Positions 1 to 64,000 of a stretch of 64,000 nt of DNA are shown here, one piece after another. This DNA comes from Claveliimonas bilis (GTDB taxonomy: Bacteria > Bacillota > Clostridia > Lachnospirales > Lachnospiraceae), in contig NZ_AP024845.1 in the NCBI RefSeq assembly GCF_020892095.1, positions 62,001-126,000 of the forward strand, in the 5' to 3' direction. The notes under the pieces were generated by a model that saw only the letters and a list, made by a program, of their open reading frames with translations, did not search any database and was not told the DNA's origin. Numbering within the stretch: the stretch's first letter is position 1; the number at the start of each line of letters is the position of its first letter. Position numbers and translations under genes: made by a program.

Positions 1-359
1 AGTGATTCCTTTTCCACATCCACTACTTTGGCACGGAAAATATCGGCCAGGGATATGACTTCTGCTCTCTCGGAAGCATTGGCTCTGATCTTTACCATGA
101 TCAGTTCCCTGTATACAGACTCCCCTTCCTTCAGCACTTTGATTTCAATGACATCTTCCAGCTTGCGTACCTGCTTTTCAATCTGTGACAGGATCAGTTC
201 ATCTCCGCTTGCTACAATCGTGATCCTTGTAAATCTGGGATCTGCAGTTACTCCTGCTGTAATACTGTCAATACTGTAGCCCCTTCGGCTGAACAGCCCT
301 GAAATACGGCTTAACACACCTGGTGTATTATCTACCAGCAACGAAAAAACTCGTTTCAT
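1..359 (-). CDS. ilvN: Acetolactate synthase small (regulatory) subunit, 3' end outside window
   Basis: Regulatory subunit of acetohydroxyacid synthase, the first common step of branched-chain amino acid synthesis; it binds the catalytic subunit and gives valine feedback. The visible 119 residues start MKRVFSLLVDNTPGVLSRIS and continue with RRGYSIDSI, the classic ACT-domain start of the IlvH/IlvN family. The start is fixed by an AGAGGTG ribosome site just upstream. It has its own promoter after the ABC-F gene. The C-terminus lies beyond base 1. The catalytic subunit is not in the window, so it is unclear whether ilvB follows. Confidence 0.93.
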   Translation of the reverse strand, partial: MKRVFSLLVDNTPGVLSRISGLFSRRGYSIDSITAGVTADPRFTRITIVASGDELILSQIEKQVRKLEDVIEIKVLKEGESVYRELIMVKIRANASERAEVISLADIFRAKVVDVEKES

Positions 360-412
360 ACAAGCACCTCTTTTCTTTCTTTTTGCAAAAACAGAGTGCG
401 TTCTGTTTTTTT

Positions 413-441
413 ATAATAACAAGTTCCTACCCCTTTGTCAA
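413..441 (-). promoter_or_regulatory. Promoter of ilvN
   Basis: On the minus strand TTGACA (436-441) and TATTAT (413-418) are separated by exactly 17 bp, about 55 bp upstream of the ilvN start codon. No T-box or long leader fits in the short gap, so control by attenuation at this promoter is unlikely. Confidence 0.75.
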
Positions 442-483
442 TAGCTTTCCGGAAACTTCATAACTGTATTTTCTGAAAACGTA

Positions 484-2274
484 TCACTGCAGAGCGATTT
501 TCTCTGCCAGATCATTCAGATAAACCCAGCGCTCCATTTTTTCTTCCAGTAAATTTTCTGTCTCATCCTTTTCCTTCATAAGCTGACCCAGTTTTACTGA
601 ATTGGTGGCATTTTCATTTATCTCCCCTTCCAGTTTCTGCAGCTTTTCTTCCAGCAGTGCAATATCACTGTCGATTGTCTCGTATTCTTTCTGCTCTTTA
701 TAGCTGAACTTTAATCTGGACGGGCGGTTCTCCTTCCACTGCCGGACTGTTTCCGCCTTTTTCTCTTTTTCACTTTCTGACGATCCAACACTCTTTTTCT
801 TCTGATCAGCATCCCGGGCACTGATATAATCCGTGTAGCCTCCTTCATATTGTCTCAATATTCCGCCTTCTTCAAAGGCAAGTATCCTGTCCGCTACATT
901 ATCAAGAAAATACCGGTCATGGGACACCGTCACAACAATTCCCACAAAAGAGGCTAAATAATCCTCCAAAATCGTCATCGTAGGAATATCCAGATCATTG
1001 GTACATTCATCCAGCACAAGGAAATTCGGATTAGACTGTAGAATCCCGAGAAGAAAAAGTCTCTTTTTCTCCCCACCGGAAAGCTTTTCAATGGGAGCAT
1101 ACTGCATATCCGGAGTAAACAAAAAACGTTCCAGCATCTGCGATGCCGTGATCCGCCCCTCTGTGGTCTGAATATACTCCCCTATATCCTTTACATAGTC
1201 TATCACACGCCGGCTGTCATCCATTTCAGGAAGTTCCTGCGAAAAATAGGCGACCTTTACTGTCTCACCCACTTCTCTTCTGCCTGCATCAGGCCGGATC
1301 AATCCGGCAATGATCTTGAGCAGCGTAGATTTCCCGCACCCGTTGGGTCCCACAATTCCTACCTTTTGATTTTTCAGGAATATATAGCTGAAATCCCGGA
1401 TCAGCTGACGCTGACCATAGGAATGACTGACGTCATACAGTTCTATCGTTTTCTTTCCCATCCTTGTCTCAACAGAATCAATCTGTGCTTTAACCTCCCC
1501 GGCAGGGCTTTTCGCATTCTTTAAAGCCTCCAGTCTGTCAAGTCTCGCCTTCTGCTTGGTCGTGCGGGCCCTGCATCCTCTGCTGGCCCACTCAAGCTCC
1601 ATGCGAAGGACACTTTTTCTCTTCCGCTCTGCAGCCAGTTCCCTCTCCTCTCTTTGCGCCTTACGTTCCAGGAAGCCTGAATAATCGGTATCGTAACTGT
1701 ACAGCTTCCCTCCTTCGATCTCCAGGATCCTTGTTGTAACTTTATCCAGGAAATAACGGTCGTGGGTCACCATCAGGATTGTTCCTCGAAAAGCTTTCAG
1801 GTAATCTTCCAGCCACAGGATCATCTCTTCATCCAGATGGTTGGTAGGCTCGTCCAAAAGAAGCACATCAAATGACTGCGCAAGCACCTTAGCAAGAGCT
1901 GTTCTTTTCTTCTGACCACCGGATAAGCTGGCAATCCCGGCCTCGAAATCAGTAATGCCAAGCTTCGTCAGATAACTTTGTACTTTCCAGTCATAATCCT
2001 GCTCTCCTGAAAAAGCATAGGAACGCACAGTAGCTTCTGCAGGAAATTCCGGCATCTGTGGAAGATATGCCATTTTCATTCCATTCTGTTTAACAATCTG
2101 TCCTTCGTCAGGTTCTGCCAGGCCTGCCGTCATCCTAAGAAGTGTCGTCTTTCCTGTTCCGTTGATCCCCACGATTCCTATTTTATCCCCTTGCTGGATC
2201 CCAAAGGAAGCATCCTGAAAAATCGTTTTTCCGCCATATATTTTACTGATATGTTCAATATTTATAAAATTCAT
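484..2274 (-). CDS. ABC-F family ATPase (Uup/EttA-like ribosome-associated)
   Basis: Soluble tandem-ATPase protein of the ABC-F class, which acts on the ribosome E-site (translation regulation, or antibiotic protection in some members). The 596 residues hold two nucleotide-binding domains: Walker A GINGTGKT (about 36-43), LSGGQ and DEPTNHLD, then a charged linker, a second Walker A GPNGCGKS, LSGGE and a Walker B written DECTNDLD. The last 70 residues are a charged coiled coil as in Uup. No membrane segments are present. A GGAGG site precedes the start. The Cys in the second Walker B, where Pro is usual, is a small oddity. Whether it gives resistance cannot be told from sequence alone. Confidence 0.9.
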   Translation of the reverse strand: MNFINIEHISKIYGGKTIFQDASFGIQQGDKIGIVGINGTGKTTLLRMTAGLAEPDEGQIVKQNGMKMAYLPQMPEFPAEATVRSYAFSGEQDYDWKVQSYLTKLGITDFEAGIASLSGGQKKRTALAKVLAQSFDVLLLDEPTNHLDEEMILWLEDYLKAFRGTILMVTHDRYFLDKVTTRILEIEGGKLYSYDTDYSGFLERKAQREERELAAERKRKSVLRMELEWASRGCRARTTKQKARLDRLEALKNAKSPAGEVKAQIDSVETRMGKKTIELYDVSHSYGQRQLIRDFSYIFLKNQKVGIVGPNGCGKSTLLKIIAGLIRPDAGRREVGETVKVAYFSQELPEMDDSRRVIDYVKDIGEYIQTTEGRITASQMLERFLFTPDMQYAPIEKLSGGEKKRLFLLGILQSNPNFLVLDECTNDLDIPTMTILEDYLASFVGIVVTVSHDRYFLDNVADRILAFEEGGILRQYEGGYTDYISARDADQKKKSVGSSESEKEKKAETVRQWKENRPSRLKFSYKEQKEYETIDSDIALLEEKLQKLEGEINENATNSVKLGQLMKEKDETENLLEEKMERWVYLNDLAEKIALQ

Positions 2275-2309
2275 TGTGTCGTTCCTCCGCCTGTATGTCT
2301 TTCACATTA

Positions 2310-2338
2310 ATCATAAAGAAAAGGACAGAACTTGTAAA
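2310..2338 (-). promoter_or_regulatory. Promoter of the ABC-F gene, inside the upstream terminator
   Basis: TTTACA (2333-2338) and TATGAT (2310-2315) on the minus strand are 17 bp apart. The -35 box lies in the loop of the hairpin that ends the cstA transcript, so terminator and next promoter share the same DNA. Confidence 0.5.
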
Positions 2339-2352
2339 GCCCTGCCCTCTTT
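2316..2352 (-). terminator. Terminator of cstA
   Basis: Minus-strand hairpin AGGGCAG / CTGTCCT (2342-2348 with 2322-2328, one G-U pair) followed by TTTTCTTT. It sits about 35 bp after the cstA stop codon. Confidence 0.6.
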
Positions 2353-2382
2353 CTCATTTCATATCCGTTCATCTATCTGCCA

Positions 2383-3855
2383 TCAGATAAATTTCTTCTG
2401 TGAAGCGCGTTTTTTACCGTACCAGATAATTATGCCGCCGTAGATGATCGCCGCTGCCGCACCGATCGCATATGCGCCGCCCCATGGTACATTAAATCCG
2501 ATTTTTGCATTCACGATATATGTAATTGTGACAAATGCATACCATACCCCCGGAATCATAGGCATCCAGACGAATTTAGCCTTATTGTTTTCAAACATCC
2601 AGACAGAGATTGCCAGGAATGCAAACAGAGACAGCGTCTGATTGGACCATGCAAAGTAACGCCACAAAATATTGAATCCGTCTGCATTGCTCTTTGCAAA
2701 TACAAGAATTACCGCCACAAGAATGAAGATCACCGCGGCCAGGGACAAACGCTTTTTCACATTTGTCTGATCCAGATGGAACGCATCTGCAACTGCCAGT
2801 CTGAGAGAACGAAGCGCCGTATCTCCTGATGTGATCGGAAGCACAATGACTCCAAGAAGCGCAATGATACCGCCGACATTTCCAAGAATATCCTTACAGA
2901 TCACACCGATAGTTGCGGTTGCCAGAGAAGCATCCGCTGCCTGCAGGCCAAGGTTGTAAGCCCCCATAGCTCCTGCAGCCCATACCATTGCAATGAATCC
3001 TTCCAGAACCATCATGTTGTAGAAAGTCATGCGGCCCTGGCGTTCACTCTTCATGGTACGTGAAATAATGGCTGTCTGTGTAGAGTGGAATCCGGACAAA
3101 ATACCACAGGCTACTGTAATAAAGAAAATCGGAATGAAATGATTGGCGCTGAAATAATCTCCGTAAGGAACAAGAACGCCGTTCCAGTTATCCCACAGCT
3201 CCATCAGCGGATACCCCTTTACAAAAAGGCCGACAAATACTCCGATTGCAGAAAACAGGAGAATTGCTCCAAAAATCGGATAGATACGTCCGATGATCTT
3301 GTCGATCGGAAATACTGTCGCGATCAGATAGTAAACGAAAATAACTCCATAGATCACCCATGTAGATACAGAAGTTGCCTTTCCGTCAAAACCAAACACC
3401 TGTGTTGCCGCAATATCTCCAGGCGTATAGATGAAAACCGCTCCTACCAGAAGAAGCAGCAGACTGCAGAAAATCTGATATACCGTATATACGCCCTTAT
3501 TGCTGTATCTGCGGATCATGTCCGGCATCTGTGTACCGCCGTCACGCAGACAGATCATACCGGAAAAATAGTCGTGCATCGCACCGCCGATGATATTCCC
3601 GATAGGAATTGTAATAAAAGCAATAGGTCCGAATAAAATACCCTGGATCGGTCCCAGGATCGGTCCGGTACCTGCAATGTTCAAAAGGTTGATCAGACTG
3701 TTTTTCCACTCTCGCATAGGAACATAGTCAACCCCGTCCTGTTTGGAGTAGGCAGGTGTTTTCCTGTCATCAGGACCGAATACTTTCTCACAGAACTTTC
3801 CATAGAGAGCTGCCCCTACAAAAAGAATTGCAAGACCAATGATAAAAGTTATCAT
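2383..3855 (-). CDS. cstA: CstA-family carbon starvation transporter
   Basis: Polytopic inner-membrane carrier of the CstA/BtsT family, whose characterised members import pyruvate or peptides under nutrient limitation. The chosen start gives 490 residues (MITFIIGLAILFVG), because AGGAGGG lies 7 bp before that ATG; a longer reading frame upstream has no ribosome site. About a dozen hydrophobic segments are visible, with the family stretch NIAGTGPILGPIQG near residue 75 and SGFHSTQTAIISRT in the middle. It is transcribed divergently from the AAA+/VWA pair. Substrate is not resolved by sequence. Confidence 0.92.
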   Translation of the reverse strand: MITFIIGLAILFVGAALYGKFCEKVFGPDDRKTPAYSKQDGVDYVPMREWKNSLINLLNIAGTGPILGPIQGILFGPIAFITIPIGNIIGGAMHDYFSGMICLRDGGTQMPDMIRRYSNKGVYTVYQIFCSLLLLLVGAVFIYTPGDIAATQVFGFDGKATSVSTWVIYGVIFVYYLIATVFPIDKIIGRIYPIFGAILLFSAIGVFVGLFVKGYPLMELWDNWNGVLVPYGDYFSANHFIPIFFITVACGILSGFHSTQTAIISRTMKSERQGRMTFYNMMVLEGFIAMVWAAGAMGAYNLGLQAADASLATATIGVICKDILGNVGGIIALLGVIVLPITSGDTALRSLRLAVADAFHLDQTNVKKRLSLAAVIFILVAVILVFAKSNADGFNILWRYFAWSNQTLSLFAFLAISVWMFENNKAKFVWMPMIPGVWYAFVTITYIVNAKIGFNVPWGGAYAIGAAAAIIYGGIIIWYGKKRASQKKFI

Positions 3856-3904
3856 ATAAATCCCTCCTTTTCTCATTTCCATATGATTTTTCACACAACT
3901 CAAC

Positions 3905-3933
3905 AGTATAACAATGCATTTTCTAAAAGTAAA
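3905..3933 (-). promoter_or_regulatory. Promoter of cstA
   Basis: Minus-strand TTTACT (3928-3933), 17-bp spacer, TATACT (3905-3910); about 50 bp upstream of the cstA start. Confidence 0.6.
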
Positions 3934-3958
3934 GGTGCAAATTTATCCTCATCGTGAT

Positions 3959-3987
3959 GTTAAATTTGTCATGGTTAAATTGATCAT
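3959..3987. repeat. Tandem 14-bp direct repeat in the cstA / AAA+ intergenic region
   Basis: GTTAAATTTGTCAT (3959-3972) and GTTAAATTGATCAT (3974-3987) match at 12 of 14 bases with a period of 15. They lie between the two divergent promoters, about 26 bp upstream of the cstA -35 box, a position that suits an activator. Confidence 0.5.
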
Positions 3988-3988
3988 A

Positions 3989-4017
3989 TTTTCATCACAG
4001 TCCTCAAGTGTTATAAT
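3989..4017 (+). promoter_or_regulatory. Probable promoter of the AAA+/VWA pair
   Basis: TATAAT (4012-4017) with TTTTCA 17 bp upstream (3989-3994). The weak -35 box would suit activation from the adjacent direct repeats. Confidence 0.45.
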
Positions 4018-4090
4018 ACTCCTGTCAGATCCGGACAAAGTCCGATGTACGACTGTCCGGATAAATACCAGCAGGAAAAGGGGAAATACC

Positions 4091-5005
4091 GTGACTGATT
4101 ATTTTACTTATCTCGAAGAAGAACATATATCTCCCGGCGTTCTCAATGGAATCCGGGATTACAGGAAGCAGTTTCTGCCTGATGAAACAGCTGCTGTTCC
4201 GCCCAGATATTTCTATTATGGGAAAGAAGTATGGGAGCAGGCTGCGCACGCTCTTTTGGCCGGCGAAAATCTCCTGCTGGCCGGAGCCAAAGCCACAGGC
4301 AAAAATGTCCTTGCAGAAAATCTGGCTGCTGTATTCGGACGTCCCGTCTGGAACGTTTCCCTTCACATCAATACAGACGCCTCCTCTTTGCTCGGAACAG
4401 ATACCTTCCAGAACGGGGAAGTTGTCTTTCGTCCCGGTCCGGTATGCCAATGCGCTTCTGCCGGAGGATTCTGCATACTGGATGAGATCAACATGGCACG
4501 CAACGAGGCATTGGCCGTCCTTCACTCCCTTCTGGATTTCAGGAAATCCATTCAGATCCCGGGATACGGACCGATAAAGATCCACGAAGCTTCCCGCTTC
4601 ATAGCCACTATGAATTACGGCTACGCCGGAACCAGAGAAGTGAATGAAGCCCTCTCTTCCCGTTTCATGGTACTGCAGATGCCGGAAATTGAATCTGAAA
4701 ATTTAGAGAAACTTCTTGAAAAAGAATTTCCCTCTCTCCGCAAAGAATATCGAAAGCAGTTCACTGCTCTTTTCCTGGATATCCGTTCCAAATGCAGAAG
4801 CGGTGAACTGACAGAAAAAGTACTGGACCTCCGCGGACTCATAGGCGCCCTTCGCATGATAGAAGGCGGACTTGAGGTATATCCTGCCCTTCATATGGGT
4901 ATCACCGGTAAAACCCCGGATCCCTATGAGCAGTCACTGGTCCGGGATATCATCTCCTCCCGGTTTTCTGCCAAAACAGACCCCGGAAAATTATTTGACT
5001 TGTAG
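4091..5005 (+). CDS. MoxR-type AAA+ ATPase
   Basis: AAA+ ATPase of the MoxR/NorQ/GvpN kind, which remodels partner complexes together with a VWA-domain protein. The 304 residues carry a Walker A GAKATGKN (65-72), Walker B CILDEIN (128-134), a sensor-1 Asn in IATMNYGYAG (171-180) and an SSRF arginine-finger motif (189-192). The P-loop ends in Asn where Ser or Thr normally helps bind magnesium, which is unusual. The start is GTG at 4091, preceded by AAAAGGGG; the frame is open further upstream but that stretch covers the promoter. The VWA gene follows after about 100 bp. The client is unknown. Confidence 0.8.
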   Translation: MTDYFTYLEEEHISPGVLNGIRDYRKQFLPDETAAVPPRYFYYGKEVWEQAAHALLAGENLLLAGAKATGKNVLAENLAAVFGRPVWNVSLHINTDASSLLGTDTFQNGEVVFRPGPVCQCASAGGFCILDEINMARNEALAVLHSLLDFRKSIQIPGYGPIKIHEASRFIATMNYGYAGTREVNEALSSRFMVLQMPEIESENLEKLLEKEFPSLRKEYRKQFTALFLDIRSKCRSGELTEKVLDLRGLIGALRMIEGGLEVYPALHMGITGKTPDPYEQSLVRDIISSRFSAKTDPGKLFDL

Positions 5006-5103
5006 ATTCGGGCCGCATTACGGTATTCTTCAGAAGAGACGCCCGGCTGCCGGCCATAACCAGATTGAAAAAACAAATTTACAGCAAGAAGCAGGATAAT
5101 ACA

Positions 5104-6894
5104 ATGCAGCAAAAACATTCCGTTTCAAAAGAGCAGCGGCGTGCCATGAACATCGTCTGGACCGCCGCTGGAGATTACAGCTTTACACCGGCTTTCCTCT
5201 CCTTTTTCCAGGATGGAACGCCCGATTTTTATATGAACTCAATCATCGGATATGTCCGGAAATGGTATGAGCCGGAAATCATAAACCGGCTTTTTGATCT
5301 TGCCGGCCGCTCTTTTTTCCATGAAACACTGGATGGCCTTTTGTGGGTTGCGCTGGAAAACTGCGTTTACGAAAAGGAAGTGAAACAGCGTCCGGTTCTT
5401 GAGGAATTACGCCTGGAGCACGCCCGTCTCTTTTTTGAGCAGGAACAGTTCCGTTCCCGCCAGCAGTGGATGGCTCAAAACAGCCTGGTTTATGCCTTGC
5501 AGGCAGCCAGATGCCGGCTTGTACTTGGCAAAGAAGCTTCCCTTCTCAATCCATGGGAGCGGAATCTTTTTCGTGATCTGCAGTACAGCGGTAATATGAA
5601 CACGCAGGAAATCTACGATCAGTCTCTCCTTATTTTCCGAAAATATTTTTTCTTCCGGGAAAACCTTGCAAAACCTTCCTTCTTTCAAAAACTAAGATCA
5701 TCTTTTCAACGGCGTATGTTAAGACACCTTCCCTCAAAAACAGTCCGCACTGAATATCTTCTCACCGGAGTCAGTCCTTCCCGGACAGGAGGACGTCTCA
5801 CCATCCGGGAAGGCGGTATTGGAAAGAAGCAGTTTTCTTCTCCGGAAGATTTTTCCTATATAGAAGGATGTTTTGGAAGATCCATCTATACAGATGCGGA
5901 AAATGAAGCGATCGAGCAGAGTCTCTGCACACTGGCACACCGGAACTGTCATCTTCATTTTACAGACGGAGAACTCTCCTCTGTCCCGGATACAGATCCC
6001 CTTGTGGAGAAAGTCCGGTCTGATGCCCACAGGCAATATCAGCAAAACCTGGCCCACTACAGAAGCCGTCGGGTCTTTTACCGGAACAGTATTCTTCATC
6101 TGACGGAACAGATCAAAAACGCTCTGCTGGTATATCCTCAGTCTCTGCCCCTTCCTGCCAGAAGCGGCCGTTTCTGTCCCGGCCTGATCTGGCGGGGTCT
6201 GTATCTTAATGATCCAAGAGTATTTACTGACACTTTGAAAGAAAACTCTGTTGATTTTTCTGTGGATCTGATGCTGGATGCGTCTGCCTCCCGCCTGGAA
6301 TATCAGGAACTCATCTCCTGCCAGGGTTATGTCATTGCCAAAAGTCTGCAAAAATGCGGTATCCCTGTACAGGTATACTCTTATCTGAGTATACGCGGCT
6401 TTACTGTAATGAACCGTTTTCTCCAATACAGCGACGGAATATCCGGGGACTGCCGTTCTCTCTTCCGCTACTTTGCTGCCGGCTGGAACAGGGACGGGCT
6501 TGCCCTAAGAGGCGCTGGAGAGCTGATGCACTCCTCTCCTGCCAGGAATAAAATCCTGATCATCCTGACAGATGCAAGTCCCAACGACGATCACCGCATT
6601 CCCCTGGGATCACCCGGCGCTTCCCACGTAAGCAGGGATTATTCAGGGCAGGCAGGGATTGACGACACAGCCAGAGAAGTACGCGCGCTTCGAAAAGCAG
6701 GAATCCACGTATGCGCTATACTTACTGGTGAGGACGGCGACGCGGCTGCTGCAAAGAACATATTCGGGAATGACTTTGTCCGCATCGAGAAAATAGAACA
6801 CTTTTCCCGGGCTGCCGGGCTGCTGATCCAGAAACAGATCCAAAAACTGAATATGGCGCCGGTATATACCGACGCCTCATCCAATCTTTTATAA
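5104..6894 (+). CDS. VWA-domain protein, partner of the MoxR-type ATPase
   Basis: Protein of about 596 residues with an N-terminal region of unknown fold and a C-terminal von Willebrand A domain. The MIDAS metal site is seen as DASAS (about 390) and TDAS (about 488), the arrangement of CobT/CoxE/NorD-type proteins that work with MoxR ATPases. No signal peptide or membrane segment is evident, so it should be cytoplasmic. Start ATG at 5104 is preferred (AGCAGGA upstream); an in-frame TTG at 5065 lacks a good ribosome site. It ends 3 bp from the convergent DUF362 gene, with no terminator between. By analogy it could mature a metalloenzyme or complex; nothing nearby shows which. Confidence 0.75.
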   Translation: MQQKHSVSKEQRRAMNIVWTAAGDYSFTPAFLSFFQDGTPDFYMNSIIGYVRKWYEPEIINRLFDLAGRSFFHETLDGLLWVALENCVYEKEVKQRPVLEELRLEHARLFFEQEQFRSRQQWMAQNSLVYALQAARCRLVLGKEASLLNPWERNLFRDLQYSGNMNTQEIYDQSLLIFRKYFFFRENLAKPSFFQKLRSSFQRRMLRHLPSKTVRTEYLLTGVSPSRTGGRLTIREGGIGKKQFSSPEDFSYIEGCFGRSIYTDAENEAIEQSLCTLAHRNCHLHFTDGELSSVPDTDPLVEKVRSDAHRQYQQNLAHYRSRRVFYRNSILHLTEQIKNALLVYPQSLPLPARSGRFCPGLIWRGLYLNDPRVFTDTLKENSVDFSVDLMLDASASRLEYQELISCQGYVIAKSLQKCGIPVQVYSYLSIRGFTVMNRFLQYSDGISGDCRSLFRYFAAGWNRDGLALRGAGELMHSSPARNKILIILTDASPNDDHRIPLGSPGASHVSRDYSGQAGIDDTAREVRALRKAGIHVCAILTGEDGDAAAAKNIFGNDFVRIEKIEHFSRAAGLLIQKQIQKLNMAPVYTDASSNLL

Positions 6895-6897
6895 AAC

Positions 6898-8022
6898 CTA
6901 TTTTACTTCTATCAGCTCATATTCCCGCGTTCCGATGCCAATCTTCTCCGCATGCGCCAGACAGGTCTGCCATTCACTTTCCGGTGTGGTATTCGTGAAA
7001 TGATCATGGTGATCACAGAAATCGCTGGCATGCATATTGTCATCCAGGAGACTTCCCGGGATCGGCTGCTGTGCATTGCACGCATCTGCGCAGGCCTGAT
7101 CCAGTGCAACCGGATCGTAGCTCGCAAACATACCGACATCCGGAAGGATCGGCAGGTCATTTTCTGCATGGCAGTCACAGTACGGCGACACATCTATCAC
7201 AAGATTGATATGGAAATTCGGACGTCCGTCAATGACTGCCTTGGTATATTCTGCAATCTTCATATCCAGTTCCTTCACAGCAGAACTGTTCTCATTATAA
7301 ATGGCGTCAAAATTGCATGCCCCCAGACAGCGTCCGCATCCTACACATTTTTCATGGTCAATGCTTGCCTTGTTTTCCGGGAAAGAGATCGCTCCGTGGG
7401 CGCAGTTTTTGGAACAGACTTTACATCCCACGCAGTGCTCTCTGTCTACAGTAGGCTTTCCGCTGTTGTGCTGCTCCATTTTACCGGCCCGGCTTCCGCA
7501 TCCCATTCCGATATTTTTCAGCGCCCCTCCGAATCCGGTCGCCTCATGTCCTTTAAAATGATTCAGACTTATAAAAATATCCGCATCCATAACGGCACGG
7601 CCGATCTTTGCTTCCCTGACAAGTTCTCCGCCTTCTACCGGTACATACACTTCATCCGTTCCCTTCAGGCCGTCTGCAATAATGATATGGCAGCCTGTAG
7701 ACAGAATATTAAAACCATTTTCATAGGCGGCGCTCAAATGTTCCAGTGCATCCTTGCGGCGTCCCACATACAGCGTATTACAGTCTGTCAGAAAAGGCCT
7801 CCCTCCCAGCTCTTTTACTACATCCGCAACTGCTTTTGCATAATTAGGACGGAGAAAGGACAGATTGCCGGGCTCTCCAAAATGTATCTTGATCGCAACC
7901 ATCTTTTTCTCAAAATCAATCTCTCCAATTCCTGCTCTTTTCATTAATTTCTGCAATTTGCCCGGCAGGTTTGTACCGGGAAGTGCACGAAGATCCGTAA
8001 AATAAACTTTTGATTTTTCCAT
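6898..8022 (-). CDS. DUF362 protein with two [4Fe-4S] clusters
   Basis: 374-residue protein: an N-terminal DUF362 region (IKIHFGEPGN near 45, NHFKGHEATGFGGALKN near 155-170) and, inserted near residues 190-240, a bacterial ferredoxin with two CxxCxxCxxxC motifs (CVGCKVCSKNC and CVGCGRCLGAC). The family is common in anaerobes as an iron-sulfur redox protein of unresolved role. AAAGGAGAGG precedes the start. It is the last gene of the degV-DMT-DUF362 group. Confidence 0.85.
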   Translation of the reverse strand: MEKSKVYFTDLRALPGTNLPGKLQKLMKRAGIGEIDFEKKMVAIKIHFGEPGNLSFLRPNYAKAVADVVKELGGRPFLTDCNTLYVGRRKDALEHLSAAYENGFNILSTGCHIIIADGLKGTDEVYVPVEGGELVREAKIGRAVMDADIFISLNHFKGHEATGFGGALKNIGMGCGSRAGKMEQHNSGKPTVDREHCVGCKVCSKNCAHGAISFPENKASIDHEKCVGCGRCLGACNFDAIYNENSSAVKELDMKIAEYTKAVIDGRPNFHINLVIDVSPYCDCHAENDLPILPDVGMFASYDPVALDQACADACNAQQPIPGSLLDDNMHASDFCDHHDHFTNTTPESEWQTCLAHAEKIGIGTREYELIEVK

Positions 8023-8056
8023 TCTATTCCTCTCCTTTACCCATCTATTTTCTATC

Positions 8057-8986
8057 TTACCGGCCCGCCTTTTTGAGTCCCGGTGCAGACAATAAAAGAA
8101 CCGCCGTTAAAATACCGATAATACCGATCAGATCCATTCCCGCAAAAGCCACATGCATCATAAGCACAGAAGCAATCGTTGCTGTAACAGGCTCGGCCGA
8201 CGCCAAAAGACTCGCTTTTGCGGCCCCTATCATTCGAACTCCTTCCATGTAAAATGAAAAGGAAAGGACCGTTCCTACTACAATAACCACTGCAAGGGCC
8301 CCAACCGCCTGCAGATCCCATTGACCGGCCACATGCCATGGATGTGTAAATACTGACAGTATAATGCCTCCTGCAAACATTCCCCAGCCGATCACACAGA
8401 ATGTTCCGTATTCTTTCATCAGCCTGATAGGAAGCAGATTATAAACCGCCATCATGACTGCCGACATCAGCCCCCAGATAAGGGCGTCCGTTGATAGGGC
8501 CATAGACTGAATGTTTCCGTGCGTAGCGAGAAAAAATGTTCCCACAAGCGCAAATATAAGGGCTGCAATTTCAAAATTATCCGGTCTTCTCCGGTCTTTT
8601 ACGGCCTCAAAAGCCAGGATCATGACCGGAGCAGTATACTGCAGAACAGTAGCAGTACCGGCATTGGAAAGCTCTACTGCCGTATAATAGGAAAGCTGAC
8701 ATCCCGCCATTCCAAACACAGAAAAAAGCAGCAGAGTCAGGACATCTCTCTTTCTTGTCCATATTTTCCAGAAGGTATCTCTTTGTTTGATCCATACTGT
8801 AGAAAGCAACAGCAGGCCTGCAATGATAAGTCTTACACTGACGAGCCATCTGGCATTTGTCCCCTTGTACTCAAAGAGATACTGTCCGAACACTCCGGCC
8901 AGCCCCCAGAAGATTCCGCCGATCAGGGCAATCGACATCCCCCGGAGATTCTCTCTTCGCTCCATATTTGTAAATCTGTTTTCCAT
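8057..8986 (-). CDS. DMT-superfamily (EamA) transporter
   Basis: 309-residue membrane protein with about ten hydrophobic helices in two EamA repeats, the drug/metabolite transporter fold; GIFWGLAGVFGQYLFEYKG at the start is typical. Substrate (amino acid, metabolite or drug) cannot be told. The ribosome site is weak and the gene starts 5 bp after the degV stop codon, which suggests translational coupling. Confidence 0.85.
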   Translation of the reverse strand: MENRFTNMERRENLRGMSIALIGGIFWGLAGVFGQYLFEYKGTNARWLVSVRLIIAGLLLLSTVWIKQRDTFWKIWTRKRDVLTLLLFSVFGMAGCQLSYYTAVELSNAGTATVLQYTAPVMILAFEAVKDRRRPDNFEIAALIFALVGTFFLATHGNIQSMALSTDALIWGLMSAVMMAVYNLLPIRLMKEYGTFCVIGWGMFAGGIILSVFTHPWHVAGQWDLQAVGALAVVIVVGTVLSFSFYMEGVRMIGAAKASLLASAEPVTATIASVLMMHVAFAGMDLIGIIGILTAVLLLSAPGLKKAGR

Positions 8987-8991
8987 GTATG

Positions 8992-9864
8992 TTATCCAAC
9001 CTTTTTCCCGTAAAAGATCAGACCCACTACTCCCGGTCCTGCATGAGTCCCTATACTTGGGCTTACGTCATTGATCACTACTTTTTCAAAGCCCATTTCT
9101 CTGACATAATGCGCCACTTCCTCTGCCTCTTTCAGGCAGTCTCCATGAACAATGGCTACCATTCTGTCTTTTCCGAACTTTTCAGTATCCAGGCTCTGCT
9201 CCATCCGCTGCACTAAAGTCTTCAAAGCCTTTTTCCGTCCTCTTACTGTCCCGTCTGACTTCAGTTCTCCTTCGGCGGTGACAGTAAGCAAAGGTTTAAT
9301 ATTGATCACACTTCCTACAACTGCCGTCGTTTTAGATACTCTGCCCCCTCTTTGCAGATGATGAAGATCATCCACAGTAAAAATCACATTGATACACTCT
9401 CTTTCTTCCCGGAGAACCGCGTCCAGTTCATCAAGTGTCTTTCCTTCCTTCTTAAGCTGTACTGCTCTGAACACAGATACTCCCTCTCCAAGAGAGGCAT
9501 TCAGAGAATCAAATACAAGGATCCTTCTTCCGGGATATTTCTCCATAAGATCTCTTGCGGCTATCTGTACATTTCCGCAGCTTCCGCTTAGTGCACTGGA
9601 AAAAGCAATGTGATAAATATCCTTTCCTTCTTTCAGGATTGCTTCAAACGTTTCACGGATTACCTCCGGATTATTTGCCATAGATTTAGGAAGCTCACCC
9701 TTACGCATTGTCTCATAAAATTCTTTCGGCTCCATCTTAAGCTCATCACCATACACTGTATCGCCGAACATATAATACTGCGGTATAACAGGAATCTGAT
9801 TTTCTTTCAGAAACTCTTCCGGCACATCAGAGTTAGAATCTGTTGTAATTACATAATCTGCCAT
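8992..9864 (-). CDS. DegV family fatty-acid-binding protein
   Basis: DegV/FakB-type protein (290 residues) that binds a fatty acid; FakB members hand it to the FakA kinase for phospholipid synthesis. Motifs: MADYVITTDSNSDVP at the N-terminus, FSSALSGSCGN near 100, and SIGTHAGPGVVGLIFYGKK at the C-terminus. The start at 9864 has GAGGAGG upstream; an earlier in-frame ATG at 9900 overlaps a TATAAT (9899-9904) and so is probably untranslated. No fakA is present in the window. Confidence 0.9.
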   Translation of the reverse strand: MADYVITTDSNSDVPEEFLKENQIPVIPQYYMFGDTVYGDELKMEPKEFYETMRKGELPKSMANNPEVIRETFEAILKEGKDIYHIAFSSALSGSCGNVQIAARDLMEKYPGRRILVFDSLNASLGEGVSVFRAVQLKKEGKTLDELDAVLREERECINVIFTVDDLHHLQRGGRVSKTTAVVGSVINIKPLLTVTAEGELKSDGTVRGRKKALKTLVQRMEQSLDTEKFGKDRMVAIVHGDCLKEAEEVAHYVREMGFEKVVINDVSPSIGTHAGPGVVGLIFYGKKVG

Positions 9865-9982
9865 TTGATATTCCTCCTCATGCTTATACATCTCATCCAT
9901 TATATCTCATTCCGTACAAATTTACCAGACAGCAGATTTTCTTCTTTGCATTTTCCCCTATTAGTGATAAAGTAATAAGGTA

Positions 9983-10015
9983 GTTTCTATCTTCATTTTC
10001 TTTACTAATAGAAAC
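9983..10015 (+). promoter_or_regulatory. Inverted repeat upstream of the NCS2 permease
   Basis: GTTTCTAT (9983-9990) and ATAGAAAC (10008-10015) form perfect 8-bp arms 17 nt apart, 35 bp before the permease start. It could be an operator or an RNA hairpin. I looked for the purine riboswitch core and did not find it. Confidence 0.4.
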
Positions 10016-10050
10016 AAAAGGTAAATCTATATTTTACTCAGGAGGAAATT

Positions 10051-11400
10051 ATGTCAAATTCAAACTCATCTGTCACACAAAAACATGCATCCGTTTTTGA
10101 GCTGAACGGCATCCCCTCTTTCGGGCAGGCACTGCCTCTGGCTCTTCAGCATGTAGTTGCCATGATCGTGGGGTGTGTCACTCCGTCTATTATCGTTGCC
10201 GGAGTCGCCGGCATCAATGCCGGTGACAGGGTCATCCTTATTCAGGCTGCTCTGTTTTGTTCCGCTATCAGCACATTGCTTCAGCTCTTCCCCTTTATCA
10301 AATTCAGGAATTTTCAGCTGGGCAGCGCCCTCCCGGTCATTCTGGGAATCAGCTTCGCCTATGTACCGAGCATGCAGGCGATTGCCGGAACTTACGATAT
10401 TGCCACCATCCTTGGAGCACAGGTTGTGGGCGGCGTCATTGCCATCATAGTAGGCTTCTGCATCAAGAAGATCCGAGTCCTTTTCCCGCCCCTTGTAACC
10501 GGAACTGTTGTTTTCACCATCGGACTTTCTCTGTATCCCACTGCTGTCAACTACATGGCAGGAGGAACTTCCAGTGATCATTATGGTTCCTGGCAGAACT
10601 GGCTGGTAGCCTTCTTTACCCTTGCAGTTGTGACAGGTCTGAATCATTTTGCAAAAGGATTCCTGAAGTTAGCTTCCATTCTGATCGGTATCATTGCGGG
10701 ATATCTTCTCGCTATCCCCTTCGGGCTGGTGGATCTGTCAGGGGTTCAGTCGGCGGGGCTTTTCCAGCTTCCCCAGCCTTTGCATTTTTCTATAAGCTTT
10801 GAACCCTCCGCCTGTGTGGCCATCGGACTTTTGTTTGCCATTAATTCTATCCAGGCCATCGGAGACTTCTCTGCAACCACTTCCGGAAGTATGAACCGTA
10901 TGCCGGAAGATAAAGAACTCCAGGGCGGTATCATCATGTACGGAATCAGCAATATCCTCTGTGCCTTTTTCGGCGGACTTCCGACTGCAACTTACAGTCA
11001 GAATGTCGGTATCGTTACCACTACAAAGGTAATTAACCGGTGCGTGCTGGGACTTGCTGCTATTATCCTGATGATCGCCGGTTTTGTGCCGAAATTCTCC
11101 GGTCTTTTAACTACTATTCCTCAATGTGTGCTGGGCGGCGCCACCATTTCTGTCTTTGCCTCCATCGCCATGACAGGGATCAAGCTGATCTTCCAGCAGG
11201 AAATGAACTTCCGCAATACTTCGATCGTAGGACTTTCTGTTGCCCTTGGTATGGGCATTACCCAGGCTTCCGCTTCTCTGGCCTCTTTCCCGGAATGGGT
11301 GACAACGGTATTCGGAAGCTCACCGGTAGTTGTTGCTACACTGATGGCTATTATCCTGAATGTCATCCTGCCAAAAGAAGCAGAAAAACCTCAAAGCTAA
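10051..11400 (+). CDS. NCS2-family uracil/xanthine permease
   Basis: 449-residue proton or sodium symporter of the nucleobase/ascorbate (NCS2) family, about 14 membrane segments. Family marks: ALQHVVAM near residue 31, and GGLPTATYSQNVGIVTTTK near 310-330, a form closer to xanthine/urate carriers (PbuX-like) than to UraA. GGAGG lies 8 bp before the ATG. It is a single-gene unit closed by a strong terminator. Xanthine or urate is the likeliest substrate, but uracil is not excluded. Confidence 0.88.
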   Translation: MSNSNSSVTQKHASVFELNGIPSFGQALPLALQHVVAMIVGCVTPSIIVAGVAGINAGDRVILIQAALFCSAISTLLQLFPFIKFRNFQLGSALPVILGISFAYVPSMQAIAGTYDIATILGAQVVGGVIAIIVGFCIKKIRVLFPPLVTGTVVFTIGLSLYPTAVNYMAGGTSSDHYGSWQNWLVAFFTLAVVTGLNHFAKGFLKLASILIGIIAGYLLAIPFGLVDLSGVQSAGLFQLPQPLHFSISFEPSACVAIGLLFAINSIQAIGDFSATTSGSMNRMPEDKELQGGIIMYGISNILCAFFGGLPTATYSQNVGIVTTTKVINRCVLGLAAIILMIAGFVPKFSGLLTTIPQCVLGGATISVFASIAMTGIKLIFQQEMNFRNTSIVGLSVALGMGITQASASLASFPEWVTTVFGSSPVVVATLMAIILNVILPKEAEKPQS

Positions 11401-11425
11401 CTATTTGCAAAGCAAAGATAATGAT

Positions 11426-11473
11426 AACAAAAAGTCAGGCACAAAGACTCCTCTTTGTGCCTGACTTTTTGTT
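11426..11473. terminator. Bidirectional terminator between the permease and rarA
   Basis: Perfect 22-bp stem with a CTCC loop; the arm begins AACAAAAAGTCAGGC and the stem is flanked by A and T tracts, so it can stop transcription from both convergent genes. Confidence 0.95.
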
Positions 11474-11474
11474 A

Positions 11475-12806
11475 CTATTCTGTTTGATCGCTGCCCATTT
11501 TCCACAGCCTTATTGCTTCCAGCCGATCTCTTACTGCTTTTTCTTCCCCCTGATCTCCGGGATGGTAATACGTTCTGTCCGCCATGGAATCCGGCATGCA
11601 CTGCATATGAGTCAGCTTTTCTTCTGTGTCGTGGGCATACTCATATCCTTTCCCGTAATTCAGTTCTTTCATAAGAGAGGTTGGCGCATTGCGAAGGACG
11701 AGCGGAACCGGTTCTGCCCGCCTCTCTTTCACATCCCTCTTGCATTCCTCACATGCCGTATAGAGAGTATTGGACTTAGGCGCCATGGCAAGATAGACGA
11801 CTGCATGTGTCAAATGGACATCGCATTCCGGCATTCCAAGAAAATGACAGGCCTGATACGCTGCTACTGCCACCTGAAGAGCCCTGCTGTCCGCCATTCC
11901 TACATCCTCACTGGCAAATCGGATCAGCCTCCTTGCAATATATAAGGGGTCTTCCCCTCCTTCCAACATCCGGCACATCCAGTAAATGGCCGCATCCGGA
12001 TCACTGTTCCGCATGGATTTATGAAGGGCGGAAATCAGATTATAATGTTCCTCCCCTGTCTTGTCATAGAGAAGAGATTTTCTGCTGATACACTGTTCCA
12101 TTCCCTCCTTCGTGACATGAATAGTGCCATCCGCTAAAATCTCGCCATTTAAAACCACCATTTCCAGCGTGTTCAATGCTGTCCTGGCATCCCCATTTGC
12201 AAACGAGGCAATAGCCAAAAGCTGGGGTTCTTCTATCTGTACTCTCTGCATACCAAATCCTTTGGGGCTTTCCAGTGCATGCTTTAACAATCTTAGGATA
12301 TCTTCTTCCCCCAGCGCCTTCAGAACAAAGACCCTGCACCTGGAAAGAAGCGCTGCATTTACCTCAAAAGAAGGATTCTCTGTAGTGGCGCCGATCAGAA
12401 TAATGCTTCCCTTTTCCACATAAGGCAGGAACGCATCCTGCTGTGCTTTGTTAAACCGATGGATCTCATCTACAAAAAGAAGAGTTTTTCTCCCCATTCT
12501 CCGGCTCATTTCCGCCGCTTCCATCACAGAGCGTATCTCTTTGATCCCGCTGGTGACAGCGCTGAAATTAATGAACTCTGCTTTTGTTCTCCCTGCAATA
12601 ATACTGGCAAGTGTCGTCTTGCCTACTCCGGGAGGACCCCAGAAGATCATGGAGGAAATCTGATCCCTTTCGATCAGCTGTCTTAATATCTTCCCTTTTC
12701 CCAAAAGATGCTCCTGGCCTGCAAATTCTTCCAAAGAGGAAGGACGAAGGCGTGTAGCCAGGGGCACCATCTCCTGACGCTCGTCAAACAAAGTCATCTG
12801 TTCCAT
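11475..12806 (-). CDS. rarA: Replication-associated recombination protein A (RarA/MgsA)
   Basis: AAA+ ATPase (443 residues) related to clamp-loader and RuvB-type proteins that acts at stalled replication forks. Visible: RPSSLEEFAGQEHLLG (about 20-37), Walker A GPPGVGKT (about 57-64), Walker B LFVDEIHRFNKAQQD (about 110-124), and the MgsA C-terminal region with DPDAAIYWMCRMLEGGEDP. Length is normal for the family. It lies 14 bp after the FMN reductase and may be co-transcribed with the polyamine operon. Confidence 0.95.
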   Translation of the reverse strand: MEQMTLFDERQEMVPLATRLRPSSLEEFAGQEHLLGKGKILRQLIERDQISSMIFWGPPGVGKTTLASIIAGRTKAEFINFSAVTSGIKEIRSVMEAAEMSRRMGRKTLLFVDEIHRFNKAQQDAFLPYVEKGSIILIGATTENPSFEVNAALLSRCRVFVLKALGEEDILRLLKHALESPKGFGMQRVQIEEPQLLAIASFANGDARTALNTLEMVVLNGEILADGTIHVTKEGMEQCISRKSLLYDKTGEEHYNLISALHKSMRNSDPDAAIYWMCRMLEGGEDPLYIARRLIRFASEDVGMADSRALQVAVAAYQACHFLGMPECDVHLTHAVVYLAMAPKSNTLYTACEECKRDVKERRAEPVPLVLRNAPTSLMKELNYGKGYEYAHDTEEKLTHMQCMPDSMADRTYYHPGDQGEEKAVRDRLEAIRLWKMGSDQTE

Positions 12807-12820
12807 GATTTACAATCCTT

Positions 12821-13438
12821 CTATCGTATAAAATTTGTAGACTGCTTCGGTTCTTTTTCCGGAAGTCCGTATTTCTCTTTTCCAAGAGCAATGCTCTTCA
12901 TGAGAAAAGACATATTTCTTGCCAGCGTACGCATTGTCTGCAGCCCTTCTTCATCCTGGGCAGCTTCGCCCGGCAGACGTCCGTGCACACTGTTCCAGTA
13001 CTGGCTGGAGGCCACCGGCATCCCACTGATCGTAAAATATTTATTCAGTTCGTCGAACGTTGCAGAAAGTCCGCCTCTTCTTGCCACTACAACACTTGCT
13101 CCTACTTTCATAGCCTTGTCAAAAGGCGTACTGTAAAACAGACGATCCAGAAAAGCGATCAACGTGGCGTTTGCGGAAGCATAATATACCGGACTTGCCA
13201 CAACCAGGCCGTCACACTGCCGGAACTTTTCAGCCGCCTCATTCACACTGTCATTAAACACGCATTTTCCATTCTTCATGCAGGAATGACAGGCGATACA
13301 TCCTCTGATATCCTGATTTCCCACATGGAGAACTTCTGTCTCAATTCCTTCCTGGGCAAAGATTTTCTCCATCTCCTGAAGTGCGATGCTTGTGTTTCCC
13401 TGTGCGTGAGGGCTTCCGTTGATCATTAATACTTTCAT
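12821..13438 (-). CDS. Flavodoxin-fold NAD(P)H:FMN reductase family protein
   Basis: 205-residue flavoprotein of the NADPH-dependent FMN reductase/iron-sulfur flavoprotein group. FMN phosphate loop: NGSPHAQGNT (about 7-16); cysteine cluster CIACHSCMKNGKC (about 48-60); VASPVYYASANATL near 84. Start ATG at 13438 fits an AGAGGAG site; the longer frame overlaps the end of potCD. Electron donor and acceptor are unknown. It follows potCD by 23 bp. Confidence 0.85.
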   Translation of the reverse strand: MKVLMINGSPHAQGNTSIALQEMEKIFAQEGIETEVLHVGNQDIRGCIACHSCMKNGKCVFNDSVNEAAEKFRQCDGLVVASPVYYASANATLIAFLDRLFYSTPFDKAMKVGASVVVARRGGLSATFDELNKYFTISGMPVASSQYWNSVHGRLPGEAAQDEEGLQTMRTLARNMSFLMKSIALGKEKYGLPEKEPKQSTNFIR

Positions 13439-13461
13439 ACTGCTTTTTGCTCCTCTCTTTC

Positions 13462-15354
13462 CTAACCTGCGTTGCTTGCTGCAATCTTTACACGGCTCCA
13501 CAGATCACTGATGATTTTCTTTGTATCTTCATTATACACGAAAACTTCATCATTTTCATTATCTGTCCGAGGAATGTAGGCATTGATTCCCTCATAGTCT
13601 CCGCCTTCTCCTGAAAGCACATCCATAACCTCCTGGTTAGCCGACGTATAGCCGACATAGCTGGAGTTGTCATATGCTCCGTCATAGTCGCTTGCATAAT
13701 TAATAAATGCATGGGCGAGTTCCGGGTTTTTGGCGTTCTTCGGAATAACCATCGCGTCTGACCACAGGTTCGTACCTGATTCCGGCATATAGTAACCCAT
13801 ATTTTCATTTTCTGCCATGACATAGGATGCGTCACCGGAATAAATGAGTCCCAACGCCTTTCTTCCCTGAGCCATATTGTCAATGATCTCGTCTGTCACA
13901 ATCTCCGTATCCATTGTCTCCACACACTGTACCAGCCAGTCATAGGCCTCCTGAAGCTCTGCCTCATTTTCTGTGTTCATGGAATATCCGAGAGCTTTCA
14001 GCGCCATCATAAAGGAGTCTCGTTCAGAATCATACAAATATACGTCTCCTTTGTATTTCTCATCCAGGAAAATATTAAATCCTTCCCGTTCCAGATCTTC
14101 CAGATCCACCTTTGTTTTATCATATACAATACCCACCGTTCCCCAGAAATAAGGTACGGAATAGTCGTTATCAGGATCATAAGGCAGACCCAGCACCGCA
14201 TCGGAAAGTTTGTCAAAGCAGTCCAGTTTGGATTTGTCCAGTTTCTGCAGATAGTCTTCCTCGATCAGCCTTTGTATCATGTAATCGCTTGGAACTAAAA
14301 TATCATAGGATTCCCCATTTGCCACCTTAATATACATCTGCTCGTTGGAATCAAAATTCTCCATAACGACGGTAGCCCCGGTCTCCTCTTCAAAATCACC
14401 GATAATATTTTCTCCTGTATATTCTCCCCAATTGTAGATATGAAGAGTCTGTCCCTCAAACGGTCTTGCGGTGCCTGTTCCCCGCATATTAACAGCAAAT
14501 ATTCCTATAATAAGCGCCATGCATACCAGCGCCGCCGGAAGGATCCTTCTTCTCTTGCCTATTACATCCTTGCTGCTTCGTTTTGCCGCAAGCAAAGGAG
14601 CAATATTGATAATAAGAAGGGCAATTGTAATGATCACAACTACGAGGGTGGACACTGCGTTAATACTTGGATTCACACGTTTACTCATAGTGTACACAAC
14701 AATACTTAAGTTCTTTACCCCTCTTCCGGTTACGAAATAGGAGATAATGAAATCATCCACTGACATGGTGAATGCGATCAGTGCTCCTGAAACAATACCC
14801 GGCGTAATCTGCGGAACAATAACTTTCGTCAGCGCCTTCCAGGGCGTTGCCCCAAGGTCCATAGCCGCATCCGCCAGATTGGGATCCAGGGAGCGGATCT
14901 TAGGCATAACAGACAGCATAACATAGGGAATACAGAACGCGATATGGGCAAGCAGCATAGTCATGTAGCCTTTTTCTATTTTAAAAGTAATAAATAAGAG
15001 CATAAATCCTATAGCAGTCACAATTTCCGGATTCATCATCGGCAGATTGTTGACCTGCTCCATCACATCCCGGACAATTTTCTTTGCCTTACTTAGCCCG
15101 ATCGCTGCAATCGTTCCTACTACCGTGGAAACAAAAGTTGCGATCAGCGCCACGCTGAAAGTAGTATAAAGCGCTGTCATCATATCCTGTGATTCCAGCA
15201 TATGTTTGTACCAGCGAAGAGAGAAGCCTGTAAAGCTTGTCAGTGACTTTCCATCATTAAAGGAAAAGATCACCATGTACACAATAGGCAGGTAAAAAAA
15301 GATGATCGTCAGGATCATGAGCACCTTGCCAAAAGGGCGTTTTCCTTTTTTCAT
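13462..15354 (-). CDS. Fused polyamine ABC permease and substrate-binding protein (PotC-PotD)
   Basis: 630 residues joining two normally separate parts of a spermidine/putrescine importer. Residues 1 to about 265 are a PotC-like permease (six helices, coupling loop DAAMDLGATPWKALTKVIVPQ). A seventh hydrophobic helix follows near 272-292. The rest is a PotD-like binding protein (LHIYNWGEYTGENII, then YDILVPSDYMI, PYFWGTVGIVYDKT). The extra helix would tether the binding domain outside the cell, replacing the usual lipoprotein anchor. It overlaps potB by 4 bp (ATGA). Polyamine as substrate is inferred from family resemblance. Confidence 0.9.
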   Translation of the reverse strand: MKKGKRPFGKVLMILTIIFFYLPIVYMVIFSFNDGKSLTSFTGFSLRWYKHMLESQDMMTALYTTFSVALIATFVSTVVGTIAAIGLSKAKKIVRDVMEQVNNLPMMNPEIVTAIGFMLLFITFKIEKGYMTMLLAHIAFCIPYVMLSVMPKIRSLDPNLADAAMDLGATPWKALTKVIVPQITPGIVSGALIAFTMSVDDFIISYFVTGRGVKNLSIVVYTMSKRVNPSINAVSTLVVVIITIALLIINIAPLLAAKRSSKDVIGKRRRILPAALVCMALIIGIFAVNMRGTGTARPFEGQTLHIYNWGEYTGENIIGDFEEETGATVVMENFDSNEQMYIKVANGESYDILVPSDYMIQRLIEEDYLQKLDKSKLDCFDKLSDAVLGLPYDPDNDYSVPYFWGTVGIVYDKTKVDLEDLEREGFNIFLDEKYKGDVYLYDSERDSFMMALKALGYSMNTENEAELQEAYDWLVQCVETMDTEIVTDEIIDNMAQGRKALGLIYSGDASYVMAENENMGYYMPESGTNLWSDAMVIPKNAKNPELAHAFINYASDYDGAYDNSSYVGYTSANQEVMDVLSGEGGDYEGINAYIPRTDNENDEVFVYNEDTKKIISDLWSRVKIAASNAG

Positions 15355-16193
15355 ACTCTCTCCCCCTTTCCTCCCTGGTTATGGATCTCTATTTTGCGCA
15401 CTACCATCATCAGCAGCATCATAATAACTGCCATGATCATAGAAATGGCGCTTCCGAAATTCCATTCACCTACAGTGATAAACTGGTTTTCAATCATATT
15501 TCCGATCAGGAAATACTGCCCTCCTCCCAAAAGTTTCGGGATAAAGAATGAGCTGACTGCCGGAAGAAATACGAGGGTAATCCCGTTGATCACTCCCGGA
15601 AGGGACAACGGCAGCGTTACCCGCCCGAATGTCTGGACAGGGCCGGCTCCCAGATCTGCACTGGCTTCCAGAAGAGAGTGATCCATCTTGCTTAAAGAGG
15701 TCTGGATCTGCAGAACCATAAAGGGCAGAAAGTTATAGACCATACCAAGAAGGACAGATCCTTCCGTATATAAAAGCTCAGTATTGCCAAGACCGAACAG
15801 GCCAAGGAATCTCTGTACAAGACCCCCTTCACTCAAAAGTCCGATCCATGCATAGGTACGGACAAGCATGTTGATCCACATGGGGATCGTCACGCACAGA
15901 ATCAGGATATTCTGCACCTTTTCCCGGCTTCTGGCAATAAAATATGCCACAGGATAGCCCAGGATCAGACAGATAACTGTTGTTTTCAACGCAATAAAGA
16001 TTGAACGCCACAGGATCAGCAGGAAATCCTTATCTGTAAAAAATTTGATATAGTGATCCAGTGTAAAGGAAAAGGATATAATGCTGTTTCCCTGCTCCAT
16101 AAAGGAATACACGGCGATCAATGCCATGGGAAGCACCAGCATAAGCGCCGCCCATATAATATATGGCACTGCCAACTGTGAAAATCTTTTCAT
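15351..16193 (-). CDS. potB: Polyamine ABC transporter permease (PotB)
   Basis: 280-residue membrane subunit with six hydrophobic helices and the permease coupling motif EASADLGAGPVQTFGRVTLP. N-terminal PYIIWAALMLVLPMALIAVYSF is typical of PotB. The start codon follows the potA stop codon with no gap and it overlaps potCD by 4 bp, so the three are translationally coupled. Confidence 0.92.
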   Translation of the reverse strand: MKRFSQLAVPYIIWAALMLVLPMALIAVYSFMEQGNSIISFSFTLDHYIKFFTDKDFLLILWRSIFIALKTTVICLILGYPVAYFIARSREKVQNILILCVTIPMWINMLVRTYAWIGLLSEGGLVQRFLGLFGLGNTELLYTEGSVLLGMVYNFLPFMVLQIQTSLSKMDHSLLEASADLGAGPVQTFGRVTLPLSLPGVINGITLVFLPAVSSFFIPKLLGGGQYFLIGNMIENQFITVGEWNFGSAISMIMAVIMMLLMMVVRKIEIHNQGGKGERV

Positions 16194-17771
16194 TTAGTAT
16201 ACCCCCCTGGACATAACATGAATATCTTCCGGGAAAAAGGTAAGACCTACCTCCTGTCCCTCTTCCGAGTAGTCAGTAGTATGGATCTTCAGTTCCCGTC
16301 CTGTTGTGGAGAATGTGATCTGGTATACCCCTTCTTTTACATCCTCCGGTTCAAAATCATAGTCAACGCTGATGTCAACGCTCTGGTCCTCATCACTCAA
16401 TTTCCATCCCTGTGCCCCGGCCCATGTCTTAAGGTCTGTGTCAAGAGCCTGGGACTCTGTGATCTCATCCACTGTCTTGAAGAAGTTAAATGCCATGACC
16501 GCCTCATTTGCTTTTTCATTTTTTACGAAAGGCTGGTCTACCACAAAGATGGTACGCTCAATACTGGTTCCGTTGGAAGTTGTAAAGGTAACGGGGTACT
16601 GTCCCTCCTCCCGTGAAAGCTCATATTCTACTTTTGCAATAGAAATAAACTCATCACTTTCCGGATCCCACGCCTGTGCGTTGGAAAGGGCAATGATCTC
16701 CTTGTCGTCCAGATCTTCCACATCATCAATATCCACATAGAAATTGTTGGCGCTGATCTTTTCCTTTCCGTCCTCACTTGTCACATCCTGATTGCGGATC
16801 ACACGCATGTTGACTGTCACACTGGTACCAGGCACAGTTTCCACCATAATTTCATAGTGAACTCCCTTGAACAGGACGCTCAATACTTCTCCTGTCATTT
16901 TGCCCTTTTCAACATCCACAATATCAATATCTTCCGGACGGATCACCACATCCACCGGTTCGTTTTCCTTAAATCCGAAATCTACGCAGTCGAAGGTAAT
17001 ATCGTCAAAGCGCACCTTATAATCCTCAAGCATCACAGCCGGAATGATGTTGCTCTCTCCGATGAAATTTGCCACGAACCGGTTGGCCGGCTCATTATAG
17101 ATATCCTGCGGCGTTCCCACCTGCTGGATCTCTCCGTTTTTCATAACCACGATCTTGTCAGACATGGTAAGCGCCTCCTCCTGATCGTGGGTAACAAAGA
17201 TAAAGGTAATCCCGACTTCCTGCTGGATCCTCTTCAGTTCGTACTGCATCTCTTTTCGAAGCTTCAGATCCAGCGCTGCAAGAGGCTCATCCAGAAGGAG
17301 TACTTTCGGCTCATTTACCAGCGCTCTTGCTATGGCAACTCTCTGCTGCTGTCCTCCGGAGAGCAGCATGGTGTTTTTATCTTCAAATCCTTCCAGACCG
17401 ATCAGTTTTAACATTTTCATGACTTTCTGCTCAATGACATCCTTGCTCATTTTCTTGATCTTCAGTCCGAACGCAATATTTTCATATACACTTAAATGGG
17501 GAAAAAGCGCATATTTCTGAAACACTGTATTCAATTCTCTCTCATAGGGAGGCTTTTTACTGATCTCCTCTCCATCAAAAATGACCTTTCCCTCGTCAGC
17601 GTCCAGAAACCCTCCCAAAATGCGCAGAAGTGTCGTCTTCCCGCAGCCGCTTGGACCAAGCAGCGTTACAAATTCATTCTCATAAATGTCCAGATTGATC
17701 CCCTTCAAAACAATCTGTCCGTCAAAGTTTTTTACAATATCCCGAAACTCTATCAGCTTCTTCTCTTCCAT
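16194..17771 (-). CDS. potA: Polyamine ABC transporter ATPase (PotA) with a large insertion in its C-terminal domain
   Basis: ATPase subunit of the importer. Walker A GPSGCGKT (39-46), signature LSGGQQQR (137-144), Walker [12 protein letters not shown] (158-168), HDQEEA (195-200). At 525 residues it is about 150 longer than usual. The regulatory TOBE region begins normally ([10 protein letters not shown] 277-286, GVHYEIMV 303-310) and finishes normally ([19 protein letters not shown] 492-510, PEDIHVM), but roughly residues 313-489 are inserted between those strands. The insert is acidic and ends with two beta-rich repeats ([11 protein letters not shown] and [12 protein letters not shown]). 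The start at 17771 is set by GGAGGAGAGG; it is 14 bp after the regulator gene. Confidence 0.92.
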
Positions 17772-17785
17772 CTTTCCTCTCCTCC

Positions 17786-18319
17786 TTAAAACATTGGCGG
17801 TGTTGTGATCCAAAGGATCTTGGCGTCACTGTTTCCGTGATTATACAGGTAATGGCTTTTGGATCCGTCCATATAAAATGTTTCCTTTGCCTTCACTTTG
17901 TACTTTTTACTGCCCTGTACGATCGTCACATTCCCCTTTAATACATAGCCAAATTCCTGTCCCTGATAAGCTGACATGATCTGGCTCTTTTTTCTGGGAT
18001 GCAGTGTCAGGATGATCGGTTCCATCTGATTTTTCTGTGCATTGGGAACAATCCATTCAATGGTGCAGTCCTCCTGTTCATCCACAAAAAAATCCTGGGT
18101 CTGAAATACAATCTTCTTTTCTTCCTCCTCATGAAAGAAGTCGGACAGATTGCTTCCAAGAGCCTCCAGGATATCCTCCAGTGTCGCTATGCTCGGTGTA
18201 GTGAGATTTCTCTCCACCTGCGACAAAAAGCCCTTGGTCAGTTCACTTCTGGATGCAAGATCGCCTAATGTCAGATCGTTCTGCAGGCGAAGCTCCTTTA
18301 TTTTCTTTCCGATATCCAC
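17786..18319 (-). CDS. XRE-cupin transcriptional regulator of the polyamine operon
   Basis: 177 residues: helix-turn-helix at 1-65 ([19 protein letters not shown], then [12 protein letters not shown]) and a cupin domain at about 105-175 ([35 protein letters not shown]). This is the PuuR/SutR-like design, where the cupin probably senses a small ligand. GTG start with AGGAGGC upstream. Being first in the pot operon it most likely controls polyamine uptake and itself. Confidence 0.9.
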
Positions 18320-18378
18320 GTTGACGCCTCCTGTTTTCTAATACTATACTTTTGGTTAAAAATTACCGAACAAATCCT

Positions 18379-18406
18379 ATTATACATAGTTGCATATAAA
18401 TTGCAA
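18379..18406 (-). promoter_or_regulatory. pot operon promoter with overlapping inverted repeat
   Basis: Minus-strand TTGCAA (18401-18406) and TATAAT (18379-18384), spacer 16. An inverted repeat TTGCA-N7-TGCAA (18390-18406) covers the -35 box and the upstream spacer, a good place for an autorepressor such as the XRE-cupin protein. Confidence 0.6.
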
Positions 18407-18423
18407 TCTTTTTTTCAAAAAAA

Positions 18424-18461
18424 ATCCTGCATTCCAGGTTCAAGCCCTGGAAATGCAGGAT
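18424..18461 (-). terminator. Terminator of the S9 peptidase operon
   Basis: Minus-strand stem ATCCTGCATTTCCAGG / CCTGGAATGCAGGAT followed by a run of eight T. It closes the group that runs from gntR to the membrane protein. Confidence 0.9.
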
Positions 18462-18487
18462 CTGCTTTTACTTTTTCTTTCTTTATA

Positions 18488-19237
18488 TTACAGCATAGGT
18501 GCCATTACGCCGGCTACCAGTACAGATACGAGACATGCCAGTCCGCCTACTACCAGTTTCGGCATGATCTTTGACATCAGGTAAGCTCTTTCTTCCTCAG
18601 TCTCTCCTACTGCATTGCACACTTCATTGGAGATAAGGTAGGTAGTCGGGAATCCCAGCATCTGGCAAAATCCCACACCGAAAGCCAGTGGTTTGGAGCC
18701 GATGATCTTCCATCCGGGAAGAATTTTCATCATAATGAAAACCGCCACGATAGATACGGCAAACATGGCAACAACCGGGACGATCAGACTGATCAGGTCT
18801 GTAAGGGATATGGACGCCAGCGATGGGATAACCGCTGCAAATACAACCATGTTAATGAACCCTTTCAGTTTTCCTTTTTCCAGAATATCTTTTGGTACAA
18901 TGCCGAGCGCTGTCACAATAACACCTATAACAAGGATAATAACTGCCGCGATTCCAAGCCAGGCAGTCAACACTGTACGCCATTCATCTATAAACTGTCT
19001 GATATTAAGCATTGTTCCCATACTGAACATGATCATCGGAACACTCCAGCTGGCTGCATCTGTCATACCTGCCCGATCAATAATGTCAGACGGGATTACC
19101 TTTGTCACAAAGAGGATCAAAAACAGCAACAAAGTAACAAACACTGCCGAAATTTTTGCCTTGGTGAGATTGGCAATGAGATTACCTACTGCAAATAATA
19201 TAAGCACAACGCTAAACCATAATAACATATCTCCCAT
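18488..19237 (-). CDS. Multi-pass membrane protein, probable secondary transporter
   Basis: 249 residues, about seven hydrophobic helices, start MGDMLLWFSVVLILFAVGNL. I do not recognise it with certainty; MFSMGTMLNIRQFIDEW and FCQMLGFPTTYLISNEV recall sodium:amino-acid symporter-like carriers, but those are roughly 400 residues, so this may be a short or internally deleted member. It is the last gene of the peptidase operon, 21 bp after the interrupted S9 gene, which suggests peptide or amino-acid movement. Confidence 0.6.
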   Translation of the reverse strand: MGDMLLWFSVVLILFAVGNLIANLTKAKISAVFVTLLLFLILFVTKVIPSDIIDRAGMTDAASWSVPMIMFSMGTMLNIRQFIDEWRTVLTAWLGIAAVIILVIGVIVTALGIVPKDILEKGKLKGFINMVVFAAVIPSLASISLTDLISLIVPVVAMFAVSIVAVFIMMKILPGWKIIGSKPLAFGVGFCQMLGFPTTYLISNEVCNAVGETEEERAYLMSKIMPKLVVGGLACLVSVLVAGVMAPML

Positions 19238-19258
19238 AACTTTACACCTTCTCTTTCT

Positions 19259-21214
19259 CTATAAGTATTTTCCCATCCAGTCTATGATCGCATTGATCCT
19301 GACAATGCGGTGAGACGGTTTCCCATTTCTTGACAGTCCGTGAGAATCCCCATGAAACAGGATCATCTCTGTGTCCACTCCCGTCTGCTTGAGCGCCGTG
19401 AACATCTGAAATGCTTCTATTTCAGGACAACGGTAATCCCGGTCGCTGTGCATGATCAATGTTGGAGCCTTAACATTTTTCACATACTTTAAAGGAGAAT
19501 GATCCCAGAGAGCTTCCTCCTTATTCCAGGGCGTCTTGTCTCCGGAGGATTGTTTCATTACTCTGTCTCCGAAATCACTGATAAGCCCCTCTGTCGTCAG
19601 ATTACAGATTCCCCTCTGAGTCACAGCCGCCTTAAAACGATCTGTATGACCGATGATCCAGTTCGTCATGTATCCGCCATAACTTCCTCCTGTCACTCCC
19701 AGACGATTCTCATCAATTCCCGGATAGAGGCGGATACACTCATCTGTAAATTCCATGATCTGATCATAATCTTCACATCCCCAGCGATCCACCATCTCCA
19801 GAAACGAATTCCCTTTTCCATCTCCGCCATGAGGATTACAGTAGATAACATACATCCCCCTGGCCGCAAGACATTGCTTCAGATGGGTAAACATAGAACC
19901 GTACGCCCACTTCGGGCCCCCATGGATCAGCAGTACAGCCGGATATTTTTTTGTTTTATCCTCATCCACAGGAGGGATAACAAAGCCGTCCACTTCTTCT
20001 CCGTTTGATGCAGAAAAGGTCAGTTTCTCAGGCAGGGAAACTTTATGCGTTCCCATATAGTCGGAGGAAAAATCTGTCAGCTTCTCTTTTTGGCCGCTCT
20101 TCCTGTCAATCCGGTAGAGCTCTGTCAGCTGATAGTTTTCCAGGGCAAAAGTATAGATTTTATCTCCAAATACATCCAGTGACATAAATGCGTCTACAGA
20201 TGCAATGGTACGGATGGTTTTTGTTGTCACATTGACCTCATCAAATACTGTTCTGCATCCGCGGATAACTGCTCCGATCAGACAGTCGCCGCTGACCTTC
20301 ACGCCCTGTCCTCCGGTCTTTACAGAATCCACATCCAGCATTGTCGTAAACATTCCATCCGGTTTTGCCATCAGCTCCAATTCCCCTGTGTCTCTGTGAT
20401 AAAGATACAGGTCATGATTTTCCGTCGCTGAACTTTTCAGTTGAGATGCCTGAAGCAGAATAACCTTCTCTCCCACATATTTTGCAAGACTGATCTGAAG
20501 TTTGCCTCCCTCTATCAGGGTTTTGTTCTTTCCTTCCGCCACATCGTACTCCACCAGAGTGTCAAACATAGGCTCACTATCCTCATAGTTCCTTCCAAAA
20601 TAGAGAATCTTCTGGCGGTCTTCTGTTGTCGTACAGCCCCGCACTTCAAAATATTTCTCACTGATCCTGCGGATCTCTTTTGTTTCCTCTAAGTAGATTG
20701 CTGCCTGCATTCTCCGGCGCTGTCCAAGCGGCTCTCCGTCCCGGATAAACGGCTTATCCGTAAAGGTCCAGTAATCTTTCCCTTCCTCCGCACGGTCTGC
20801 GGTCTTTTCAGACGGATCTGTCGGAGCTTTAAACAGGATCAGTCATTCTTTTTCTTTTAACTGTTCCGGCACTGTACATACTCTCGGAATAGACAGGACT
20901 TTTTTCGCCTCTCCTCCTTCCAGAGAAAGGATGTAGAAATCTGTGCTTCCCGGCGCCGGGTTGGAACGCCTGGAAGAAAATATGATCTCCGTTGAAGAAA
21001 TCCATTTATAGGCACCCACATCTCTTGTGGCAGTCAGGACTTTCTCTTCTCCTGTCTCCAGGCACAGTACCCTAAGTTCTGACTCACAACAATCTTTTTC
21101 TTTGTTCAGAAATGCAAACAGATAAGCGGCATATTTCCCATCCGGTGAGCAGGTGACATCATAGGGCAGCGGAAATTCGTACAGATCATTGGGTTCTATT
21201 TTTCTCTTTTCCAT
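19259..21214 (-). pseudogene. S9-family peptidase interrupted by an in-frame TGA
   Basis: Paralogue of the neighbouring S9 peptidase. Residues 1-123 (MEKRKIEPNDLYEFPLPYDV to VPEQLKEKE) are followed by TGA at 20843-20845; the same frame then continues without another stop through LILFKAPTDPSEK and DYWTFTDKPFIRDGE to a complete catalytic domain with the nucleophile motif GGSYGGYMTNW and the C-terminal His in FHGDSHGLSRNGKP. No frameshift is needed. Alignment by eye with the intact paralogue puts an aromatic region here, so TGG to TGA is the simple explanation. Internal initiation at ATG 20710 could still make a 483-residue protein lacking much of the propeller. Selenocysteine is possible in principle but no convincing SECIS is visible. 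Confidence 0.75.
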
Positions 21215-21218
21215 ATTC

Positions 21219-23231
21219 CTACACCTCCTTATCTGTTTTCATTAGATATTTATCAAACCAGGCCTTCATCTCTTCCAGCCTCTTCATCCTCTGTTTCGGT
21301 CTTCCCGATCTGGACAGCTCATGGTTTTCACCCTCAAACAGACATAGTTTCGCATCACATCCGTGCAGCTTCAGCGCTGCAAACATCTGGAATGCCTCTC
21401 CCATATAACAGCGATAATCCTTTTCTCCATAGATAAACAAGGTGGGGGTGGTACACTTATCAGCGCTGGCAAGCGGCGATTGTTTCCACTGAAGCTCATG
21501 ATCTTCCATATGAGAGGCTCCGGTCTGTCCTTTGCAGAAATAATATCCGATATCAGTGGATCCTTCCATAGATGTCCAGTTCGCGATCGATCTTTGGGAA
21601 CATGCCGCCGCGAAACGATCCGTATGCCCGATGATCCAGTTTGTCATAAATCCTCCATAGCTTCCGCCTTCTACTCCGATACGGGCGGCGTCAATATCCG
21701 GATATTTTTTCAGCACTCCGTCTGTAAACTCCATAAAGTCCTGATAATCTATCTCACCAAACCGGCGTCTGATATCTCCGAACTCATTTCCTCTTCCTTC
21801 TGATCCCCGTGGATTGCAGAAAAATACAAAATATCCTGCATTTGCAAACATCTGCATTTGATGCATAAATACCGGACCATAAGTAAGTCTCGGACCCCCG
21901 TGCATTGCCAGGATGCCCGGATACTTTTTACCGGGAACATAATCTGCCGGTTTCAGCACATATCCCTGGATCTCCCATGGAGCGTTCCCCTTTACTTCAA
22001 TATACTCCGGCGTGCATACATCATACTCATCCTGAACAAAATCATTGAGATGAGTTAACTGGCAAAGTTTTCCGTCCTTACACTCGTAAAGTTCTTCCAA
22101 GCGGCTTTCGGTAAATGCAGTACAGACCAGCTTCCCGTCTTTCACATCCAGGAAATCAACGGAACCTTTATCTGTAATACGCAGACATTCCCCGCTCTCC
22201 ATATCCAGCCGTTCAATGACGCAGTCCATATCCACAGTAGACGTAAAATACAAATATTTTCCGTCCTTTTTCATGGTCTGCCCGCCTCCCAGCTTCACAT
22301 CTGTAGTCACAGTATTTCCTACACAGTGATGCTCATGGCTTAAGAGAAGTTTCTGCTCCTTTGTCTGAATATCAATGGTATAAAAGTCCCCATTCTGTCC
22401 ATTTCCATATGATTCACCGTCTGTAAGATTCAGGACAGCCTTGTCCTGATACAGATCGAATCCCTTGATAAGATATCTCCCCGGCTCCAGCAGGCAGCTG
22501 CTTTTTTTCGCCGCTGTATCATAGAGATAGACTCCGTTTTTCAGGCTTTTGACATCTTCAAATTTCTGTCCGATATACAGAATACGTCCCTGTTCTGCCT
22601 TTACTCCTGCCACATTAAACATGGGATCTGTCAAAGCCTCGATCTTTCCTGTCTTTCTGTTGTAGAGATAGAGCCGGTTCCTGATACGGCTGATATATCC
22701 GCCTCCATTAACGGTAAAAGGAACCTCTCTGATATGTTCATATCCTCTGTTTTTATATTCCAGAAGCCGCTTCTTTTTTTCGCTCTCGTCTAATCCCTCC
22801 ACATCCGGTCTTTCGTTATCGAAGGAGGCGATCACAGCATAATTGTCCCCTCCGACCGGGATGAGAGACGTTCCCTTTACAGGAAGAATGAAGCTTTCTT
22901 TTGCCTCTCCCCCTGTAATATCCAGCGTATGAAAACTCATGATTTCCTCTCCGCTTTTTATGGCTTCCTTTACCTTATCACTTCTTACAGAAGCAAATAA
23001 AATAGTCTGATTGTCCTCCCAGATAAAAGAGTTTACAGAGCCCAAAGAAGTCATTTGTTTTGTCTCGTTCGTTTCATGACTGAACAGATAAAGGCTGCTC
23101 TGATATGTATTCGCCTTAATATCTGCTTTCTTTACAATGAAAGCAGTGTGTTTCCCATCCGGTGAAATACGGGGATCACTGACAAACTGATAGCCAAGAA
23201 ACGATTCGCATGTGATGCTCTTTTTCATCAT
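21219..23231 (-). CDS. S9-family serine peptidase (acylaminoacyl/dipeptidyl peptidase type)
   Basis: 670-residue cytoplasmic peptidase: N-terminal seven-bladed beta-propeller (about 1-400; VSDPRISPDGKHTAFIV near the start) and C-terminal alpha/beta-hydrolase with nucleophile Ser in GGSYGGFMTNW (about 524), Asp in IYGEKDYRC and His in FEGENHELSRSG. No signal peptide. AGAAAGGAG precedes the start. It lies just downstream of gntR and upstream of the TGA-interrupted paralogue; probable role is degradation of imported oligopeptides. Confidence 0.92.
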   Translation of the reverse strand: MMKKSITCESFLGYQFVSDPRISPDGKHTAFIVKKADIKANTYQSSLYLFSHETNETKQMTSLGSVNSFIWEDNQTILFASVRSDKVKEAIKSGEEIMSFHTLDITGGEAKESFILPVKGTSLIPVGGDNYAVIASFDNERPDVEGLDESEKKKRLLEYKNRGYEHIREVPFTVNGGGYISRIRNRLYLYNRKTGKIEALTDPMFNVAGVKAEQGRILYIGQKFEDVKSLKNGVYLYDTAAKKSSCLLEPGRYLIKGFDLYQDKAVLNLTDGESYGNGQNGDFYTIDIQTKEQKLLLSHEHHCVGNTVTTDVKLGGGQTMKKDGKYLYFTSTVDMDCVIERLDMESGECLRITDKGSVDFLDVKDGKLVCTAFTESRLEELYECKDGKLCQLTHLNDFVQDEYDVCTPEYIEVKGNAPWEIQGYVLKPADYVPGKKYPGILAMHGGPRLTYGPVFMHQMQMFANAGYFVFFCNPRGSEGRGNEFGDIRRRFGEIDYQDFMEFTDGVLKKYPDIDAARIGVEGGSYGGFMTNWIIGHTDRFAAACSQRSIANWTSMEGSTDIGYYFCKGQTGASHMEDHELQWKQSPLASADKCTTPTLFIYGEKDYRCYMGEAFQMFAALKLHGCDAKLCLFEGENHELSRSGRPKQRMKRLEEMKAWFDKYLMKTDKEV

Positions 23232-23256
23232 TTTCTCCTTTCTTGCAATTTAAAAT

Positions 23257-23280
23257 TAAAAATAAAAAATTTTATTTTTA
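23257..23280. promoter_or_regulatory. AT-only palindrome upstream of the S9 peptidase (probable GntR operator)
   Basis: Arms TAAAAATAAAA and TTTTATTTTTA are separated by AA: 24 bp with no G or C, ending 25 bp before the peptidase start. A similar 24-bp palindrome lies upstream of gntR. Confidence 0.5.
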
Positions 23281-23291
23281 TGTTTTTTTAT

Positions 23292-23309
23292 GGAAGCCCG
23301 AAGGCTTCC
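23292..23309 (-). other. C(UUCG)G-capped hairpin between gntR and the S9 peptidase
   Basis: On the minus strand GGAAGCC-TTCG-GGCTTCC makes a 7-bp stem with the very stable UUCG tetraloop. No T run follows on either strand, so it is not a normal terminator; it may protect or separate the mRNA segments. Confidence 0.55.
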
Positions 23310-23321
23310 GTTATTCTTTCA

Positions 23322-23981
23322 CTATTTTTCCTTGTCTGTTTCTGTATCGGGAACTCCTGATCCACCGATATGATTGCCGAGTTTTTGCAGTGCTTCTTTT
23401 GTTTTCCCGTTTTCCATCAACTCGATCAGCATAAAATGGTCCTCTACCGTTCTTTCATACTTTCTCGTCTTCAAAGGCCTGATCAGGTAATTCAGTACGA
23501 TAAATCTTCCCTGCACTCCAGTGTAAAGATCATCCATGATCTTATTTCCGGCACTTTGTACAATTGCTCTGTGAAACTTCAGATCTGCCATGGCAAGTTC
23601 TACATATTCTTCCTTCTCAAAACATTCCCGACACTGTTCGGCATATTTTCGCAGATCTTTTATCGTTCTTTCAACATGTTCTTTACTTCCGTTCAATGTT
23701 TTCTCCAGAGCATGCCCCTCCAGAAGCCGGCGGATTTCAATAATCTGATCTACTGTTCCTTCTTCCAGATCCGGCACATACACCCTTCCATTTGACATGA
23801 TCTTTAAAATTCCATCTTTGCCTAACATTTTTACAGCCTGCACAACAGGAGTCCGGCTGACCTCGAATTTTTCACACAGATCATTCAGCATAATTTTCTC
23901 ACCGACAGCATATTCTCCCCGGATCAAACTTTCAATGATCTTATGATAAAGAACTTCATCCAGGTTTACTTTTACTTTCAT
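23322..23981 (-). CDS. GntR-family regulator (FCD/FadR subfamily)
   Basis: 219 residues: N-terminal winged helix (YAVGEKIMLNDLCEKFEVSR and TPVVQAVKMLGKDGILKI) and an all-helical FCD ligand domain from about 90 (DQIIEIRRLLEGHAL; DLKFHRAIVQSAGN with likely metal-binding His). It is the first gene of the minus-strand peptidase group and is bracketed by two AT-only palindromes, so it probably controls itself and the peptidases. Ligand unknown. Confidence 0.9.
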   Translation of the reverse strand: MKVKVNLDEVLYHKIIESLIRGEYAVGEKIMLNDLCEKFEVSRTPVVQAVKMLGKDGILKIMSNGRVYVPDLEEGTVDQIIEIRRLLEGHALEKTLNGSKEHVERTIKDLRKYAEQCRECFEKEEYVELAMADLKFHRAIVQSAGNKIMDDLYTGVQGRFIVLNYLIRPLKTRKYERTVEDHFMLIELMENGKTKEALQKLGNHIGGSGVPDTETDKEK

Positions 23982-24021
23982 CTTTCATCCGCCTTTCCTC
24001 TCATGCGCTCTGCTTATTTAA

Positions 24022-24050
24022 AGTATATCTTCTTTTTCCGTGATTTGCAA
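24022..24050 (-). promoter_or_regulatory. Promoter of gntR
   Basis: Minus-strand TTGCAA (24045-24050), 17-bp spacer, TATACT (24022-24027). The AT-only palindrome at 24057-24080 sits just upstream of the -35 box. Confidence 0.65.
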
Positions 24051-24056
24051 TCAAAA

Positions 24057-24080
24057 TAAAATAAAAAATTTTTTATTTTA
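24057..24080. promoter_or_regulatory. Perfect 24-bp AT-only palindrome upstream of gntR (probable operator)
   Basis: Left arm TAAAATAAAAAA and right arm TTTTTTATTTTA form a perfect 24-bp palindrome. It includes the stop codon of the selenoprotein gene and abuts the gntR promoter. Confidence 0.5.
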
Positions 24081-24395
24081 AATATTGTTTTCTTCTTCTG
24101 CCGGCCGGATCCCTTCCACCTGAAAACAGGTAATCCACGGATACTCCACATAATTGACAGCGATCTCTTCCGACAACTCTACGCCCTGATCCGGATAGTA
24201 TACTTTTCCTATCTCGCTTGTATCTGCCCTGTATCCTTTTTCCGCCATAGCTTCTTCATCCTCGTTGGTAAAACTTACCACTATCTCCTTATACGGAGGC
24301 GCACATCAGCTGGTAAATTCCTCCACACTTAAGACTACGTCATTCCACCCAAACTTCAGCATATATTTTTTTGCATTATCGTTTAATTTTACCAT
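24078..24395 (-). CDS. CC/Se-motif small selenoprotein (HesB-like), with in-frame UGA as Sec
   Basis: 105-codon gene read through a TGA at 24306-24308. From ATG 24395 (GGAAAGAGGTG upstream) it gives MVKLNDNAKKYMLKFGWNDV, then FTS-U30-C31-APPYKEI, then about 70 further residues to a TAA. The T-S-U-C-A-P-P context matches the family annotated as CC/Se motif or HesB-like (seleno)proteins, whose other members carry Cys-Cys here. Reading frame, start, ribosome site and family motif agree on both sides of the TGA, so this is not a broken gene. Members are related to A-type iron-sulfur carriers; function is unproven. It is divergent from an IscU-like scaffold. No sel genes are in the window. Confidence 0.85.
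24275..24316 (-). promoter_or_regulatory. Candidate SECIS stem-loop around the UGA codon
   Basis: In the mRNA UUACCA (24311-24316) pairs with UGGUAA (24275-24280), enclosing the UGA and an apical CUCC-GUAUAA-GGAG hairpin (24285-24298) whose loop starts with G, as bacterial SECIS loops do. The UGA-to-loop-G distance is 11 nt, shorter than the usual bacterial model, so this is tentative. Confidence 0.45.
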
Positions 24396-24549
24396 ATTCT
24401 TGACACCTCTTTCCTAAATAGAAGTTTACCATATCATCTCTCCTACTACAAACCTGTTTTTCTGCAAATCCTGATTGACGAATCCTGCAAATTATGCGAA
24501 AATAAATTTAAGTATGGGTTAAAGACATAACAAACCCTACAGAAAAATC

Positions 24550-24575
24550 ATACATACTGTCCTAGTAGTATGTAT
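24550..24575 (+). promoter_or_regulatory. Inverted repeat in the leader of the IscU-like gene
   Basis: ATACATACT (24550-24558) and AGTATGTAT (24567-24575) are perfect 9-bp arms around GTCCTAGT, 22 bp before the start codon. It may be an operator or an RNA hairpin near the ribosome site. A TTGACG at 24475-24480 is a possible -35, but I cannot place its -10 with confidence. Confidence 0.45.
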
Positions 24576-24597
24576 ACATATCGAAAGGAGTTTTAAA

Positions 24598-25290
24598 ATG
24601 ATTTATTCACATGAAGTAGAAATGATGTGTCCGGTAGCTCAAGGTGCAAATCACGGACCAGCTCCAATCCCGGAAGAAGCAAAATGGGTACAGGCAAAAG
24701 AAATTAAAGATATTTCCGGTCTGACACACGGTGTAGGCTGGTGTGCTCCGCAGCAGGGAACCTGCAAACTGACTTTAAATGTCAAAGACGGAATCATTCA
24801 GGAGGCACTTGTAGAGACAATCGGATGTTCCGGTATGACTCACTCTGCAGCTATGGCTTCTGAAATCCTTCCTGGAAAAACAATTCTGGAAGCGCTGAAT
24901 ACAGACCTGGTCTGCGACGCTATCAATACAGCAATGAGAGAACTTTTCCTCCAGATCGTATACGGAAGAACTCAGAGCGCATTCTCTGAGGACGGGCTTC
25001 CGATCGGTGCAGGACTTGAAGACCTTGGAAAAGGACTTCGCTCTCAGGTTGGTACTATGTACGGTACGCTGGCAAAAGGACCTCGTTACCTCGAAATGGC
25101 TGAAGGTTATGTCACAGGAATCGCACTGGATGAACATGATGAGATCATCGGATATCAGTTCGTAAGCCTTGGAAAGTTCACAGACTTCATCAAAGCCGGT
25201 GACACACCAAACGATGCATGGGAGAAAGCAAAAGGTCAGTACGGCCGTGTTGCTGATGCTGTTAAAATCATCGATCCGCGCAAAGAGTAA
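24598..25290 (+). CDS. IscU/NifU-like iron-sulfur scaffold family protein
   Basis: 230 residues. Cysteines at 11, 49 and 56 (GVGWCAPQQGTCKL), 77 (VETIGCSGMTHSAAM) and 106 (NTDLVCDAIN) follow the spacing seen in the IscU-like scaffold group found in anaerobes; the GCSGMTHSAAM segment is the clearest mark. AAAGGAG precedes the start. Codon choice is strongly biased here and in the next gene, suggesting high expression. The GGGtGRT gene follows after 29 bp. That it builds or carries Fe-S clusters is inferred from the family; no cysteine desulfurase is nearby. Confidence 0.8.
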   Translation: MIYSHEVEMMCPVAQGANHGPAPIPEEAKWVQAKEIKDISGLTHGVGWCAPQQGTCKLTLNVKDGIIQEALVETIGCSGMTHSAAMASEILPGKTILEALNTDLVCDAINTAMRELFLQIVYGRTQSAFSEDGLPIGAGLEDLGKGLRSQVGTMYGTLAKGPRYLEMAEGYVTGIALDEHDEIIGYQFVSLGKFTDFIKAGDTPNDAWEKAKGQYGRVADAVKIIDPRKE

Positions 25291-25319
25291 TAAAGGTAAT
25301 AATTCAGGAGGATACATAA

Positions 25320-26330
25320 ATGGCTTTATTTGAATCATATGAAAGAAGAATAGATAAAATCAATGAAGTATTAAACAGCTACGGCATTGCTTCATTAGAA
25401 GAAGCTGAAAAAATCACAAAGGACGCCGGACTGGACGTATACAATCAGATCAAGGGAATCCAGCCTATCTGTTTTGAAAATGCCTGCTGGGCATATATTA
25501 CAGGTGCTGCAATCGCAATCAAAAAGGGATGTTCAAGAGCTGCTGACGCTGCTGCTGCAATCGGAGAAGGTCTTCAGGCTTTCTGTATTCCGGGTTCTGT
25601 AGCTGATCAGCGTAAAGTTGGACTTGGACATGGAAATCTCGGAAAAATGCTTCTGGAAGAAGAAACAGACTGTTTCGCTTTCCTTGCAGGACATGAGTCT
25701 TTTGCCGCTGCTGAAGGTGCAATCGGTATTGCTGAAAAAGCAAACAAAGTTCGTAAGAAACCTCTTCGCGTTATCCTGAACGGACTTGGAAAAGACGCTG
25801 CAAAGATCATTTCCAGAATCAACGGATTTACTTATGTACAGACAGAATATGATTACTATACAGGAGAACTGAAAGAAGTTCAGAGAATCGCTTATTCTGA
25901 CGGACTTCGCTCCAAAGTAAACTGCTATGGTGCAAACGACGTACGTGAAGGTGTTGCTATCATGTGGAAGGAAGGCGTTGATGTCTCCATCACAGGTAAC
26001 TCCACAAACCCGACACGTTTCCAGCATCCGGTTGCAGGAACATACAAAAAAGAATGTGTAGAAGCAGGAAAGAAATACTTCTCTGTTGCTTCCGGCGGTG
26101 GTACAGGACGTACTCTTCACCCGGACAACATGGCTGCAGGACCGGCTTCCTACGGTATGACAGATACACTGGGACGTATGCATTCTGATGCACAGTTTGC
26201 AGGATCCTCTTCTGTTCCGGCTCACGTTGAAATGATGGGTCTGATCGGAGCAGGAAACAACCCGATGGTTGGTATGACAGTTGCTGTTGCCGTTTCTATT
26301 GAAGAAGCTGCAAAGGCAGGAAAATTCTAA
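25320..26330 (+). CDS. GGGtGRT family protein, function unknown
   Basis: 336 residues, soluble, named for its invariant glycine-rich motif, here SVASGGGTGRTLHP (GGGTGRT at about 258-264). Other conserved-looking parts are NACWAYITGAAIAIKKGC (about 44-61), GHGNLGKMLLEEETDC and AGHESFAAAEGAIG. I know no proven activity for the family; it is commonly found beside the IscU-like protein seen here. AGGAGG precedes the start. A strong terminator closes the two-gene unit. Confidence 0.85.
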   Translation: MALFESYERRIDKINEVLNSYGIASLEEAEKITKDAGLDVYNQIKGIQPICFENACWAYITGAAIAIKKGCSRAADAAAAIGEGLQAFCIPGSVADQRKVGLGHGNLGKMLLEEETDCFAFLAGHESFAAAEGAIGIAEKANKVRKKPLRVILNGLGKDAAKIISRINGFTYVQTEYDYYTGELKEVQRIAYSDGLRSKVNCYGANDVREGVAIMWKEGVDVSITGNSTNPTRFQHPVAGTYKKECVEAGKKYFSVASGGGTGRTLHPDNMAAGPASYGMTDTLGRMHSDAQFAGSSSVPAHVEMMGLIGAGNNPMVGMTVAVAVSIEEAAKAGKF

Positions 26331-26348
26331 GAAAATCTCACAAGAGTC

Positions 26349-26387
26349 AAAAATCCGCTGTGACCTGATTATCACAGCGGATTTTTT
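26349..26387. terminator. Bidirectional terminator after the GGGtGRT gene and topB
   Basis: AAATCCGCTGTGA / TCACAGCGGATTT stem (26351-26363, 26372-26384) with A and T tracts on the outside; serves two convergent transcripts. Confidence 0.92.
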
Positions 26388-26392
26388 CTATT

Positions 26393-28567
26393 CTATTCAT
26401 CCAGCTTCAATTTCGCAAAAGCCTCTGCAAAAGCCAGATTCACAGGTTCATCCTTCTGTTTGTTCAGATATTTCTGAACATCCTTTTTGCTGACTCCTGC
26501 TCCCTCTTTCTTCCTTCTCTCTTTGAAAGCGGAAAGTTTTTCCTTATATCCGCAGGCACATACAAATACCTGGCCATCCCCCTGCCCTCTAAGCATCATT
26601 TTCTTATGGCAGTTTGGACATCTTGCATTGGATACTCTTGCCAGCACCTCCCGGTGTCCGCATTCCCTGTCCTGGCAGACCAGCATTTCTGACTTCTTTC
26701 CCTGTACTTTCAGCATTCTCTTCCCGCACACCGGACATTTTGTATTGGTCAGATTATCATGACGGAAAGTACCTTCTCCCGTCCGTATCTCTTCTGTCAG
26801 ACTGTTTGCATAGTCCCGGATCTCATGCATGAATGTGCCTCGCTTCATCTTCCCGTCAGCGATTCTGGAAAGCTTCATCTCCCAGTCTGCCGTAAGTTCC
26901 GGCTTTTTCAGGTCTTCCGGCACCAGCTCAAGAAGCTGTTTCGCCTTGGAAGTCAGATAGATCTCGCTTCCCTTTTTTTCCAGGAGAAAACTGCCGAAAA
27001 GCTTATCTATAATATCCGCGCGGGTTGCCACGGTTCCGAGCCCTCCGGTCTCTCCCAATGTTTTTGCAGCCTTCTTATCCTGTGTTTCCATGTAAGCAGC
27101 AGGACTTTCCATAGCGGCAAGAAGAGTTCCTTCGTTGAATCTTGCCGGGGGCTTTGTCTTTCCTTCTGTGACAGTAAAAGACAGCCCCTGTATATGTTTT
27201 CCCTTTTCCATGGGAGGGAATGCTTTTGGCATATCCTGTTCTTCGTCCGGATCTTCCTCCTGACTGTATACTTCTCTCCAGCCTTCTTTCAGCACCTTCC
27301 TGCCTTTTGCCGTAAAGGTTTCTCCTTCTATTACGGCAGTTATTTTTATCTCTTCAAATTCTGCCGGGGGATATAAAGCCGCAAGAAATCTTTTGATCAC
27401 AAGATCATAGATCTTTCGTTCCTCGCCTGTCATATGTTCCAGCTGAACAAACTGCTCTGTGGGAATGATGGCATGATGATCCGATACCTTTTTATCATTG
27501 ACAAAGGGCGCATCTTTCGTGAAAGGCCCTTTGAAAACTTTCCCGGCAGCTTTCCGGTAAGGTCCCACAGCACAGGCCTGTACCCTGTCTTTCAAAGTAG
27601 GCACAATATCACTGCTGATATAGCGGGAGTCTGTCCTTGGATAAGTAAGCACTTTATGATTTTCATAGAGCCTCTGCATAATATTCAGCGTCTCCTTGGG
27701 CGAGAATCCGAATCGCCGGTACGCATCTTTCTGAAGTTCTGTCAGATCATATAAAAGGGGCGGGAATGTTTTCTTCCTGGAAGTTTTCATCTCGGTTATT
27801 ACCGCTTCCTTCCCGGTCACCTTCTTTTTGATCTCCTGTATTCTGTTTTTATCAAATGTACGGCTGCTTCCCGATTTCTGATCGCTCCACGTCAGAGTGA
27901 TCCCTTTTGTATACGCATTCAGCCCATAGAATGTCTCCGGAACAAATTTCCGGATCTTCTCCTCCTGTTTGGCTACAATAGCAAGCGTCGGCGTCTGTAC
28001 CCGCCCGCAGGAAAGCTGGGCGTTATATTTACAGGTCAGGGCTCTGGTAGCATTCATACCCACCAGCCAGTCTGCTTCTGCCCGGCAAAGCGCCGCATCA
28101 TAAAGAGGCTTGTAATCCTCTCCCCTTCTTAGATGAGCAAATCCTTCCCGGATTGCCTTATCTGTTACAGAAGAGATCCAGAGTCTCTTCACCGGCTTTT
28201 TGCTCCCGGCTTTTTCCAGGATCAGCCGTGCTACCAGCTCTCCTTCTCTCCCCGCGTCTGTAGCAATGATGATCTCTCCTATATCCTTTCTGTGGATCTG
28301 GCTTTTCACCGCGTGATACTGTTTCTGTGTCTGACGGATCACTTCCAGTTTAAAATGTTCCGGCATCATCGGAAGATCTTCCATCTTCCAGGTCTTATAT
28401 TTTGGATCATAATCCTCTGGATCTGCCAGGGTGACCAGATGCCCCAGACCCCATGTTACCACGTACTGTCCGCCCTCCAGAAAGCCGGAGCCGTTTTTGG
28501 TACATTTCAAAACACGGCCAATATCCCTTGCTACTGATGGCTTTTCTGCTATTACTAATGCTTTCAT
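26393..28567 (-). CDS. topB: DNA topoisomerase III with C-terminal zinc ribbons
   Basis: Type IA topoisomerase, 724 residues. TOPRIM domain: KALVIAEKPSVARDIG (1-17) and the acidic ATDAGREGE motif (about 103-111); catalytic Tyr in LTYPRTDSRY (about 309). After residue 600 there are two zinc ribbons (CPVCGKRM with CQDRECGH; CPNCHKKM with CACGYK). It decatenates DNA and acts on recombination intermediates. A second topB-type gene without zinc ribbons lies at 45876-47933. It is the last gene of the yicC operon, 18 bp after the GNAT fusion. Confidence 0.93.
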   Translation of the reverse strand: MKALVIAEKPSVARDIGRVLKCTKNGSGFLEGGQYVVTWGLGHLVTLADPEDYDPKYKTWKMEDLPMMPEHFKLEVIRQTQKQYHAVKSQIHRKDIGEIIIATDAGREGELVARLILEKAGSKKPVKRLWISSVTDKAIREGFAHLRRGEDYKPLYDAALCRAEADWLVGMNATRALTCKYNAQLSCGRVQTPTLAIVAKQEEKIRKFVPETFYGLNAYTKGITLTWSDQKSGSSRTFDKNRIQEIKKKVTGKEAVITEMKTSRKKTFPPLLYDLTELQKDAYRRFGFSPKETLNIMQRLYENHKVLTYPRTDSRYISSDIVPTLKDRVQACAVGPYRKAAGKVFKGPFTKDAPFVNDKKVSDHHAIIPTEQFVQLEHMTGEERKIYDLVIKRFLAALYPPAEFEEIKITAVIEGETFTAKGRKVLKEGWREVYSQEEDPDEEQDMPKAFPPMEKGKHIQGLSFTVTEGKTKPPARFNEGTLLAAMESPAAYMETQDKKAAKTLGETGGLGTVATRADIIDKLFGSFLLEKKGSEIYLTSKAKQLLELVPEDLKKPELTADWEMKLSRIADGKMKRGTFMHEIRDYANSLTEEIRTGEGTFRHDNLTNTKCPVCGKRMLKVQGKKSEMLVCQDRECGHREVLARVSNARCPNCHKKMMLRGQGDGQVFVCACGYKEKLSAFKERRKKEGAGVSKKDVQKYLNKQKDEPVNLAFAEAFAKLKLDE

Positions 28568-28585
28568 ATTTTCTGTTTTCTCCGT

Positions 28586-30025
28586 TTATGATTCCAGCAG
28601 ATCCCAGAAACTGCTGTCTGTCTGATAAGGCGCAAGTTCATCCAGCTCAAAAGGCGCTGTCACCCACGCAAAGCCTGTATTGGCTTCTGATGTGTCGGAA
28701 TAGCGGAAGCTAAGGCCAATCTCTATTCCATCGGCATCTACAAAGAAATTGTCATCATAGCAGCCGTCCCTGCTGTCACCTGCCAGCACTTCCTTCATCT
28801 CTTCCTCGTTCAATTCAGAAAGAAGAGTTTCCTCATCTGCCTCATCCCGCATTCCGTCCAGCCATTCTCCTATAAACTCGTCATTCAGCTCCACAATATC
28901 TTTCACATCATAGATTGTTCCGTCTTTCAGGTTGATGTTCACACAGCGAAGAGCTGTATAGCTGTCACTCATACTTCCCTCATAGCCGTAATCCTGGAAC
29001 ATGACACTTAACATATCTTTTCCCTGATACGTAACTTTATATTCTACAAGACTTGCAAGTACCGGATTGTCCTCGCTCAATACTTTCTCTTTCATTTCCT
29101 GTGAAGGATTCAGATAAAGCTTATCCACTGTCTCCATGGCACAGTTTTCCAGTGTCTGATTCACTTTCTTCTGTACAGAGTCACTTAATCCCTCTATCTG
29201 CGGATAATAAACCTCAAATTGGATCACTGTACTTGTGGTATCGTCGGGAATATAGCTGTAATTTTCTTCTTTTACTTCATAATCTGCTTCATCAGAAACA
29301 TATGCGTCGATCGCGTCCAGCCCGCTGTCCTCCTGCCCGGAAGAATCCTGTCCATCCTGGCCGTCAGAAGAATAGGGCATCTGCTCATACCAGTCATAAA
29401 AATCCTCGCCGCCGTCCTGCCAGCCTTCTGATAGGGACTGGCTTGTCACTGCATTGCCTACCTCCCGGAACACTGCCACAGCTGAGAGCACAAAAACTGC
29501 CAGACAAAGGACTGCCGCTCCAATGATCAGATAAAGCTTTTTATGATCTTTCTTCGGCGCTGCAGGTGTGATCCACATTTCAAGCGGAATAAACCGGATG
29601 CCGTCCCTTACCTGTTCCGAAGCCACATCCCGCATTCCAAAATGACGGTATGCCTCGACTGATCCGGGCGCCGCATTTACCGTAATCTTGGTCACATGGA
29701 AAGTCTGCGCCGCATACCCGCACAGGGCATGAAAAATCTGCTTCCCGATTCCCTTGCCCTGATCTTCTTTTTTCACAAACAAAAGTGCAATATGTCCCGA
29801 AGGATGGATGGCACCTGCGCCTTTCAGCACATTTCCCTCATAAGCGCCAAATACAGTCAATCCTTCTGTTCTCATTTTCTGCTCAATATTTTCATACCGG
29901 ATGAACTGGGAAAAGGCCTCCACTCCCTCTGACGTATAACAGGGAGCTACATCCTGTACAAAAACATCCCATACAAGGTGAAGTGCATCCAATACTTCCT
30001 GACCGTACAGCCGTCGTATCATCAT
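28586..30025 (-). CDS. GNAT acetyltransferase fused to a membrane helix and an RsiV-like extracellular domain
   Basis: 479 residues in three parts. Residues 1-150 are a GNAT domain with the acetyl-CoA loop VKKEDQGKGIGKQIFHAL and a C-terminal YRHFGMRD. Near 165-190 is one membrane helix (LYLIIGAAVLCLAVFVLSAV). An acidic Ser/Gly/Asp linker and a DUF3298/RsiV-like domain follow (FEVYYPQIEGL, LRCVNINLKDGTIYDVKDI, CYDDNFFVDADGIEIG). The start at 30025 has AAGGAGG 8 bp upstream. In RsiV the related domain binds lysozyme outside the cell; here ligand and acetylation target are unknown. Confidence 0.8.
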   Translation of the reverse strand: MMIRRLYGQEVLDALHLVWDVFVQDVAPCYTSEGVEAFSQFIRYENIEQKMRTEGLTVFGAYEGNVLKGAGAIHPSGHIALLFVKKEDQGKGIGKQIFHALCGYAAQTFHVTKITVNAAPGSVEAYRHFGMRDVASEQVRDGIRFIPLEMWITPAAPKKDHKKLYLIIGAAVLCLAVFVLSAVAVFREVGNAVTSQSLSEGWQDGGEDFYDWYEQMPYSSDGQDGQDSSGQEDSGLDAIDAYVSDEADYEVKEENYSYIPDDTTSTVIQFEVYYPQIEGLSDSVQKKVNQTLENCAMETVDKLYLNPSQEMKEKVLSEDNPVLASLVEYKVTYQGKDMLSVMFQDYGYEGSMSDSYTALRCVNINLKDGTIYDVKDIVELNDEFIGEWLDGMRDEADEETLLSELNEEEMKEVLAGDSRDGCYDDNFFVDADGIEIGLSFRYSDTSEANTGFAWVTAPFELDELAPYQTDSSFWDLLES

Positions 30026-30044
30026 ATTCTTTTCCTCCTTAAGC

Positions 30045-31289
30045 TTACTTCTCAAGCAGCTCCTCCCGAAGAAGGGTCAGCGCCTTTATCACTGCATAAT
30101 CTCTGTTCTTGCTTCTGTTACCTGTAAAATGAAATTCTTCTGCTCTTACTTTCCCCTTCACAAAGCACCCGATATAGACAAGTCCTACCGGTTTTTCCTT
30201 CGTTCCTCCGTCCGGTCCGGCAATTCCCGTCACCGCCAAAGCTACATCTGCCCCGGCCGACCGCGCTGCTCCGGCTGCCATTTTCCTGGCAGTCTCATAG
30301 CTGACAGCACCATATGTCTCCAACGTCTCATGGGACACACCAAGCAATTTTTCTTTGGCTTCGTTGGAATAAGTAATATATCCTTCTTTATATACAGCAG
30401 ATGCCCCGGGTACATTTAAAATACGACCGGAGAGCAGACCGCCTGTACAGGATTCCGCAGTCGTTACTGTCATCTGTTTTTCCTTCAAAAGATCTACAAT
30501 AGACTCCTCCATTGTTACATTTTCATCCATGGTGAAAATATAATTTCCAAACCGCTTTTTCAGCTCCTGGAGCATGGGCTCCATTAATTTTCCGGCTGTC
30601 TCTTCGTCCGCCGCCTTAGCCGTTACACGGAAATGTACTTCACCGGTCTTGGCATACGGCGCAAGAGTCGGATTGGTCTGCTCCTCCATCAGATCTGCCA
30701 CCATCGTCTCTGCCTTACTCTCTCCAATAGAGCAAACCTTTACCATGGTAGAATAGATTCCTTCCGGCTGCAGGCGGTTCAGATATGGAGCAATGTCCCG
30801 TTCGAACATTGGTTTGATCTCATTTGGAGGACCGGGAAGAAGGATCGCTGTCTTTCCCTCACCTTCCAGAATCAGCCCCGGAGCCGTTCCGTTATGGTTA
30901 TCCACTACAATTGCTCCCTCCGGCACAAGAGCCTGTTTCCAGTTGTTGGGCGTGATCTCCTTTTTCAGTCCTGTCTGATCGAAATAGGACTGGATCCGCT
31001 CTTTTGTATGGGCATCCTCGTAAAGCTCTCTGCCGAATACTTTCGCTGTTACTTCTTTTGTCAGATCGTCTTTTGTGGGACCCAGTCCGCCACTTAAAAT
31101 CACAATATCTGATCTGGAAAGCGCCAGACGGATTGCATCTTCCAGTCTTTCTTCATTGTCGCCTACCGCGCTTTGATGATAGCAGGATAAGCCCAGAATC
31201 GCGATCTTTTCAGCCAGGTAAGCCGCATTGGTATTTACAATATTTCCAAGAAGGATCTCTGTCCCTACGGATATGAGTTCCACTGTCAT
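30045..31289 (-). CDS. cinA: CinA-family nicotinamide-nucleotide amidohydrolase
   Basis: 414 residues: N-terminal MoeA/COG1058 domain (ELISVGTEILLGNIVNTNAAYL; LSGGLGPTKDDLTKE) and C-terminal PncC amidase domain (TTAESCTGGLLSGRI about 277; ALAVTGIAGPDGG about 354). PncC recycles nicotinamide mononucleotide to nicotinate mononucleotide. AAAGGAGG precedes the start; 1 bp after pgsA. Normal length. Confidence 0.95.
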   Translation of the reverse strand: MTVELISVGTEILLGNIVNTNAAYLAEKIAILGLSCYHQSAVGDNEERLEDAIRLALSRSDIVILSGGLGPTKDDLTKEVTAKVFGRELYEDAHTKERIQSYFDQTGLKKEITPNNWKQALVPEGAIVVDNHNGTAPGLILEGEGKTAILLPGPPNEIKPMFERDIAPYLNRLQPEGIYSTMVKVCSIGESKAETMVADLMEEQTNPTLAPYAKTGEVHFRVTAKAADEETAGKLMEPMLQELKKRFGNYIFTMDENVTMEESIVDLLKEKQMTVTTAESCTGGLLSGRILNVPGASAVYKEGYITYSNEAKEKLLGVSHETLETYGAVSYETARKMAAGAARSAGADVALAVTGIAGPDGGTKEKPVGLVYIGCFVKGKVRAEEFHFTGNRSKNRDYAVIKALTLLREELLEK

Positions 31290-31290
31290 T

Positions 31291-31833
31291 TTACATGCCT
31301 CCTTTTGTCAGTACCTGTACATTCTTTGCAATGTAATCAACCAAAGATACGACAGTGAGAATAAGGGCAATCCAGATCAGAGCTGTGCCGATCATATCGA
31401 ACACACCCCCCAGGTCAGCGATCAGTACGATCACCATCAGCATCTGGGAAACGGTCTTAAATTTCCCCCAATAACTTGCCGCGATCACGATTCCACTGTC
31501 AGATGCCACCAGACGGAAGCCGCTGATGATAAATTCCCTTGCAATGATAACGATCACAACCCATGCCGGAAGCTGTCCGGTAGGAATGAGACAGATCATC
31601 GCCGAGCAGACAAGAAGCTTATCTGCAAGCGGATCCATAAATTTCCCGAAATTCGTCACCAGGTTTCTGGCCCGGGCGATCTTGCCGTCCAGCATATCTG
31701 TAAGACTTGCCAGACAAAAGATCACAAGGGCAATCCACTTTCCTGCTTCTCCCCCCAGATCAGTCAGCATAAAAAGCACGAAAAACGGAACCATAATCAC
31801 TCTTAACACTGTCAGCTTATTTGGTAAATTCAT
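31291..31833 (-). CDS. pgsA: Phosphatidylglycerophosphate synthase
   Basis: 180-residue CDP-alcohol phosphotransferase that makes phosphatidylglycerophosphate from CDP-diacylglycerol. The catalytic motif DGx2ARx8Gx3Dx3D is seen as DMLDGKIARARNLVTNFGKF-MDPLAD (about 47-72). Four to five membrane helices. MNLPNKLTVLR start is typical. It overlaps the rimO stop by 4 bp (ATGA). Confidence 0.95.
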   Translation of the reverse strand: MNLPNKLTVLRVIMVPFFVLFMLTDLGGEAGKWIALVIFCLASLTDMLDGKIARARNLVTNFGKFMDPLADKLLVCSAMICLIPTGQLPAWVVIVIIAREFIISGFRLVASDSGIVIAASYWGKFKTVSQMLMVIVLIADLGGVFDMIGTALIWIALILTVVSLVDYIAKNVQVLTKGGM

Positions 31834-33155
31834 GATATCAACTCTCCTATCAAATCGTATTCTGCCGCCCCTGTCACTTTGACTCTAGCGAAATCTCCGG
31901 ACATAAGCTCTTCTTCTGTATTGACAAAGATCAGGCCGTCCACATTGGGGGCGTCTTTGTATGTCCGTCCCACATAGGCATTTTCATCCGCGACCTTACC
32001 TTCGATCATAACAAGAACTTCTTTTCCTACCATATCCTCTGCCTGTTCAAAGGCAATCTCCTGCTGGAGCTCCATAATCTCTGCCTGGCGGTCTTCCTTC
32101 ACCTCTTCCGGGATCTGGCCTTCCATTTCTGCCGCCGGAGTATCCTCCTCCGGTGAATAGGTAAACACACCGAGGCGGTCAAATTCCATTTCATCTACAA
32201 AGTCCACAAGCTCCTGATGCTGCTCTTCTGTTTCTCCCGGAAAACCGGTGATCAGTGTGGTCCGGATTGCGATATCCGGGATTTCTTTTCTCAGCTTCCC
32301 AATGATCTCTTCCAGCTGTTCTTTGGATGTCCTTCTTCCCATTCTCTTCAGGATATCCGTATTTGCGTGCTGGATCGGAAGATCCACATAGTGGCAGATT
32401 TTCGGTTCTTCCTTCATCACCCGAATCAGATTGTCGTCAATTTCCTCCGGATAGCAGTACAGGATCCGGATCCAACGGATACCACTGATCCGGCACAGTT
32501 CCTTCAAAAGTCTGTGAAGAGATTTTTCCCCGTACAGATCTTTCCCGTAAAGAGTCGTCTCCTGTGCCACTAAGATCAGCTCTTTTACCCCTTTTTCTGC
32601 AAGTCCTTCCGCCTCTTTTATCAGCCTTTCCATAGGTACGCTTCTGTAATTCCCGCGGATTTTTGGAATAATGCAGTAAGTGCAGTGCTTGTCACATCCT
32701 TCTGCAATCTTCAGATAGGCAAAATGTCCTCCCGTTGTCACCTGTCTTGCAGTATCCACAAGAGGAAGGGCGTCAATATCTGTCATCCTCACCTCTGCCC
32801 GCCCCTTCAGGGCGTTTTCAATGGCATCCACGATCTCCGGATAAGAAGTGGTCCCAAGCACTTCATCTACTTCCGGGATTTCATCCAGAATTTCCTGCTG
32901 GTAACGCTGGGCCAGACATCCGGTTACGATCAGAGCTTTCAGCGTTCCTTCTTTTTTGTATTCCGCCATCTCCAGAATGGTCTGAATGCTTTCCTCTTTG
33001 GCATCATGAATAAAACAGCAGGTATTGATCACGATCACTTCCGCCTCTGTCTCATCATCTGTCATCTGGTATCCCTTTTCCGCCAGCAGTCCCAGCATCA
33101 CTTCTGAATCTACCAGGTTTTTGTCGCAGCCGAGGGATATAAATAGTACCTTCAT
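31830..33155 (-). CDS. rimO: Ribosomal protein S12 methylthiotransferase RimO
   Basis: Radical-SAM enzyme (441 residues) that methylthiolates an Asp of ribosomal protein S12. N-terminal MTTase domain (SLGCDKNLVDSEVMLG), radical-SAM CxxxCxxC in EGCDKHCTYCIIPKIRG (about 150), C-terminal TRAM domain. Start at 33155 has AAGGAGAC 6 bp upstream; an open frame continues upstream but lacks a ribosome site and crosses the hairpin after rpoZ. Confidence 0.96.
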   Translation of the reverse strand: MKVLFISLGCDKNLVDSEVMLGLLAEKGYQMTDDETEAEVIVINTCCFIHDAKEESIQTILEMAEYKKEGTLKALIVTGCLAQRYQQEILDEIPEVDEVLGTTSYPEIVDAIENALKGRAEVRMTDIDALPLVDTARQVTTGGHFAYLKIAEGCDKHCTYCIIPKIRGNYRSVPMERLIKEAEGLAEKGVKELILVAQETTLYGKDLYGEKSLHRLLKELCRISGIRWIRILYCYPEEIDDNLIRVMKEEPKICHYVDLPIQHANTDILKRMGRRTSKEQLEEIIGKLRKEIPDIAIRTTLITGFPGETEEQHQELVDFVDEMEFDRLGVFTYSPEEDTPAAEMEGQIPEEVKEDRQAEIMELQQEIAFEQAEDMVGKEVLVMIEGKVADENAYVGRTYKDAPNVDGLIFVNTEEELMSGDFARVKVTGAAEYDLIGELIS

Positions 33156-33177
33156 AGTCTGTCTCCTTCTAGTCAGA

Positions 33178-33208
33178 AAGGCAGATACCTTGTAAAAGCA
33201 TCTGCCTT
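33178..33208 (-). terminator. Hairpin between rpoZ and rimO (partial terminator or attenuator)
   Basis: Minus-strand AAGGCAGAT / ATCTGCCTT, 9-bp stem with 13-nt loop, followed by TCTGAC instead of a long T run. It can reduce read-through between rpoZ and rimO. Confidence 0.5.
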
Positions 33209-33222
33209 GCCGTTTTTCCATA

Positions 33223-33465
33223 TTATTCTTCTGTATCCTCTGCGATAATCTTGATCTTTCCGCTGTTCAGCTCATCAATTGCAATGGAAAGCGGCTTCTC
33301 GCCGTTCTTGGTTTTTACAAGAGGGATATCGCCGTCAATCAGCTGCCTTGCCCTTTTTGCTGTAGCCATTACGATAGAATAACGGCTGTTGACTACTTTT
33401 GTCTCGCCTTCTTCTACCTCTTTATTTACCACTTTCATTAAATCCGTATAAGATGGATGCAGCAT
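33223..33465 (-). CDS. rpoZ: RNA polymerase omega subunit
   Basis: 80 residues; SRYSIVMATAKRARQLIDG (27-45) is the diagnostic omega sequence that binds the beta' subunit, followed by KPLSIAIDELNSGKI. It stabilises RNA polymerase. Located between gmk and rimO as in many clostridia. Confidence 0.95.
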   Translation of the reverse strand: MLHPSYTDLMKVVNKEVEEGETKVVNSRYSIVMATAKRARQLIDGDIPLVKTKNGEKPLSIAIDELNSGKIKIIAEDTEE

Positions 33466-33481
33466 AATATTGATTCTCCTT

Positions 33482-34114
33482 TCAATCCTTCACTTCTTTT
33501 TCCAGCTCTTCTTTTATCTTTTCTGCAAATACAAGGTTCCGAGCACTCTTCTTATGTTCGCTCTGAATAATAGCATGAAGCTCTTCCACACAAGTCTGGA
33601 GTTCGTCATTGATGACAATATAATCATACTGGTCCATAAACTGCGCCTCCCAGGCTGCTGTCTTCATTCTCTTTTCAATGACGTCCATTTCTTCCGTACC
33701 CCGCCTGATCAGTCGGTTCTTCAGCTCCTGTGCGCTGGGCGGTGTAATAAAAAGGAGCAGGGTGTCCGGATATTTTTCCTTTACCTTCAATGCTCCCTGG
33801 ATCTCAATTTCCAGAATTACATCTTTCCCTTTCTGAAGCTGTTCCTGCACATACATCTTCGGTGTACCATAGTAATTATTCACGTACTTAGCATACTCTA
33901 TCAGTTCATCTTTCGCAATCATTTTTTCAAATTCTTCTGCTGTTTTGAAAAAATATTCTCTTCCGTTCTCTTCGCCCTCTCTGGGATCACGCGTCGTAGC
34001 GGAAATCGAAAGCGCATAATTGTCATACTGTTCCAGTATCTTTCTCGTTACTGTTCCTTTTCCTGCCCCGGAAAATCCTGATATGACTGTCAGTATACCC
34101 TGGCCTTCCTTCAT
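33482..34114 (-). CDS. gmk: Guanylate kinase
   Basis: 210 residues converting GMP to GDP. P-loop GFSGAGKGT (about 13-21), GMP-binding STTRDPREGEENGREYFF (about 39-56), YYGTPK. Normal length. It starts 11 bp after yicC. Confidence 0.96.
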   Translation of the reverse strand: MKEGQGILTVISGFSGAGKGTVTRKILEQYDNYALSISATTRDPREGEENGREYFFKTAEEFEKMIAKDELIEYAKYVNNYYGTPKMYVQEQLQKGKDVILEIEIQGALKVKEKYPDTLLLFITPPSAQELKNRLIRRGTEEMDVIEKRMKTAAWEAQFMDQYDYIVINDELQTCVEELHAIIQSEHKKSARNLVFAEKIKEELEKEVKD

Positions 34115-34125
34115 TCTTTCTCCCC

Positions 34126-35007
34126 CTATTCAATATTCTGGATCTGTTCTCTGACTTTTTCAATCTCTGTTTTCAGGTCAATCCCGCAATTGGAAACTTC
34201 CAGATCATTTGCCTTTGACAGGATCGTATTTGCCTCGCGATTCATTTCCTGCGCGATAAAATCCAGCTTTCTTCCGATTCCGGACTCTTCTGAACGGAGC
34301 ACTTCCTGCATGTGGCTGATATGGCTTTTCAGTCTTACCACTTCTTCATCCGTGCAGATCTTGTCCGCAAAGATCACCACCTCTGCAGCAATCCTTCCGT
34401 CGTCAATCTGGCTGTCTTCCAGAAGCTCCTTCACCTTTTCTTCCAGCTTTTCTCTGTATTCTTTGACAATCTCCGGTGAGCGCTCTTCAATATAAGCCAC
34501 AAGCTTCTGCATACCGTCCAGCTTGCTTAAAATGTCCTTTTTCAGGTTTTCTCCTTCCATTGTCCTGGTCTCGACAAACTGTTCCAGAGCGCCTTCCATC
34601 GCCTTTTTCAGTACATTCCATATCTCTTCCGCATCCAGCGCCTGCTCTTCCATTGTCAGCACTTCCGGATATCTGGATAAGGTAGAGACCCGGATATCAT
34701 TTTCCAGCCCGAAACTTTCTTCCATCTGTTTCAGACACACCAGGTATTCCTTTGCCAAAGTCTCATTGTACTTCAGCACTGCCTGAGCTTCTGACAAATC
34801 TTCATAAGTAATAAAAATATCTACTTTGCCACGGGATACAGACTGCTTCAGAAGATTACGGATCGCTGTCTCAAAAAAATTAAGCTTTTTCGGCATCCTT
34901 ATATTTACATCCAGGTACCGGTGATTGACTCCCTTCATCTCAATTGTAAACTTTCTCTCTCCGTCTGCCAGTTCGCACCTGCCAAAGCCTGTCATACTTT
35001 TTATCAT
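34126..35007 (-). CDS. yicC: YicC-family endoribonuclease
   Basis: 293 residues with the family start MIKSMTGFGR and end FIAQEMNREANTILSKAND near residue 255. YicC/YloC proteins are RNases linked to RNA decay. First gene of the operon that continues through gmk, rpoZ, rimO, pgsA, cinA, the GNAT fusion and topB. No remA (DUF370) gene lies between yicC and gmk, although many clostridia have it there. Confidence 0.93.
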   Translation of the reverse strand: MIKSMTGFGRCELADGERKFTIEMKGVNHRYLDVNIRMPKKLNFFETAIRNLLKQSVSRGKVDIFITYEDLSEAQAVLKYNETLAKEYLVCLKQMEESFGLENDIRVSTLSRYPEVLTMEEQALDAEEIWNVLKKAMEGALEQFVETRTMEGENLKKDILSKLDGMQKLVAYIEERSPEIVKEYREKLEEKVKELLEDSQIDDGRIAAEVVIFADKICTDEEVVRLKSHISHMQEVLRSEESGIGRKLDFIAQEMNREANTILSKANDLEVSNCGIDLKTEIEKVREQIQNIE

Positions 35008-35054
35008 TTCTGCAACCTCTTCTATCTTGTTCCGGCTATTTTTAATCCTGGTTT

Positions 35055-35083
35055 ATTATAATTCATTTGACCGTTTCCGTCAA
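35055..35083 (-). promoter_or_regulatory. Promoter of the yicC-gmk-rpoZ-topB operon
   Basis: Minus-strand TTGACG (35078-35083), 17-bp spacer, TATAAT (35055-35060): a near-consensus sigma-A promoter. Confidence 0.85.
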
Positions 35084-35101
35084 CTTTCCAAAACACAGGT
35101 T

Positions 35102-35129
35102 TTGCAAAATCCGGTTTCTATGGTAAACT
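35102..35129 (+). promoter_or_regulatory. Promoter of rqcH
   Basis: TTGCAA (35102-35107), 16-bp spacer, TAAACT (35124-35129) with TGG before it (extended -10). About 68 bp upstream of the start codon. Confidence 0.55.
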
Positions 35130-35196
35130 AGGCAAAGGGGACATCTGATGAGATCATTTCCCCGATGCTGACACCGAAACAGAAAGGAAGATTTTT

Positions 35197-36936
35197 ATGG
35201 CTTTTGACGGAATTACCATTGCCGCATTGGCACAGGAATTAAATGATACATTAGCAGGAGGCCGGATCGCTAAAATCGCCCAGCCGGAAAATGATGAACT
35301 CCTCCTTACCATAAAGACACCGGGAGGACAAAAAAAACTCTGTATTTCTGCCAGTGCTTCTCTGCCTCTTATTTATCTGACAGACGACAACAAACCAAGT
35401 CCTATGACTGCTCCCGGCTTTTGCATGCTTCTTCGCAAACATATCGGGAACGGCAGGATCCTTTCCGTCCGGCAGCCCTCTTTGGAGCGTGTTCTCTTTT
35501 TTGTTATCGAACATCTGGATGAAATGGGTGATCTATGCCGAAAGACCCTTGTCGCTGAAATCATGGGAAAACACAGTAATATTATTTTCTGCGATGATAA
35601 AAGCCGGATCATTGACAGTATTAAACACGTTTCCGCACAGATGAGTTCTGTCCGTGAAGTTCTTCCCGGCAGAGAATACTTTATTCCGGAAACCACAAAA
35701 AAGGAGGATCCCCTCCTTGCGGATCGGGAACTTTTCATACAGACCCTTTCTTCCTCTTCCTTTCCTTTATCCAAGGCACTTTACACAGGATTTACCGGAA
35801 TCAGCCCTGTGGTCGCGGAAGAGATCTGTTATCTGTCCGGTCTGGAGTCCCGAATGACTGCCAGGGATATGACAGAGGAAATGTTTCTTCATCTATATAA
35901 GCAGTTTTCCTATTATATGGAGCAGATTTCTTCTCTTGAGTTTTCTCCCGCCATATATTACGACAAAAATGAGCCGAAAGAATTTTCTGCTCTGCCTCTG
36001 ACTCATTTTTCCAACTACAGGAAGGAATCTTTTGACTCCATCTCCAGGGTGATCCGCACCTTCTATTCCTCCCGGGAGACCTTGACAAGGATCCGCCAGA
36101 AGTCTGCAGATCTTAGACACGTTGTCCAGACTGCTCTGGAACGGAACCGTAAAAAGTATGAGCTGCAGGCAAAACAGCTCAAGGATACAGAAAACAGAGA
36201 ACAATATAAAGTATACGGTGAGCTTCTCCACACTTACGGCTACAGTTTGGAACCAGGGGCAAAATCTCTTACCGCCCTCAATTACTATACTAATGAAGAA
36301 ATTACCATCCCTCTGGATGAACACCTTACTCCATCCGAAAATGCACAGCGTTTCTTTTCCAGATACAATAAGCAGAAACGAACGTTTGAAGCGCTGACCG
36401 AACGAATCAAGGAAACCCTGGATGATATCCATTATCTGGAGTCCATAAGCACCTCCCTCGACATTGCTTCCGCCGAAGAAGACCTTACACAGATCAAGGA
36501 AGAGCTGACTGAAGCAGGATATATCCGCCGCCGTTATTCCAAACAGAAAGTCCGCATTACCAGCAAGCCTTTCCACTATATTTCCAGCGATGGCTTCCAC
36601 ATGTATGTAGGAAAGAATAATCTGCAGAATGAAGAGCTTACTTTTCATTTTGCTTCCGGAAACGACTGGTGGTTCCATGCCAAAAAAGTTCCCGGATCCC
36701 ATGTCATTGTCAAATCAAATGGAGAGGAGCTTCCTGACCGCACTTTCGAAGAGGCCGGACGACTGGCTGCTTACTACTCCAAAAGCCGCGGAGCTGAAAA
36801 GGCAGAAATTGATTATATTGAAAAAAAACACGTAAAAAAACCGGCAGGCGGACGGCCGGGATTTGTCATTTATCATACGAATTATTCTCTTATCATAGAT
36901 TCCGATATCAGCGGAATTGAAGAGGTAAAAGAATAA
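35197..36936 (+). CDS. rqcH: RqcH (Rqc2/NEMF homologue, NFACT family; once called fibronectin-binding protein)
   Basis: 579 residues: NFACT-N domain (MAFDGITIAALAQELNDTL, GGRIAKIAQPENDEL), long coiled-coil middle region (about 270-430), and NFACT-R domain with FHMYVGKNNLQNEELTF and DWWFHAKKVPGSHVIV (about 465-505). RqcH binds obstructed 50S subunits and recruits tRNA-Ala to add alanine tails to stalled peptides. GGAAG precedes the start. Single gene, divergent from yicC. Confidence 0.93.
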   Translation: MAFDGITIAALAQELNDTLAGGRIAKIAQPENDELLLTIKTPGGQKKLCISASASLPLIYLTDDNKPSPMTAPGFCMLLRKHIGNGRILSVRQPSLERVLFFVIEHLDEMGDLCRKTLVAEIMGKHSNIIFCDDKSRIIDSIKHVSAQMSSVREVLPGREYFIPETTKKEDPLLADRELFIQTLSSSSFPLSKALYTGFTGISPVVAEEICYLSGLESRMTARDMTEEMFLHLYKQFSYYMEQISSLEFSPAIYYDKNEPKEFSALPLTHFSNYRKESFDSISRVIRTFYSSRETLTRIRQKSADLRHVVQTALERNRKKYELQAKQLKDTENREQYKVYGELLHTYGYSLEPGAKSLTALNYYTNEEITIPLDEHLTPSENAQRFFSRYNKQKRTFEALTERIKETLDDIHYLESISTSLDIASAEEDLTQIKEELTEAGYIRRRYSKQKVRITSKPFHYISSDGFHMYVGKNNLQNEELTFHFASGNDWWFHAKKVPGSHVIVKSNGEELPDRTFEEAGRLAAYYSKSRGAEKAEIDYIEKKHVKKPAGGRPGFVIYHTNYSLIIDSDISGIEEVKE

Positions 36937-36944
36937 AGCGTTCC

Positions 36945-36998
36945 GAAAAAGGAGGAAACCTCGAAGCCATAAACGGCATGCGGGATTTCCTCCTTTGT
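36945..36998. terminator. Bidirectional terminator after rqcH
   Basis: AAAAGGAGGAAA and TTTCCTCCTTT arms enclose a smaller GCC/GGC hairpin; T-rich sequence lies on both sides, so it can serve rqcH and the opposite 37034-37468 gene. Confidence 0.8.
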
Positions 36999-37033
36999 TC
37001 TTTTTCACATCTTCTCTTCTGTATTTTTTCCGA

Positions 37034-37468
37034 TCAATATCTGCTGTTAAATTCTACAATATCATCCCATACTTCTTCTTCGTTGAGCAGCTTATAATAC
37101 TTCCCGTCAACCTTAAACTCATGCCCCGGCTTTATTTCCATGTTGTCTCCGTTTTTATAGTACAAGATATACGCGCTGTCTGCCCCAGCTGATAACTGTC
37201 CAGAAACTCTTCTGCCCAACTGTACTCTGTTCATCAGATCAACAAATTCCCGTATCTTGTCCTTATCCGTAAGATCCGCACTTGTATCACTGTCCGGAAT
37301 CCCCAGCCAGCCGGAATAATGTATCCGCTCAATCTCATCTGCCTTCAGATTTTCAAGCTGCTTTGTCGGCCTGAAAGCAAAGTACAGCAATAGCAGAAGA
37401 ACTGCGCATATTCCTGCAGCGATCAGAAGTTTAACTTTTAACTTTGAAGACATGTTCAGCTTTTTCAT
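37034..37468 (-). CDS. Hypothetical membrane-anchored protein
   Basis: 144 residues. One N-terminal membrane helix (KLLIAAGICAVLLLLLYFA, about 12-30), then an outside domain of about 110 residues beginning RPTKQLENLKADEIERIHYS and containing DKDKIREFVDLMNRVQLGRR and YKLLNEEEVWDDIV. No family recognised. ATG at 37468 has GGGAGGG 8 bp upstream. It follows the DUF815 gene by 40 bp and is the last gene before the terminator. Confidence 0.65.
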   Translation of the reverse strand: MKKLNMSSKLKVKLLIAAGICAVLLLLLYFAFRPTKQLENLKADEIERIHYSGWLGIPDSDTSADLTDKDKIREFVDLMNRVQLGRRVSGQLSAGADSAYILYYKNGDNMEIKPGHEFKVDGKYYKLLNEEEVWDDIVEFNSRY

Positions 37469-37508
37469 CAATCATCCCTCCCACAAAGCGAGACCTGTGG
37501 TCAGATCA

Positions 37509-38807
37509 TCAGGGCTGCGTTTCCATCCCCAGCAGATAGTCGATAAACTGCTGGGCTGTCCGCCCGGACATGCCGCCGTGGTTCAACTCCCAGCGATTTG
37601 CTTCCAGAAGGAGCTGCTCTTCATCCATCTCTATGCCATTTCTCTTTGCTAACTGACGCACAATCTCCTGAAATTCCTTCTTGGCCGGTTTTCCAAAATA
37701 GATGGTGACGCCGAACCTGGCCACCAGGGAAAGTTTCTCCTGCACCGTGTCGTTTGTGTGCAGCTCTTCATCTCTCTCTTCCTTGTCCCGGAAGCTCTCC
37801 CGGATCAAATGGCGCCGGTTGGAGGTGGCATAGATCAGCACGTTGTCCGGCTTTCTCTCCAGTCCCCCCTCAATGACCGCCTTCAGATATTTGTACTCTA
37901 TCTCAAACTCTTCAAAAGAAAGATCATCCATATAGATGATAAATTTGTAATTTCTATTCTTGATCTGGGCGATAACGTCATTGAGATCCTGGAACTGGTG
38001 CTTGTATACCTCGATCATCCGCAGCCCCTGGTCGTAATATTTATTTAATATGGCCTTGATGGAGGAGGATTTTCCGGTTCCTGCGTCTCCGAAGAGGAGA
38101 CAGTTATTGGCCCGGCGTCCCTTCACAAATGCCTCTGTATTGTCGACGAGTTTTTTCTTGGCGCTCTCGTACCCCACCAGCTCGTCAAGCTGTACATGGG
38201 CAATCTTTGTGATAGGCGCAATATGGACTCCTTCCTCGTCGTGGACCACCCGGAATGCCTTGTGAAGCCCCAGCTTACCTACACCGAACTCCTTGTAGAA
38301 CTGGGTCACGGAAGCCTTGAACTCCTCCGCATCCTTTGTCTGTCCCAGGCTTTTCGCCAGAGCACAGATTCGATCTCGGATACGGCTGTTGAACACACTG
38401 CCGTGGGTTCCTGACCCTGTGTAATCCAGTATCATGGAAACGCAGTCCACGCCAAGGTCTGCCTCCATCGCTGTGAAATCGTAGTCGAACAGTTCCTTGA
38501 AGATAGCGAAATCATGGCGGGCCACCTTGTTGATGCTTCCTGCTGTCTCCCCCACAATCTCACAGGAGGTGCTGTAGGCATTCTCATCATTGGCCAGGAG
38601 AAATGTCAGGTAATCATGCCAGAGATTCCCCTCAAACCCATGATCCACGCACAGCTCCAGTATGCTGCCTGTACACTCAAAGAGAAGACTTTTCAAGTCC
38701 TCTTTGTTGTAGTACTCATTGTCGTAATTTTCCATCAGAAACGTCATATCATTTAAAATCTGTTCCTGCTCCAGATTTTTATAGATGATCAGCTCATGTA
38801 TCCTCAT
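37509..38807 (-). CDS. DUF815 AAA-type ATPase
   Basis: 432 residues. C-terminal ATPase with P-loop LLFGDAGTGKSSSIKAIL (about 240-257) and an acidic Walker B FIIYMDDLSFEEFE (about 297-310), then ATSNRRHLIRES. The N-terminal 200 residues are helical and particular to DUF815. The start at 38807 has AAAGGAAG upstream; the longer frame overlaps nothing needed but lacks a ribosome site. Function is unknown. It lies between pheA and a small membrane protein. Confidence 0.85.
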   Translation of the reverse strand: MRIHELIIYKNLEQEQILNDMTFLMENYDNEYYNKEDLKSLLFECTGSILELCVDHGFEGNLWHDYLTFLLANDENAYSTSCEIVGETAGSINKVARHDFAIFKELFDYDFTAMEADLGVDCVSMILDYTGSGTHGSVFNSRIRDRICALAKSLGQTKDAEEFKASVTQFYKEFGVGKLGLHKAFRVVHDEEGVHIAPITKIAHVQLDELVGYESAKKKLVDNTEAFVKGRRANNCLLFGDAGTGKSSSIKAILNKYYDQGLRMIEVYKHQFQDLNDVIAQIKNRNYKFIIYMDDLSFEEFEIEYKYLKAVIEGGLERKPDNVLIYATSNRRHLIRESFRDKEERDEELHTNDTVQEKLSLVARFGVTIYFGKPAKKEFQEIVRQLAKRNGIEMDEEQLLLEANRWELNHGGMSGRTAQQFIDYLLGMETQP

Positions 38808-38872
38808 TTTTTCTTCCTTTCTGCCTTTTCTATCGGCACTGCACTGTCCAGTCATTGGCATCGCGGCTGGAA

Positions 38873-40003
38873 TCAATAGTTTCCTAGAATTTTCAAAGTT
38901 CTTGATTCTTCTCTGAGTCCCCGGATAGCGTTTTTCACAGCCCCTTCTCCCATGTTCCCGTCAAAATCCACGAAGAAGCGGTACTCCCATGTTCTCCCCT
39001 CTACCGGGCGGGATTCTATCTTTGTCATATTCAGGTTATTGTAAGTAAAATGGGCCAGCAGGTGGTAAAGGGAACCGCTGGAATGGTCTACTTCAAAGCA
39101 AATGCTGATCTTTTTGGCATCTTTCAGAAAAATCTTCTGGTTCGTCACAATAATGAACCGGGTAGAATTGTTATCATTATAATTGATTTTGCGGTCCAGT
39201 ATTTTCAGCCCGTAAATTTCCGCCGCATGTTCGCTGCAGATAGCAGCCTGGGTCACATCATTTTCATTTAGGATCTTTTTCGCTGCAACAGCTGTATTGG
39301 CCACACCAATCTGCTGCCATCCTCTCTGCTCGTCCAGATATTTTGCGCTTTGCATCAATGCCTGTGGATGAGAATACACACGCTGGATCGTTTCCAGTGT
39401 TGTCCCCTCTACCCCGGCCAGGGCATGTTCAATAGGCAGGACGATTTCCCCTACAATATAATTTTCAAATTCAACCAGAAGATCGTAAGTCTCACTTACC
39501 ACTCCGGCGGAAGAATTCTCGATGGGCAGAACCGCAAAATCAGCCGACCCCTCTTCGATTGCTTCCATTGCATCCCTGAAAGTCTGCACATGAAAGCTAT
39601 TGACATTCTTTCCAAAATAGGCATGCATAGCAGCCTGGGAATAAGCTCCGTCTGTCCCCTGGAAAACGATCCTTGACTGTTCCCAGTCCAGTTTGTCTAC
39701 TCCAATAAAGGGAAGACGCCCAAGGGCACCTTTTTTTGTCAGCATCTGATACTGCATCTTCCGACTCTGGGACATCAGCTGCTCAAAAAGCTCAGTCAGC
39801 CCAAGCTTCATAAATTCATCATCAATCCCTTTTGTAATCCTGCTCAACTGCTCTTTTTCTCTTTTTTTATCAAATACTTTCTGTCCGGCGTCAATTTTTA
39901 TATCTCCGATCTTCTCACAGACCGCTACTCTCTTTTTATACAGTTCCGCAATCTGGCTGTCGATTCCGGCCAGATCCTCTCTCAATTCTTCCAACTGCTG
40001 CAT
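38873..40003 (-). CDS. pheA: Bifunctional chorismate mutase / prephenate dehydratase
   Basis: 376 residues: chorismate mutase type II (1-90; LREDLAGIDSQIAELYKKRV), prephenate dehydratase (about 105-280; VFQGTDGAYSQAAMHAYFG, VLPIENSSAGVV, NDNNSTRFIIV) and a C-terminal ACT domain (about 295-372) with the phenylalanine-binding IESRPVEGRTWEYRFFVDF. It makes phenylpyruvate and is normally feedback inhibited by phenylalanine. ATG at 40003 is preferred to an upstream in-frame GTG because AAAAGGAG lies 9 bp before it. Confidence 0.95.
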   Translation of the reverse strand: MQQLEELREDLAGIDSQIAELYKKRVAVCEKIGDIKIDAGQKVFDKKREKEQLSRITKGIDDEFMKLGLTELFEQLMSQSRKMQYQMLTKKGALGRLPFIGVDKLDWEQSRIVFQGTDGAYSQAAMHAYFGKNVNSFHVQTFRDAMEAIEEGSADFAVLPIENSSAGVVSETYDLLVEFENYIVGEIVLPIEHALAGVEGTTLETIQRVYSHPQALMQSAKYLDEQRGWQQIGVANTAVAAKKILNENDVTQAAICSEHAAEIYGLKILDRKINYNDNNSTRFIIVTNQKIFLKDAKKISICFEVDHSSGSLYHLLAHFTYNNLNMTKIESRPVEGRTWEYRFFVDFDGNMGEGAVKNAIRGLREESRTLKILGNY

Positions 40004-40032
40004 TTTCACAATCTCCTTTTTCACATACTAAA

Positions 40033-40048
40033 TTGTATTATAATACAA
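40033..40048. promoter_or_regulatory. 16-bp palindrome over the pheA -10 box
   Basis: TTGTATTATAATACAA is a perfect palindrome containing TATAAT on both strands (minus-strand -10 at 40037-40042). It lies 30 bp upstream of the pheA start and could be an operator. Confidence 0.5.
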
Positions 40049-40074
40049 ACCCTCGGCAAAATCCACGGCAGACA

Positions 40075-40103
40075 TTGAAAAACTTCTTCATTTATTATAT
40101 GAT
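40075..40103 (+). promoter_or_regulatory. Promoter of pyrBI
   Basis: TTGAAA (40075-40080), 17-bp spacer, TATGAT (40098-40103). The leader to the pyrB start is about 65 nt, with a CCATTTC / GAAATGG hairpin; I see neither a PyrR-binding loop nor a U-rich attenuator. Confidence 0.6.
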
Positions 40104-40174
40104 GTATGAAAAGCAGATTTCCATTTCTTTCGATCATTTTCGGGAAATGGATGATATATATCAAGGAGGTATTT

Positions 40175-41092
40175 ATGAGACATTTAATGAGTCCACTGGA
40201 TTTTTCCGTGGAAGAGCTGGAGCAGCTTCTGGATCTTGCTTCTGATATTGAAGCGAATCCCCAGAAATATGCACATGCCTGTGCAGGAAAGAAGCTGGCT
40301 ACTTTATTCTATGAGCCGAGTACTCGGACAAGATTGAGCCACGAAGCTGCCATGCTGAATCTGGGAGGAAGTATCATGGGATTTTCTTCCGCTGATTCCA
40401 GTTCTGCTGCAAAAGGTGAAAGTGTATCTGACACAATCCGTACCATTTCCTGTTACGCTGACATTTGTGCCATGCGTCATCCGAAGGAGGGCGCTCCCAT
40501 GGTTGCATGCCAGCACTCTTCCATCCCTGTTATTAATGCCGGAGACGGAGGGCATCAGCATCCGACTCAGACATTGACAGATCTTATGACAATCCGTTCC
40601 CTGAAAGGGCACCTTGACAATATGACAATTGGTCTGTGCGGCGACTTGAAATTCGGCCGTACCGTACATTCCCTTATTCACGCTCTTGTTCGTTATCCGG
40701 GCATCCGTTTTATTTTAATCTCGCCGGAAGAATTGAGACTTCCCGGATATATCCGCCATGATGTTCTGGATAAAAACGAAGTTCCTTATGAAGAGGTAGT
40801 ACGCCTGGAGGACGCCCTTCCAAAACTGGACCTTCTGTATATGACCCGCGTACAGAAGGAACGTTTCTTCAATGAAGAAGACTATGTGCGCATGAAGGAT
40901 TTCTATATCCTGGATGCTGCAAAAATGAAACTTGCCCCTGAAGATATGTATGTTCTTCATCCGCTTCCCAGAGTAAACGAGATTTCCACAGAAGTGGACA
41001 AGGATCCAAGGGCCGCTTATTTCAAACAGATGCAGTACGGCGTCTATGTTCGTATGGCTCTTATATTGACTCTGCTGGAAATAGAAGTATAG
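40175..41092 (+). CDS. pyrB: Aspartate carbamoyltransferase, catalytic subunit
   Basis: 305 residues catalysing carbamoyl phosphate + aspartate to N-carbamoylaspartate in pyrimidine synthesis. Carbamoyl-phosphate loop [10 protein letters not shown] (about 48-57), [14 protein letters not shown] (about 128-141), LHPLPR (about 263). AAGGAGG 6 bp before ATG 40175; the frame extends upstream to 40106 but that part is leader. Followed by pyrI after 10 bp. Confidence 0.97.
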
Positions 41093-41102
41093 GAGGAAAA
41101 AC

Positions 41103-41558
41103 ATGGTAAAAAATACTTTAAATGTAGGACGGATTTCAGAAGGTTTTGTGCTGGATCACATTCAGGCCGGACGGAGTATGGAAATTTATAAATATCTTCA
41201 TCTGGATCAGCTGGATTGCTGTGTAGCTATCATTAAGAATGCCAAAAGCAGTAAAAAGGGAAAAAAAGATATCATTAAGATTGAATGTCCCATCGACTTT
41301 ATTGACCTTGATATTCTCGGTTTCATCGATCACAATATTACCATCAACATTATTAAAGACGAAGAAATTGTAGAGAAAAAGCGGCTTCACCTGCCGAAAA
41401 AGATCACAAATGTAATCCGCTGCAAGAATCCCCGCTGTATTACTTCTATTGAACAGGAGCTGGATCATGTATTTGTTCTGACAGACCCTGAAAAGGAGAT
41501 TTACCGCTGCATGTACTGCGAAGAAAAATACGAGGGACGTTCCCGGCACCGCGGATAA
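41103..41558 (+). CDS. pyrI: Aspartate carbamoyltransferase, regulatory subunit
   Basis: 151 residues. N-terminal nucleotide-binding domain (SMEIYKYLHLDQLD) and C-terminal zinc domain with CKNPRC and CMYCEEKY, which joins the catalytic trimers. Gives CTP/ATP control of PyrB. AGGAGG precedes the start. Confidence 0.96.
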   Translation: MVKNTLNVGRISEGFVLDHIQAGRSMEIYKYLHLDQLDCCVAIIKNAKSSKKGKKDIIKIECPIDFIDLDILGFIDHNITINIIKDEEIVEKKRLHLPKKITNVIRCKNPRCITSIEQELDHVFVLTDPEKEIYRCMYCEEKYEGRSRHRG

Positions 41559-41614
41559 AAGTTAAATTGAAAACTGTATATACTGCCAGTCCTGTCAGAT
41601 GTGCAGACTGGATT

Positions 41615-41648
41615 AAAAAAGCGGCCGGAAATTTCCGACCGCTTTTTT
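41615..41648. terminator. Bidirectional terminator after pyrBI
   Basis: AAAAAAGCGGCCGGAAA pairs with TTTCCGACCGCTTTTTT with one mismatch; A and T tracts on the outside serve both directions. Confidence 0.9.
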
Positions 41649-41687
41649 ATTTCTCACCTATTTTTCTGCATCTTTGGCATAGCCATT

Positions 41688-42230
41688 TCAAATCTTTCTG
41701 CCAAGCGCTTCCGCCATTTCCAGAGCATCGGTGTTTTCAATATCTCCCACTGCACTGACCCCTGGTGCGATCACTCTTCCCGCGTCCTTCCACTGCAGAT
41801 ATTCCGCCATGATTTCATATGTCCTCTCCAGACCTTCAAAATGTTCTCTGTCATCTGCTCCGCAGGCCAGAAGAACACATTCCTTTCTGCCTTTTAATCC
41901 TTCCTGGCTCCGATTCAGAGAATACCATCTGTCAATCAGGGCTTTTATCTGCGCGGAAAAAGAAAACCAGTACATAGGCGTAGCAAGAACAATCACATCC
42001 GCTTCCAGGATCGCCCCCGCAATCTGATTAAAATCATCATGGAAAATACAGGGCTTTTCTGTTGAATAACAGGCATCGCACGCATGGCAGCCATGGATAT
42101 TCATATCAGCTGCTGCAATCTTAGCCAGTTTGTGTCCCTGGCTTGCCGCCCCCTTAATAAAAGCATTTGCCATTTTATCGCTATTTCCACCCTTTCTCGG
42201 GCTTCCCGTAATCACAACAATATTCTTCAT
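41688..42230 (-). CDS. Flavodoxin-fold NAD(P)H-dependent oxidoreductase
   Basis: 180 residues. FMN loop TGSPRKGGNSDKMANAF (about 8-24), cysteine cluster CHACDACYSTEKPC (about 48-61), ATPMYWFSFSAQIKALIDRW (about 84-103). Same broad family as the 12821-13438 protein but only distantly alike. Physiological acceptor unknown. A palindromic repeat lies directly upstream. Confidence 0.85.
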   Translation of the reverse strand: MKNIVVITGSPRKGGNSDKMANAFIKGAASQGHKLAKIAAADMNIHGCHACDACYSTEKPCIFHDDFNQIAGAILEADVIVLATPMYWFSFSAQIKALIDRWYSLNRSQEGLKGRKECVLLACGADDREHFEGLERTYEIMAEYLQWKDAGRVIAPGVSAVGDIENTDALEMAEALGRKI

Positions 42231-42265
42231 AGACTTGTTCCTCCAATTTTACCCGGGGCTTTTTG

Positions 42266-42332
42266 CATTTTTACCCACCACTAATGTCAATTTGGGACGT
42301 AACAAAGTTTAACTTTGTTACGTCCCAAATTG
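42266..42332 (-). repeat. Dispersed palindromic repeat, copy 1
   Basis: Perfect 45-nt palindrome at 42288-42332 (22-bp arms, one central T; outer arm CAATTTGGGACGTAACA) with the conserved flank CATTTTTACCCACC at 42266-42279. On the minus strand it starts about 6 nt after the RNase P RNA and may end that transcript. Copy 2 is at 51602-51668. Confidence 0.8.
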
Positions 42333-42338
42333 AAAATC

Positions 42339-42694
42339 AAGCATAACGATAAGCCGGGTTATGTCGTTGGGTAATCATCTATCTAGGCCTGCCGTTGCCG
42401 GCAGGCTCAAGCGACCTACCTAAGACGCGACGGGCCGCCGCATTGTCTATATTCGGTCTTGCTTCGGATGGGGTTTACATGTGCCCCTCCTGTTACCAGG
42501 AGGGCGGTAGTCTCTTACACTGCCCTTCCACCCTTACCGGGAAATCTTCCCGGCGGTACATTTCTGTTGCACTGGCCTTGGAGTCGCCTCCACCGGACGT
42601 TATCCGGCATCCTGCCCTGTGAAGCCCGGACTTTCCTCACCTGCCGCCTTTCGGCGATTGCAGCCGCGATTACCTGTTATACTTGACTTCCACG
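42339..42694 (-). ncRNA. rnpB: RNase P RNA
   Basis: Catalytic RNA that matures tRNA 5' ends. On the minus strand: the conserved GAGGAAAGTCCGGGCT near the 5' end, ACAGAAATGTACCGCC, and the 3' CCGGCTTATCG. P1 is formed by AAGTATAAC (42676-42684) with GTTATGCTT (42339-42347). The fold looks like the common bacterial (A) type rather than Bacillus type B. Ends are estimated from P1 and the promoter. Confidence 0.93.
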
Positions 42695-42701
42695 ATTTTC
42701 G

Positions 42702-42730
42702 ATTTTATCACATAATAAAATTTCTGTAAA
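42702..42730 (-). promoter_or_regulatory. Promoter of rnpB
   Basis: Minus-strand TTTACA (42725-42730), 17-bp spacer, TAAAAT (42702-42707), placing transcription start near 42694. Confidence 0.7.
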
Positions 42731-42738
42731 GCCAAATC

Positions 42739-43218
42739 TTATACTTCAAGCCCGGTATCTTCGATCAGATTGTCTCCATCTGCTGCCGATGTGGCCAAAG
42801 CATCGCACCTTTCATTCTGCGGATGTCCGTCATGTCCTTTTACCCAGATAAACTTCACCTGATGGGGTTCTTTTGCCTTCAGGAGACGTTTCCAGAGATC
42901 CACATTTTTTACCGGCTCATTCTTTCCCCTTTTCCAGCCTTTTTTCAGCCATCCGCCGATCCAGTTCTGATTGAAAGCATCCACCACATATTTGGAGTCT
43001 GAGTAAAGCTCAATGCTGCAGGGCCGGTTCAGTGCTTCCAGCGCTGCGATCACTGCCATCAGTTCCATCCTGTTATTTGTCGTTTTCTTATATCCCTTAG
43101 AAAGTTCCTTTGTATGAAGCTGTCCCTTCGTATCTACATATTCCAGGACCGCCCCGTAGCCTCCCGGCCCGTCCGGATTCCCTCTGGCCGCTCCATCCGT
43201 ATATATCTTTACCTGCAT
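42739..43218 (-). CDS. rnhA: Ribonuclease HI
   Basis: 159 residues; removes RNA from RNA-DNA hybrids. Catalytic acidic residues seen in [19 protein letters not shown] (Asp7), [12 protein letters not shown] (Glu49), [13 protein letters not shown] (Asp71) and the C-terminal NERCDALA (Asp135). KGWKRGK basic handle is present. Normal length. Confidence 0.95.
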
Positions 43219-43230
43219 GTTATGCCACTC

Positions 43231-43977
43231 CTATTCTGTCCGGGCAGTCCCATTTTCTGGGAACGCCACTTCAAATATCTGGTTTTTTCCGGTAATATGC
43301 ATAATGTGTTCCCGGTAGCTTTCCGTTTCCGGCTGTGCCATCAGCCTTTCATAAACCTCATGTTCCTGCCCGTTATGCATAGGAAATACACTAGCTGTAT
43401 CCGTATGTTTCATAAACCAGTCAAGTCCCCAATAATACTGTTCTCCCTGCCTTGGATCCGCCGGAACAAAAGCCACATCAATATGGCGCCCCTCCAGCTT
43501 TTCAATCTCTCTTTGATAGCTCTGCATCATCAGTTTATTGTATCTTGGGGATTCCTCCTCCCAATGCCACCAGTTCAGGTCACCTGCATGATAGATAATT
43601 CTCTCGCCGATCCGGATCAAAAATGCCACTCCCTCATCTGTCGATTTCAGAGTACGCACTGCCACCGGACAATCCTCTTCCAACTCCAGACGCCGGCCCG
43701 GTTTCATATAATACACCTGCTCTGCTGAAATCTCTTCCGGAATCCTGTATTTGATATCGCTGGATAAAATGTAGGTGATATCAGGATATTTTGACGCCCA
43801 TTCGAAAATACACGGCTGAAAATGATCGTAGTGTGCATGACTGGCAAAAACATAGATTTTCGTGTCTTTCTCAAACTCGGGCACTTCTCCCTGAAAATAG
43901 TCAAACACAGCTGCATGTCCATCCCATCTGACTGCAAATCCGCTATGTCCGATATACGTAATTTTCATATCCTGCAT
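43231..43977 (-). CDS. Metallo-beta-lactamase-fold hydrolase
   Basis: 248 residues. Metal motif ASHAHYDHFQP (about 49-59), YHAGDLNWWHWEEES (about 130-144), FPMHNGQEHEV near the C-terminus. This resembles the UlaG/L-ascorbate-6-phosphate-lactonase-like branch of the MBL family, but the substrate is unknown. AGGAGG lies 5 bp before the start. Next to rnhA (12 bp). Confidence 0.82.
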   Translation of the reverse strand: MQDMKITYIGHSGFAVRWDGHAAVFDYFQGEVPEFEKDTKIYVFASHAHYDHFQPCIFEWASKYPDITYILSSDIKYRIPEEISAEQVYYMKPGRRLELEEDCPVAVRTLKSTDEGVAFLIRIGERIIYHAGDLNWWHWEEESPRYNKLMMQSYQREIEKLEGRHIDVAFVPADPRQGEQYYWGLDWFMKHTDTASVFPMHNGQEHEVYERLMAQPETESYREHIMHITGKNQIFEVAFPENGTARTE

Positions 43978-44031
43978 ACTCCCCTCCTGCTACATCTATT
44001 CTGCCATTCCTGCCTGGGCTTTTCTCATCTC

Positions 44032-44508
44032 TTACTCTTCCGGAGTCTTCTGGATCAGTTCAACTGCATGCGTAATTTCCGGAAGCAGATATTCCAGACA
44101 CTGCTTAACCGCGCCGGCTTTACCAGGAAGATTTACGATCATAACATCTCCTCTGATCCCTGCCGCGCTTCTGTTGAGCATGGAACGCTTCGTCAGCTTC
44201 ATAGTATAAGCTCTCATCGCCTCCGGTATCCCAAGAACCGGCCGGTCCACTACATCCATTGTCGCCTCCGGCGTGCAGTCCCCTGCATTGCATCCTGCTC
44301 CTCCTGTTGTCAGGATCAGGTCTGTCAAATGTCCGTCCGCCATTCTCTGCATGACAGTAGACAAAACCTGTCTGTCACAGGGAAGGGCTTTCTGAAATAC
44401 AATGGTGTGTCCTTCCTTTTCAATGATCTTCTGGATCACTTTTCCCGCTGCATCCTCTTCCTTTCCTCTGTATATTGCTGTATTTGCTGTAATAATTGCA
44501 ACTCTCAT
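44032..44508 (-). CDS. MogA/MoaB-family molybdopterin adenylyltransferase-like protein
   Basis: 158 residues. VAIITANTAIYRGKEEDAAG start, LILTTGGAGCNAGDCTPEAT (about 58-77) and NLPGKAGAVKQCLEYLLPEI (about 123-142) are the molybdopterin-binding motifs. It adenylates molybdopterin in cofactor synthesis. No other moa/moe gene is in the window. Confidence 0.88.
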   Translation of the reverse strand: MRVAIITANTAIYRGKEEDAAGKVIQKIIEKEGHTIVFQKALPCDRQVLSTVMQRMADGHLTDLILTTGGAGCNAGDCTPEATMDVVDRPVLGIPEAMRAYTMKLTKRSMLNRSAAGIRGDVMIVNLPGKAGAVKQCLEYLLPEITHAVELIQKTPEE

Positions 44509-44603
44509 CTTGTACCTCCATCAATCTATTCTTCTGTACCTAAGCTCCTGTGTCCTTTGTTATGCGTGATACGGTATTTCATTCCACTCATAATAATAAC
44601 AAT

Positions 44604-45191
44604 TTACAGAACTATTTGCAACATGCCCCTTCTGTTCCGCAAAACTCTGCTGTCATAGTAAATACTGTCTCCCGGATTTACTTCAAAGTCCTTGTTGTTT
44701 TTCAGCCATCCGGTACTGCAGCTGTAATCAAGGACAGCTGTACTGTCATCGTAAAATTCCATTCCGCGGTCAAGCTTCACGGTCATTATCATCTCTTCTG
44801 TATCAATAGATACAATTTCCCCGCTCCCCATCTCATAATTCAGTGTATATGGAGCAGTTTTTTCTATGACGTCCAGTTTTTCCGGCGTATTTCCCCAGGT
44901 ACTGTAATAGATATAATCTCCTTCTTTCAAATCCGCCCCGCCAGATTCCTCCATTTCAGAAAAATCAAGACTAACTGTTTCGCCGCTTTTTGAAAGCAGG
45001 ATTTCCACTTTTTCATCCTTCTGGTTTACAGACAGTATTTCTCCGCTTTGAAAATTTTTACTGGAGCTGATACCTCCCGACTTTGGATCCGCGCATCCCG
45101 ACAGGCAGGCCATGATTCCTGCCAGAAGCGCCGCCGCAAAAACTCTGCTCCGTTTCCTTTTCCTTATTTTCCCCGCGGTCCTTTTCTTCAC
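44604..45191 (-). CDS. Hypothetical lipoprotein with a repeated small beta domain
   Basis: 195 residues. Basic N-terminus, hydrophobic helix and lipobox LSGC (Cys about 33), so a membrane-anchored extracytoplasmic lipoprotein. Two similar beta segments follow: SGEILSVNQKDEKVEILL and SGEIVSIDTEEMIMTVKL. No known family recognised. It lies 22 bp after the hexapeptide-repeat gene. Confidence 0.7.
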   Translation of the reverse strand: MKKRTAGKIRKRKRSRVFAAALLAGIMACLSGCADPKSGGISSSKNFQSGEILSVNQKDEKVEILLSKSGETVSLDFSEMEESGGADLKEGDYIYYSTWGNTPEKLDVIEKTAPYTLNYEMGSGEIVSIDTEEMIMTVKLDRGMEFYDDSTAVLDYSCSTGWLKNNKDFEVNPGDSIYYDSRVLRNRRGMLQIVL

Positions 45192-45213
45192 AGCCTTCCA
45201 CCTCCTTCGGTGT

Positions 45214-45879
45214 TTACTGCTTCTCTACAACTTCTCCCTGCTTTTTATAAATGCTTCCTGCCGGAACGAATCCCCGCACAGAAGACAAAGGATAAATGTT
45301 TGTATGGCTTCCCACTACACTTCCCGGATTCAATACGGTTCCGCATCCAACTTCTACTTCATCCCCCAGCATGGCGCCAAATTTTTTCAATCCGGTCTCA
45401 ACAGGTCCTTCCGGCGTCTTGATCACAACCAGCTTTTTGTCGGATTTTACATTGGATGTGATGGATCCTGCTCCCATATGAGCTTTGTACCCAAGAATAG
45501 AGTCTCCCACATAGTTGTAATGCGGCACCTGTACCTTATTAAATAAAATTACATTTTTCAGCTCTGTAGAATTGCCCACAACTGCTCCTTCTCCGACAAT
45601 AGCGTTGCCGCGGATAAAAGCACAGTGACGCACTTCCGCATTTTTCCCGATAATGGCAGGTCCGTGAATATATGCAGACTCAAATACATTTGCGGATTTC
45701 GCGATCCAGACATCTTCTCCCACCTTATCATACTCTTCGCTGGAAAGTGTCTCTCCAAGTTCTTTGATAAAGGATCCGATTTTAGGAAGGACTTCCCATG
45801 GATAGGTTGCTCCCTCAAAAATATCCTTTGCAATCGTTTCTTCCAGAGTATACAGTTCTTTAATAGTCATTTCTTTCAT
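45214..45879 (-). CDS. Left-handed beta-helix (hexapeptide-repeat) GlmU-like protein
   Basis: 221 residues. From about 55 onward hexapeptide repeats (VWIAKSANVFESAYIHGPAI, IGKNAEVRHCAFIRGNAIVG) form a left-handed beta helix as in the C-terminal acetyltransferase of GlmU, with GAGSITSNVKSDKK in the position of the GlmU GDGTVT/N motif. The nucleotidyltransferase half is absent. Likely a sugar-nucleotide acyltransferase; substrate unknown. Start overlaps the upstream topB stop (ATGA). Confidence 0.78.
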   Translation of the reverse strand: MKEMTIKELYTLEETIAKDIFEGATYPWEVLPKIGSFIKELGETLSSEEYDKVGEDVWIAKSANVFESAYIHGPAIIGKNAEVRHCAFIRGNAIVGEGAVVGNSTELKNVILFNKVQVPHYNYVGDSILGYKAHMGAGSITSNVKSDKKLVVIKTPEGPVETGLKKFGAMLGDEVEVGCGTVLNPGSVVGSHTNIYPLSSVRGFVPAGSIYKKQGEVVEKQ

Positions 45880-47933
45880 TGTTCTGCTCCATTTCCGCCT
45901 TTCGGCTTTTGTTTTTTACTTTTTGATTTTTTATAATAAGATGCCGCTTTATCATAGCAGCTCCTTAATTCATATTGATTATTCAGCCCCAGCACTCCGC
46001 TTGTTCTTGTGCGGATAAAATTTTCCAGTTTCACCATATATTCGTCTGAAGTGATTTCCCCTTCCGCCACGTAAGTGAGGCCCTTCTCCCAGCTGGCTGT
46101 AAGTTCCGGATTGAGAAGGGAGCGAATAGAATGATCCACCACGTCATAGATCATCTCGCCCAAAAGTGTGGGAGTCACAATCTGGGTCTTTTTATTGAGA
46201 TCCAGGTATTTGTTGTTGAACAATTTTTTTAAAATCTCTCCTCTTGTGGCGCTGGTTCCGATTCCGCTTCCTTTGATCTGGGAGCGAAGCTCCTCGTCCT
46301 CGATCAACTGCCCGGCGTTTTCCATGGCAAGGATCAGTGAGCCGGAATTGTATCGTTTCGGCGGGGACGTTTTCCCCTCTTTCACATCCAGTGATTCCAC
46401 CGAAAGGACCATGCCTTTTTTCAGGGATTTTACTGTCTCAAAAAATTCCTCTCCCGCGGTTCCTTCCCCTTCCTCGTTTTCTCCGCTTTCAGAGCTTTCC
46501 TTCTTCTGTCCCGGAACACCTGCCACTTCCAGATATCCGGCCTCCGCCAGGACTTTGAAGCTGGAGAAAAACTGCTCTCCTTTGATCTCGGTGACGATCG
46601 CCACTTTCTGATAAATTGCCGGGGAATAAAAAATACTCAAAAATCTCCTCACTATAATATCATACACCGATTTTGCCGTATGCGCCACACTATTTAGCGC
46701 GCTCATACCCTGTCCTGTAGGAATAATGGCATAATGATCCGTGATCTGGCTGTCGTTGACATACCGTGTCTTTGCCAGCCCCTTATAACTTTGCCGGCTG
46801 GCAATATCGTTCAGCCAGGGCACCGCCGGCGTATATTTCATCAACCCGTTTAAGTTTTTGCTGATTTCTTTTGCCACCGCTGTGGACAGTACTCTGGCGT
46901 CTGTCCTGGGGTAAGTAACCAGTTTCTTTTCATACAGTTCCTGCACAATGCGAAGCGTTTCATCCGGGCTGATCTTAAACCTTTTAGAACACTCATTCTG
47001 CAGCTCCGCCAGGTTAAAAAGCAAAGGAGGATTTTTCTTTTCCTTTTTCTTTTCAATGGAAAGAATCTTGCAGGAAACAGGGGACGGATCCTGCAGAAAG
47101 TCCACCAGTTCCCTGGCCTTTGCCTCTTCTTTGAATCCATTTTCTTTGTAGAGATCAAAGGATTCAAAATACCGTGAGCCTTTGACTGCCCTCCACTCTC
47201 CCTCGAAAGTCTGTCCGCCTTCTTTTGCTCTTATGGTGCTGACGACACGGTAAAAGGGCGTTTCTTTAAAATCCCGGATTTCCCGTTCTCTTCTTACTAC
47301 CATGCCGAGAACGCAGGTCATCACCCGTCCCACAGACACAACTGAATACTTTGTGTTCAGATAACGGGAAATACTGTCCCCGTATTTCAGTGTCAGAAGA
47401 CGGGAAAAGTTAATCCCCATCAGATAATCTTCTTTGGCGCGAAGATAGGCTGATGCGGACAAATCATCATACTCCGACAGATCTTTTGCCTCACGGATAC
47501 CCCTTAGGATTTCCTCTTCTGTCTGGGAGTCGATCCACACTCTCTTCCTGATCTTCCCTTTTACCTGCGCCATCTGTTCTACCAGACGGTATATATATTC
47601 TCCCTCCCGTCCCGAGTCTGTACAGACATAGATCACTTCCACATCCTCCCGGTTCAGAAGGCCTGCTACAATACGATACTGTTTCGCTGCCGAGGGAATC
47701 ACCTCATAGCGGAACTCCTCCGGTAAAAACGGCAGAGTCGCAAGACTCCACCGCTTATATTTTTCATCATAAGCTTCCGGGTAACTCATTGTGATCAGAT
47801 GCCCGACGCACCATGTCACAACTGCCTCTGCCGATTCCAGGTATCCGTCATTTCTTCTTGTCTTAAGATGCAAAGCCTTGGCAAACTCCTGTGCTACACT
47901 TGGCTTTTCGGCAATATATAATGCTTTTCCCAT
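45876..47933 (-). CDS. topB: DNA topoisomerase III, second copy without zinc ribbons
   Basis: 685 residues. TOPRIM: KALYIAEKPSVAQEFAKAL (3-21), CTDSGREGEYIYRLV (about 104-118); catalytic Tyr in VTYPRTDARVL (about 340). It ends in a Lys-rich tail (YYKKSKSKKQKPKGG) with no Cys-pair ribbons, unlike the 26393-28567 paralogue. Plasmid or integrative elements often carry a TopB, but this one sits in a housekeeping context between ppk and the GlmU-like gene. Confidence 0.92.
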   Translation of the reverse strand: MGKALYIAEKPSVAQEFAKALHLKTRRNDGYLESAEAVVTWCVGHLITMSYPEAYDEKYKRWSLATLPFLPEEFRYEVIPSAAKQYRIVAGLLNREDVEVIYVCTDSGREGEYIYRLVEQMAQVKGKIRKRVWIDSQTEEEILRGIREAKDLSEYDDLSASAYLRAKEDYLMGINFSRLLTLKYGDSISRYLNTKYSVVSVGRVMTCVLGMVVRREREIRDFKETPFYRVVSTIRAKEGGQTFEGEWRAVKGSRYFESFDLYKENGFKEEAKARELVDFLQDPSPVSCKILSIEKKKEKKNPPLLFNLAELQNECSKRFKISPDETLRIVQELYEKKLVTYPRTDARVLSTAVAKEISKNLNGLMKYTPAVPWLNDIASRQSYKGLAKTRYVNDSQITDHYAIIPTGQGMSALNSVAHTAKSVYDIIVRRFLSIFYSPAIYQKVAIVTEIKGEQFFSSFKVLAEAGYLEVAGVPGQKKESSESGENEEGEGTAGEEFFETVKSLKKGMVLSVESLDVKEGKTSPPKRYNSGSLILAMENAGQLIEDEELRSQIKGSGIGTSATRGEILKKLFNNKYLDLNKKTQIVTPTLLGEMIYDVVDHSIRSLLNPELTASWEKGLTYVAEGEITSDEYMVKLENFIRTRTSGVLGLNNQYELRSCYDKAASYYKKSKSKKQKPKGGNGAEQ

Positions 47934-47950
47934 AAATGCTGTCTGTTCTC

Positions 47951-50077
47951 CTATTTTCTGAATATCTTTGCAAACCGCTCACGCAGCCCCTGCTTTTTAG
48001 GCGCCGGCTTTTTGTTCCTTGCTGCCAGGACAGCAGACTTCATAAAGTGTTCCTGTGAATTGACTCTCTTTTCCGTGATCGGTTTCTTTTTGTATGTTCC
48101 GTCTTTTTGCAGTACCCTGGCTTTTACATTATCCGCCAGCATAACCTCCAGATATCCGTTTACCTGGCGCTTCACATCCGGATCCAGCACAGGGGCTGCA
48201 ACTTCCACACGTTTTTCTGTATTTCTTGTCATCATGTCCGCTGATCCGATATAGATTTTCTGATCTGTCCCTGTTCCAAAGCTGAAGATCCTTGGATGTT
48301 CCAGATATCTTCCCACAATGCTGGATATGGTAATATTCTCTGTATATCCCGGTATACCCGGAAGAATACAGCAGATTCCTCTGACGATCAAATCTACACG
48401 GACACCTGCCTGAGAGGCTTCCGCCGCCTTTTCAATAAAATCCACATCTGTCAGGGAATTCATTTTCATAATGATCCGGCCTTTTGTCCCTTTTCGTATT
48501 TCCTGATCCATCAGCTGCAGGATCTTTGGCTTCAGTGAAGTGGGCGATACGATCAGATGGCGATAGATTCCGTCCAGATTTCCAATGGACATGTTCTGGA
48601 AAAACAAAGCGGCATCTTCCCCTATCTCCCTGTCGGCCGTCATTAACGAAAGATCCGTATACATGGCAGCCGTCTTCTCATTGTAATTTCCTGTACCGAT
48701 CTGAGTAATATACTGAATCTCATTGCGGTGCCGATAGGTGATCAGACAAATCTTGGAATGAACTTTATATCCTTCAAATCCATAGATCACACGGCATCCT
48801 GCTTCCTCCAGCCGCTCTGACCAGTCAATATTATTCTGCTCGTCAAATCTTGCCCTAAGCTCAATAAGGACTGTTACTTCCTTGCCGTTCTCCGCTGCCG
48901 CACAGAGATACTCCACCAGTCTGGCCTTTTTGGCAAGGCGGTAAATGGTAATCTTGATCGTCATGACAGACGGATCAAATGCTGCTTCCTTGATCAGCTG
49001 CAGAAAGGGTTCCATACTCTCATAAGGATAAAAAAGCAGAACATCCTTTTTCCGGATCTGCCGCATAATGCTGCCCTCCTCCAGCCTGCCGGAAGGCTGC
49101 GGCGAAAACGGACGATAGATCAGCGCCCGCTTCATAGAATCCGGCAGGTTGCCGCTGATGGCAAACATATAGTCCAGTTTCATAGGCATCTTTGTACGGA
49201 AAATCTGCCGTTTCGTAATATTGAACTTTTCACAGAAATATTTTTCCGTTTCCGCATTCAGCTTTTCTGCAATCTCCAGCCTTACCACTGCCATTCTTTT
49301 TCTTTTGTGCAGGGTCTGCTTCATCAGATACCGGAAATCATCATTTACCTCCAAAGCTTCGTCATCCGGCGCAATATCTGCATTTCTTGTAACACATATG
49401 TAATTCTTTTCCGTCACTTCATATTGGCCGAACACAAGATTCAAATATTCCATGATCACCTTTTCCATGCGGATATAGCGGATGTCATGTCCCGGAAGAT
49501 ATAAAATGTCGGAAATAAAGTTAGGGATGGGAACAATTCCCAGCATCGTCCTGTTGTTCTGCTTCAGCATAGCAGTCACATAGAGCTCTTTATTTAAAAG
49601 ATGGGGAAACGGATGGTTGGCGTCCACGATCTGCGGCGAGAGGACGGGAAGTACCTGTTCCTTGAAATATTTCTTTACATACTTTTTCTCACTTTGTTCC
49701 AGCTCTTTAAAATCCAGACCGCACACCCCATAAGGATGAAGCTGCTTCTTAATTTCCGCGTAAGTTTTATCTCTTTCTTTATAAAGAGGCGCCACTGCCT
49801 CGTAAATTTTTTCCAGCTGCTGCGACGGTGTCATTCCCGAACGGGAATCCACCGCTTTCGGATCGGCCGCTGCCATATCAAAAAGGCTTCCCACACGAAT
49901 CATGAAAAACTCATCCAGATTGCTCGTAAAAATTGCCACGAATTTCATTCGTTCCAGAAGGGGAACGGATGGATCCTGGGCTTCTTCCAGAACTCTCTGA
50001 TTAAATTTCAGCCAGGACAGCTCTCTGTTTTGAGTGTATTTCAAAATATCTTCTTTTTTATTTTTCTTTTCCTCCAT
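47951..50077 (-). CDS. ppk1: Polyphosphate kinase 1
   Basis: 708 residues; reversible transfer of phosphate from ATP to polyphosphate. N-terminal NRELSWLKFNQRVLEEAQD, phosphorylated His in GYKVHSKICLITYR (about 435), and a second conserved segment LEHPRIFSFG (about 590). Length is normal. GGAGG precedes the start. First structural gene after the Crp/Fnr regulator gene. Confidence 0.95.
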   Translation of the reverse strand: MEEKKNKKEDILKYTQNRELSWLKFNQRVLEEAQDPSVPLLERMKFVAIFTSNLDEFFMIRVGSLFDMAAADPKAVDSRSGMTPSQQLEKIYEAVAPLYKERDKTYAEIKKQLHPYGVCGLDFKELEQSEKKYVKKYFKEQVLPVLSPQIVDANHPFPHLLNKELYVTAMLKQNNRTMLGIVPIPNFISDILYLPGHDIRYIRMEKVIMEYLNLVFGQYEVTEKNYICVTRNADIAPDDEALEVNDDFRYLMKQTLHKRKRMAVVRLEIAEKLNAETEKYFCEKFNITKRQIFRTKMPMKLDYMFAISGNLPDSMKRALIYRPFSPQPSGRLEEGSIMRQIRKKDVLLFYPYESMEPFLQLIKEAAFDPSVMTIKITIYRLAKKARLVEYLCAAAENGKEVTVLIELRARFDEQNNIDWSERLEEAGCRVIYGFEGYKVHSKICLITYRHRNEIQYITQIGTGNYNEKTAAMYTDLSLMTADREIGEDAALFFQNMSIGNLDGIYRHLIVSPTSLKPKILQLMDQEIRKGTKGRIIMKMNSLTDVDFIEKAAEASQAGVRVDLIVRGICCILPGIPGYTENITISSIVGRYLEHPRIFSFGTGTDQKIYIGSADMMTRNTEKRVEVAAPVLDPDVKRQVNGYLEVMLADNVKARVLQKDGTYKKKPITEKRVNSQEHFMKSAVLAARNKKPAPKKQGLRERFAKIFRK

Positions 50078-50115
50078 GCTTTCCTTCCTCCTTGCAGCGC
50101 ATTCCTTCTATTAAG

Positions 50116-50144
50116 ATTATACATGCAAAGCAAAAATATATCCA
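50116..50144 (-). promoter_or_regulatory. Probable promoter of ppk1
   Basis: Minus-strand TATAAT (50116-50121) with a weak TGGATA (50139-50144) 17 bp upstream, in the 73-bp gap after the Crp/Fnr gene. Confidence 0.45.
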
Positions 50145-50150
50145 GAAGAT

Positions 50151-50828
50151 TTACTCCTCCTTTGCCTTTCCTTTCAGGCAGAATTGCTTTTTGGAAAAGC
50201 TTACAATGCCTTCCCGCCTCATTTTGCCAAGCTCCCTGCACATGGCACTTCTCTCAACAGATAAAAAATCTGCCATCTCCTGTCTGTTAAAAGGAATCTG
50301 AAACTCGGTCTTACCTGTCTCCTGCGCCTGAGCCGACAGATAACTCATCAGTTTTTCTCTCGTTGTCCTTGCACTTAAAAACTCTGCTTTTCGTGACATG
50401 TAATATGTTTTATCCGCCAGGATACCCACAAGATTTCCAAGGAGCACAGTCCTTACATCCTCCGGGACTTTTTGATTCTCAAGTATTGTTTCAAGATTTA
50501 AAAATAAAACGCTGGCTTTTTCCAGAGCTGTAATATTGATATTCAGCCTCTTTTCCTGCCTGCAGGCGTACACTTCTCCGAAGATCTCCCCCTGCCTTAC
50601 GACTGCAAGAATGCTTCTGTTGCCCCAGAAATCTTCCCTCTCCAGAGACAGGCTCCCTTCTACCAGAAATCCGGCTGCTTTCAGAGAAGTTCCCTGTCTG
50701 AAAAGCTGCTGTCCTTTTTCAAAGTCTGCCCATCTTGCATCAAGGCACCGAAGAACTTCCATCATTTTTTCTTCAGGTATGCCCTGAAACAAGGGTGATA
50801 CCAACAGCATTTTTATAACATCACCCAT
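50151..50828 (-). CDS. Crp/Fnr-family transcriptional regulator
   Basis: 225 residues: N-terminal cyclic-nucleotide-binding-like domain (SPLFQGIPEEKMMEVLRCLD; FRQGTSLKAAGFLVEGSLSL) and C-terminal winged helix (FNRQEMADFLSVERSAMCRE; MRREGIVSFSKKQFCLK). No Fnr-type N-terminal cysteine cluster, so it is closer to the HcpR-like nitrosative-stress regulators of clostridia. The start at 50828 has AGAGG just upstream. Divergent from a ferredoxin gene. Confidence 0.88.
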   Translation of the reverse strand: MGDVIKMLLVSPLFQGIPEEKMMEVLRCLDARWADFEKGQQLFRQGTSLKAAGFLVEGSLSLEREDFWGNRSILAVVRQGEIFGEVYACRQEKRLNINITALEKASVLFLNLETILENQKVPEDVRTVLLGNLVGILADKTYYMSRKAEFLSARTTREKLMSYLSAQAQETGKTEFQIPFNRQEMADFLSVERSAMCRELGKMRREGIVSFSKKQFCLKGKAKEE

Positions 50829-50842
50829 ATTTCCTCTTTTCT

Positions 50843-50905
50843 GTTGCAAAAGCAACTGATTCTTTTTTTCTTTTATACTATACTAAGTCAGGCAGCGACA
50901 TACAA
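50843..50905. promoter_or_regulatory. Overlapping divergent promoters and a Crp/Fnr-type operator
   Basis: GTTGC-AAAA-GCAAC (50843-50856) is a 5-4-5 palindrome with the spacing of Crp/Fnr sites. Plus strand: TATACT at 50879-50884 puts the ferredoxin start near 50891, with the operator centre 41-42 bp upstream and no good -35 box. Minus strand: TTGTAT (50900-50905), 17 bp, TATAGT (50877-50882) is the regulator promoter, placing the operator inside its leader. Confidence 0.55.
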
Positions 50906-50927
50906 TACAAAGATAAGGAGAAAAATT

Positions 50928-51575
50928 ATGATACGTAAAATCATTCAGATTGATGAAGAAAAATGCAACGGATGCGGGCTTTGTGCCGATGCCTGCCATG
51001 AAGGCGCCATTGAAATGGTAAACGGCAAGGCAAAGCTGATGCGCGACGATTACTGTGACGGCTTAGGCGACTGTCTTCCGACCTGTCCCACTAATGCCAT
51101 TTCCTTTGTTGAAAGGGAAGCGGCAGCCTATGATGAAGAGGCAGTGAAACGCCACCTTTCCAGTCGAAAAACTTCTTCCAACAGAAGCACAGCGAACACA
51201 TCGCCGGTGGAATCCCAGCTTCGCCAATGGCCGGTACAGATCAAACTGGCTCCTGTCAACGCCCCTTACTTTGACGGCGCACATCTTCTGATCGCCGCTG
51301 ACTGCACCGCATATGCTTACGGAAACTTCCATCAGGATTTTATCCGCGGCAAAGTCACTTTGATCGGCTGCCCAAAACTGGACGCAGTAGATTATACCGA
51401 AAAACTGACAGACATTATCAAAAATAACAATATAAAAGATGTCACCATCGTCCGCATGGAAGTTCCCTGCTGCGGCGGAATCGAACATGCTGCTGCAGAA
51501 GCACTGAAAAACAGCGGAAAATGGATTCCCTGGCAAGTTGTAACCATCTCCATCGAAGGGGACATTCTGGACTAA
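50928..51575 (+). CDS. Two-cluster ferredoxin-domain protein
   Basis: 215 residues. N-terminal [4Fe-4S] domain CNGCGLCADACHEGAI (14-29) and a second cysteine set CDGLGDCLPTCP (about 44-55), followed by a charged linker and a C-terminal domain ending MEVPCCGGIEHAAAEAL (about 180-197) with three more Cys. This type is found beside Crp/Fnr or hybrid-cluster-protein genes in clostridia; an electron-transfer role in nitrosative stress is inference. AAGGAG precedes the ATG. Confidence 0.8.
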   Translation: MIRKIIQIDEEKCNGCGLCADACHEGAIEMVNGKAKLMRDDYCDGLGDCLPTCPTNAISFVEREAAAYDEEAVKRHLSSRKTSSNRSTANTSPVESQLRQWPVQIKLAPVNAPYFDGAHLLIAADCTAYAYGNFHQDFIRGKVTLIGCPKLDAVDYTEKLTDIIKNNNIKDVTIVRMEVPCCGGIEHAAAEALKNSGKWIPWQVVTISIEGDILD

Positions 51576-51601
51576 TCAACAAAAAAGCACAGGGTATTTG
51601 A

Positions 51602-51668
51602 CATTTTTACCCACCGTAAACTGCAATTTGGGACGTAACACTTTTAAAAAGTGTTACGTCCCAAATTG
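51602..51668 (-). repeat. Dispersed palindromic repeat, copy 2
   Basis: Perfect 45-nt palindrome at 51624-51668 with 22-bp arms, same outer arm CAATTTGGGACGTAACA as copy 1 and the same flank CATTTTTACCCACC (51602-51615). The inner five bases of the arm differ from copy 1, yet pairing is kept on both sides. It begins 1 nt after the asd stop codon. Confidence 0.8.
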
Positions 51669-51669
51669 A

Positions 51670-52755
51670 CTATTTCGCCTGGATAAATCCTTTTGCAGTC
51701 AATGTTTCCGCACACAGCACTGCGCCGCCGGCAGCGCCGCGTACTGTATTGTGGGACAGACCGATAAATTTATAATCATAAATCGAATCCTCCCGCAGAC
51801 GTCCGATAGATACGCCCATTCCTCTCTCATAGTCAACGTCAAGGCTTACCTGCGGACGGTTGTCCTCCTCCAGATACTGGATAAACTGTTTCGGCGCACT
51901 CGGAAGTTCAGCCTCCTGCGGAAATCCCCGGAAGCTTACCAGCTTCTCGATCAGTTCCTCTTTTGAAGGTTTCTTCTCAAAATTAATAAATACTGCAGCA
52001 GTATGACCGTTCAAAACAGGGACACGCACACACTGGCATGTAATCTTCGGGGCGTCTGCCATAACAATCTCGCCGTTTTCTACCCGGCCAAGAACACGTA
52101 AAGGTTCCTTTTCACTTTTTTCTTCCTCTCCGCCAATATAGGGAATAATATTGCCGTCCATCTCCGGCCAGTCCTTAAATGTTTTTCCCGCACCGGAAAT
52201 CGCCTGATATGTAGTAACAACAAGTTCCTTAGGACCAAATTCCTTCCATGCAGCAAGGCAGGGTGCGTAACTTTGGATCGAGCAGTTTGGCTTTACAGCA
52301 ATAAATCCTCTTGTTGTTCCCAGCCTCTTTTTCTGTGACTCGATGACGTCAAAATGTTCCGGATTGATTTCCGGAACTACCATCGGCACATCCGGAGTCC
52401 AGCGATGGGCGCTGTTATTGGATACCACAGGAGTCTCCGTCTTTGCATACTCCTCCTCGATCGCTTTGATCTCTTCTTTTGTCATATCAACAGCGCTGAA
52501 AACAAAATCTACAGTCGCTGCAACTTTTTCCACTTCATTTACATTAAGTACCGTCAGTTTTTTTACCGCCTCCGGCATGGGAGTATCCATCTTCCATCTT
52601 CCTCCCACTGCCTCCTCATATGTTTTTCCGGCAGAACGCGGGCTTGCCGCTACTGTTACTACCTCAAACCAGGGATGATTTTCCAGCAGAGAAATAAAAC
52701 GCTGTCCTACCATACCTGTCGCTCCCAAAATGCCTACTCTTAATTTCTGTTCCAT
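51670..52755 (-). CDS. asd: Aspartate-semialdehyde dehydrogenase
   Basis: 361 residues converting aspartyl phosphate to aspartate semialdehyde (Lys, Met, Thr and diaminopimelate synthesis). NADP loop GILGATGMVGQRFI (9-22), active-site Cys in KPNCSIQSYAP (about 154), later RVPVLNGHTAAVFI. This is the archaeal/fungal-type subfamily, found in a number of clostridia. 35 bp after argH. Confidence 0.95.
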   Translation of the reverse strand: MEQKLRVGILGATGMVGQRFISLLENHPWFEVVTVAASPRSAGKTYEEAVGGRWKMDTPMPEAVKKLTVLNVNEVEKVAATVDFVFSAVDMTKEEIKAIEEEYAKTETPVVSNNSAHRWTPDVPMVVPEINPEHFDVIESQKKRLGTTRGFIAVKPNCSIQSYAPCLAAWKEFGPKELVVTTYQAISGAGKTFKDWPEMDGNIIPYIGGEEEKSEKEPLRVLGRVENGEIVMADAPKITCQCVRVPVLNGHTAAVFINFEKKPSKEELIEKLVSFRGFPQEAELPSAPKQFIQYLEEDNRPQVSLDVDYERGMGVSIGRLREDSIYDYKFIGLSHNTVRGAAGGAVLCAETLTAKGFIQAK

Positions 52756-52790
52756 TTTCTCTCTCCTTTTCCTTTTATTTCTCTGTCCGG

Positions 52791-54185
52791 TCAGATGCGG
52801 TCATCCCCATAGCCTTCCAGATATTTTTTATATTTCCCGATCACATCCTGCATAGCAGCCTTTCCGGGCGCTCCTATTGTCACTCTCTTATTGACACAGG
52901 TTTCCATGCTGATGGCATCGTAAATATCCTCCTCAAAGACCGGAGATATCTGCCTGTATTCCTCCAGGGACATATCATCCAGGGCAATTCCTTTATCGAT
53001 ACAATACAGAACCAGCTGTCCCACAATGCCGTGAGCATCCCGGAAGGGCACACCTTTGCCTACCAGATAATCCGCTGCATCCGTGGCATTGGTAAATCCA
53101 TGCCTTGCGCTTTCCGCCATTTTCTTCCGGTTGAATTTCATGGTTCTAAGCATACCTGTAAACAGGGACAGACAGCCTTTTGCCGTATCAATGGCGTCAA
53201 ATACAAGTTCTTTATCTTCCTGCATATCTTTGTTATAAGCAAGAGGAATCCCCTTCATAGTCGTAAGAAGAGACATCAAAGCTCCATAAACCCTTCCTGT
53301 CTTTCCACGTACCAGCTCGGCAATATCCGGATTTTTCTTCTGGGGCATAATACTGCTTCCTGTGCTGTATGCATCATCAATTTCCACAAACTGATACTCA
53401 TTCGTATTCCAGATAATGACTTCTTCTGAAAACCTGCTCAAATGCATCATGACCATAGACAGGGCAGATAAAAACTCAATCAGATAGTCTCTGTCTGATA
53501 CTCCGTCCATACTGTTGAGTGTCGGTCCGCTAAATCCTAAAAGCCTTGCTGTATATTCCCGATCAAGAGGATACGTTGTCCCTGCCAGTGCTCCTGAACC
53601 TAAGGGGCAGGTATCCATCCTGCGGCAAATATCCACCATACGCTCATGATCCCTTTTGAACATTTCAAAATATGCTCCCATATGATGAGCCAGCGTAATC
53701 GGCTGTGCTTTCTGCAGATGGGTAAATCCCGGCATAAAAGTTTCCGTATTTTCTTCCATGATGGAAAGCAGCGTATGCAGCATTTCCTTGATCAGGCTAT
53801 TCATCTGCCTTACTTCATCTCTTGTATAAAGCTTCATATCAACCGCTACCTGATCGTTCCTGCTCCGCCCTGTGTGAAGCTTTTTCCCTGCCTCTCCGAT
53901 CCGCCTGGTCAGCTCTGCTTCCACAAAGCTGTGAATGTCCTCATATTCGTCTGTAATCTCCAGTTTTCCTTTTTCCACATCTGACCGGATTCCCTGAAGT
54001 CCTTCTATAATATCTTCCTTTTCTGCATCACTCAAGACCCCTTGTCTTGCCAGCATCATCACATGTGCAATGCTTCCCTCAATATCATGAGCATACAGCT
54101 TTTTATCGAAAGAAATGGAAGCATTGAAATTATATACTAACTGATCTGTTTCTTTTGTAAATCGACCGCCCCATAACTGCGCCAT
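52791..54185 (-). CDS. argH: Argininosuccinate lyase
   Basis: 464 residues; last step of arginine synthesis (argininosuccinate to arginine + fumarate). Start MAQLWGGRFTKETDQLVYNF; substrate motif HTGRSRNDQVA (about 107-117); superfamily signature GSSIMPQKKNPD (about 277-288). TATAAT at 54209-54214 is a possible -10. No argG is adjacent. Confidence 0.97.
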   Translation of the reverse strand: MAQLWGGRFTKETDQLVYNFNASISFDKKLYAHDIEGSIAHVMMLARQGVLSDAEKEDIIEGLQGIRSDVEKGKLEITDEYEDIHSFVEAELTRRIGEAGKKLHTGRSRNDQVAVDMKLYTRDEVRQMNSLIKEMLHTLLSIMEENTETFMPGFTHLQKAQPITLAHHMGAYFEMFKRDHERMVDICRRMDTCPLGSGALAGTTYPLDREYTARLLGFSGPTLNSMDGVSDRDYLIEFLSALSMVMMHLSRFSEEVIIWNTNEYQFVEIDDAYSTGSSIMPQKKNPDIAELVRGKTGRVYGALMSLLTTMKGIPLAYNKDMQEDKELVFDAIDTAKGCLSLFTGMLRTMKFNRKKMAESARHGFTNATDAADYLVGKGVPFRDAHGIVGQLVLYCIDKGIALDDMSLEEYRQISPVFEEDIYDAISMETCVNKRVTIGAPGKAAMQDVIGKYKKYLEGYGDDRI

Positions 54186-54251
54186 AAGTGGAATCCCCTT
54201 TCTTTTGTATTATAGTTTGTTATTCTAACACATTTCCCTGTAAAAACCCAG

Positions 54252-54881
54252 TTATTTTTCATAATTCCTTCTTTTCTGGGCCTCTGCCAGAGAAAATTCA
54301 CATCCACAATAGTCCTGACGATACAGGTTAAATTCTTTTGAAAGTTCTATGGATCTTTTATAACCATTTTTCTTCTTGAAATCAGACTGAAGATACGTAA
54401 CGCCATACTCTTCTTCCATTTTCTTGCCGATTTCATTAAGCCGGTCTGCATTTTTCAAAGGACTGATGGTAAGCGTGGTCGTAAAATAATCAAATCCGCC
54501 CTTCTTCGCGATCTGTGCCGACTCCCTAAGACGCAGTTCATAGCATTTCAGACAGCGCTCTCCACCTTCCTTGAGGTGTTCCAGCCCTTCTGCCATCTTA
54601 TAAAACTTCTCCCTGTCATAGTGCCCTGCAAGAAAAGATATCGGATATTTTACCTGAATCTCTCCGATCAGCGTCTGTTGTTCCAGAATCCTTTTGGTAT
54701 ATTCACTTTCCGGAAAAATATTCGGATTATAATAAAATACAGTGATTTCAAAATAATCACTTAAATATTCCAGCACATAACTGCTGCAGGGCGCACAGCA
54801 GCTGTGAAGCAAAAGCCTGGGAACTTCCCCGCTTTTTTCCAGCTTTGCCAGCAGCATATCCAGCTCTCTTTGGTAATTCAT
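54252..54881 (-). CDS. queH: Epoxyqueuosine reductase QueH
   Basis: 209 residues. QueH (formerly DUF208) reduces epoxyqueuosine to queuosine in tRNA. Motifs: LLHSCCAPCSSYVLEYL (about 24-40), YYNPNIFPESEY, CLKCYELRL (about 115) and DYCGCEFS (about 190), giving the Cys ligands for iron sites. GAGGAGAC precedes the start. Confidence 0.93.
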   Translation of the reverse strand: MNYQRELDMLLAKLEKSGEVPRLLLHSCCAPCSSYVLEYLSDYFEITVFYYNPNIFPESEYTKRILEQQTLIGEIQVKYPISFLAGHYDREKFYKMAEGLEHLKEGGERCLKCYELRLRESAQIAKKGGFDYFTTTLTISPLKNADRLNEIGKKMEEEYGVTYLQSDFKKKNGYKRSIELSKEFNLYRQDYCGCEFSLAEAQKRRNYEK

Positions 54882-54930
54882 AGAACGTCTCCTCTTTCCT
54901 CACTTTTTGTTCTAATAGAATCTGATACTT

Positions 54931-54959
54931 AGTATATGGTATTTTCCCCTTTGTTGCAA
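54931..54959 (-). promoter_or_regulatory. Promoter of queH
   Basis: Minus-strand TTGCAA (54954-54959), 17-bp spacer, TATACT (54931-54936). Confidence 0.7.
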
Positions 54960-55028
54960 GCACCGTTTGCCGCGGACCGCATAAACTAATATATACTTAC
55001 AGCAGCGCTGATACGCGGAGGATTTCCT

Positions 55029-55796
55029 ATGGAAGAAATTTTAGAACTGAAACATATCTATTATTCTTATCACACAATGGATGGCGAAACACCGGCTCTT
55101 ACCGATATTTCTTTCAGCATGAAAGAAGGAGAATTTGTGGCTGTCGTCGGCCCCTCCGGCTGTGGCAAATCCACATTGCTTTCTCTGATCGCCGGACTTT
55201 TGGAACCCGAAAGAGGACTGATTAAGATCAAAGGAAAATATCTCCGGGAAAGTACAACAAATATCGGCTATATGCTCCAGCATGATCAGCTCTTTGAGTG
55301 GCGCACTATCTACAACAATGTCATTTTAGGGCTGGAAGTGCAGCATATGCTGACGACAAAATCCAAAGAGAAAGCCCACGAACTCTTGGATACTTACGGT
55401 CTGAAACAGTTTGAAAATTCCAGGCCTTCCGAACTGTCCGGAGGAATGCGGCAAAGGGCTGCTCTCGTCCGCACGCTTGTACTTGAACCTGATATCCTTC
55501 TTCTGGATGAACCGTTCTCGGCTCTTGACTATCAGACCCGGCTTCATGTCGGCGACGATATCGGCCAGATCATACGAAAGGAAAAGAAAACTGCCATCTT
55601 AGTAACCCACGATTTATCAGAGGCCGTTTCGCTGGCAGACAGAGTCATTATCTTAAGCCCCCGCCCGGCGTCCATCAAACAAACCCTCTCCCTTGTCTTT
55701 CATCTGGATGAGGATACCCCGCTGAAACGGAGAGATGCACCGGAATTTAAAACCTATTTTAATCTGATCTGGAAGGAATTGAACAGCAATGAGTGA
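55029..55796 (+). CDS. NitT/TauT-type ABC transporter ATPase
   Basis: 255 residues. Walker A GPSGCGKS (about 43-50), signature LSGGMRQRAAL, Walker B ILLLDEPFSALDYQTR, THDLSEAVSLADR. Resembles SsuB/TauB/ThiZ-like importers. GGAGG precedes the start; TATACT at 54992-54997 is the likely -10. It overlaps the permease gene by 8 bp. Substrate unknown. Confidence 0.9.
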   Translation: MEEILELKHIYYSYHTMDGETPALTDISFSMKEGEFVAVVGPSGCGKSTLLSLIAGLLEPERGLIKIKGKYLRESTTNIGYMLQHDQLFEWRTIYNNVILGLEVQHMLTTKSKEKAHELLDTYGLKQFENSRPSELSGGMRQRAALVRTLVLEPDILLLDEPFSALDYQTRLHVGDDIGQIIRKEKKTAILVTHDLSEAVSLADRVIILSPRPASIKQTLSLVFHLDEDTPLKRRDAPEFKTYFNLIWKELNSNE

Positions 55797-56586
55797 TTTA
55801 TCTACTGCACAATTAAACTATCTGAACAAACAGAAAAAATATACCCGGATCGTGCAGATTTCCCGGATTTTTCTTTTGCTTGCCTTTCTGTTCATCTGGG
55901 AATTCAGCGCAAACATCGGTCTGATCGACTCTTTTATCTTCAGCAGCCCTTCAAAAATCGCACTGTGTTTTTGGGATATGCTGAAAGATCACAGTATTTT
56001 TACACATATAGGAGTAACTCTCTATGAGACAATTGTCAGTTTTGCCCTTGTAATTGCCATCAGCCTTCTGATGGCAGTTGCTCTTTGGCTTAGTCCCCGC
56101 CTCTCCGAGGTACTGGATCCCTACATCGTGGTACTGAACAGCCTGCCGAAATCCGCCCTTGCTCCCCTTTTGATCGTATGGCTTGGCGCAACTACAACAA
56201 CCATTATTGTAGCCGGAATGTCTGTGGCGATCTTCGGAAGTATATTAAACCTCCACACCGCCTTCAAGACCGTGGATCCGGAAAAGATCAAACTGATCTA
56301 CACCCTGCACGGGAACCGTTTTCACGCTCTTACAAAGGCTGTCATTCCAAGTTCCATCCCTGCTGTCATCAGCACCATGAAGGTTAACATCGGCCTTTGT
56401 CTGGTAGGAGTGATCATCGGCGAGTTTCTGGCTGCCAGAGAGGGGCTTGGTTATCTAATCATATACGCCAGCCAGACCTTCAAGCTTGACTGGCTTCTCA
56501 TGTCTATCGTGCTTTTGTGTATCATGGCAATGGGGTTGTATTCGCTGATTAATCTTCTGGAAAGATGGTATCGAAAGCGGGTATGA
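55789..56586 (+). CDS. NitT/TauT-type ABC transporter permease
   Basis: 265 residues, six membrane helices, coupling loop AFKTVDPEKIKLIYTLHGNR and the family end VGVIIGEFLAAREGLGYLII. Partner of the preceding ATPase. No substrate-binding protein gene follows; the next genes are on the other strand, so the binding protein is encoded elsewhere. Confidence 0.9.
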   Translation: MSDLSTAQLNYLNKQKKYTRIVQISRIFLLLAFLFIWEFSANIGLIDSFIFSSPSKIALCFWDMLKDHSIFTHIGVTLYETIVSFALVIAISLLMAVALWLSPRLSEVLDPYIVVLNSLPKSALAPLLIVWLGATTTTIIVAGMSVAIFGSILNLHTAFKTVDPEKIKLIYTLHGNRFHALTKAVIPSSIPAVISTMKVNIGLCLVGVIIGEFLAAREGLGYLIIYASQTFKLDWLLMSIVLLCIMAMGLYSLINLLERWYRKRV

Positions 56587-56595
56587 CTTTGTTGC

Positions 56596-56626
56596 AAAAA
56601 AGCAGCCGTACTTTTGTACCGGCTGC
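56596..56626 (-). terminator. Terminator of the 58609-56644 gene group
   Basis: Minus-strand GCAGCCGGTAC / GTACGGCTGC hairpin (one bulged base) followed by TTTTTT. The plus direction lacks a T run. Confidence 0.8.
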
Positions 56627-56643
56627 CCTACATACTTTATTGC

Positions 56644-56892
56644 CTACAGCTCATTAAGCTGCTCCATAATTTTCTGCATCCCCTCTTCACTGAAATCATA
56701 ATGGAAGGTCTTTTTCTCTTCCTTCGTCGCATCATAACAGAAAGGTCCCTCCCAGACAGTAAGAAGAAATTCTTCTTTTTTTTCTTCGTTCTCTTTCTTC
56801 TCTATCCGGTAATTCATCTTTCCCCGGCTTCCATTGAAAACAGATTTTTTGTAAAATGCAAGAGGAAACAGCATTTCTCTTGAAATGGTCAT
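56644..56892 (-). CDS. Small hypothetical protein
   Basis: 82 residues, soluble, very charged (RIEKKENEEKKEEFLLTVWE, then FHYDFSEEGMQKIMEQLNEL). ATG at 56892 has AAGGA 8 bp upstream; the longer open frame lacks a site. No family recognised. It lies 28 bp after the MBL-fold gene and shares its terminator. Confidence 0.7.
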   Translation of the reverse strand: MTISREMLFPLAFYKKSVFNGSRGKMNYRIEKKENEEKKEEFLLTVWEGPFCYDATKEEKKTFHYDFSEEGMQKIMEQLNEL

Positions 56893-56920
56893 TATGATTC
56901 CTTCACCTTTTCCTTTATAA

Positions 56921-57721
56921 TTATAATTCAAATACTTCCATATCATCCGGCACATACAGATTACCGTGATAGTACTCTTTTCCTTCTTCTGTATAAAGCT
57001 CTTTGCGCCTTGCGATATTCTTATCCTCGGTATGATAGAGGATCAAATTCGGGATTTTCAGCTCTTCTGCTGTCTGGCACGCCTCTTTTACCGTACTGTG
57101 ATGTTTTTCGTAAGGGCCAAATTCATCCGCCTCGCTGTACAGGCAGAACGCCTCATGCATCAGCCAGTCACTGTCCTTTGCGAACTCATAATCCTTCTCA
57201 TTATACGGCTCGTCCCCTGCGCAGGTAAATTTTACATTTCCCGGAAGCATCATGGTAAAGCCGTACTGTTTTGCTTTTGTGGAATAAATATCAAAGAAAG
57301 TTACCGGACAGTCCAGAATTTCTCTTGTCTCCCCATGAGCCACCGGAGTAAGGAGGATTCTCTCTCCGATATGCTTTGTTACTTTTTTCTGTATAGTCAG
57401 ATCAGTGATCGTCCTGATAACCGGAATCAGATCTTCATGGCAATAGATATTCAAATTTCCCTCATATTTGCCTTTATTCATATTCTGCCCGATCATCCGT
57501 ACAAGCCAAATCAGCCCCAGAAGATGATCAATATGTTCATGAGTAATGAAAATATCGTGGATCTGGGACAGCGGTATTCCTGCGTCTTTCAAACGCTTCA
57601 GGATCTGATTTCCGCCCCCTGCATCTACCAAAAAATGTCTGTCTCCATCTGAAAATACAAAGCATGTATTGTAGCATTCCGTAACAGCTGCATTTCCGGT
57701 TCCTAAAATTGTAAGCTTCAT
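56921..57721 (-). CDS. MBL-fold hydrolase (ribonuclease Z-like)
   Basis: 266 residues. N-terminal TILGTGNAAVTECYNTCFVF, metal motif FITHEHIDHLLGL (about 57-69), CAGDEPYN (about 172), and ILYHTEDKN near the end. Fold of RNase Z and related hydrolases, but the typical RNase Z arm is absent, so the substrate is unknown. It starts 3 bp after the dehydrogenase gene. Confidence 0.8.
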   Translation of the reverse strand: MKLTILGTGNAAVTECYNTCFVFSDGDRHFLVDAGGGNQILKRLKDAGIPLSQIHDIFITHEHIDHLLGLIWLVRMIGQNMNKGKYEGNLNIYCHEDLIPVIRTITDLTIQKKVTKHIGERILLTPVAHGETREILDCPVTFFDIYSTKAKQYGFTMMLPGNVKFTCAGDEPYNEKDYEFAKDSDWLMHEAFCLYSEADEFGPYEKHHSTVKEACQTAEELKIPNLILYHTEDKNIARRKELYTEEGKEYYHGNLYVPDDMEVFEL

Positions 57722-57724
57722 CTT

Positions 57725-58609
57725 TTAATTTTCCTTTCCTGTTTCACATTTCTCATAAAATTTAATCAGGGCCTGTGTACCGTCCTCCTCACAGCCTGCC
57801 TCTGCAAGCGTTTCATAATTGTCCAGCACCCTTTCCAGTACATTCAGATCCAGCTCTTCGCTCTTCGCCTCGCTGGCAGCCAGCTTCATATCCTTGATAA
57901 AATGCTTGATAAAAAATCCCGGAGCAAAATCCCCTTTTAATATCCTGGGGGCAAGGGTATCAAGCTGACGGCTTCCCGCCGCTCCCGTTGCCACCGAATC
58001 AAGGAGAGTCTGAAGATCAAGACCCTTGGCCTTTGCATAGCTTAACGCTTCGCAGAGTCCGGATATGGTTCCTGCTATTATGATCTGATTCGCAAGTTTT
58101 GTATTTTGTCCTGCTCCTGCCGCTCCTTCATAATTGATATTGTTTCCCATTGCTTCAAACAACGGCAGACAGGACTCGTAATCTTCCTTCGCTCCTCCCA
58201 CCAGTATGGAAAGAGTTCCTGCTTTTGCCCCTGTATCTCCTCCTGTCACCGGAGCGTCCAGCGCATGAAGTCCTCTCTCTTTGGCCTCTCTGTCAATCTT
58301 TTCTGCGATCTTCGGACTGGAAGTTGTCATATCAATGACATAGGCTCCCTGTTTCGCATTCTGCAAAATACCATTTTCTCCAAAATAAACTTCCTCCACA
58401 TCTTTCGGATAACCTACGATCGTAATCACCGCATCTGCATCTTTCACACACGCCGGGATCGTCTCGTAAAATACAGCTCCCTCCTGCTCCAGATCAGACA
58501 CCTTGCTTCTGGTCCTTGCATAAATATTAAGTTCATATCCTTTTTTCATCACGTTTCTGGCCATGGATTTTCCCATGATCCCTAATCCGATAAATGCTAT
58601 TTTTTTCAT
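57725..58609 (-). CDS. Beta-hydroxyacid dehydrogenase (GarR/3-hydroxyisobutyrate type)
   Basis: 294 residues, NAD(P)-dependent. KIAFIGLGIMGKSMARN (3-19) nucleotide loop; DAPVTGGDTGAKAGTLSILVG (substrate loop); catalytic Lys in GQNTKLANQII (about 168). Candidates are tartronate semialdehyde reductase or 3-hydroxyisobutyrate dehydrogenase. ATG at 58609 is chosen for the family start MKKIAFIG with AAGGAGAC upstream. Confidence 0.88.
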   Translation of the reverse strand: MKKIAFIGLGIMGKSMARNVMKKGYELNIYARTRSKVSDLEQEGAVFYETIPACVKDADAVITIVGYPKDVEEVYFGENGILQNAKQGAYVIDMTTSSPKIAEKIDREAKERGLHALDAPVTGGDTGAKAGTLSILVGGAKEDYESCLPLFEAMGNNINYEGAAGAGQNTKLANQIIIAGTISGLCEALSYAKAKGLDLQTLLDSVATGAAGSRQLDTLAPRILKGDFAPGFFIKHFIKDMKLAASEAKSEELDLNVLERVLDNYETLAEAGCEEDGTQALIKFYEKCETGKEN

Positions 58610-58707
58610 TGCCCTGTCTCCTTTTCCTTTCTGCTTTACGCTATCTATCATACTACCAATCCTGTTCTTTCCGCCATACTTCTTCCTTATTTTTTTATTA
58701 AACTTAT

Positions 58708-58737
58708 TGACTTTTCCTCTTCGAAAAGTTCATACTG
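58708..58737 (+). promoter_or_regulatory. Promoter of the HD-domain gene with a palindrome in its spacer
   Basis: TTGACT (58708-58713) and CATACT (58732-58737), 18 bp apart. ACTTTTC (58711-58717) and GAAAAGT (58724-58730) form an inverted repeat lying between the two boxes, where a bound protein would block polymerase. Confidence 0.5.
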
Positions 58738-58770
58738 AGCTTAAATAAATAAGAAAGTGAGTGAGTGCCG

Positions 58771-59265
58771 ATGGACATTAAAGTAGCGGAAGATGTTTCA
58801 GCAGAGTATCTGTCAATTGTCAATGATATTCTTAAGGATGCGGATTTCCGAAAACTTGCCCTCTATATCCAGCATTTAAGGACGACCAGGCTGATCCACA
58901 GTCTGAATGTTTCTTATCTTTCCTGGAAAATTGCCAAAAAGCTGGGCTGTGATGAAAGAGCCGCTGCCCGCGCCGGACTTCTCCACGATTTCTTTCTCTA
59001 CAAATTCAGTGACCCGAAGCCGGTAAAGGAACTGCAGGCCTTTTATCATCCGAAAGTAGCCGCAAAAAATAGCAGTGAGCATTTTGACATATCCGAAAAA
59101 GAACGTCTGGCAATTCTTTCACATATGTTTCCGCTGGGACCTCTTCCCACAAGCCGGGAAGCCTGGATCATTACTTGCGCCGACAAGCTCTGCGCTGCAA
59201 TGGAACTGTGTTGTTTTTCCATTGCATTTGCAAAACAGGGACGCGTCATAGTGATTCCGGCATAA
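58771..59265 (+). CDS. HD-domain phosphohydrolase-like protein
   Basis: 164 residues. HD metal site: RLIHSLNVSYLSWKIA (His about 46), GLLHDFFLYKF (His-Asp about 74-75), AILSHMFPLG (His about 114) and ITCADKLCAAME (Asp about 135). Possibly a nucleotide phosphohydrolase; substrate unknown. Ribosome site is weak. The ATG at 58771 is chosen; an in-frame GTG two codons earlier is possible. Confidence 0.82.
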   Translation: MDIKVAEDVSAEYLSIVNDILKDADFRKLALYIQHLRTTRLIHSLNVSYLSWKIAKKLGCDERAAARAGLLHDFFLYKFSDPKPVKELQAFYHPKVAAKNSSEHFDISEKERLAILSHMFPLGPLPTSREAWIITCADKLCAAMELCCFSIAFAKQGRVIVIPA

Positions 59266-59304
59266 TAAGTTGAGAAGAAATGAAATTTCCTGCCAAACAA
59301 GTAA

Positions 59305-59345
59305 AAAGAGACACTTCCTGATATCAGAGAGTGTCTCTTTCCTCT
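59305..59345 (+). terminator. Terminator of the HD-domain gene
   Basis: AAAGAGACACT (59305-59315) pairs with AGTGTCTCTTT (59330-59340); T-rich sequence follows. Confidence 0.75.
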
Positions 59346-59355
59346 TTCCATAAAA

Positions 59356-59428
59356 AGCTGGAAATCGGACTTGAACCGACGACCCCTTCATTACGAGTGA
59401 AGTGCTCTACCGACTGAGCTATTCCAGC
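59356..59428 (-). tRNA. tRNA-Thr (anticodon CGT)
   Basis: 73 nt. Acceptor GCTGGAA / TTCCAGC, D-arm GCTC..GAGC, anticodon arm CTTCA-CTCGTAA-TGAAG with CGT (reads ACG), T-arm GTCGG-TTCAAGT-CCGAT. CCA is not encoded; the gene is followed by TTTTT. Confidence 0.95.
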
Positions 59429-59465
59429 AAACTGTAAATGTCATTTTCAAACCAGTACGCATTCA

Positions 59466-59494
59466 AGTATAGCTGTGTGTCGATCGTTTGTCAA
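59466..59494 (-). promoter_or_regulatory. Promoter of tRNA-Thr
   Basis: Minus-strand TTGACA (59489-59494), 17-bp spacer, TATACT (59466-59471): near-consensus. Confidence 0.85.
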
Positions 59495-59554
59495 TAGATT
59501 TTTAAAGGGGTATTGTCTTTTTTCTCAAATTCACAATCCGTATAAACGGCAACG

Positions 59555-60199
59555 CTATCTGACTTTTGTCATCCTGCCTGCGTCCATCTCCCAGACATGA
59601 TCTGCAAGAAGTGTGATATCTTCACTATTATGGCTGGTAAGAAGAATCGTCTTGCCTTTCTCTTTCCGCTCCATCAGCAAGGAACGTATTTCTTCCACCC
59701 CTTTCTTATCTAATCCATTAAAAGGTTCATCCAAAATAAGAAGATCCGGATCCTCCATGATCGCTTGAGCGATTCCCAGTCTTTGCTTCATTCCCATAGA
59801 ATATTTGGCTACTGCTTTTTTTGAGGAAGGATCCAGTCCTACTTTGCGGATTACCTCCTTAATCTGCTCGTCTGTAACGCACCTGCGGATTCCTGCCAGC
59901 AGCCGGAGATTTTTAAACCCTGAGATTTGTGGAATAAATCCCGGATGCTCAATGATCAGCCCGATAGATTCCGGGAAATCCACATCTTTTCCAATCTGTT
60001 TCCCATCTACTGTAATCTTCCCTTCTGTTGGGGTAAGAAAACCGCAGATACATTTAAAAAGCACACTTTTCCCTGAACCATTATTTCCAATTACCGCATA
60101 AGTTTTCCCTCGTTGAAATTCGCAGTTGATTCCCTTAAGAACCTCTTCTTCCCGGAAGGTTTTTCTTAAATTTTCTATCTTTACCATTATTTCATTCAT
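59555..60199 (-). CDS. ABC-2 exporter ATPase
   Basis: 214 residues. Walker A GNNGSGKS (about 38-45), signature YSMGMKQRLG, Walker B LLILDEPFNGLD, and the switch HNSEDI. This is the short ATPase type of bacitracin/lantibiotic-like exporters. Works with the two permeases directly upstream (20 bp gap). Last gene of the operon led by the lipoprotein. Confidence 0.9.
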   Translation of the reverse strand: MNEIMVKIENLRKTFREEEVLKGINCEFQRGKTYAVIGNNGSGKSVLFKCICGFLTPTEGKITVDGKQIGKDVDFPESIGLIIEHPGFIPQISGFKNLRLLAGIRRCVTDEQIKEVIRKVGLDPSSKKAVAKYSMGMKQRLGIAQAIMEDPDLLILDEPFNGLDKKGVEEIRSLLMERKEKGKTILLTSHNSEDITLLADHVWEMDAGRMTKVR

Positions 60200-60218
60200 C
60201 CTCCGCCCCTCCGTTTCT

Positions 60219-61103
60219 CTATGAAAATACGAACTGATATCGTCTAGCCAGCTTTCTGATGATAAAAATGTTTAACAGAATCCATAGGCCAAGGATCAGA
60301 TAACTATGCCATAACCTTGGTAACAAATCATATCCGAAATTATGCATATAGTAGGTAGCGTGATTTAAGGGTGAAATCCATCCAGTGATCACATTGCTTT
60401 TATACTGCAGTATCTGTGGTATGTCCAGGATTCTCCCGATGATTTCTGGATTTAACAAAAGCCCATAAAGATTCAGGATAAATACACTTAAGACCCCTCC
60501 GAACTGATTTTTCAAAAGATTAAATATCATCATAATCGTCGCTGTCAGCAGCGTATATAGAGTCATCAGAAGAAAGATCTCTGCCATGCACTGATAAGGC
60601 TTTGACATTTCCATCGTTTTCACGGATGCCGGCAACGCTATATCCTCTCCCACGCCAGAATAACCAAGAAGCGCTCCTGTCTCACTCCACATATTTCCCA
60701 CAAAAGACAAAGGTGCACACAAAATGCAAAACATTACCAGCACAAAAAACATGTAAAGAAATGTTACCGTTACAATATACAGAATTTGTGCGCCCATCCA
60801 GGCCTTTCGTCCGCTCCTCATCAGATAATAGGGCGTGGCTTCATTGAGAAAAGGCATATCCATAAAGAAAAAAATCAGAAGAAAAGATGCCAGCAAAATG
60901 GATTTCCCACCACTAAACGCCCACACAAAGGGTTCAAAAATCTGCATGGTAGTCTCATATGTACGTGCAAACATAATGGCTTTGGCTGACATCATAACGC
61001 AAAATACAAAGGCCAATACAAAAGCCAGCATGATTCGGGGATTTTTCTTCCATCCCAGAAAATTCAGTTTAGTTATGGAACATACAAGACGGAACTCATT
61101 CAT
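60219..61103 (-). CDS. ABC-2 type exporter permease
   Basis: 294 residues, six hydrophobic helices. Start MNEFRLVCSITKLNFLGWKK at 61103 with AAGGTGG upstream; it overlaps the preceding permease by 8 bp. No recognisable family beyond ABC-2 membrane proteins. Confidence 0.78.
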   Translation of the reverse strand: MNEFRLVCSITKLNFLGWKKNPRIMLAFVLAFVFCVMMSAKAIMFARTYETTMQIFEPFVWAFSGGKSILLASFLLIFFFMDMPFLNEATPYYLMRSGRKAWMGAQILYIVTVTFLYMFFVLVMFCILCAPLSFVGNMWSETGALLGYSGVGEDIALPASVKTMEMSKPYQCMAEIFLLMTLYTLLTATIMMIFNLLKNQFGGVLSVFILNLYGLLLNPEIIGRILDIPQILQYKSNVITGWISPLNHATYYMHNFGYDLLPRLWHSYLILGLWILLNIFIIRKLARRYQFVFS

Positions 61104-61845
61104 GGGTCCACCTTCTTTCCATGACGAACAGATAGCACGCTGCCGCCAGCACGTTAGCAACGGCCAAAACCACTACAACCTGGCACACCGGGGAGATCCG
61201 CAGTAACATCCACTCTTTGGGATTTAAAAGCGGATAGTCTGAAAGATACGCCTGAAACAGTGTGGATATCACATAGTATAGAATAAAAGGAGCCGCATAT
61301 GCCATATAACGATTATTGGAAGTGCCTGCAATTGCTCCTCCAAGCAAAGCATATAAAGAGCTGTTCATACACAAGATTACAGTTCGTTTACACAAATATA
61401 CAAGACTTTCCATTTGAAAGTTCTGTATTTCCATTTTATCCGTGTGAAACATAAGCATAAACACAACCATAAGAAGCAGAACTGTCGCAAGAACAGTCAG
61501 GATTCCAAATGTAATACAACTGAGTATCTTACTGGTGTAGTATCGTTTCTTTGTTGTTCTAAGAATACTGTAGTACAATGTCCCACTCTGTAAATCTTCT
61601 ATATACATCCCGCTTGCTGCCAGAGTACATGCGATTGGCAGTACGTAAGTCAGAGCGTCTGTATGAAGGGCCAGATAAGCTGCAGAAAGGAAACGGATCT
61701 CCCCTTCCGGCAGCACTGTTTCAGAAATGTATTCCAGCATTTCTCCCATACCAAACGCTCCGGCTAAAAAGCACAGCACAATCCCCACATAAAAACCTGT
61801 GGAACATAATCCACGCTTACAGTCTACCTGATACATTCTGTTCAT
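61096..61845 (-). CDS. ABC-2 type exporter permease
   Basis: 249 residues, six hydrophobic helices; MYIEDLQSGTLYYSILRTTKKRYYTSK is the typical first cytoplasmic loop of ABC-2 permeases. Pairs with the second permease to form the membrane part of the exporter. 18 bp after the lipoprotein gene. Confidence 0.78.
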   Translation of the reverse strand: MNRMYQVDCKRGLCSTGFYVGIVLCFLAGAFGMGEMLEYISETVLPEGEIRFLSAAYLALHTDALTYVLPIACTLAASGMYIEDLQSGTLYYSILRTTKKRYYTSKILSCITFGILTVLATVLLLMVVFMLMFHTDKMEIQNFQMESLVYLCKRTVILCMNSSLYALLGGAIAGTSNNRYMAYAAPFILYYVISTLFQAYLSDYPLLNPKEWMLLRISPVCQVVVVLAVANVLAAACYLFVMERRWTHE

Positions 61846-61863
61846 GATTCTTCCTTTCAGAAA

Positions 61864-63399
61864 TTAGTCTACCGGAATCCGAGAATCAATATTAGGCTGG
61901 ATATACCCTCCGTCAATGGCATTTAAAACAACTATCATATCACTAAAAGGAGTGGTTCCCAAAGTTCCAAAAGTCACTTCGTGTCCCACAGTAAAGACCC
62001 AAACCGGCACAAGCCACGCTCCGTCGGGATTCTCAAATGCCGGGACATTTGCTCCGCGAAGCTGGACATCTTTAATCTCATAATAATAGATATCTCCATA
62101 GTCCTCCTCCCCATACTTTGCCAGAGAAACATACAGTAGATGATCATATAATTTTTCTTTTATTTCATCAAAAGATAATAATTCAGTATTCTCTGCTATC
62201 GTCCCTACCTTTTGGGAAAGATTATCCCATTCAAACTGCATGATCCCTTCCCCGGTCACAATAATACGAATTTGCTCCGTAGCAAAAGGAGGGGCATAAA
62301 CTTCTTCCGGCAGATCATTAAAAGGCTGCTGAAACGGCTGTTCATATCCTGCAAGCTCTCCCGCCTTCCGATTGTAATAAATGGAGAATCCGTAATCTGT
62401 GATTCCCTCATCCTGATTCACGCCTGCCATACTCTCACCCTCTGCATTTCCAACCGTCCTGCAGCATCCCGTCATCGTGTAATCATTAAGTCCGAGATCT
62501 TCTAATACTTTTCCGCACATCGCAACTGCTTCTTCCTCCGAAATTGTAAAACGGTCTGTATCGTTCATCTCTGTTTCTATCCACTGAAGATATTCCAGAT
62601 AGTTTTGACCGATCTGCAAAAGCTCACAGTTTTTCAATTTTTTTGCCAATTCTTTTTCGTCTATAAAATTCCCCTGCTGAAAAAGAAAATTTGTGGTACT
62701 TCCAACGTCCTCATCATAGTCGATCGCATAAATCAATGGATCCGTTTTCTTCCCGCAATCTACCCTTGCCCGAAATCCGATCTTCTCATCTGTATCAAAA
62801 TAAAATTTACTGTATCTCGGTGCTATAGAACCGCTCTTTGTCTGTATCCGTTCGTACTCTGTCTGGCATGGCTTATCAAGTTTCACCTCCACAGACTCTT
62901 TGCTCTCTTTTGGCGGCGCATCCTGCAACAGTTCATCAATTTGGCCTGTTTTGGCATCTATGATCTCCTGATCGTCAAATCCCCACTCTCCTTTGCCTTG
63001 CTGGAGAATTTCCTTTTCTTCCTCAAGGCGCGCTTTGCTCATCTCCGGCTCCTTATACAGCGGATTTCCGTCCGAAAAATACTCACAAAGCTGCTCCAGC
63101 AGTTCCCCTGTCATATGCTGCACTTCCAACTCATATACCGGTGCATTATAAATCTGAGGAAGATTGATCTGACAGTCCGCCTTGATGGATACTGCTATGT
63201 TTCCTTTTTCTACCGATTCCTGCCACTGATCTGGCGCTCCAAAGTCCTTGGGTATTTGCGACTCCTTTGGAAGAATACTGTCCTTTGGCAGTCCCTTAGA
63301 CTTATCAAGCACAATCTCCTCTTCCGGAGTCTCTTGACAGGCAGCTAAAGATAATACCATACATAAAACGCAGCAAATGGATAATATCTTTCTTTTCAT
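61864..63399 (-). CDS. Large lipoprotein (DUF6034-like) of the exporter operon
   Basis: 511 residues. Signal peptide with lipobox SLAACQ (Cys about 20). The rest is extracytoplasmic; it has ISEEEAVAMCGKVLEDLGL (about 300), DYGFSIYYNRKAGELAGYEQ and a C-terminal WLVPVWVFTVGHEV, recalling peptidase-propeptide/YcdB-like folds, and I associate it with the DUF6034 lipoproteins of Lachnospiraceae from memory. ATG at 63399 has GGAGG upstream. First gene of the four-gene operon; function unknown. Confidence 0.72.
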   Translation of the reverse strand: MKRKILSICCVLCMVLSLAACQETPEEEIVLDKSKGLPKDSILPKESQIPKDFGAPDQWQESVEKGNIAVSIKADCQINLPQIYNAPVYELEVQHMTGELLEQLCEYFSDGNPLYKEPEMSKARLEEEKEILQQGKGEWGFDDQEIIDAKTGQIDELLQDAPPKESKESVEVKLDKPCQTEYERIQTKSGSIAPRYSKFYFDTDEKIGFRARVDCGKKTDPLIYAIDYDEDVGSTTNFLFQQGNFIDEKELAKKLKNCELLQIGQNYLEYLQWIETEMNDTDRFTISEEEAVAMCGKVLEDLGLNDYTMTGCCRTVGNAEGESMAGVNQDEGITDYGFSIYYNRKAGELAGYEQPFQQPFNDLPEEVYAPPFATEQIRIIVTGEGIMQFEWDNLSQKVGTIAENTELLSFDEIKEKLYDHLLYVSLAKYGEEDYGDIYYYEIKDVQLRGANVPAFENPDGAWLVPVWVFTVGHEVTFGTLGTTPFSDMIVVLNAIDGGYIQPNIDSRIPVD

Positions 63400-63467
63400 A
63401 CATTTATCCTCCACACCCATATCTTCTTCCTTTTACAGGACTATTTATATATTGTATTGTTGATATT

Positions 63468-63496
63468 ATTATAAGATAAATTATCAGTATATTCAA
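63468..63496 (-). promoter_or_regulatory. Promoter of the lipoprotein-exporter operon
   Basis: Minus-strand TTGAAT (63491-63496), 17-bp spacer, TATAAT (63468-63473). Confidence 0.7.
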
Positions 63497-63541
63497 TCAT
63501 ATGTTAATCTGTTTTTTGAATTTTCCAACTCTCTTACAAAT

Positions 63542-63574
63542 AAAAAACAGCAGTACCCATAAGATACTGCTGCA
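63542..63574 (-). terminator. Terminator of the toxin-antitoxin pair
   Basis: Minus-strand CAGCAGTA / TACTGCTG hairpin (63548-63572) followed by TTTTTT. Confidence 0.85.
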
Positions 63575-63584
63575 CACATTTTTC

Positions 63585-63845
63585 TTAAATATCATAATGA
63601 TACCTACAAGCCAGAATGTAAACATTATTTTCATCTATTCTATATACCAACCTGTCAGTGTCATTTATTCTTCTGCTCCAGAATCCAGACAGATTTCCAA
63701 CCAACGGCTCTGGTTTTCCTATGCCTGTATTCCCATTTCTTGATATGTCATCCAGAAGGCGATTTATTTTCTTCAATGTTTTCCGGTCTTCCGTCTGCCA
63801 ATATATATAGTCTTTCCATCCATTTTCTGTAAAAACTTTATTCAT
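63585..63845 (-). CDS. yoeB: YoeB-family mRNA interferase toxin
   Basis: 86 residues, normal for YoeB/Txe. MNKVFTENGWKDYIYWQTED start, PEPLVGNLSGFWSRRINDTD and RLVYRIDENNVYILACRYHY hold the catalytic Glu, Arg and C-terminal His-Tyr. It cleaves mRNA on the ribosome when free of antitoxin. The start lies inside the antitoxin gene end (8-nt overlap). Confidence 0.93.
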   Translation of the reverse strand: MNKVFTENGWKDYIYWQTEDRKTLKKINRLLDDISRNGNTGIGKPEPLVGNLSGFWSRRINDTDRLVYRIDENNVYILACRYHYDI

Positions 63846-64000
63846 CGCCCGCCTCATCCAGATTGTGCATGGAAACCATTCCCTGTTCTAATTGTTTCTT
63901 AGACTCCATCAGCCAGTCATAATTTGTCTTATTCCCGACAAGATGCAGATTTTCCATCATATTGTTATAAGATTCTTCCGAAATCATAACCACATTTTTA
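63838..64000 (-). CDS. YefM/Phd-family antitoxin, 5' end outside window
   Basis: C-terminal 53 residues: VVMISEESYNNMMENLHLVG and a tail ending NLDEAGDE. The VMISEESYN motif is typical of YefM/Phd antitoxins, whose C-terminus wraps the toxin. The N-terminal DNA-binding part lies beyond base 64000. Confidence 0.88.
   Translation of the reverse strand, partial: KNVVMISEESYNNMMENLHLVGNKTNYDWLMESKKQLEQGMVSMHNLDEAGDE

Follow-up and report, generated by a model that had tools for sequence, protein, structure and literature searches.

Selenocysteine (Sec) in a small HesB-type protein has a described precedent in TIGR01911, the HesB-like (seleno)protein (PMC13188914). The sections of this 2026 review that hold Table 1 cover 119 selenoprotein families, among them TIGR01911 with the motif UxGP and NF041239 (Moor_selen_rel, the CC/Se motif family) with the motif CxxU; proteins with a differing Sec motif are there counted as a subfamily of their own. 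The review also gives limits for the bacterial hairpin, covering its loop, loop G, stem and spacing. Two other described groups lie close by, the IscA/HesB family protein NF038090 (IscA_HesB_Se), which is also of the HesB type, and the A-type Fe-S carriers IscA and SufA (PF01521).

Here we describe a gene in a 64,000-nucleotide stretch of Claveliimonas bilis DNA, the whole of which is called the window below. We hold, with a probability of roughly 95%, that frame 24395-24078 on the minus strand constitutes a functional selenoprotein gene in which a TGA is read as Sec, and we infer that this insertion takes place in the cell. The protein and its homologues, called TSUCAPP after the residues around Sec, apparently form a new, Sec-only subfamily of HesB-fold selenoproteins.

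Results

The frame and its homologues

The frame opens at ATG 24395 and runs through 29 codons, a TGA and 75 further codons to a TAA, giving a predicted protein of 105 residues with T-S-U-C-A-P-P at its centre and Sec as residue 30 (Table 1). On re-reading, three statements of the first-pass annotation held: that the frame from ATG 24395 to TAA 24078 is crossed by a single TGA, at codon 30; that a ribosome site precedes the ATG; and that a gene caller would see the last 67 residues only, which is what the mechanical ORF list gives for the TGA-split frame (a 67-aa GTG ORF, 24281-24078).

Table 1 Coordinates of the features at the locus, in window positions
Feature	Position	Strand	Basis
Very probable selenoprotein CDS, 105 residues plus TAA, Sec30	24078..24395	-	frame, homologue conservation and selection
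In-frame TGA, very probably read as Sec, then a Cys codon (U-C pair)	24306..24308	-	kept in 23/23 distinct homologues
Stop codon TAA of the CDS	24080-24078	-	direct reading
Shine-Dalgarno-like GAGGTG, 8 nt before ATG 24395	24404..24409	-	direct reading
Family-wide SECIS-like helix, alignment columns 26-46	24263..24283	-	covariation, covariance model
Possible lower hairpin CUCC-N6-GGAG	24285..24298	-	invariant in ten sequences; explainable by the protein sequence

By itself this frame proves little, as such frames are not rare by chance. Counting frames of no more than 400 codons that have an ATG, 25 or more codons ahead of the stop and 65 or more behind it, the window held 25 crossed by TGA, 6 by TAG and 26 by TAA, and outside ORFs of at least 200 aa the numbers were 5, 0 and 2, respectively. 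A Cys codon adjoined the TGA in only one of the 25 TGA-crossed frames, the one described here. Of the five TGA-crossed frames not inside long ORFs, two besides this one were translated, and neither looked protein-like by eye. That the frame is real is therefore argued from its conservation among homologues and not from the frame alone. A promoter and terminator scan at the locus gave nothing usable above its own shuffles, and a single sub-threshold microRNA match in Rfam was taken as chance.

A search of 61 genomes, including the own genome, found the gene in nine, all of the own genus, from which ten genomes had been searched. In a profile search of 397 genomes of the same family, 17 matched: the own genome, a second genome of the species (G329), 12 with TSUCAPP and three with only a sister form, CNTU. 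The 391 genomes of the class searched added L050, a full-length match from outside the family, together with two weak matches, and 398 genomes of the phylum gave, besides the own gene, three weak partial matches only. The gene also occurs in one named record, that of an uncultured Clostridia MAG (L010), and no relative was seen in the viral contigs, plasmids or phages searched. Our set of 23 distinct homologues comprises the own gene, eight from the same genus, 12 from other genomes of the family, L050 (from another family of the class) and L010; the copy in G329, which has TGA at codon 30, is not counted among them. Four partial matches (L051, L053, L054 and L055; E 0.003-0.008, no TGA, inside longer frames) were dropped as chance, and L052 was dropped because, though it has the TGA, NF041239 is its better match. 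L046, a second copy in G356, diverges from the family beyond about residue 69 and looks as though it were degenerating; it was kept in the 27-row alignment, left out of the selection count and replaced by L050 in the 27-sequence check of hairpin limits. The MAG copy (L010, 6001-6633) extends beyond the usual end as a Cys-containing sequence up to the contig end, either a fusion or an assembly effect.

Codon 30 was TGA and codon 31 Cys in all 23 distinct homologues. Homologues ending at or before codon 30, which the first-pass annotation had named as evidence against the gene, were not seen, the frame being open past this codon in 23/23. For the five closest homologues the median dN/dS was 0.17 before the TGA, where 5/10 pairs could be used and the others were saturated, and 0.12 after it (9/10 pairs usable); over all pairs, many of them saturated at synonymous sites, the medians were 0.26 (124/253 usable) and 0.20 (179/253 usable). 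Judged by these sequence comparisons, purifying selection is acting on both sides of the codon-30 TGA.

These results bear on the reading that an ordinary gene was broken by a nonsense TGA and is becoming a pseudogene. Such a case exists in the same window, where a TGA at 20845-20843 on the minus strand interrupts the reading frame of an S9 peptidase (21214-19259); the copy in G329 has no stop at this place, on which ground the S9 TGA looks like a strain-level nonsense change. The TGA of TSUCAPP, in contrast, stands at codon 30 in every distinct homologue as well as in G329, with purifying selection downstream of it and a covarying hairpin behind it, and we give the nonsense reading virtually no credence. 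A neighbouring S9 paralogue was seen to stop a few residues sooner in G329 than in the window.

No Cys form of TSUCAPP or CNTU was found in the genomes searched, though the profiles carry Cys at the Sec column, and the classical argument from Sec/Cys alignment is consequently unavailable within the TSUCAPP subfamily. CNTU itself is a sister group of four loci (L043, L044, L045 and L047) with the motif CNT-Sec-G/S-G. TGA stands at the matching site in 4/4, followed by the same kind of hairpin, and the fourth copy, in G417, lies beside a TSUCAPP gene. Three of the four match the NF041239 model (E 5.7e-6 to 0.025), below its 40-bit cut-off, and the group is likewise without a family name.

A SECIS-like hairpin after the TGA

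Over the 57 bases counted from the TGA, columns 26-33 form a helix with columns 39-46. Across 27 sequences 91.7% of its cells were paired, against 27.8-61.1% for slid versions of the helix, and two-sided changes occurred in 5/8 pairs. None of 500 shuffles, in which relatedness is ignored, reached the covariation score, the share of cells paired or the number of two-sided cells; two measures were less striking, as 11 shuffles were as high in two-sided pairs and 38 in pair types. RNAalifold found the helix core unaided in ten sequences. A covariance model built from 22 other sequences gave 74 bits for the site in the window, where the next match had 12.9, and 36, 35, 29.2 and 21.6 bits for the four held-out CNTU loci; neither 12 NF041239 loci nor the stretches of the own selD and prdB yielded a site, indicating that the helix model is specific to TSUCAPP and CNTU. 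A hairpin whose loop, loop G, stem and spacing fall within the limits set out in PMC13188914 was present at the same place in 27/27.

The window sequence forms six pairs at 24280-24266, 31 nt past the TGA, that enclose a GUU loop. Alone, this hairpin is weak (-3.4 kcal/mol, equalled at 9% of 916 plus-strand TGAs of the window), and 7% of codon shuffles of the window sequence were as stable as the hairpin itself, the corresponding figures for L012-L015 being 28-41%. The hairpin by itself reached -5 kcal/mol or lower in 19/27 sequences; the minimum free energy (MFE) was -7.5 or lower in all 27 stretches of 57 nt, and the MFE fold kept the helix in 23/27 and was without it in 4/27. Because single hairpins are weak, the case for a SECIS rests on recurrence and covariation. 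The first-pass annotation had placed the element in 24270-24320, an interval that takes in most of the helix but misses the last 7 of its 21 bases (24283-24263).

The hairpin also has to be set against readings that dispense with Sec, namely two ORFs (one for a peptide of 29 residues, the other for a protein of 67 residues begun at GTG 24281) or readthrough of the TGA with Trp or another standard residue. The GTG ORF does appear in the ORF list, with GGAG just before GTG 24281, and its GTG is shared by the four closest homologues; at this place in the 27 sequences, however, GTG was found in only 5, TTG in 3 and no start codon in 19. Trp elsewhere in the family is coded by TGG, and both readings leave the hairpin, the Cys after the TGA and the co-occurrence with SelB unexplained, so that we regard them as very improbable. 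In the selenoprotein reading, which we prefer, translation would start at ATG 24395, SelB with Sec-tRNA would recognize the hairpin (24283-24263) that closely follows the UGA, Sec would be inserted at residue 30 and termination would occur at TAA 24078. The product would have 105 residues and a HesB fold, with Sec30-Cys31 as an adjacent selenol-thiol pair.

Sec machinery and co-occurrence

A complete Sec system had been expected elsewhere in the genome from the first reading of the gene, and selC, SelA, SelB and SelD were all found. The tRNA-Sec (selC) scored 63.8 bits (gathering threshold 47), with the anticodon tca according to ARAGORN, and SelB (364.1 bits), SelA (616.1), SelD (398.0) and PrdB (407.7) all exceeded curated cut-offs. 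SelD and PrdB each have an in-frame TGA of their own, PrdB being of the Sec type. The genes selD, selA and selB share a region with prdA, prdB and prdC (own genome 893000-912000, L009, and L001), and selC lies some kilobases from selD, selA and selB in this D-proline reductase (prd) region. The selD/prd region presumably also contains a proline racemase-like gene and a YedE-like gene.

SelB exceeded its cut-off in 23/25 carriers of TSUCAPP or CNTU, compared with 9/52 non-carriers (Fisher p 2.4e-10, kinship ignored); within the same family, for genera other than the own one, the numbers were 13/15 and 3/27 (p 1.9e-6, kinship ignored). The 52 non-carriers are those of the 61-genome search and not the full set known, which means that the two groups were drawn from different samples. 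G002, the only non-carrier of the same genus, is also without SelB and SelA. Two carriers were without SelA and SelB: G264 (82% complete), with a TSUCAPP gene that has the TGA (L031), and G137 (96% complete, 5% contamination), with a CNTU gene that has the TGA (L043). Incomplete assembly, contamination and leftover genes are candidate readings for these two genomes.

Predicted fold and family

No model of NCBIfam (June 2026 release) or of Pfam recognized the window protein, P0001. AlphaFold2, run on ten aligned sequences, modelled it with pLDDT 91.6, and the first eight PDB chains returned by Foldseek for this model were of the IscA/SufA type (E 1.3e-4 to 0.018; TM 0.42-0.62; three chains at E 0.001 or better); the best match in the viral structure library was an Fe-S assembly protein (E 2.5e-3). 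On this model, the TSUCAPP protein is predicted to have the IscA/SufA (HesB) fold. A PDB sequence search with P0001 gave partial matches to the DUF4465 chains 9fct (E 1.5e-4) and 9qpm (3.5e-3), and 9fct was also matched in part by the profile (E 0.003); neither is among the best 50 of 249 Foldseek rows, and both were treated as chance.

A profile-profile comparison of TSUCAPP with NF041239 (24/29 sequences) scored 48.7 (probability 95.5%, E 1.5e-8) and aligned the Sec-Cys columns of the two profiles, whereas 60 column shuffles reached at most 17.2 and a reversed profile 20.6. By profile, NF041239 is a detectable distant relative of TSUCAPP. The 29 NF041239 loci read (L084, a partial match, and matches without a locus left aside) comprised 17 Sec and 12 Cys-Cys forms; Sec-Cys occurred in 9 of the 17 Sec forms, the residue after Sec differing from Cys in the rest, and Cys came next in 12/12 Cys forms. 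The first-pass annotation had likened the gene to CC/Se motif (HesB-like) proteins that alternate Cys-Cys with Sec-Cys. This agrees with NF041239 as a mixed family and a distant relative, but P0001 falls below the model of that family and has no Cys form of its own.

A closer bond, in which TSUCAPP belongs to NF041239 proper and the model is simply too narrow, could be read from the profile score, which exceeds those of the shuffles, its E value and the aligned Sec-Cys columns, and from the sub-cut-off matches of three of the four CNTU sequences. Against it, P0001 itself gave no match to the NF041239 model (40-bit cut-off) and only one of ten family members reached E 0.038. In a tree of 50 sequences, for which the program warned of long branches and from which L050 was left out, 24 NF041239 sequences were separated from 26 TSUCAPP and CNTU rows (split 100/99), and no Cys form was found on the TSUCAPP side; we therefore think it unlikely that TSUCAPP is part of NF041239. 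In the same tree CNTU and TSUCAPP each formed a single group, the latter less well supported (98/95 and 83/83, respectively). The best NF041239 match in the own genome reached 12 bits, at a place other than 24078-24395.

Direct profile comparison of TSUCAPP with E. coli IscA found nothing, and the HesB link accordingly rests on the predicted fold and on NF041239. NF041239 matched E. coli IscA weakly (score 21.6; shuffles up to 18.9), its predicted model (pLDDT 93.1) had IscA/SufA-type chains as eight of the best nine PDB matches (E 3.5e-3 to 0.058), and the best match of a PDB sequence search with it was 2qgo, a putative Fe-S biosynthesis protein (E 0.9). One NF041239 member weakly touched TIGR01911 (E 0.095) and NF038090 (E 0.06). 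None of ten TSUCAPP members matched TIGR01911 up to E 10, although the model was part of the library searched, as its match to E. coli IscA shows, and neither these ten members nor L050 matched NF038090.

The Sec-Cys site and its neighbourhood

Across 22 rows, Sec30 and Cys31 were the only invariant Sec/Cys residues, and in the AlphaFold2 model they lie in a loop between two strands. Divergently upstream of the gene, on the plus strand, are a NifU-like gene (24598-25290) and a GGGtGRT gene (25320-26330), the former a weak assignment (20.9 bits to NifU_N, cut-off 22). A NifU-like homologue occurs within about 6 kb of the gene in four genomes of the same genus; none was found in the regions read for the remaining four genes of the genus, nor near the genes of other genera (about 1.5 kb read on each side), and gene neighbours are not conserved between genera. 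The proximity within the genus may be mere synteny.

With a predicted fold matching IscA and SufA, and with NifU-like and GGGtGRT genes adjoining, the NifU-like one again nearby in those four genomes, the protein might be an A-type Fe-S carrier of the classical kind, in which Sec would serve as a ligand of the cluster. The C-terminal Cys-x-Cys of such carriers is absent, however, leaving Sec30 and Cys31 alone invariant; the NifU-like gene does not accompany the other four same-genus genes or those of other genera within the stretches read; and Pfam Fe-S_biosyn matched nothing anywhere in the own genome. We consider a carrier of this kind a rather improbable reading. Because only Sec30 and Cys31 are invariant and the Cys-x-Cys is missing, we lean instead towards a site of a broad class, Sec-Cys redox or soft-metal/chalcogen binding, which is the least certain part of our interpretation of the selenoprotein.

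Discussion

We judge TSUCAPP to be new because no UCAPP entry was recognized among the 119 families in Table 1, in the sections of PMC13188914 that contain it, and because no report of the subfamily was found in the open-access literature searched. Plain ORF reading truncates the protein and NCBIfam and Pfam are blind to it, so TSUCAPP selenoproteins are probably lost or cut short in the annotation of the genomes that carry them; since the sets searched held no Cys form, methods that depend on Sec/Cys pairs may miss them as well. As a small and clean system, the subfamily lends itself to asking why certain proteins retain Sec and never turn to Cys. More speculatively, and with the odds against it, TSUCAPP and CNTU could be a HesB-fold clade in which Sec is not replaceable by Cys, with a chemistry beyond that of thiols and a function undescribed so far. 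If this were true, the chemistry for which Sec is irreplaceable might, for example, consist in handling selenium or persulfide or in capturing a soft metal, carried out in TSUCAPP by an adjacent Sec-Cys pair.

Among known systems, NF041239 is like TSUCAPP in length, predicted fold, the columns of the Sec/Cys pair and distant homology; it differs in its motifs (GGGUC, GCC and variants, against TSUCAPP here) and in having Cys forms, none of which were found here, and TSUCAPP lies below its cut-off and on the other side of the tree. TIGR01911 shares the occurrence of Sec in a small HesB-type protein, but its motif, UxGP in the Table 1 part of PMC13188914, contrasts with UCAPP, and its model does not match TSUCAPP; NF038090 is alike in HesB type, again without a TSUCAPP match. 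IscA and SufA are alike in predicted fold, whereas TSUCAPP has Sec, is without a Pfam match and lacks the C-terminal Cys-x-Cys that IscA carries as CGCG.
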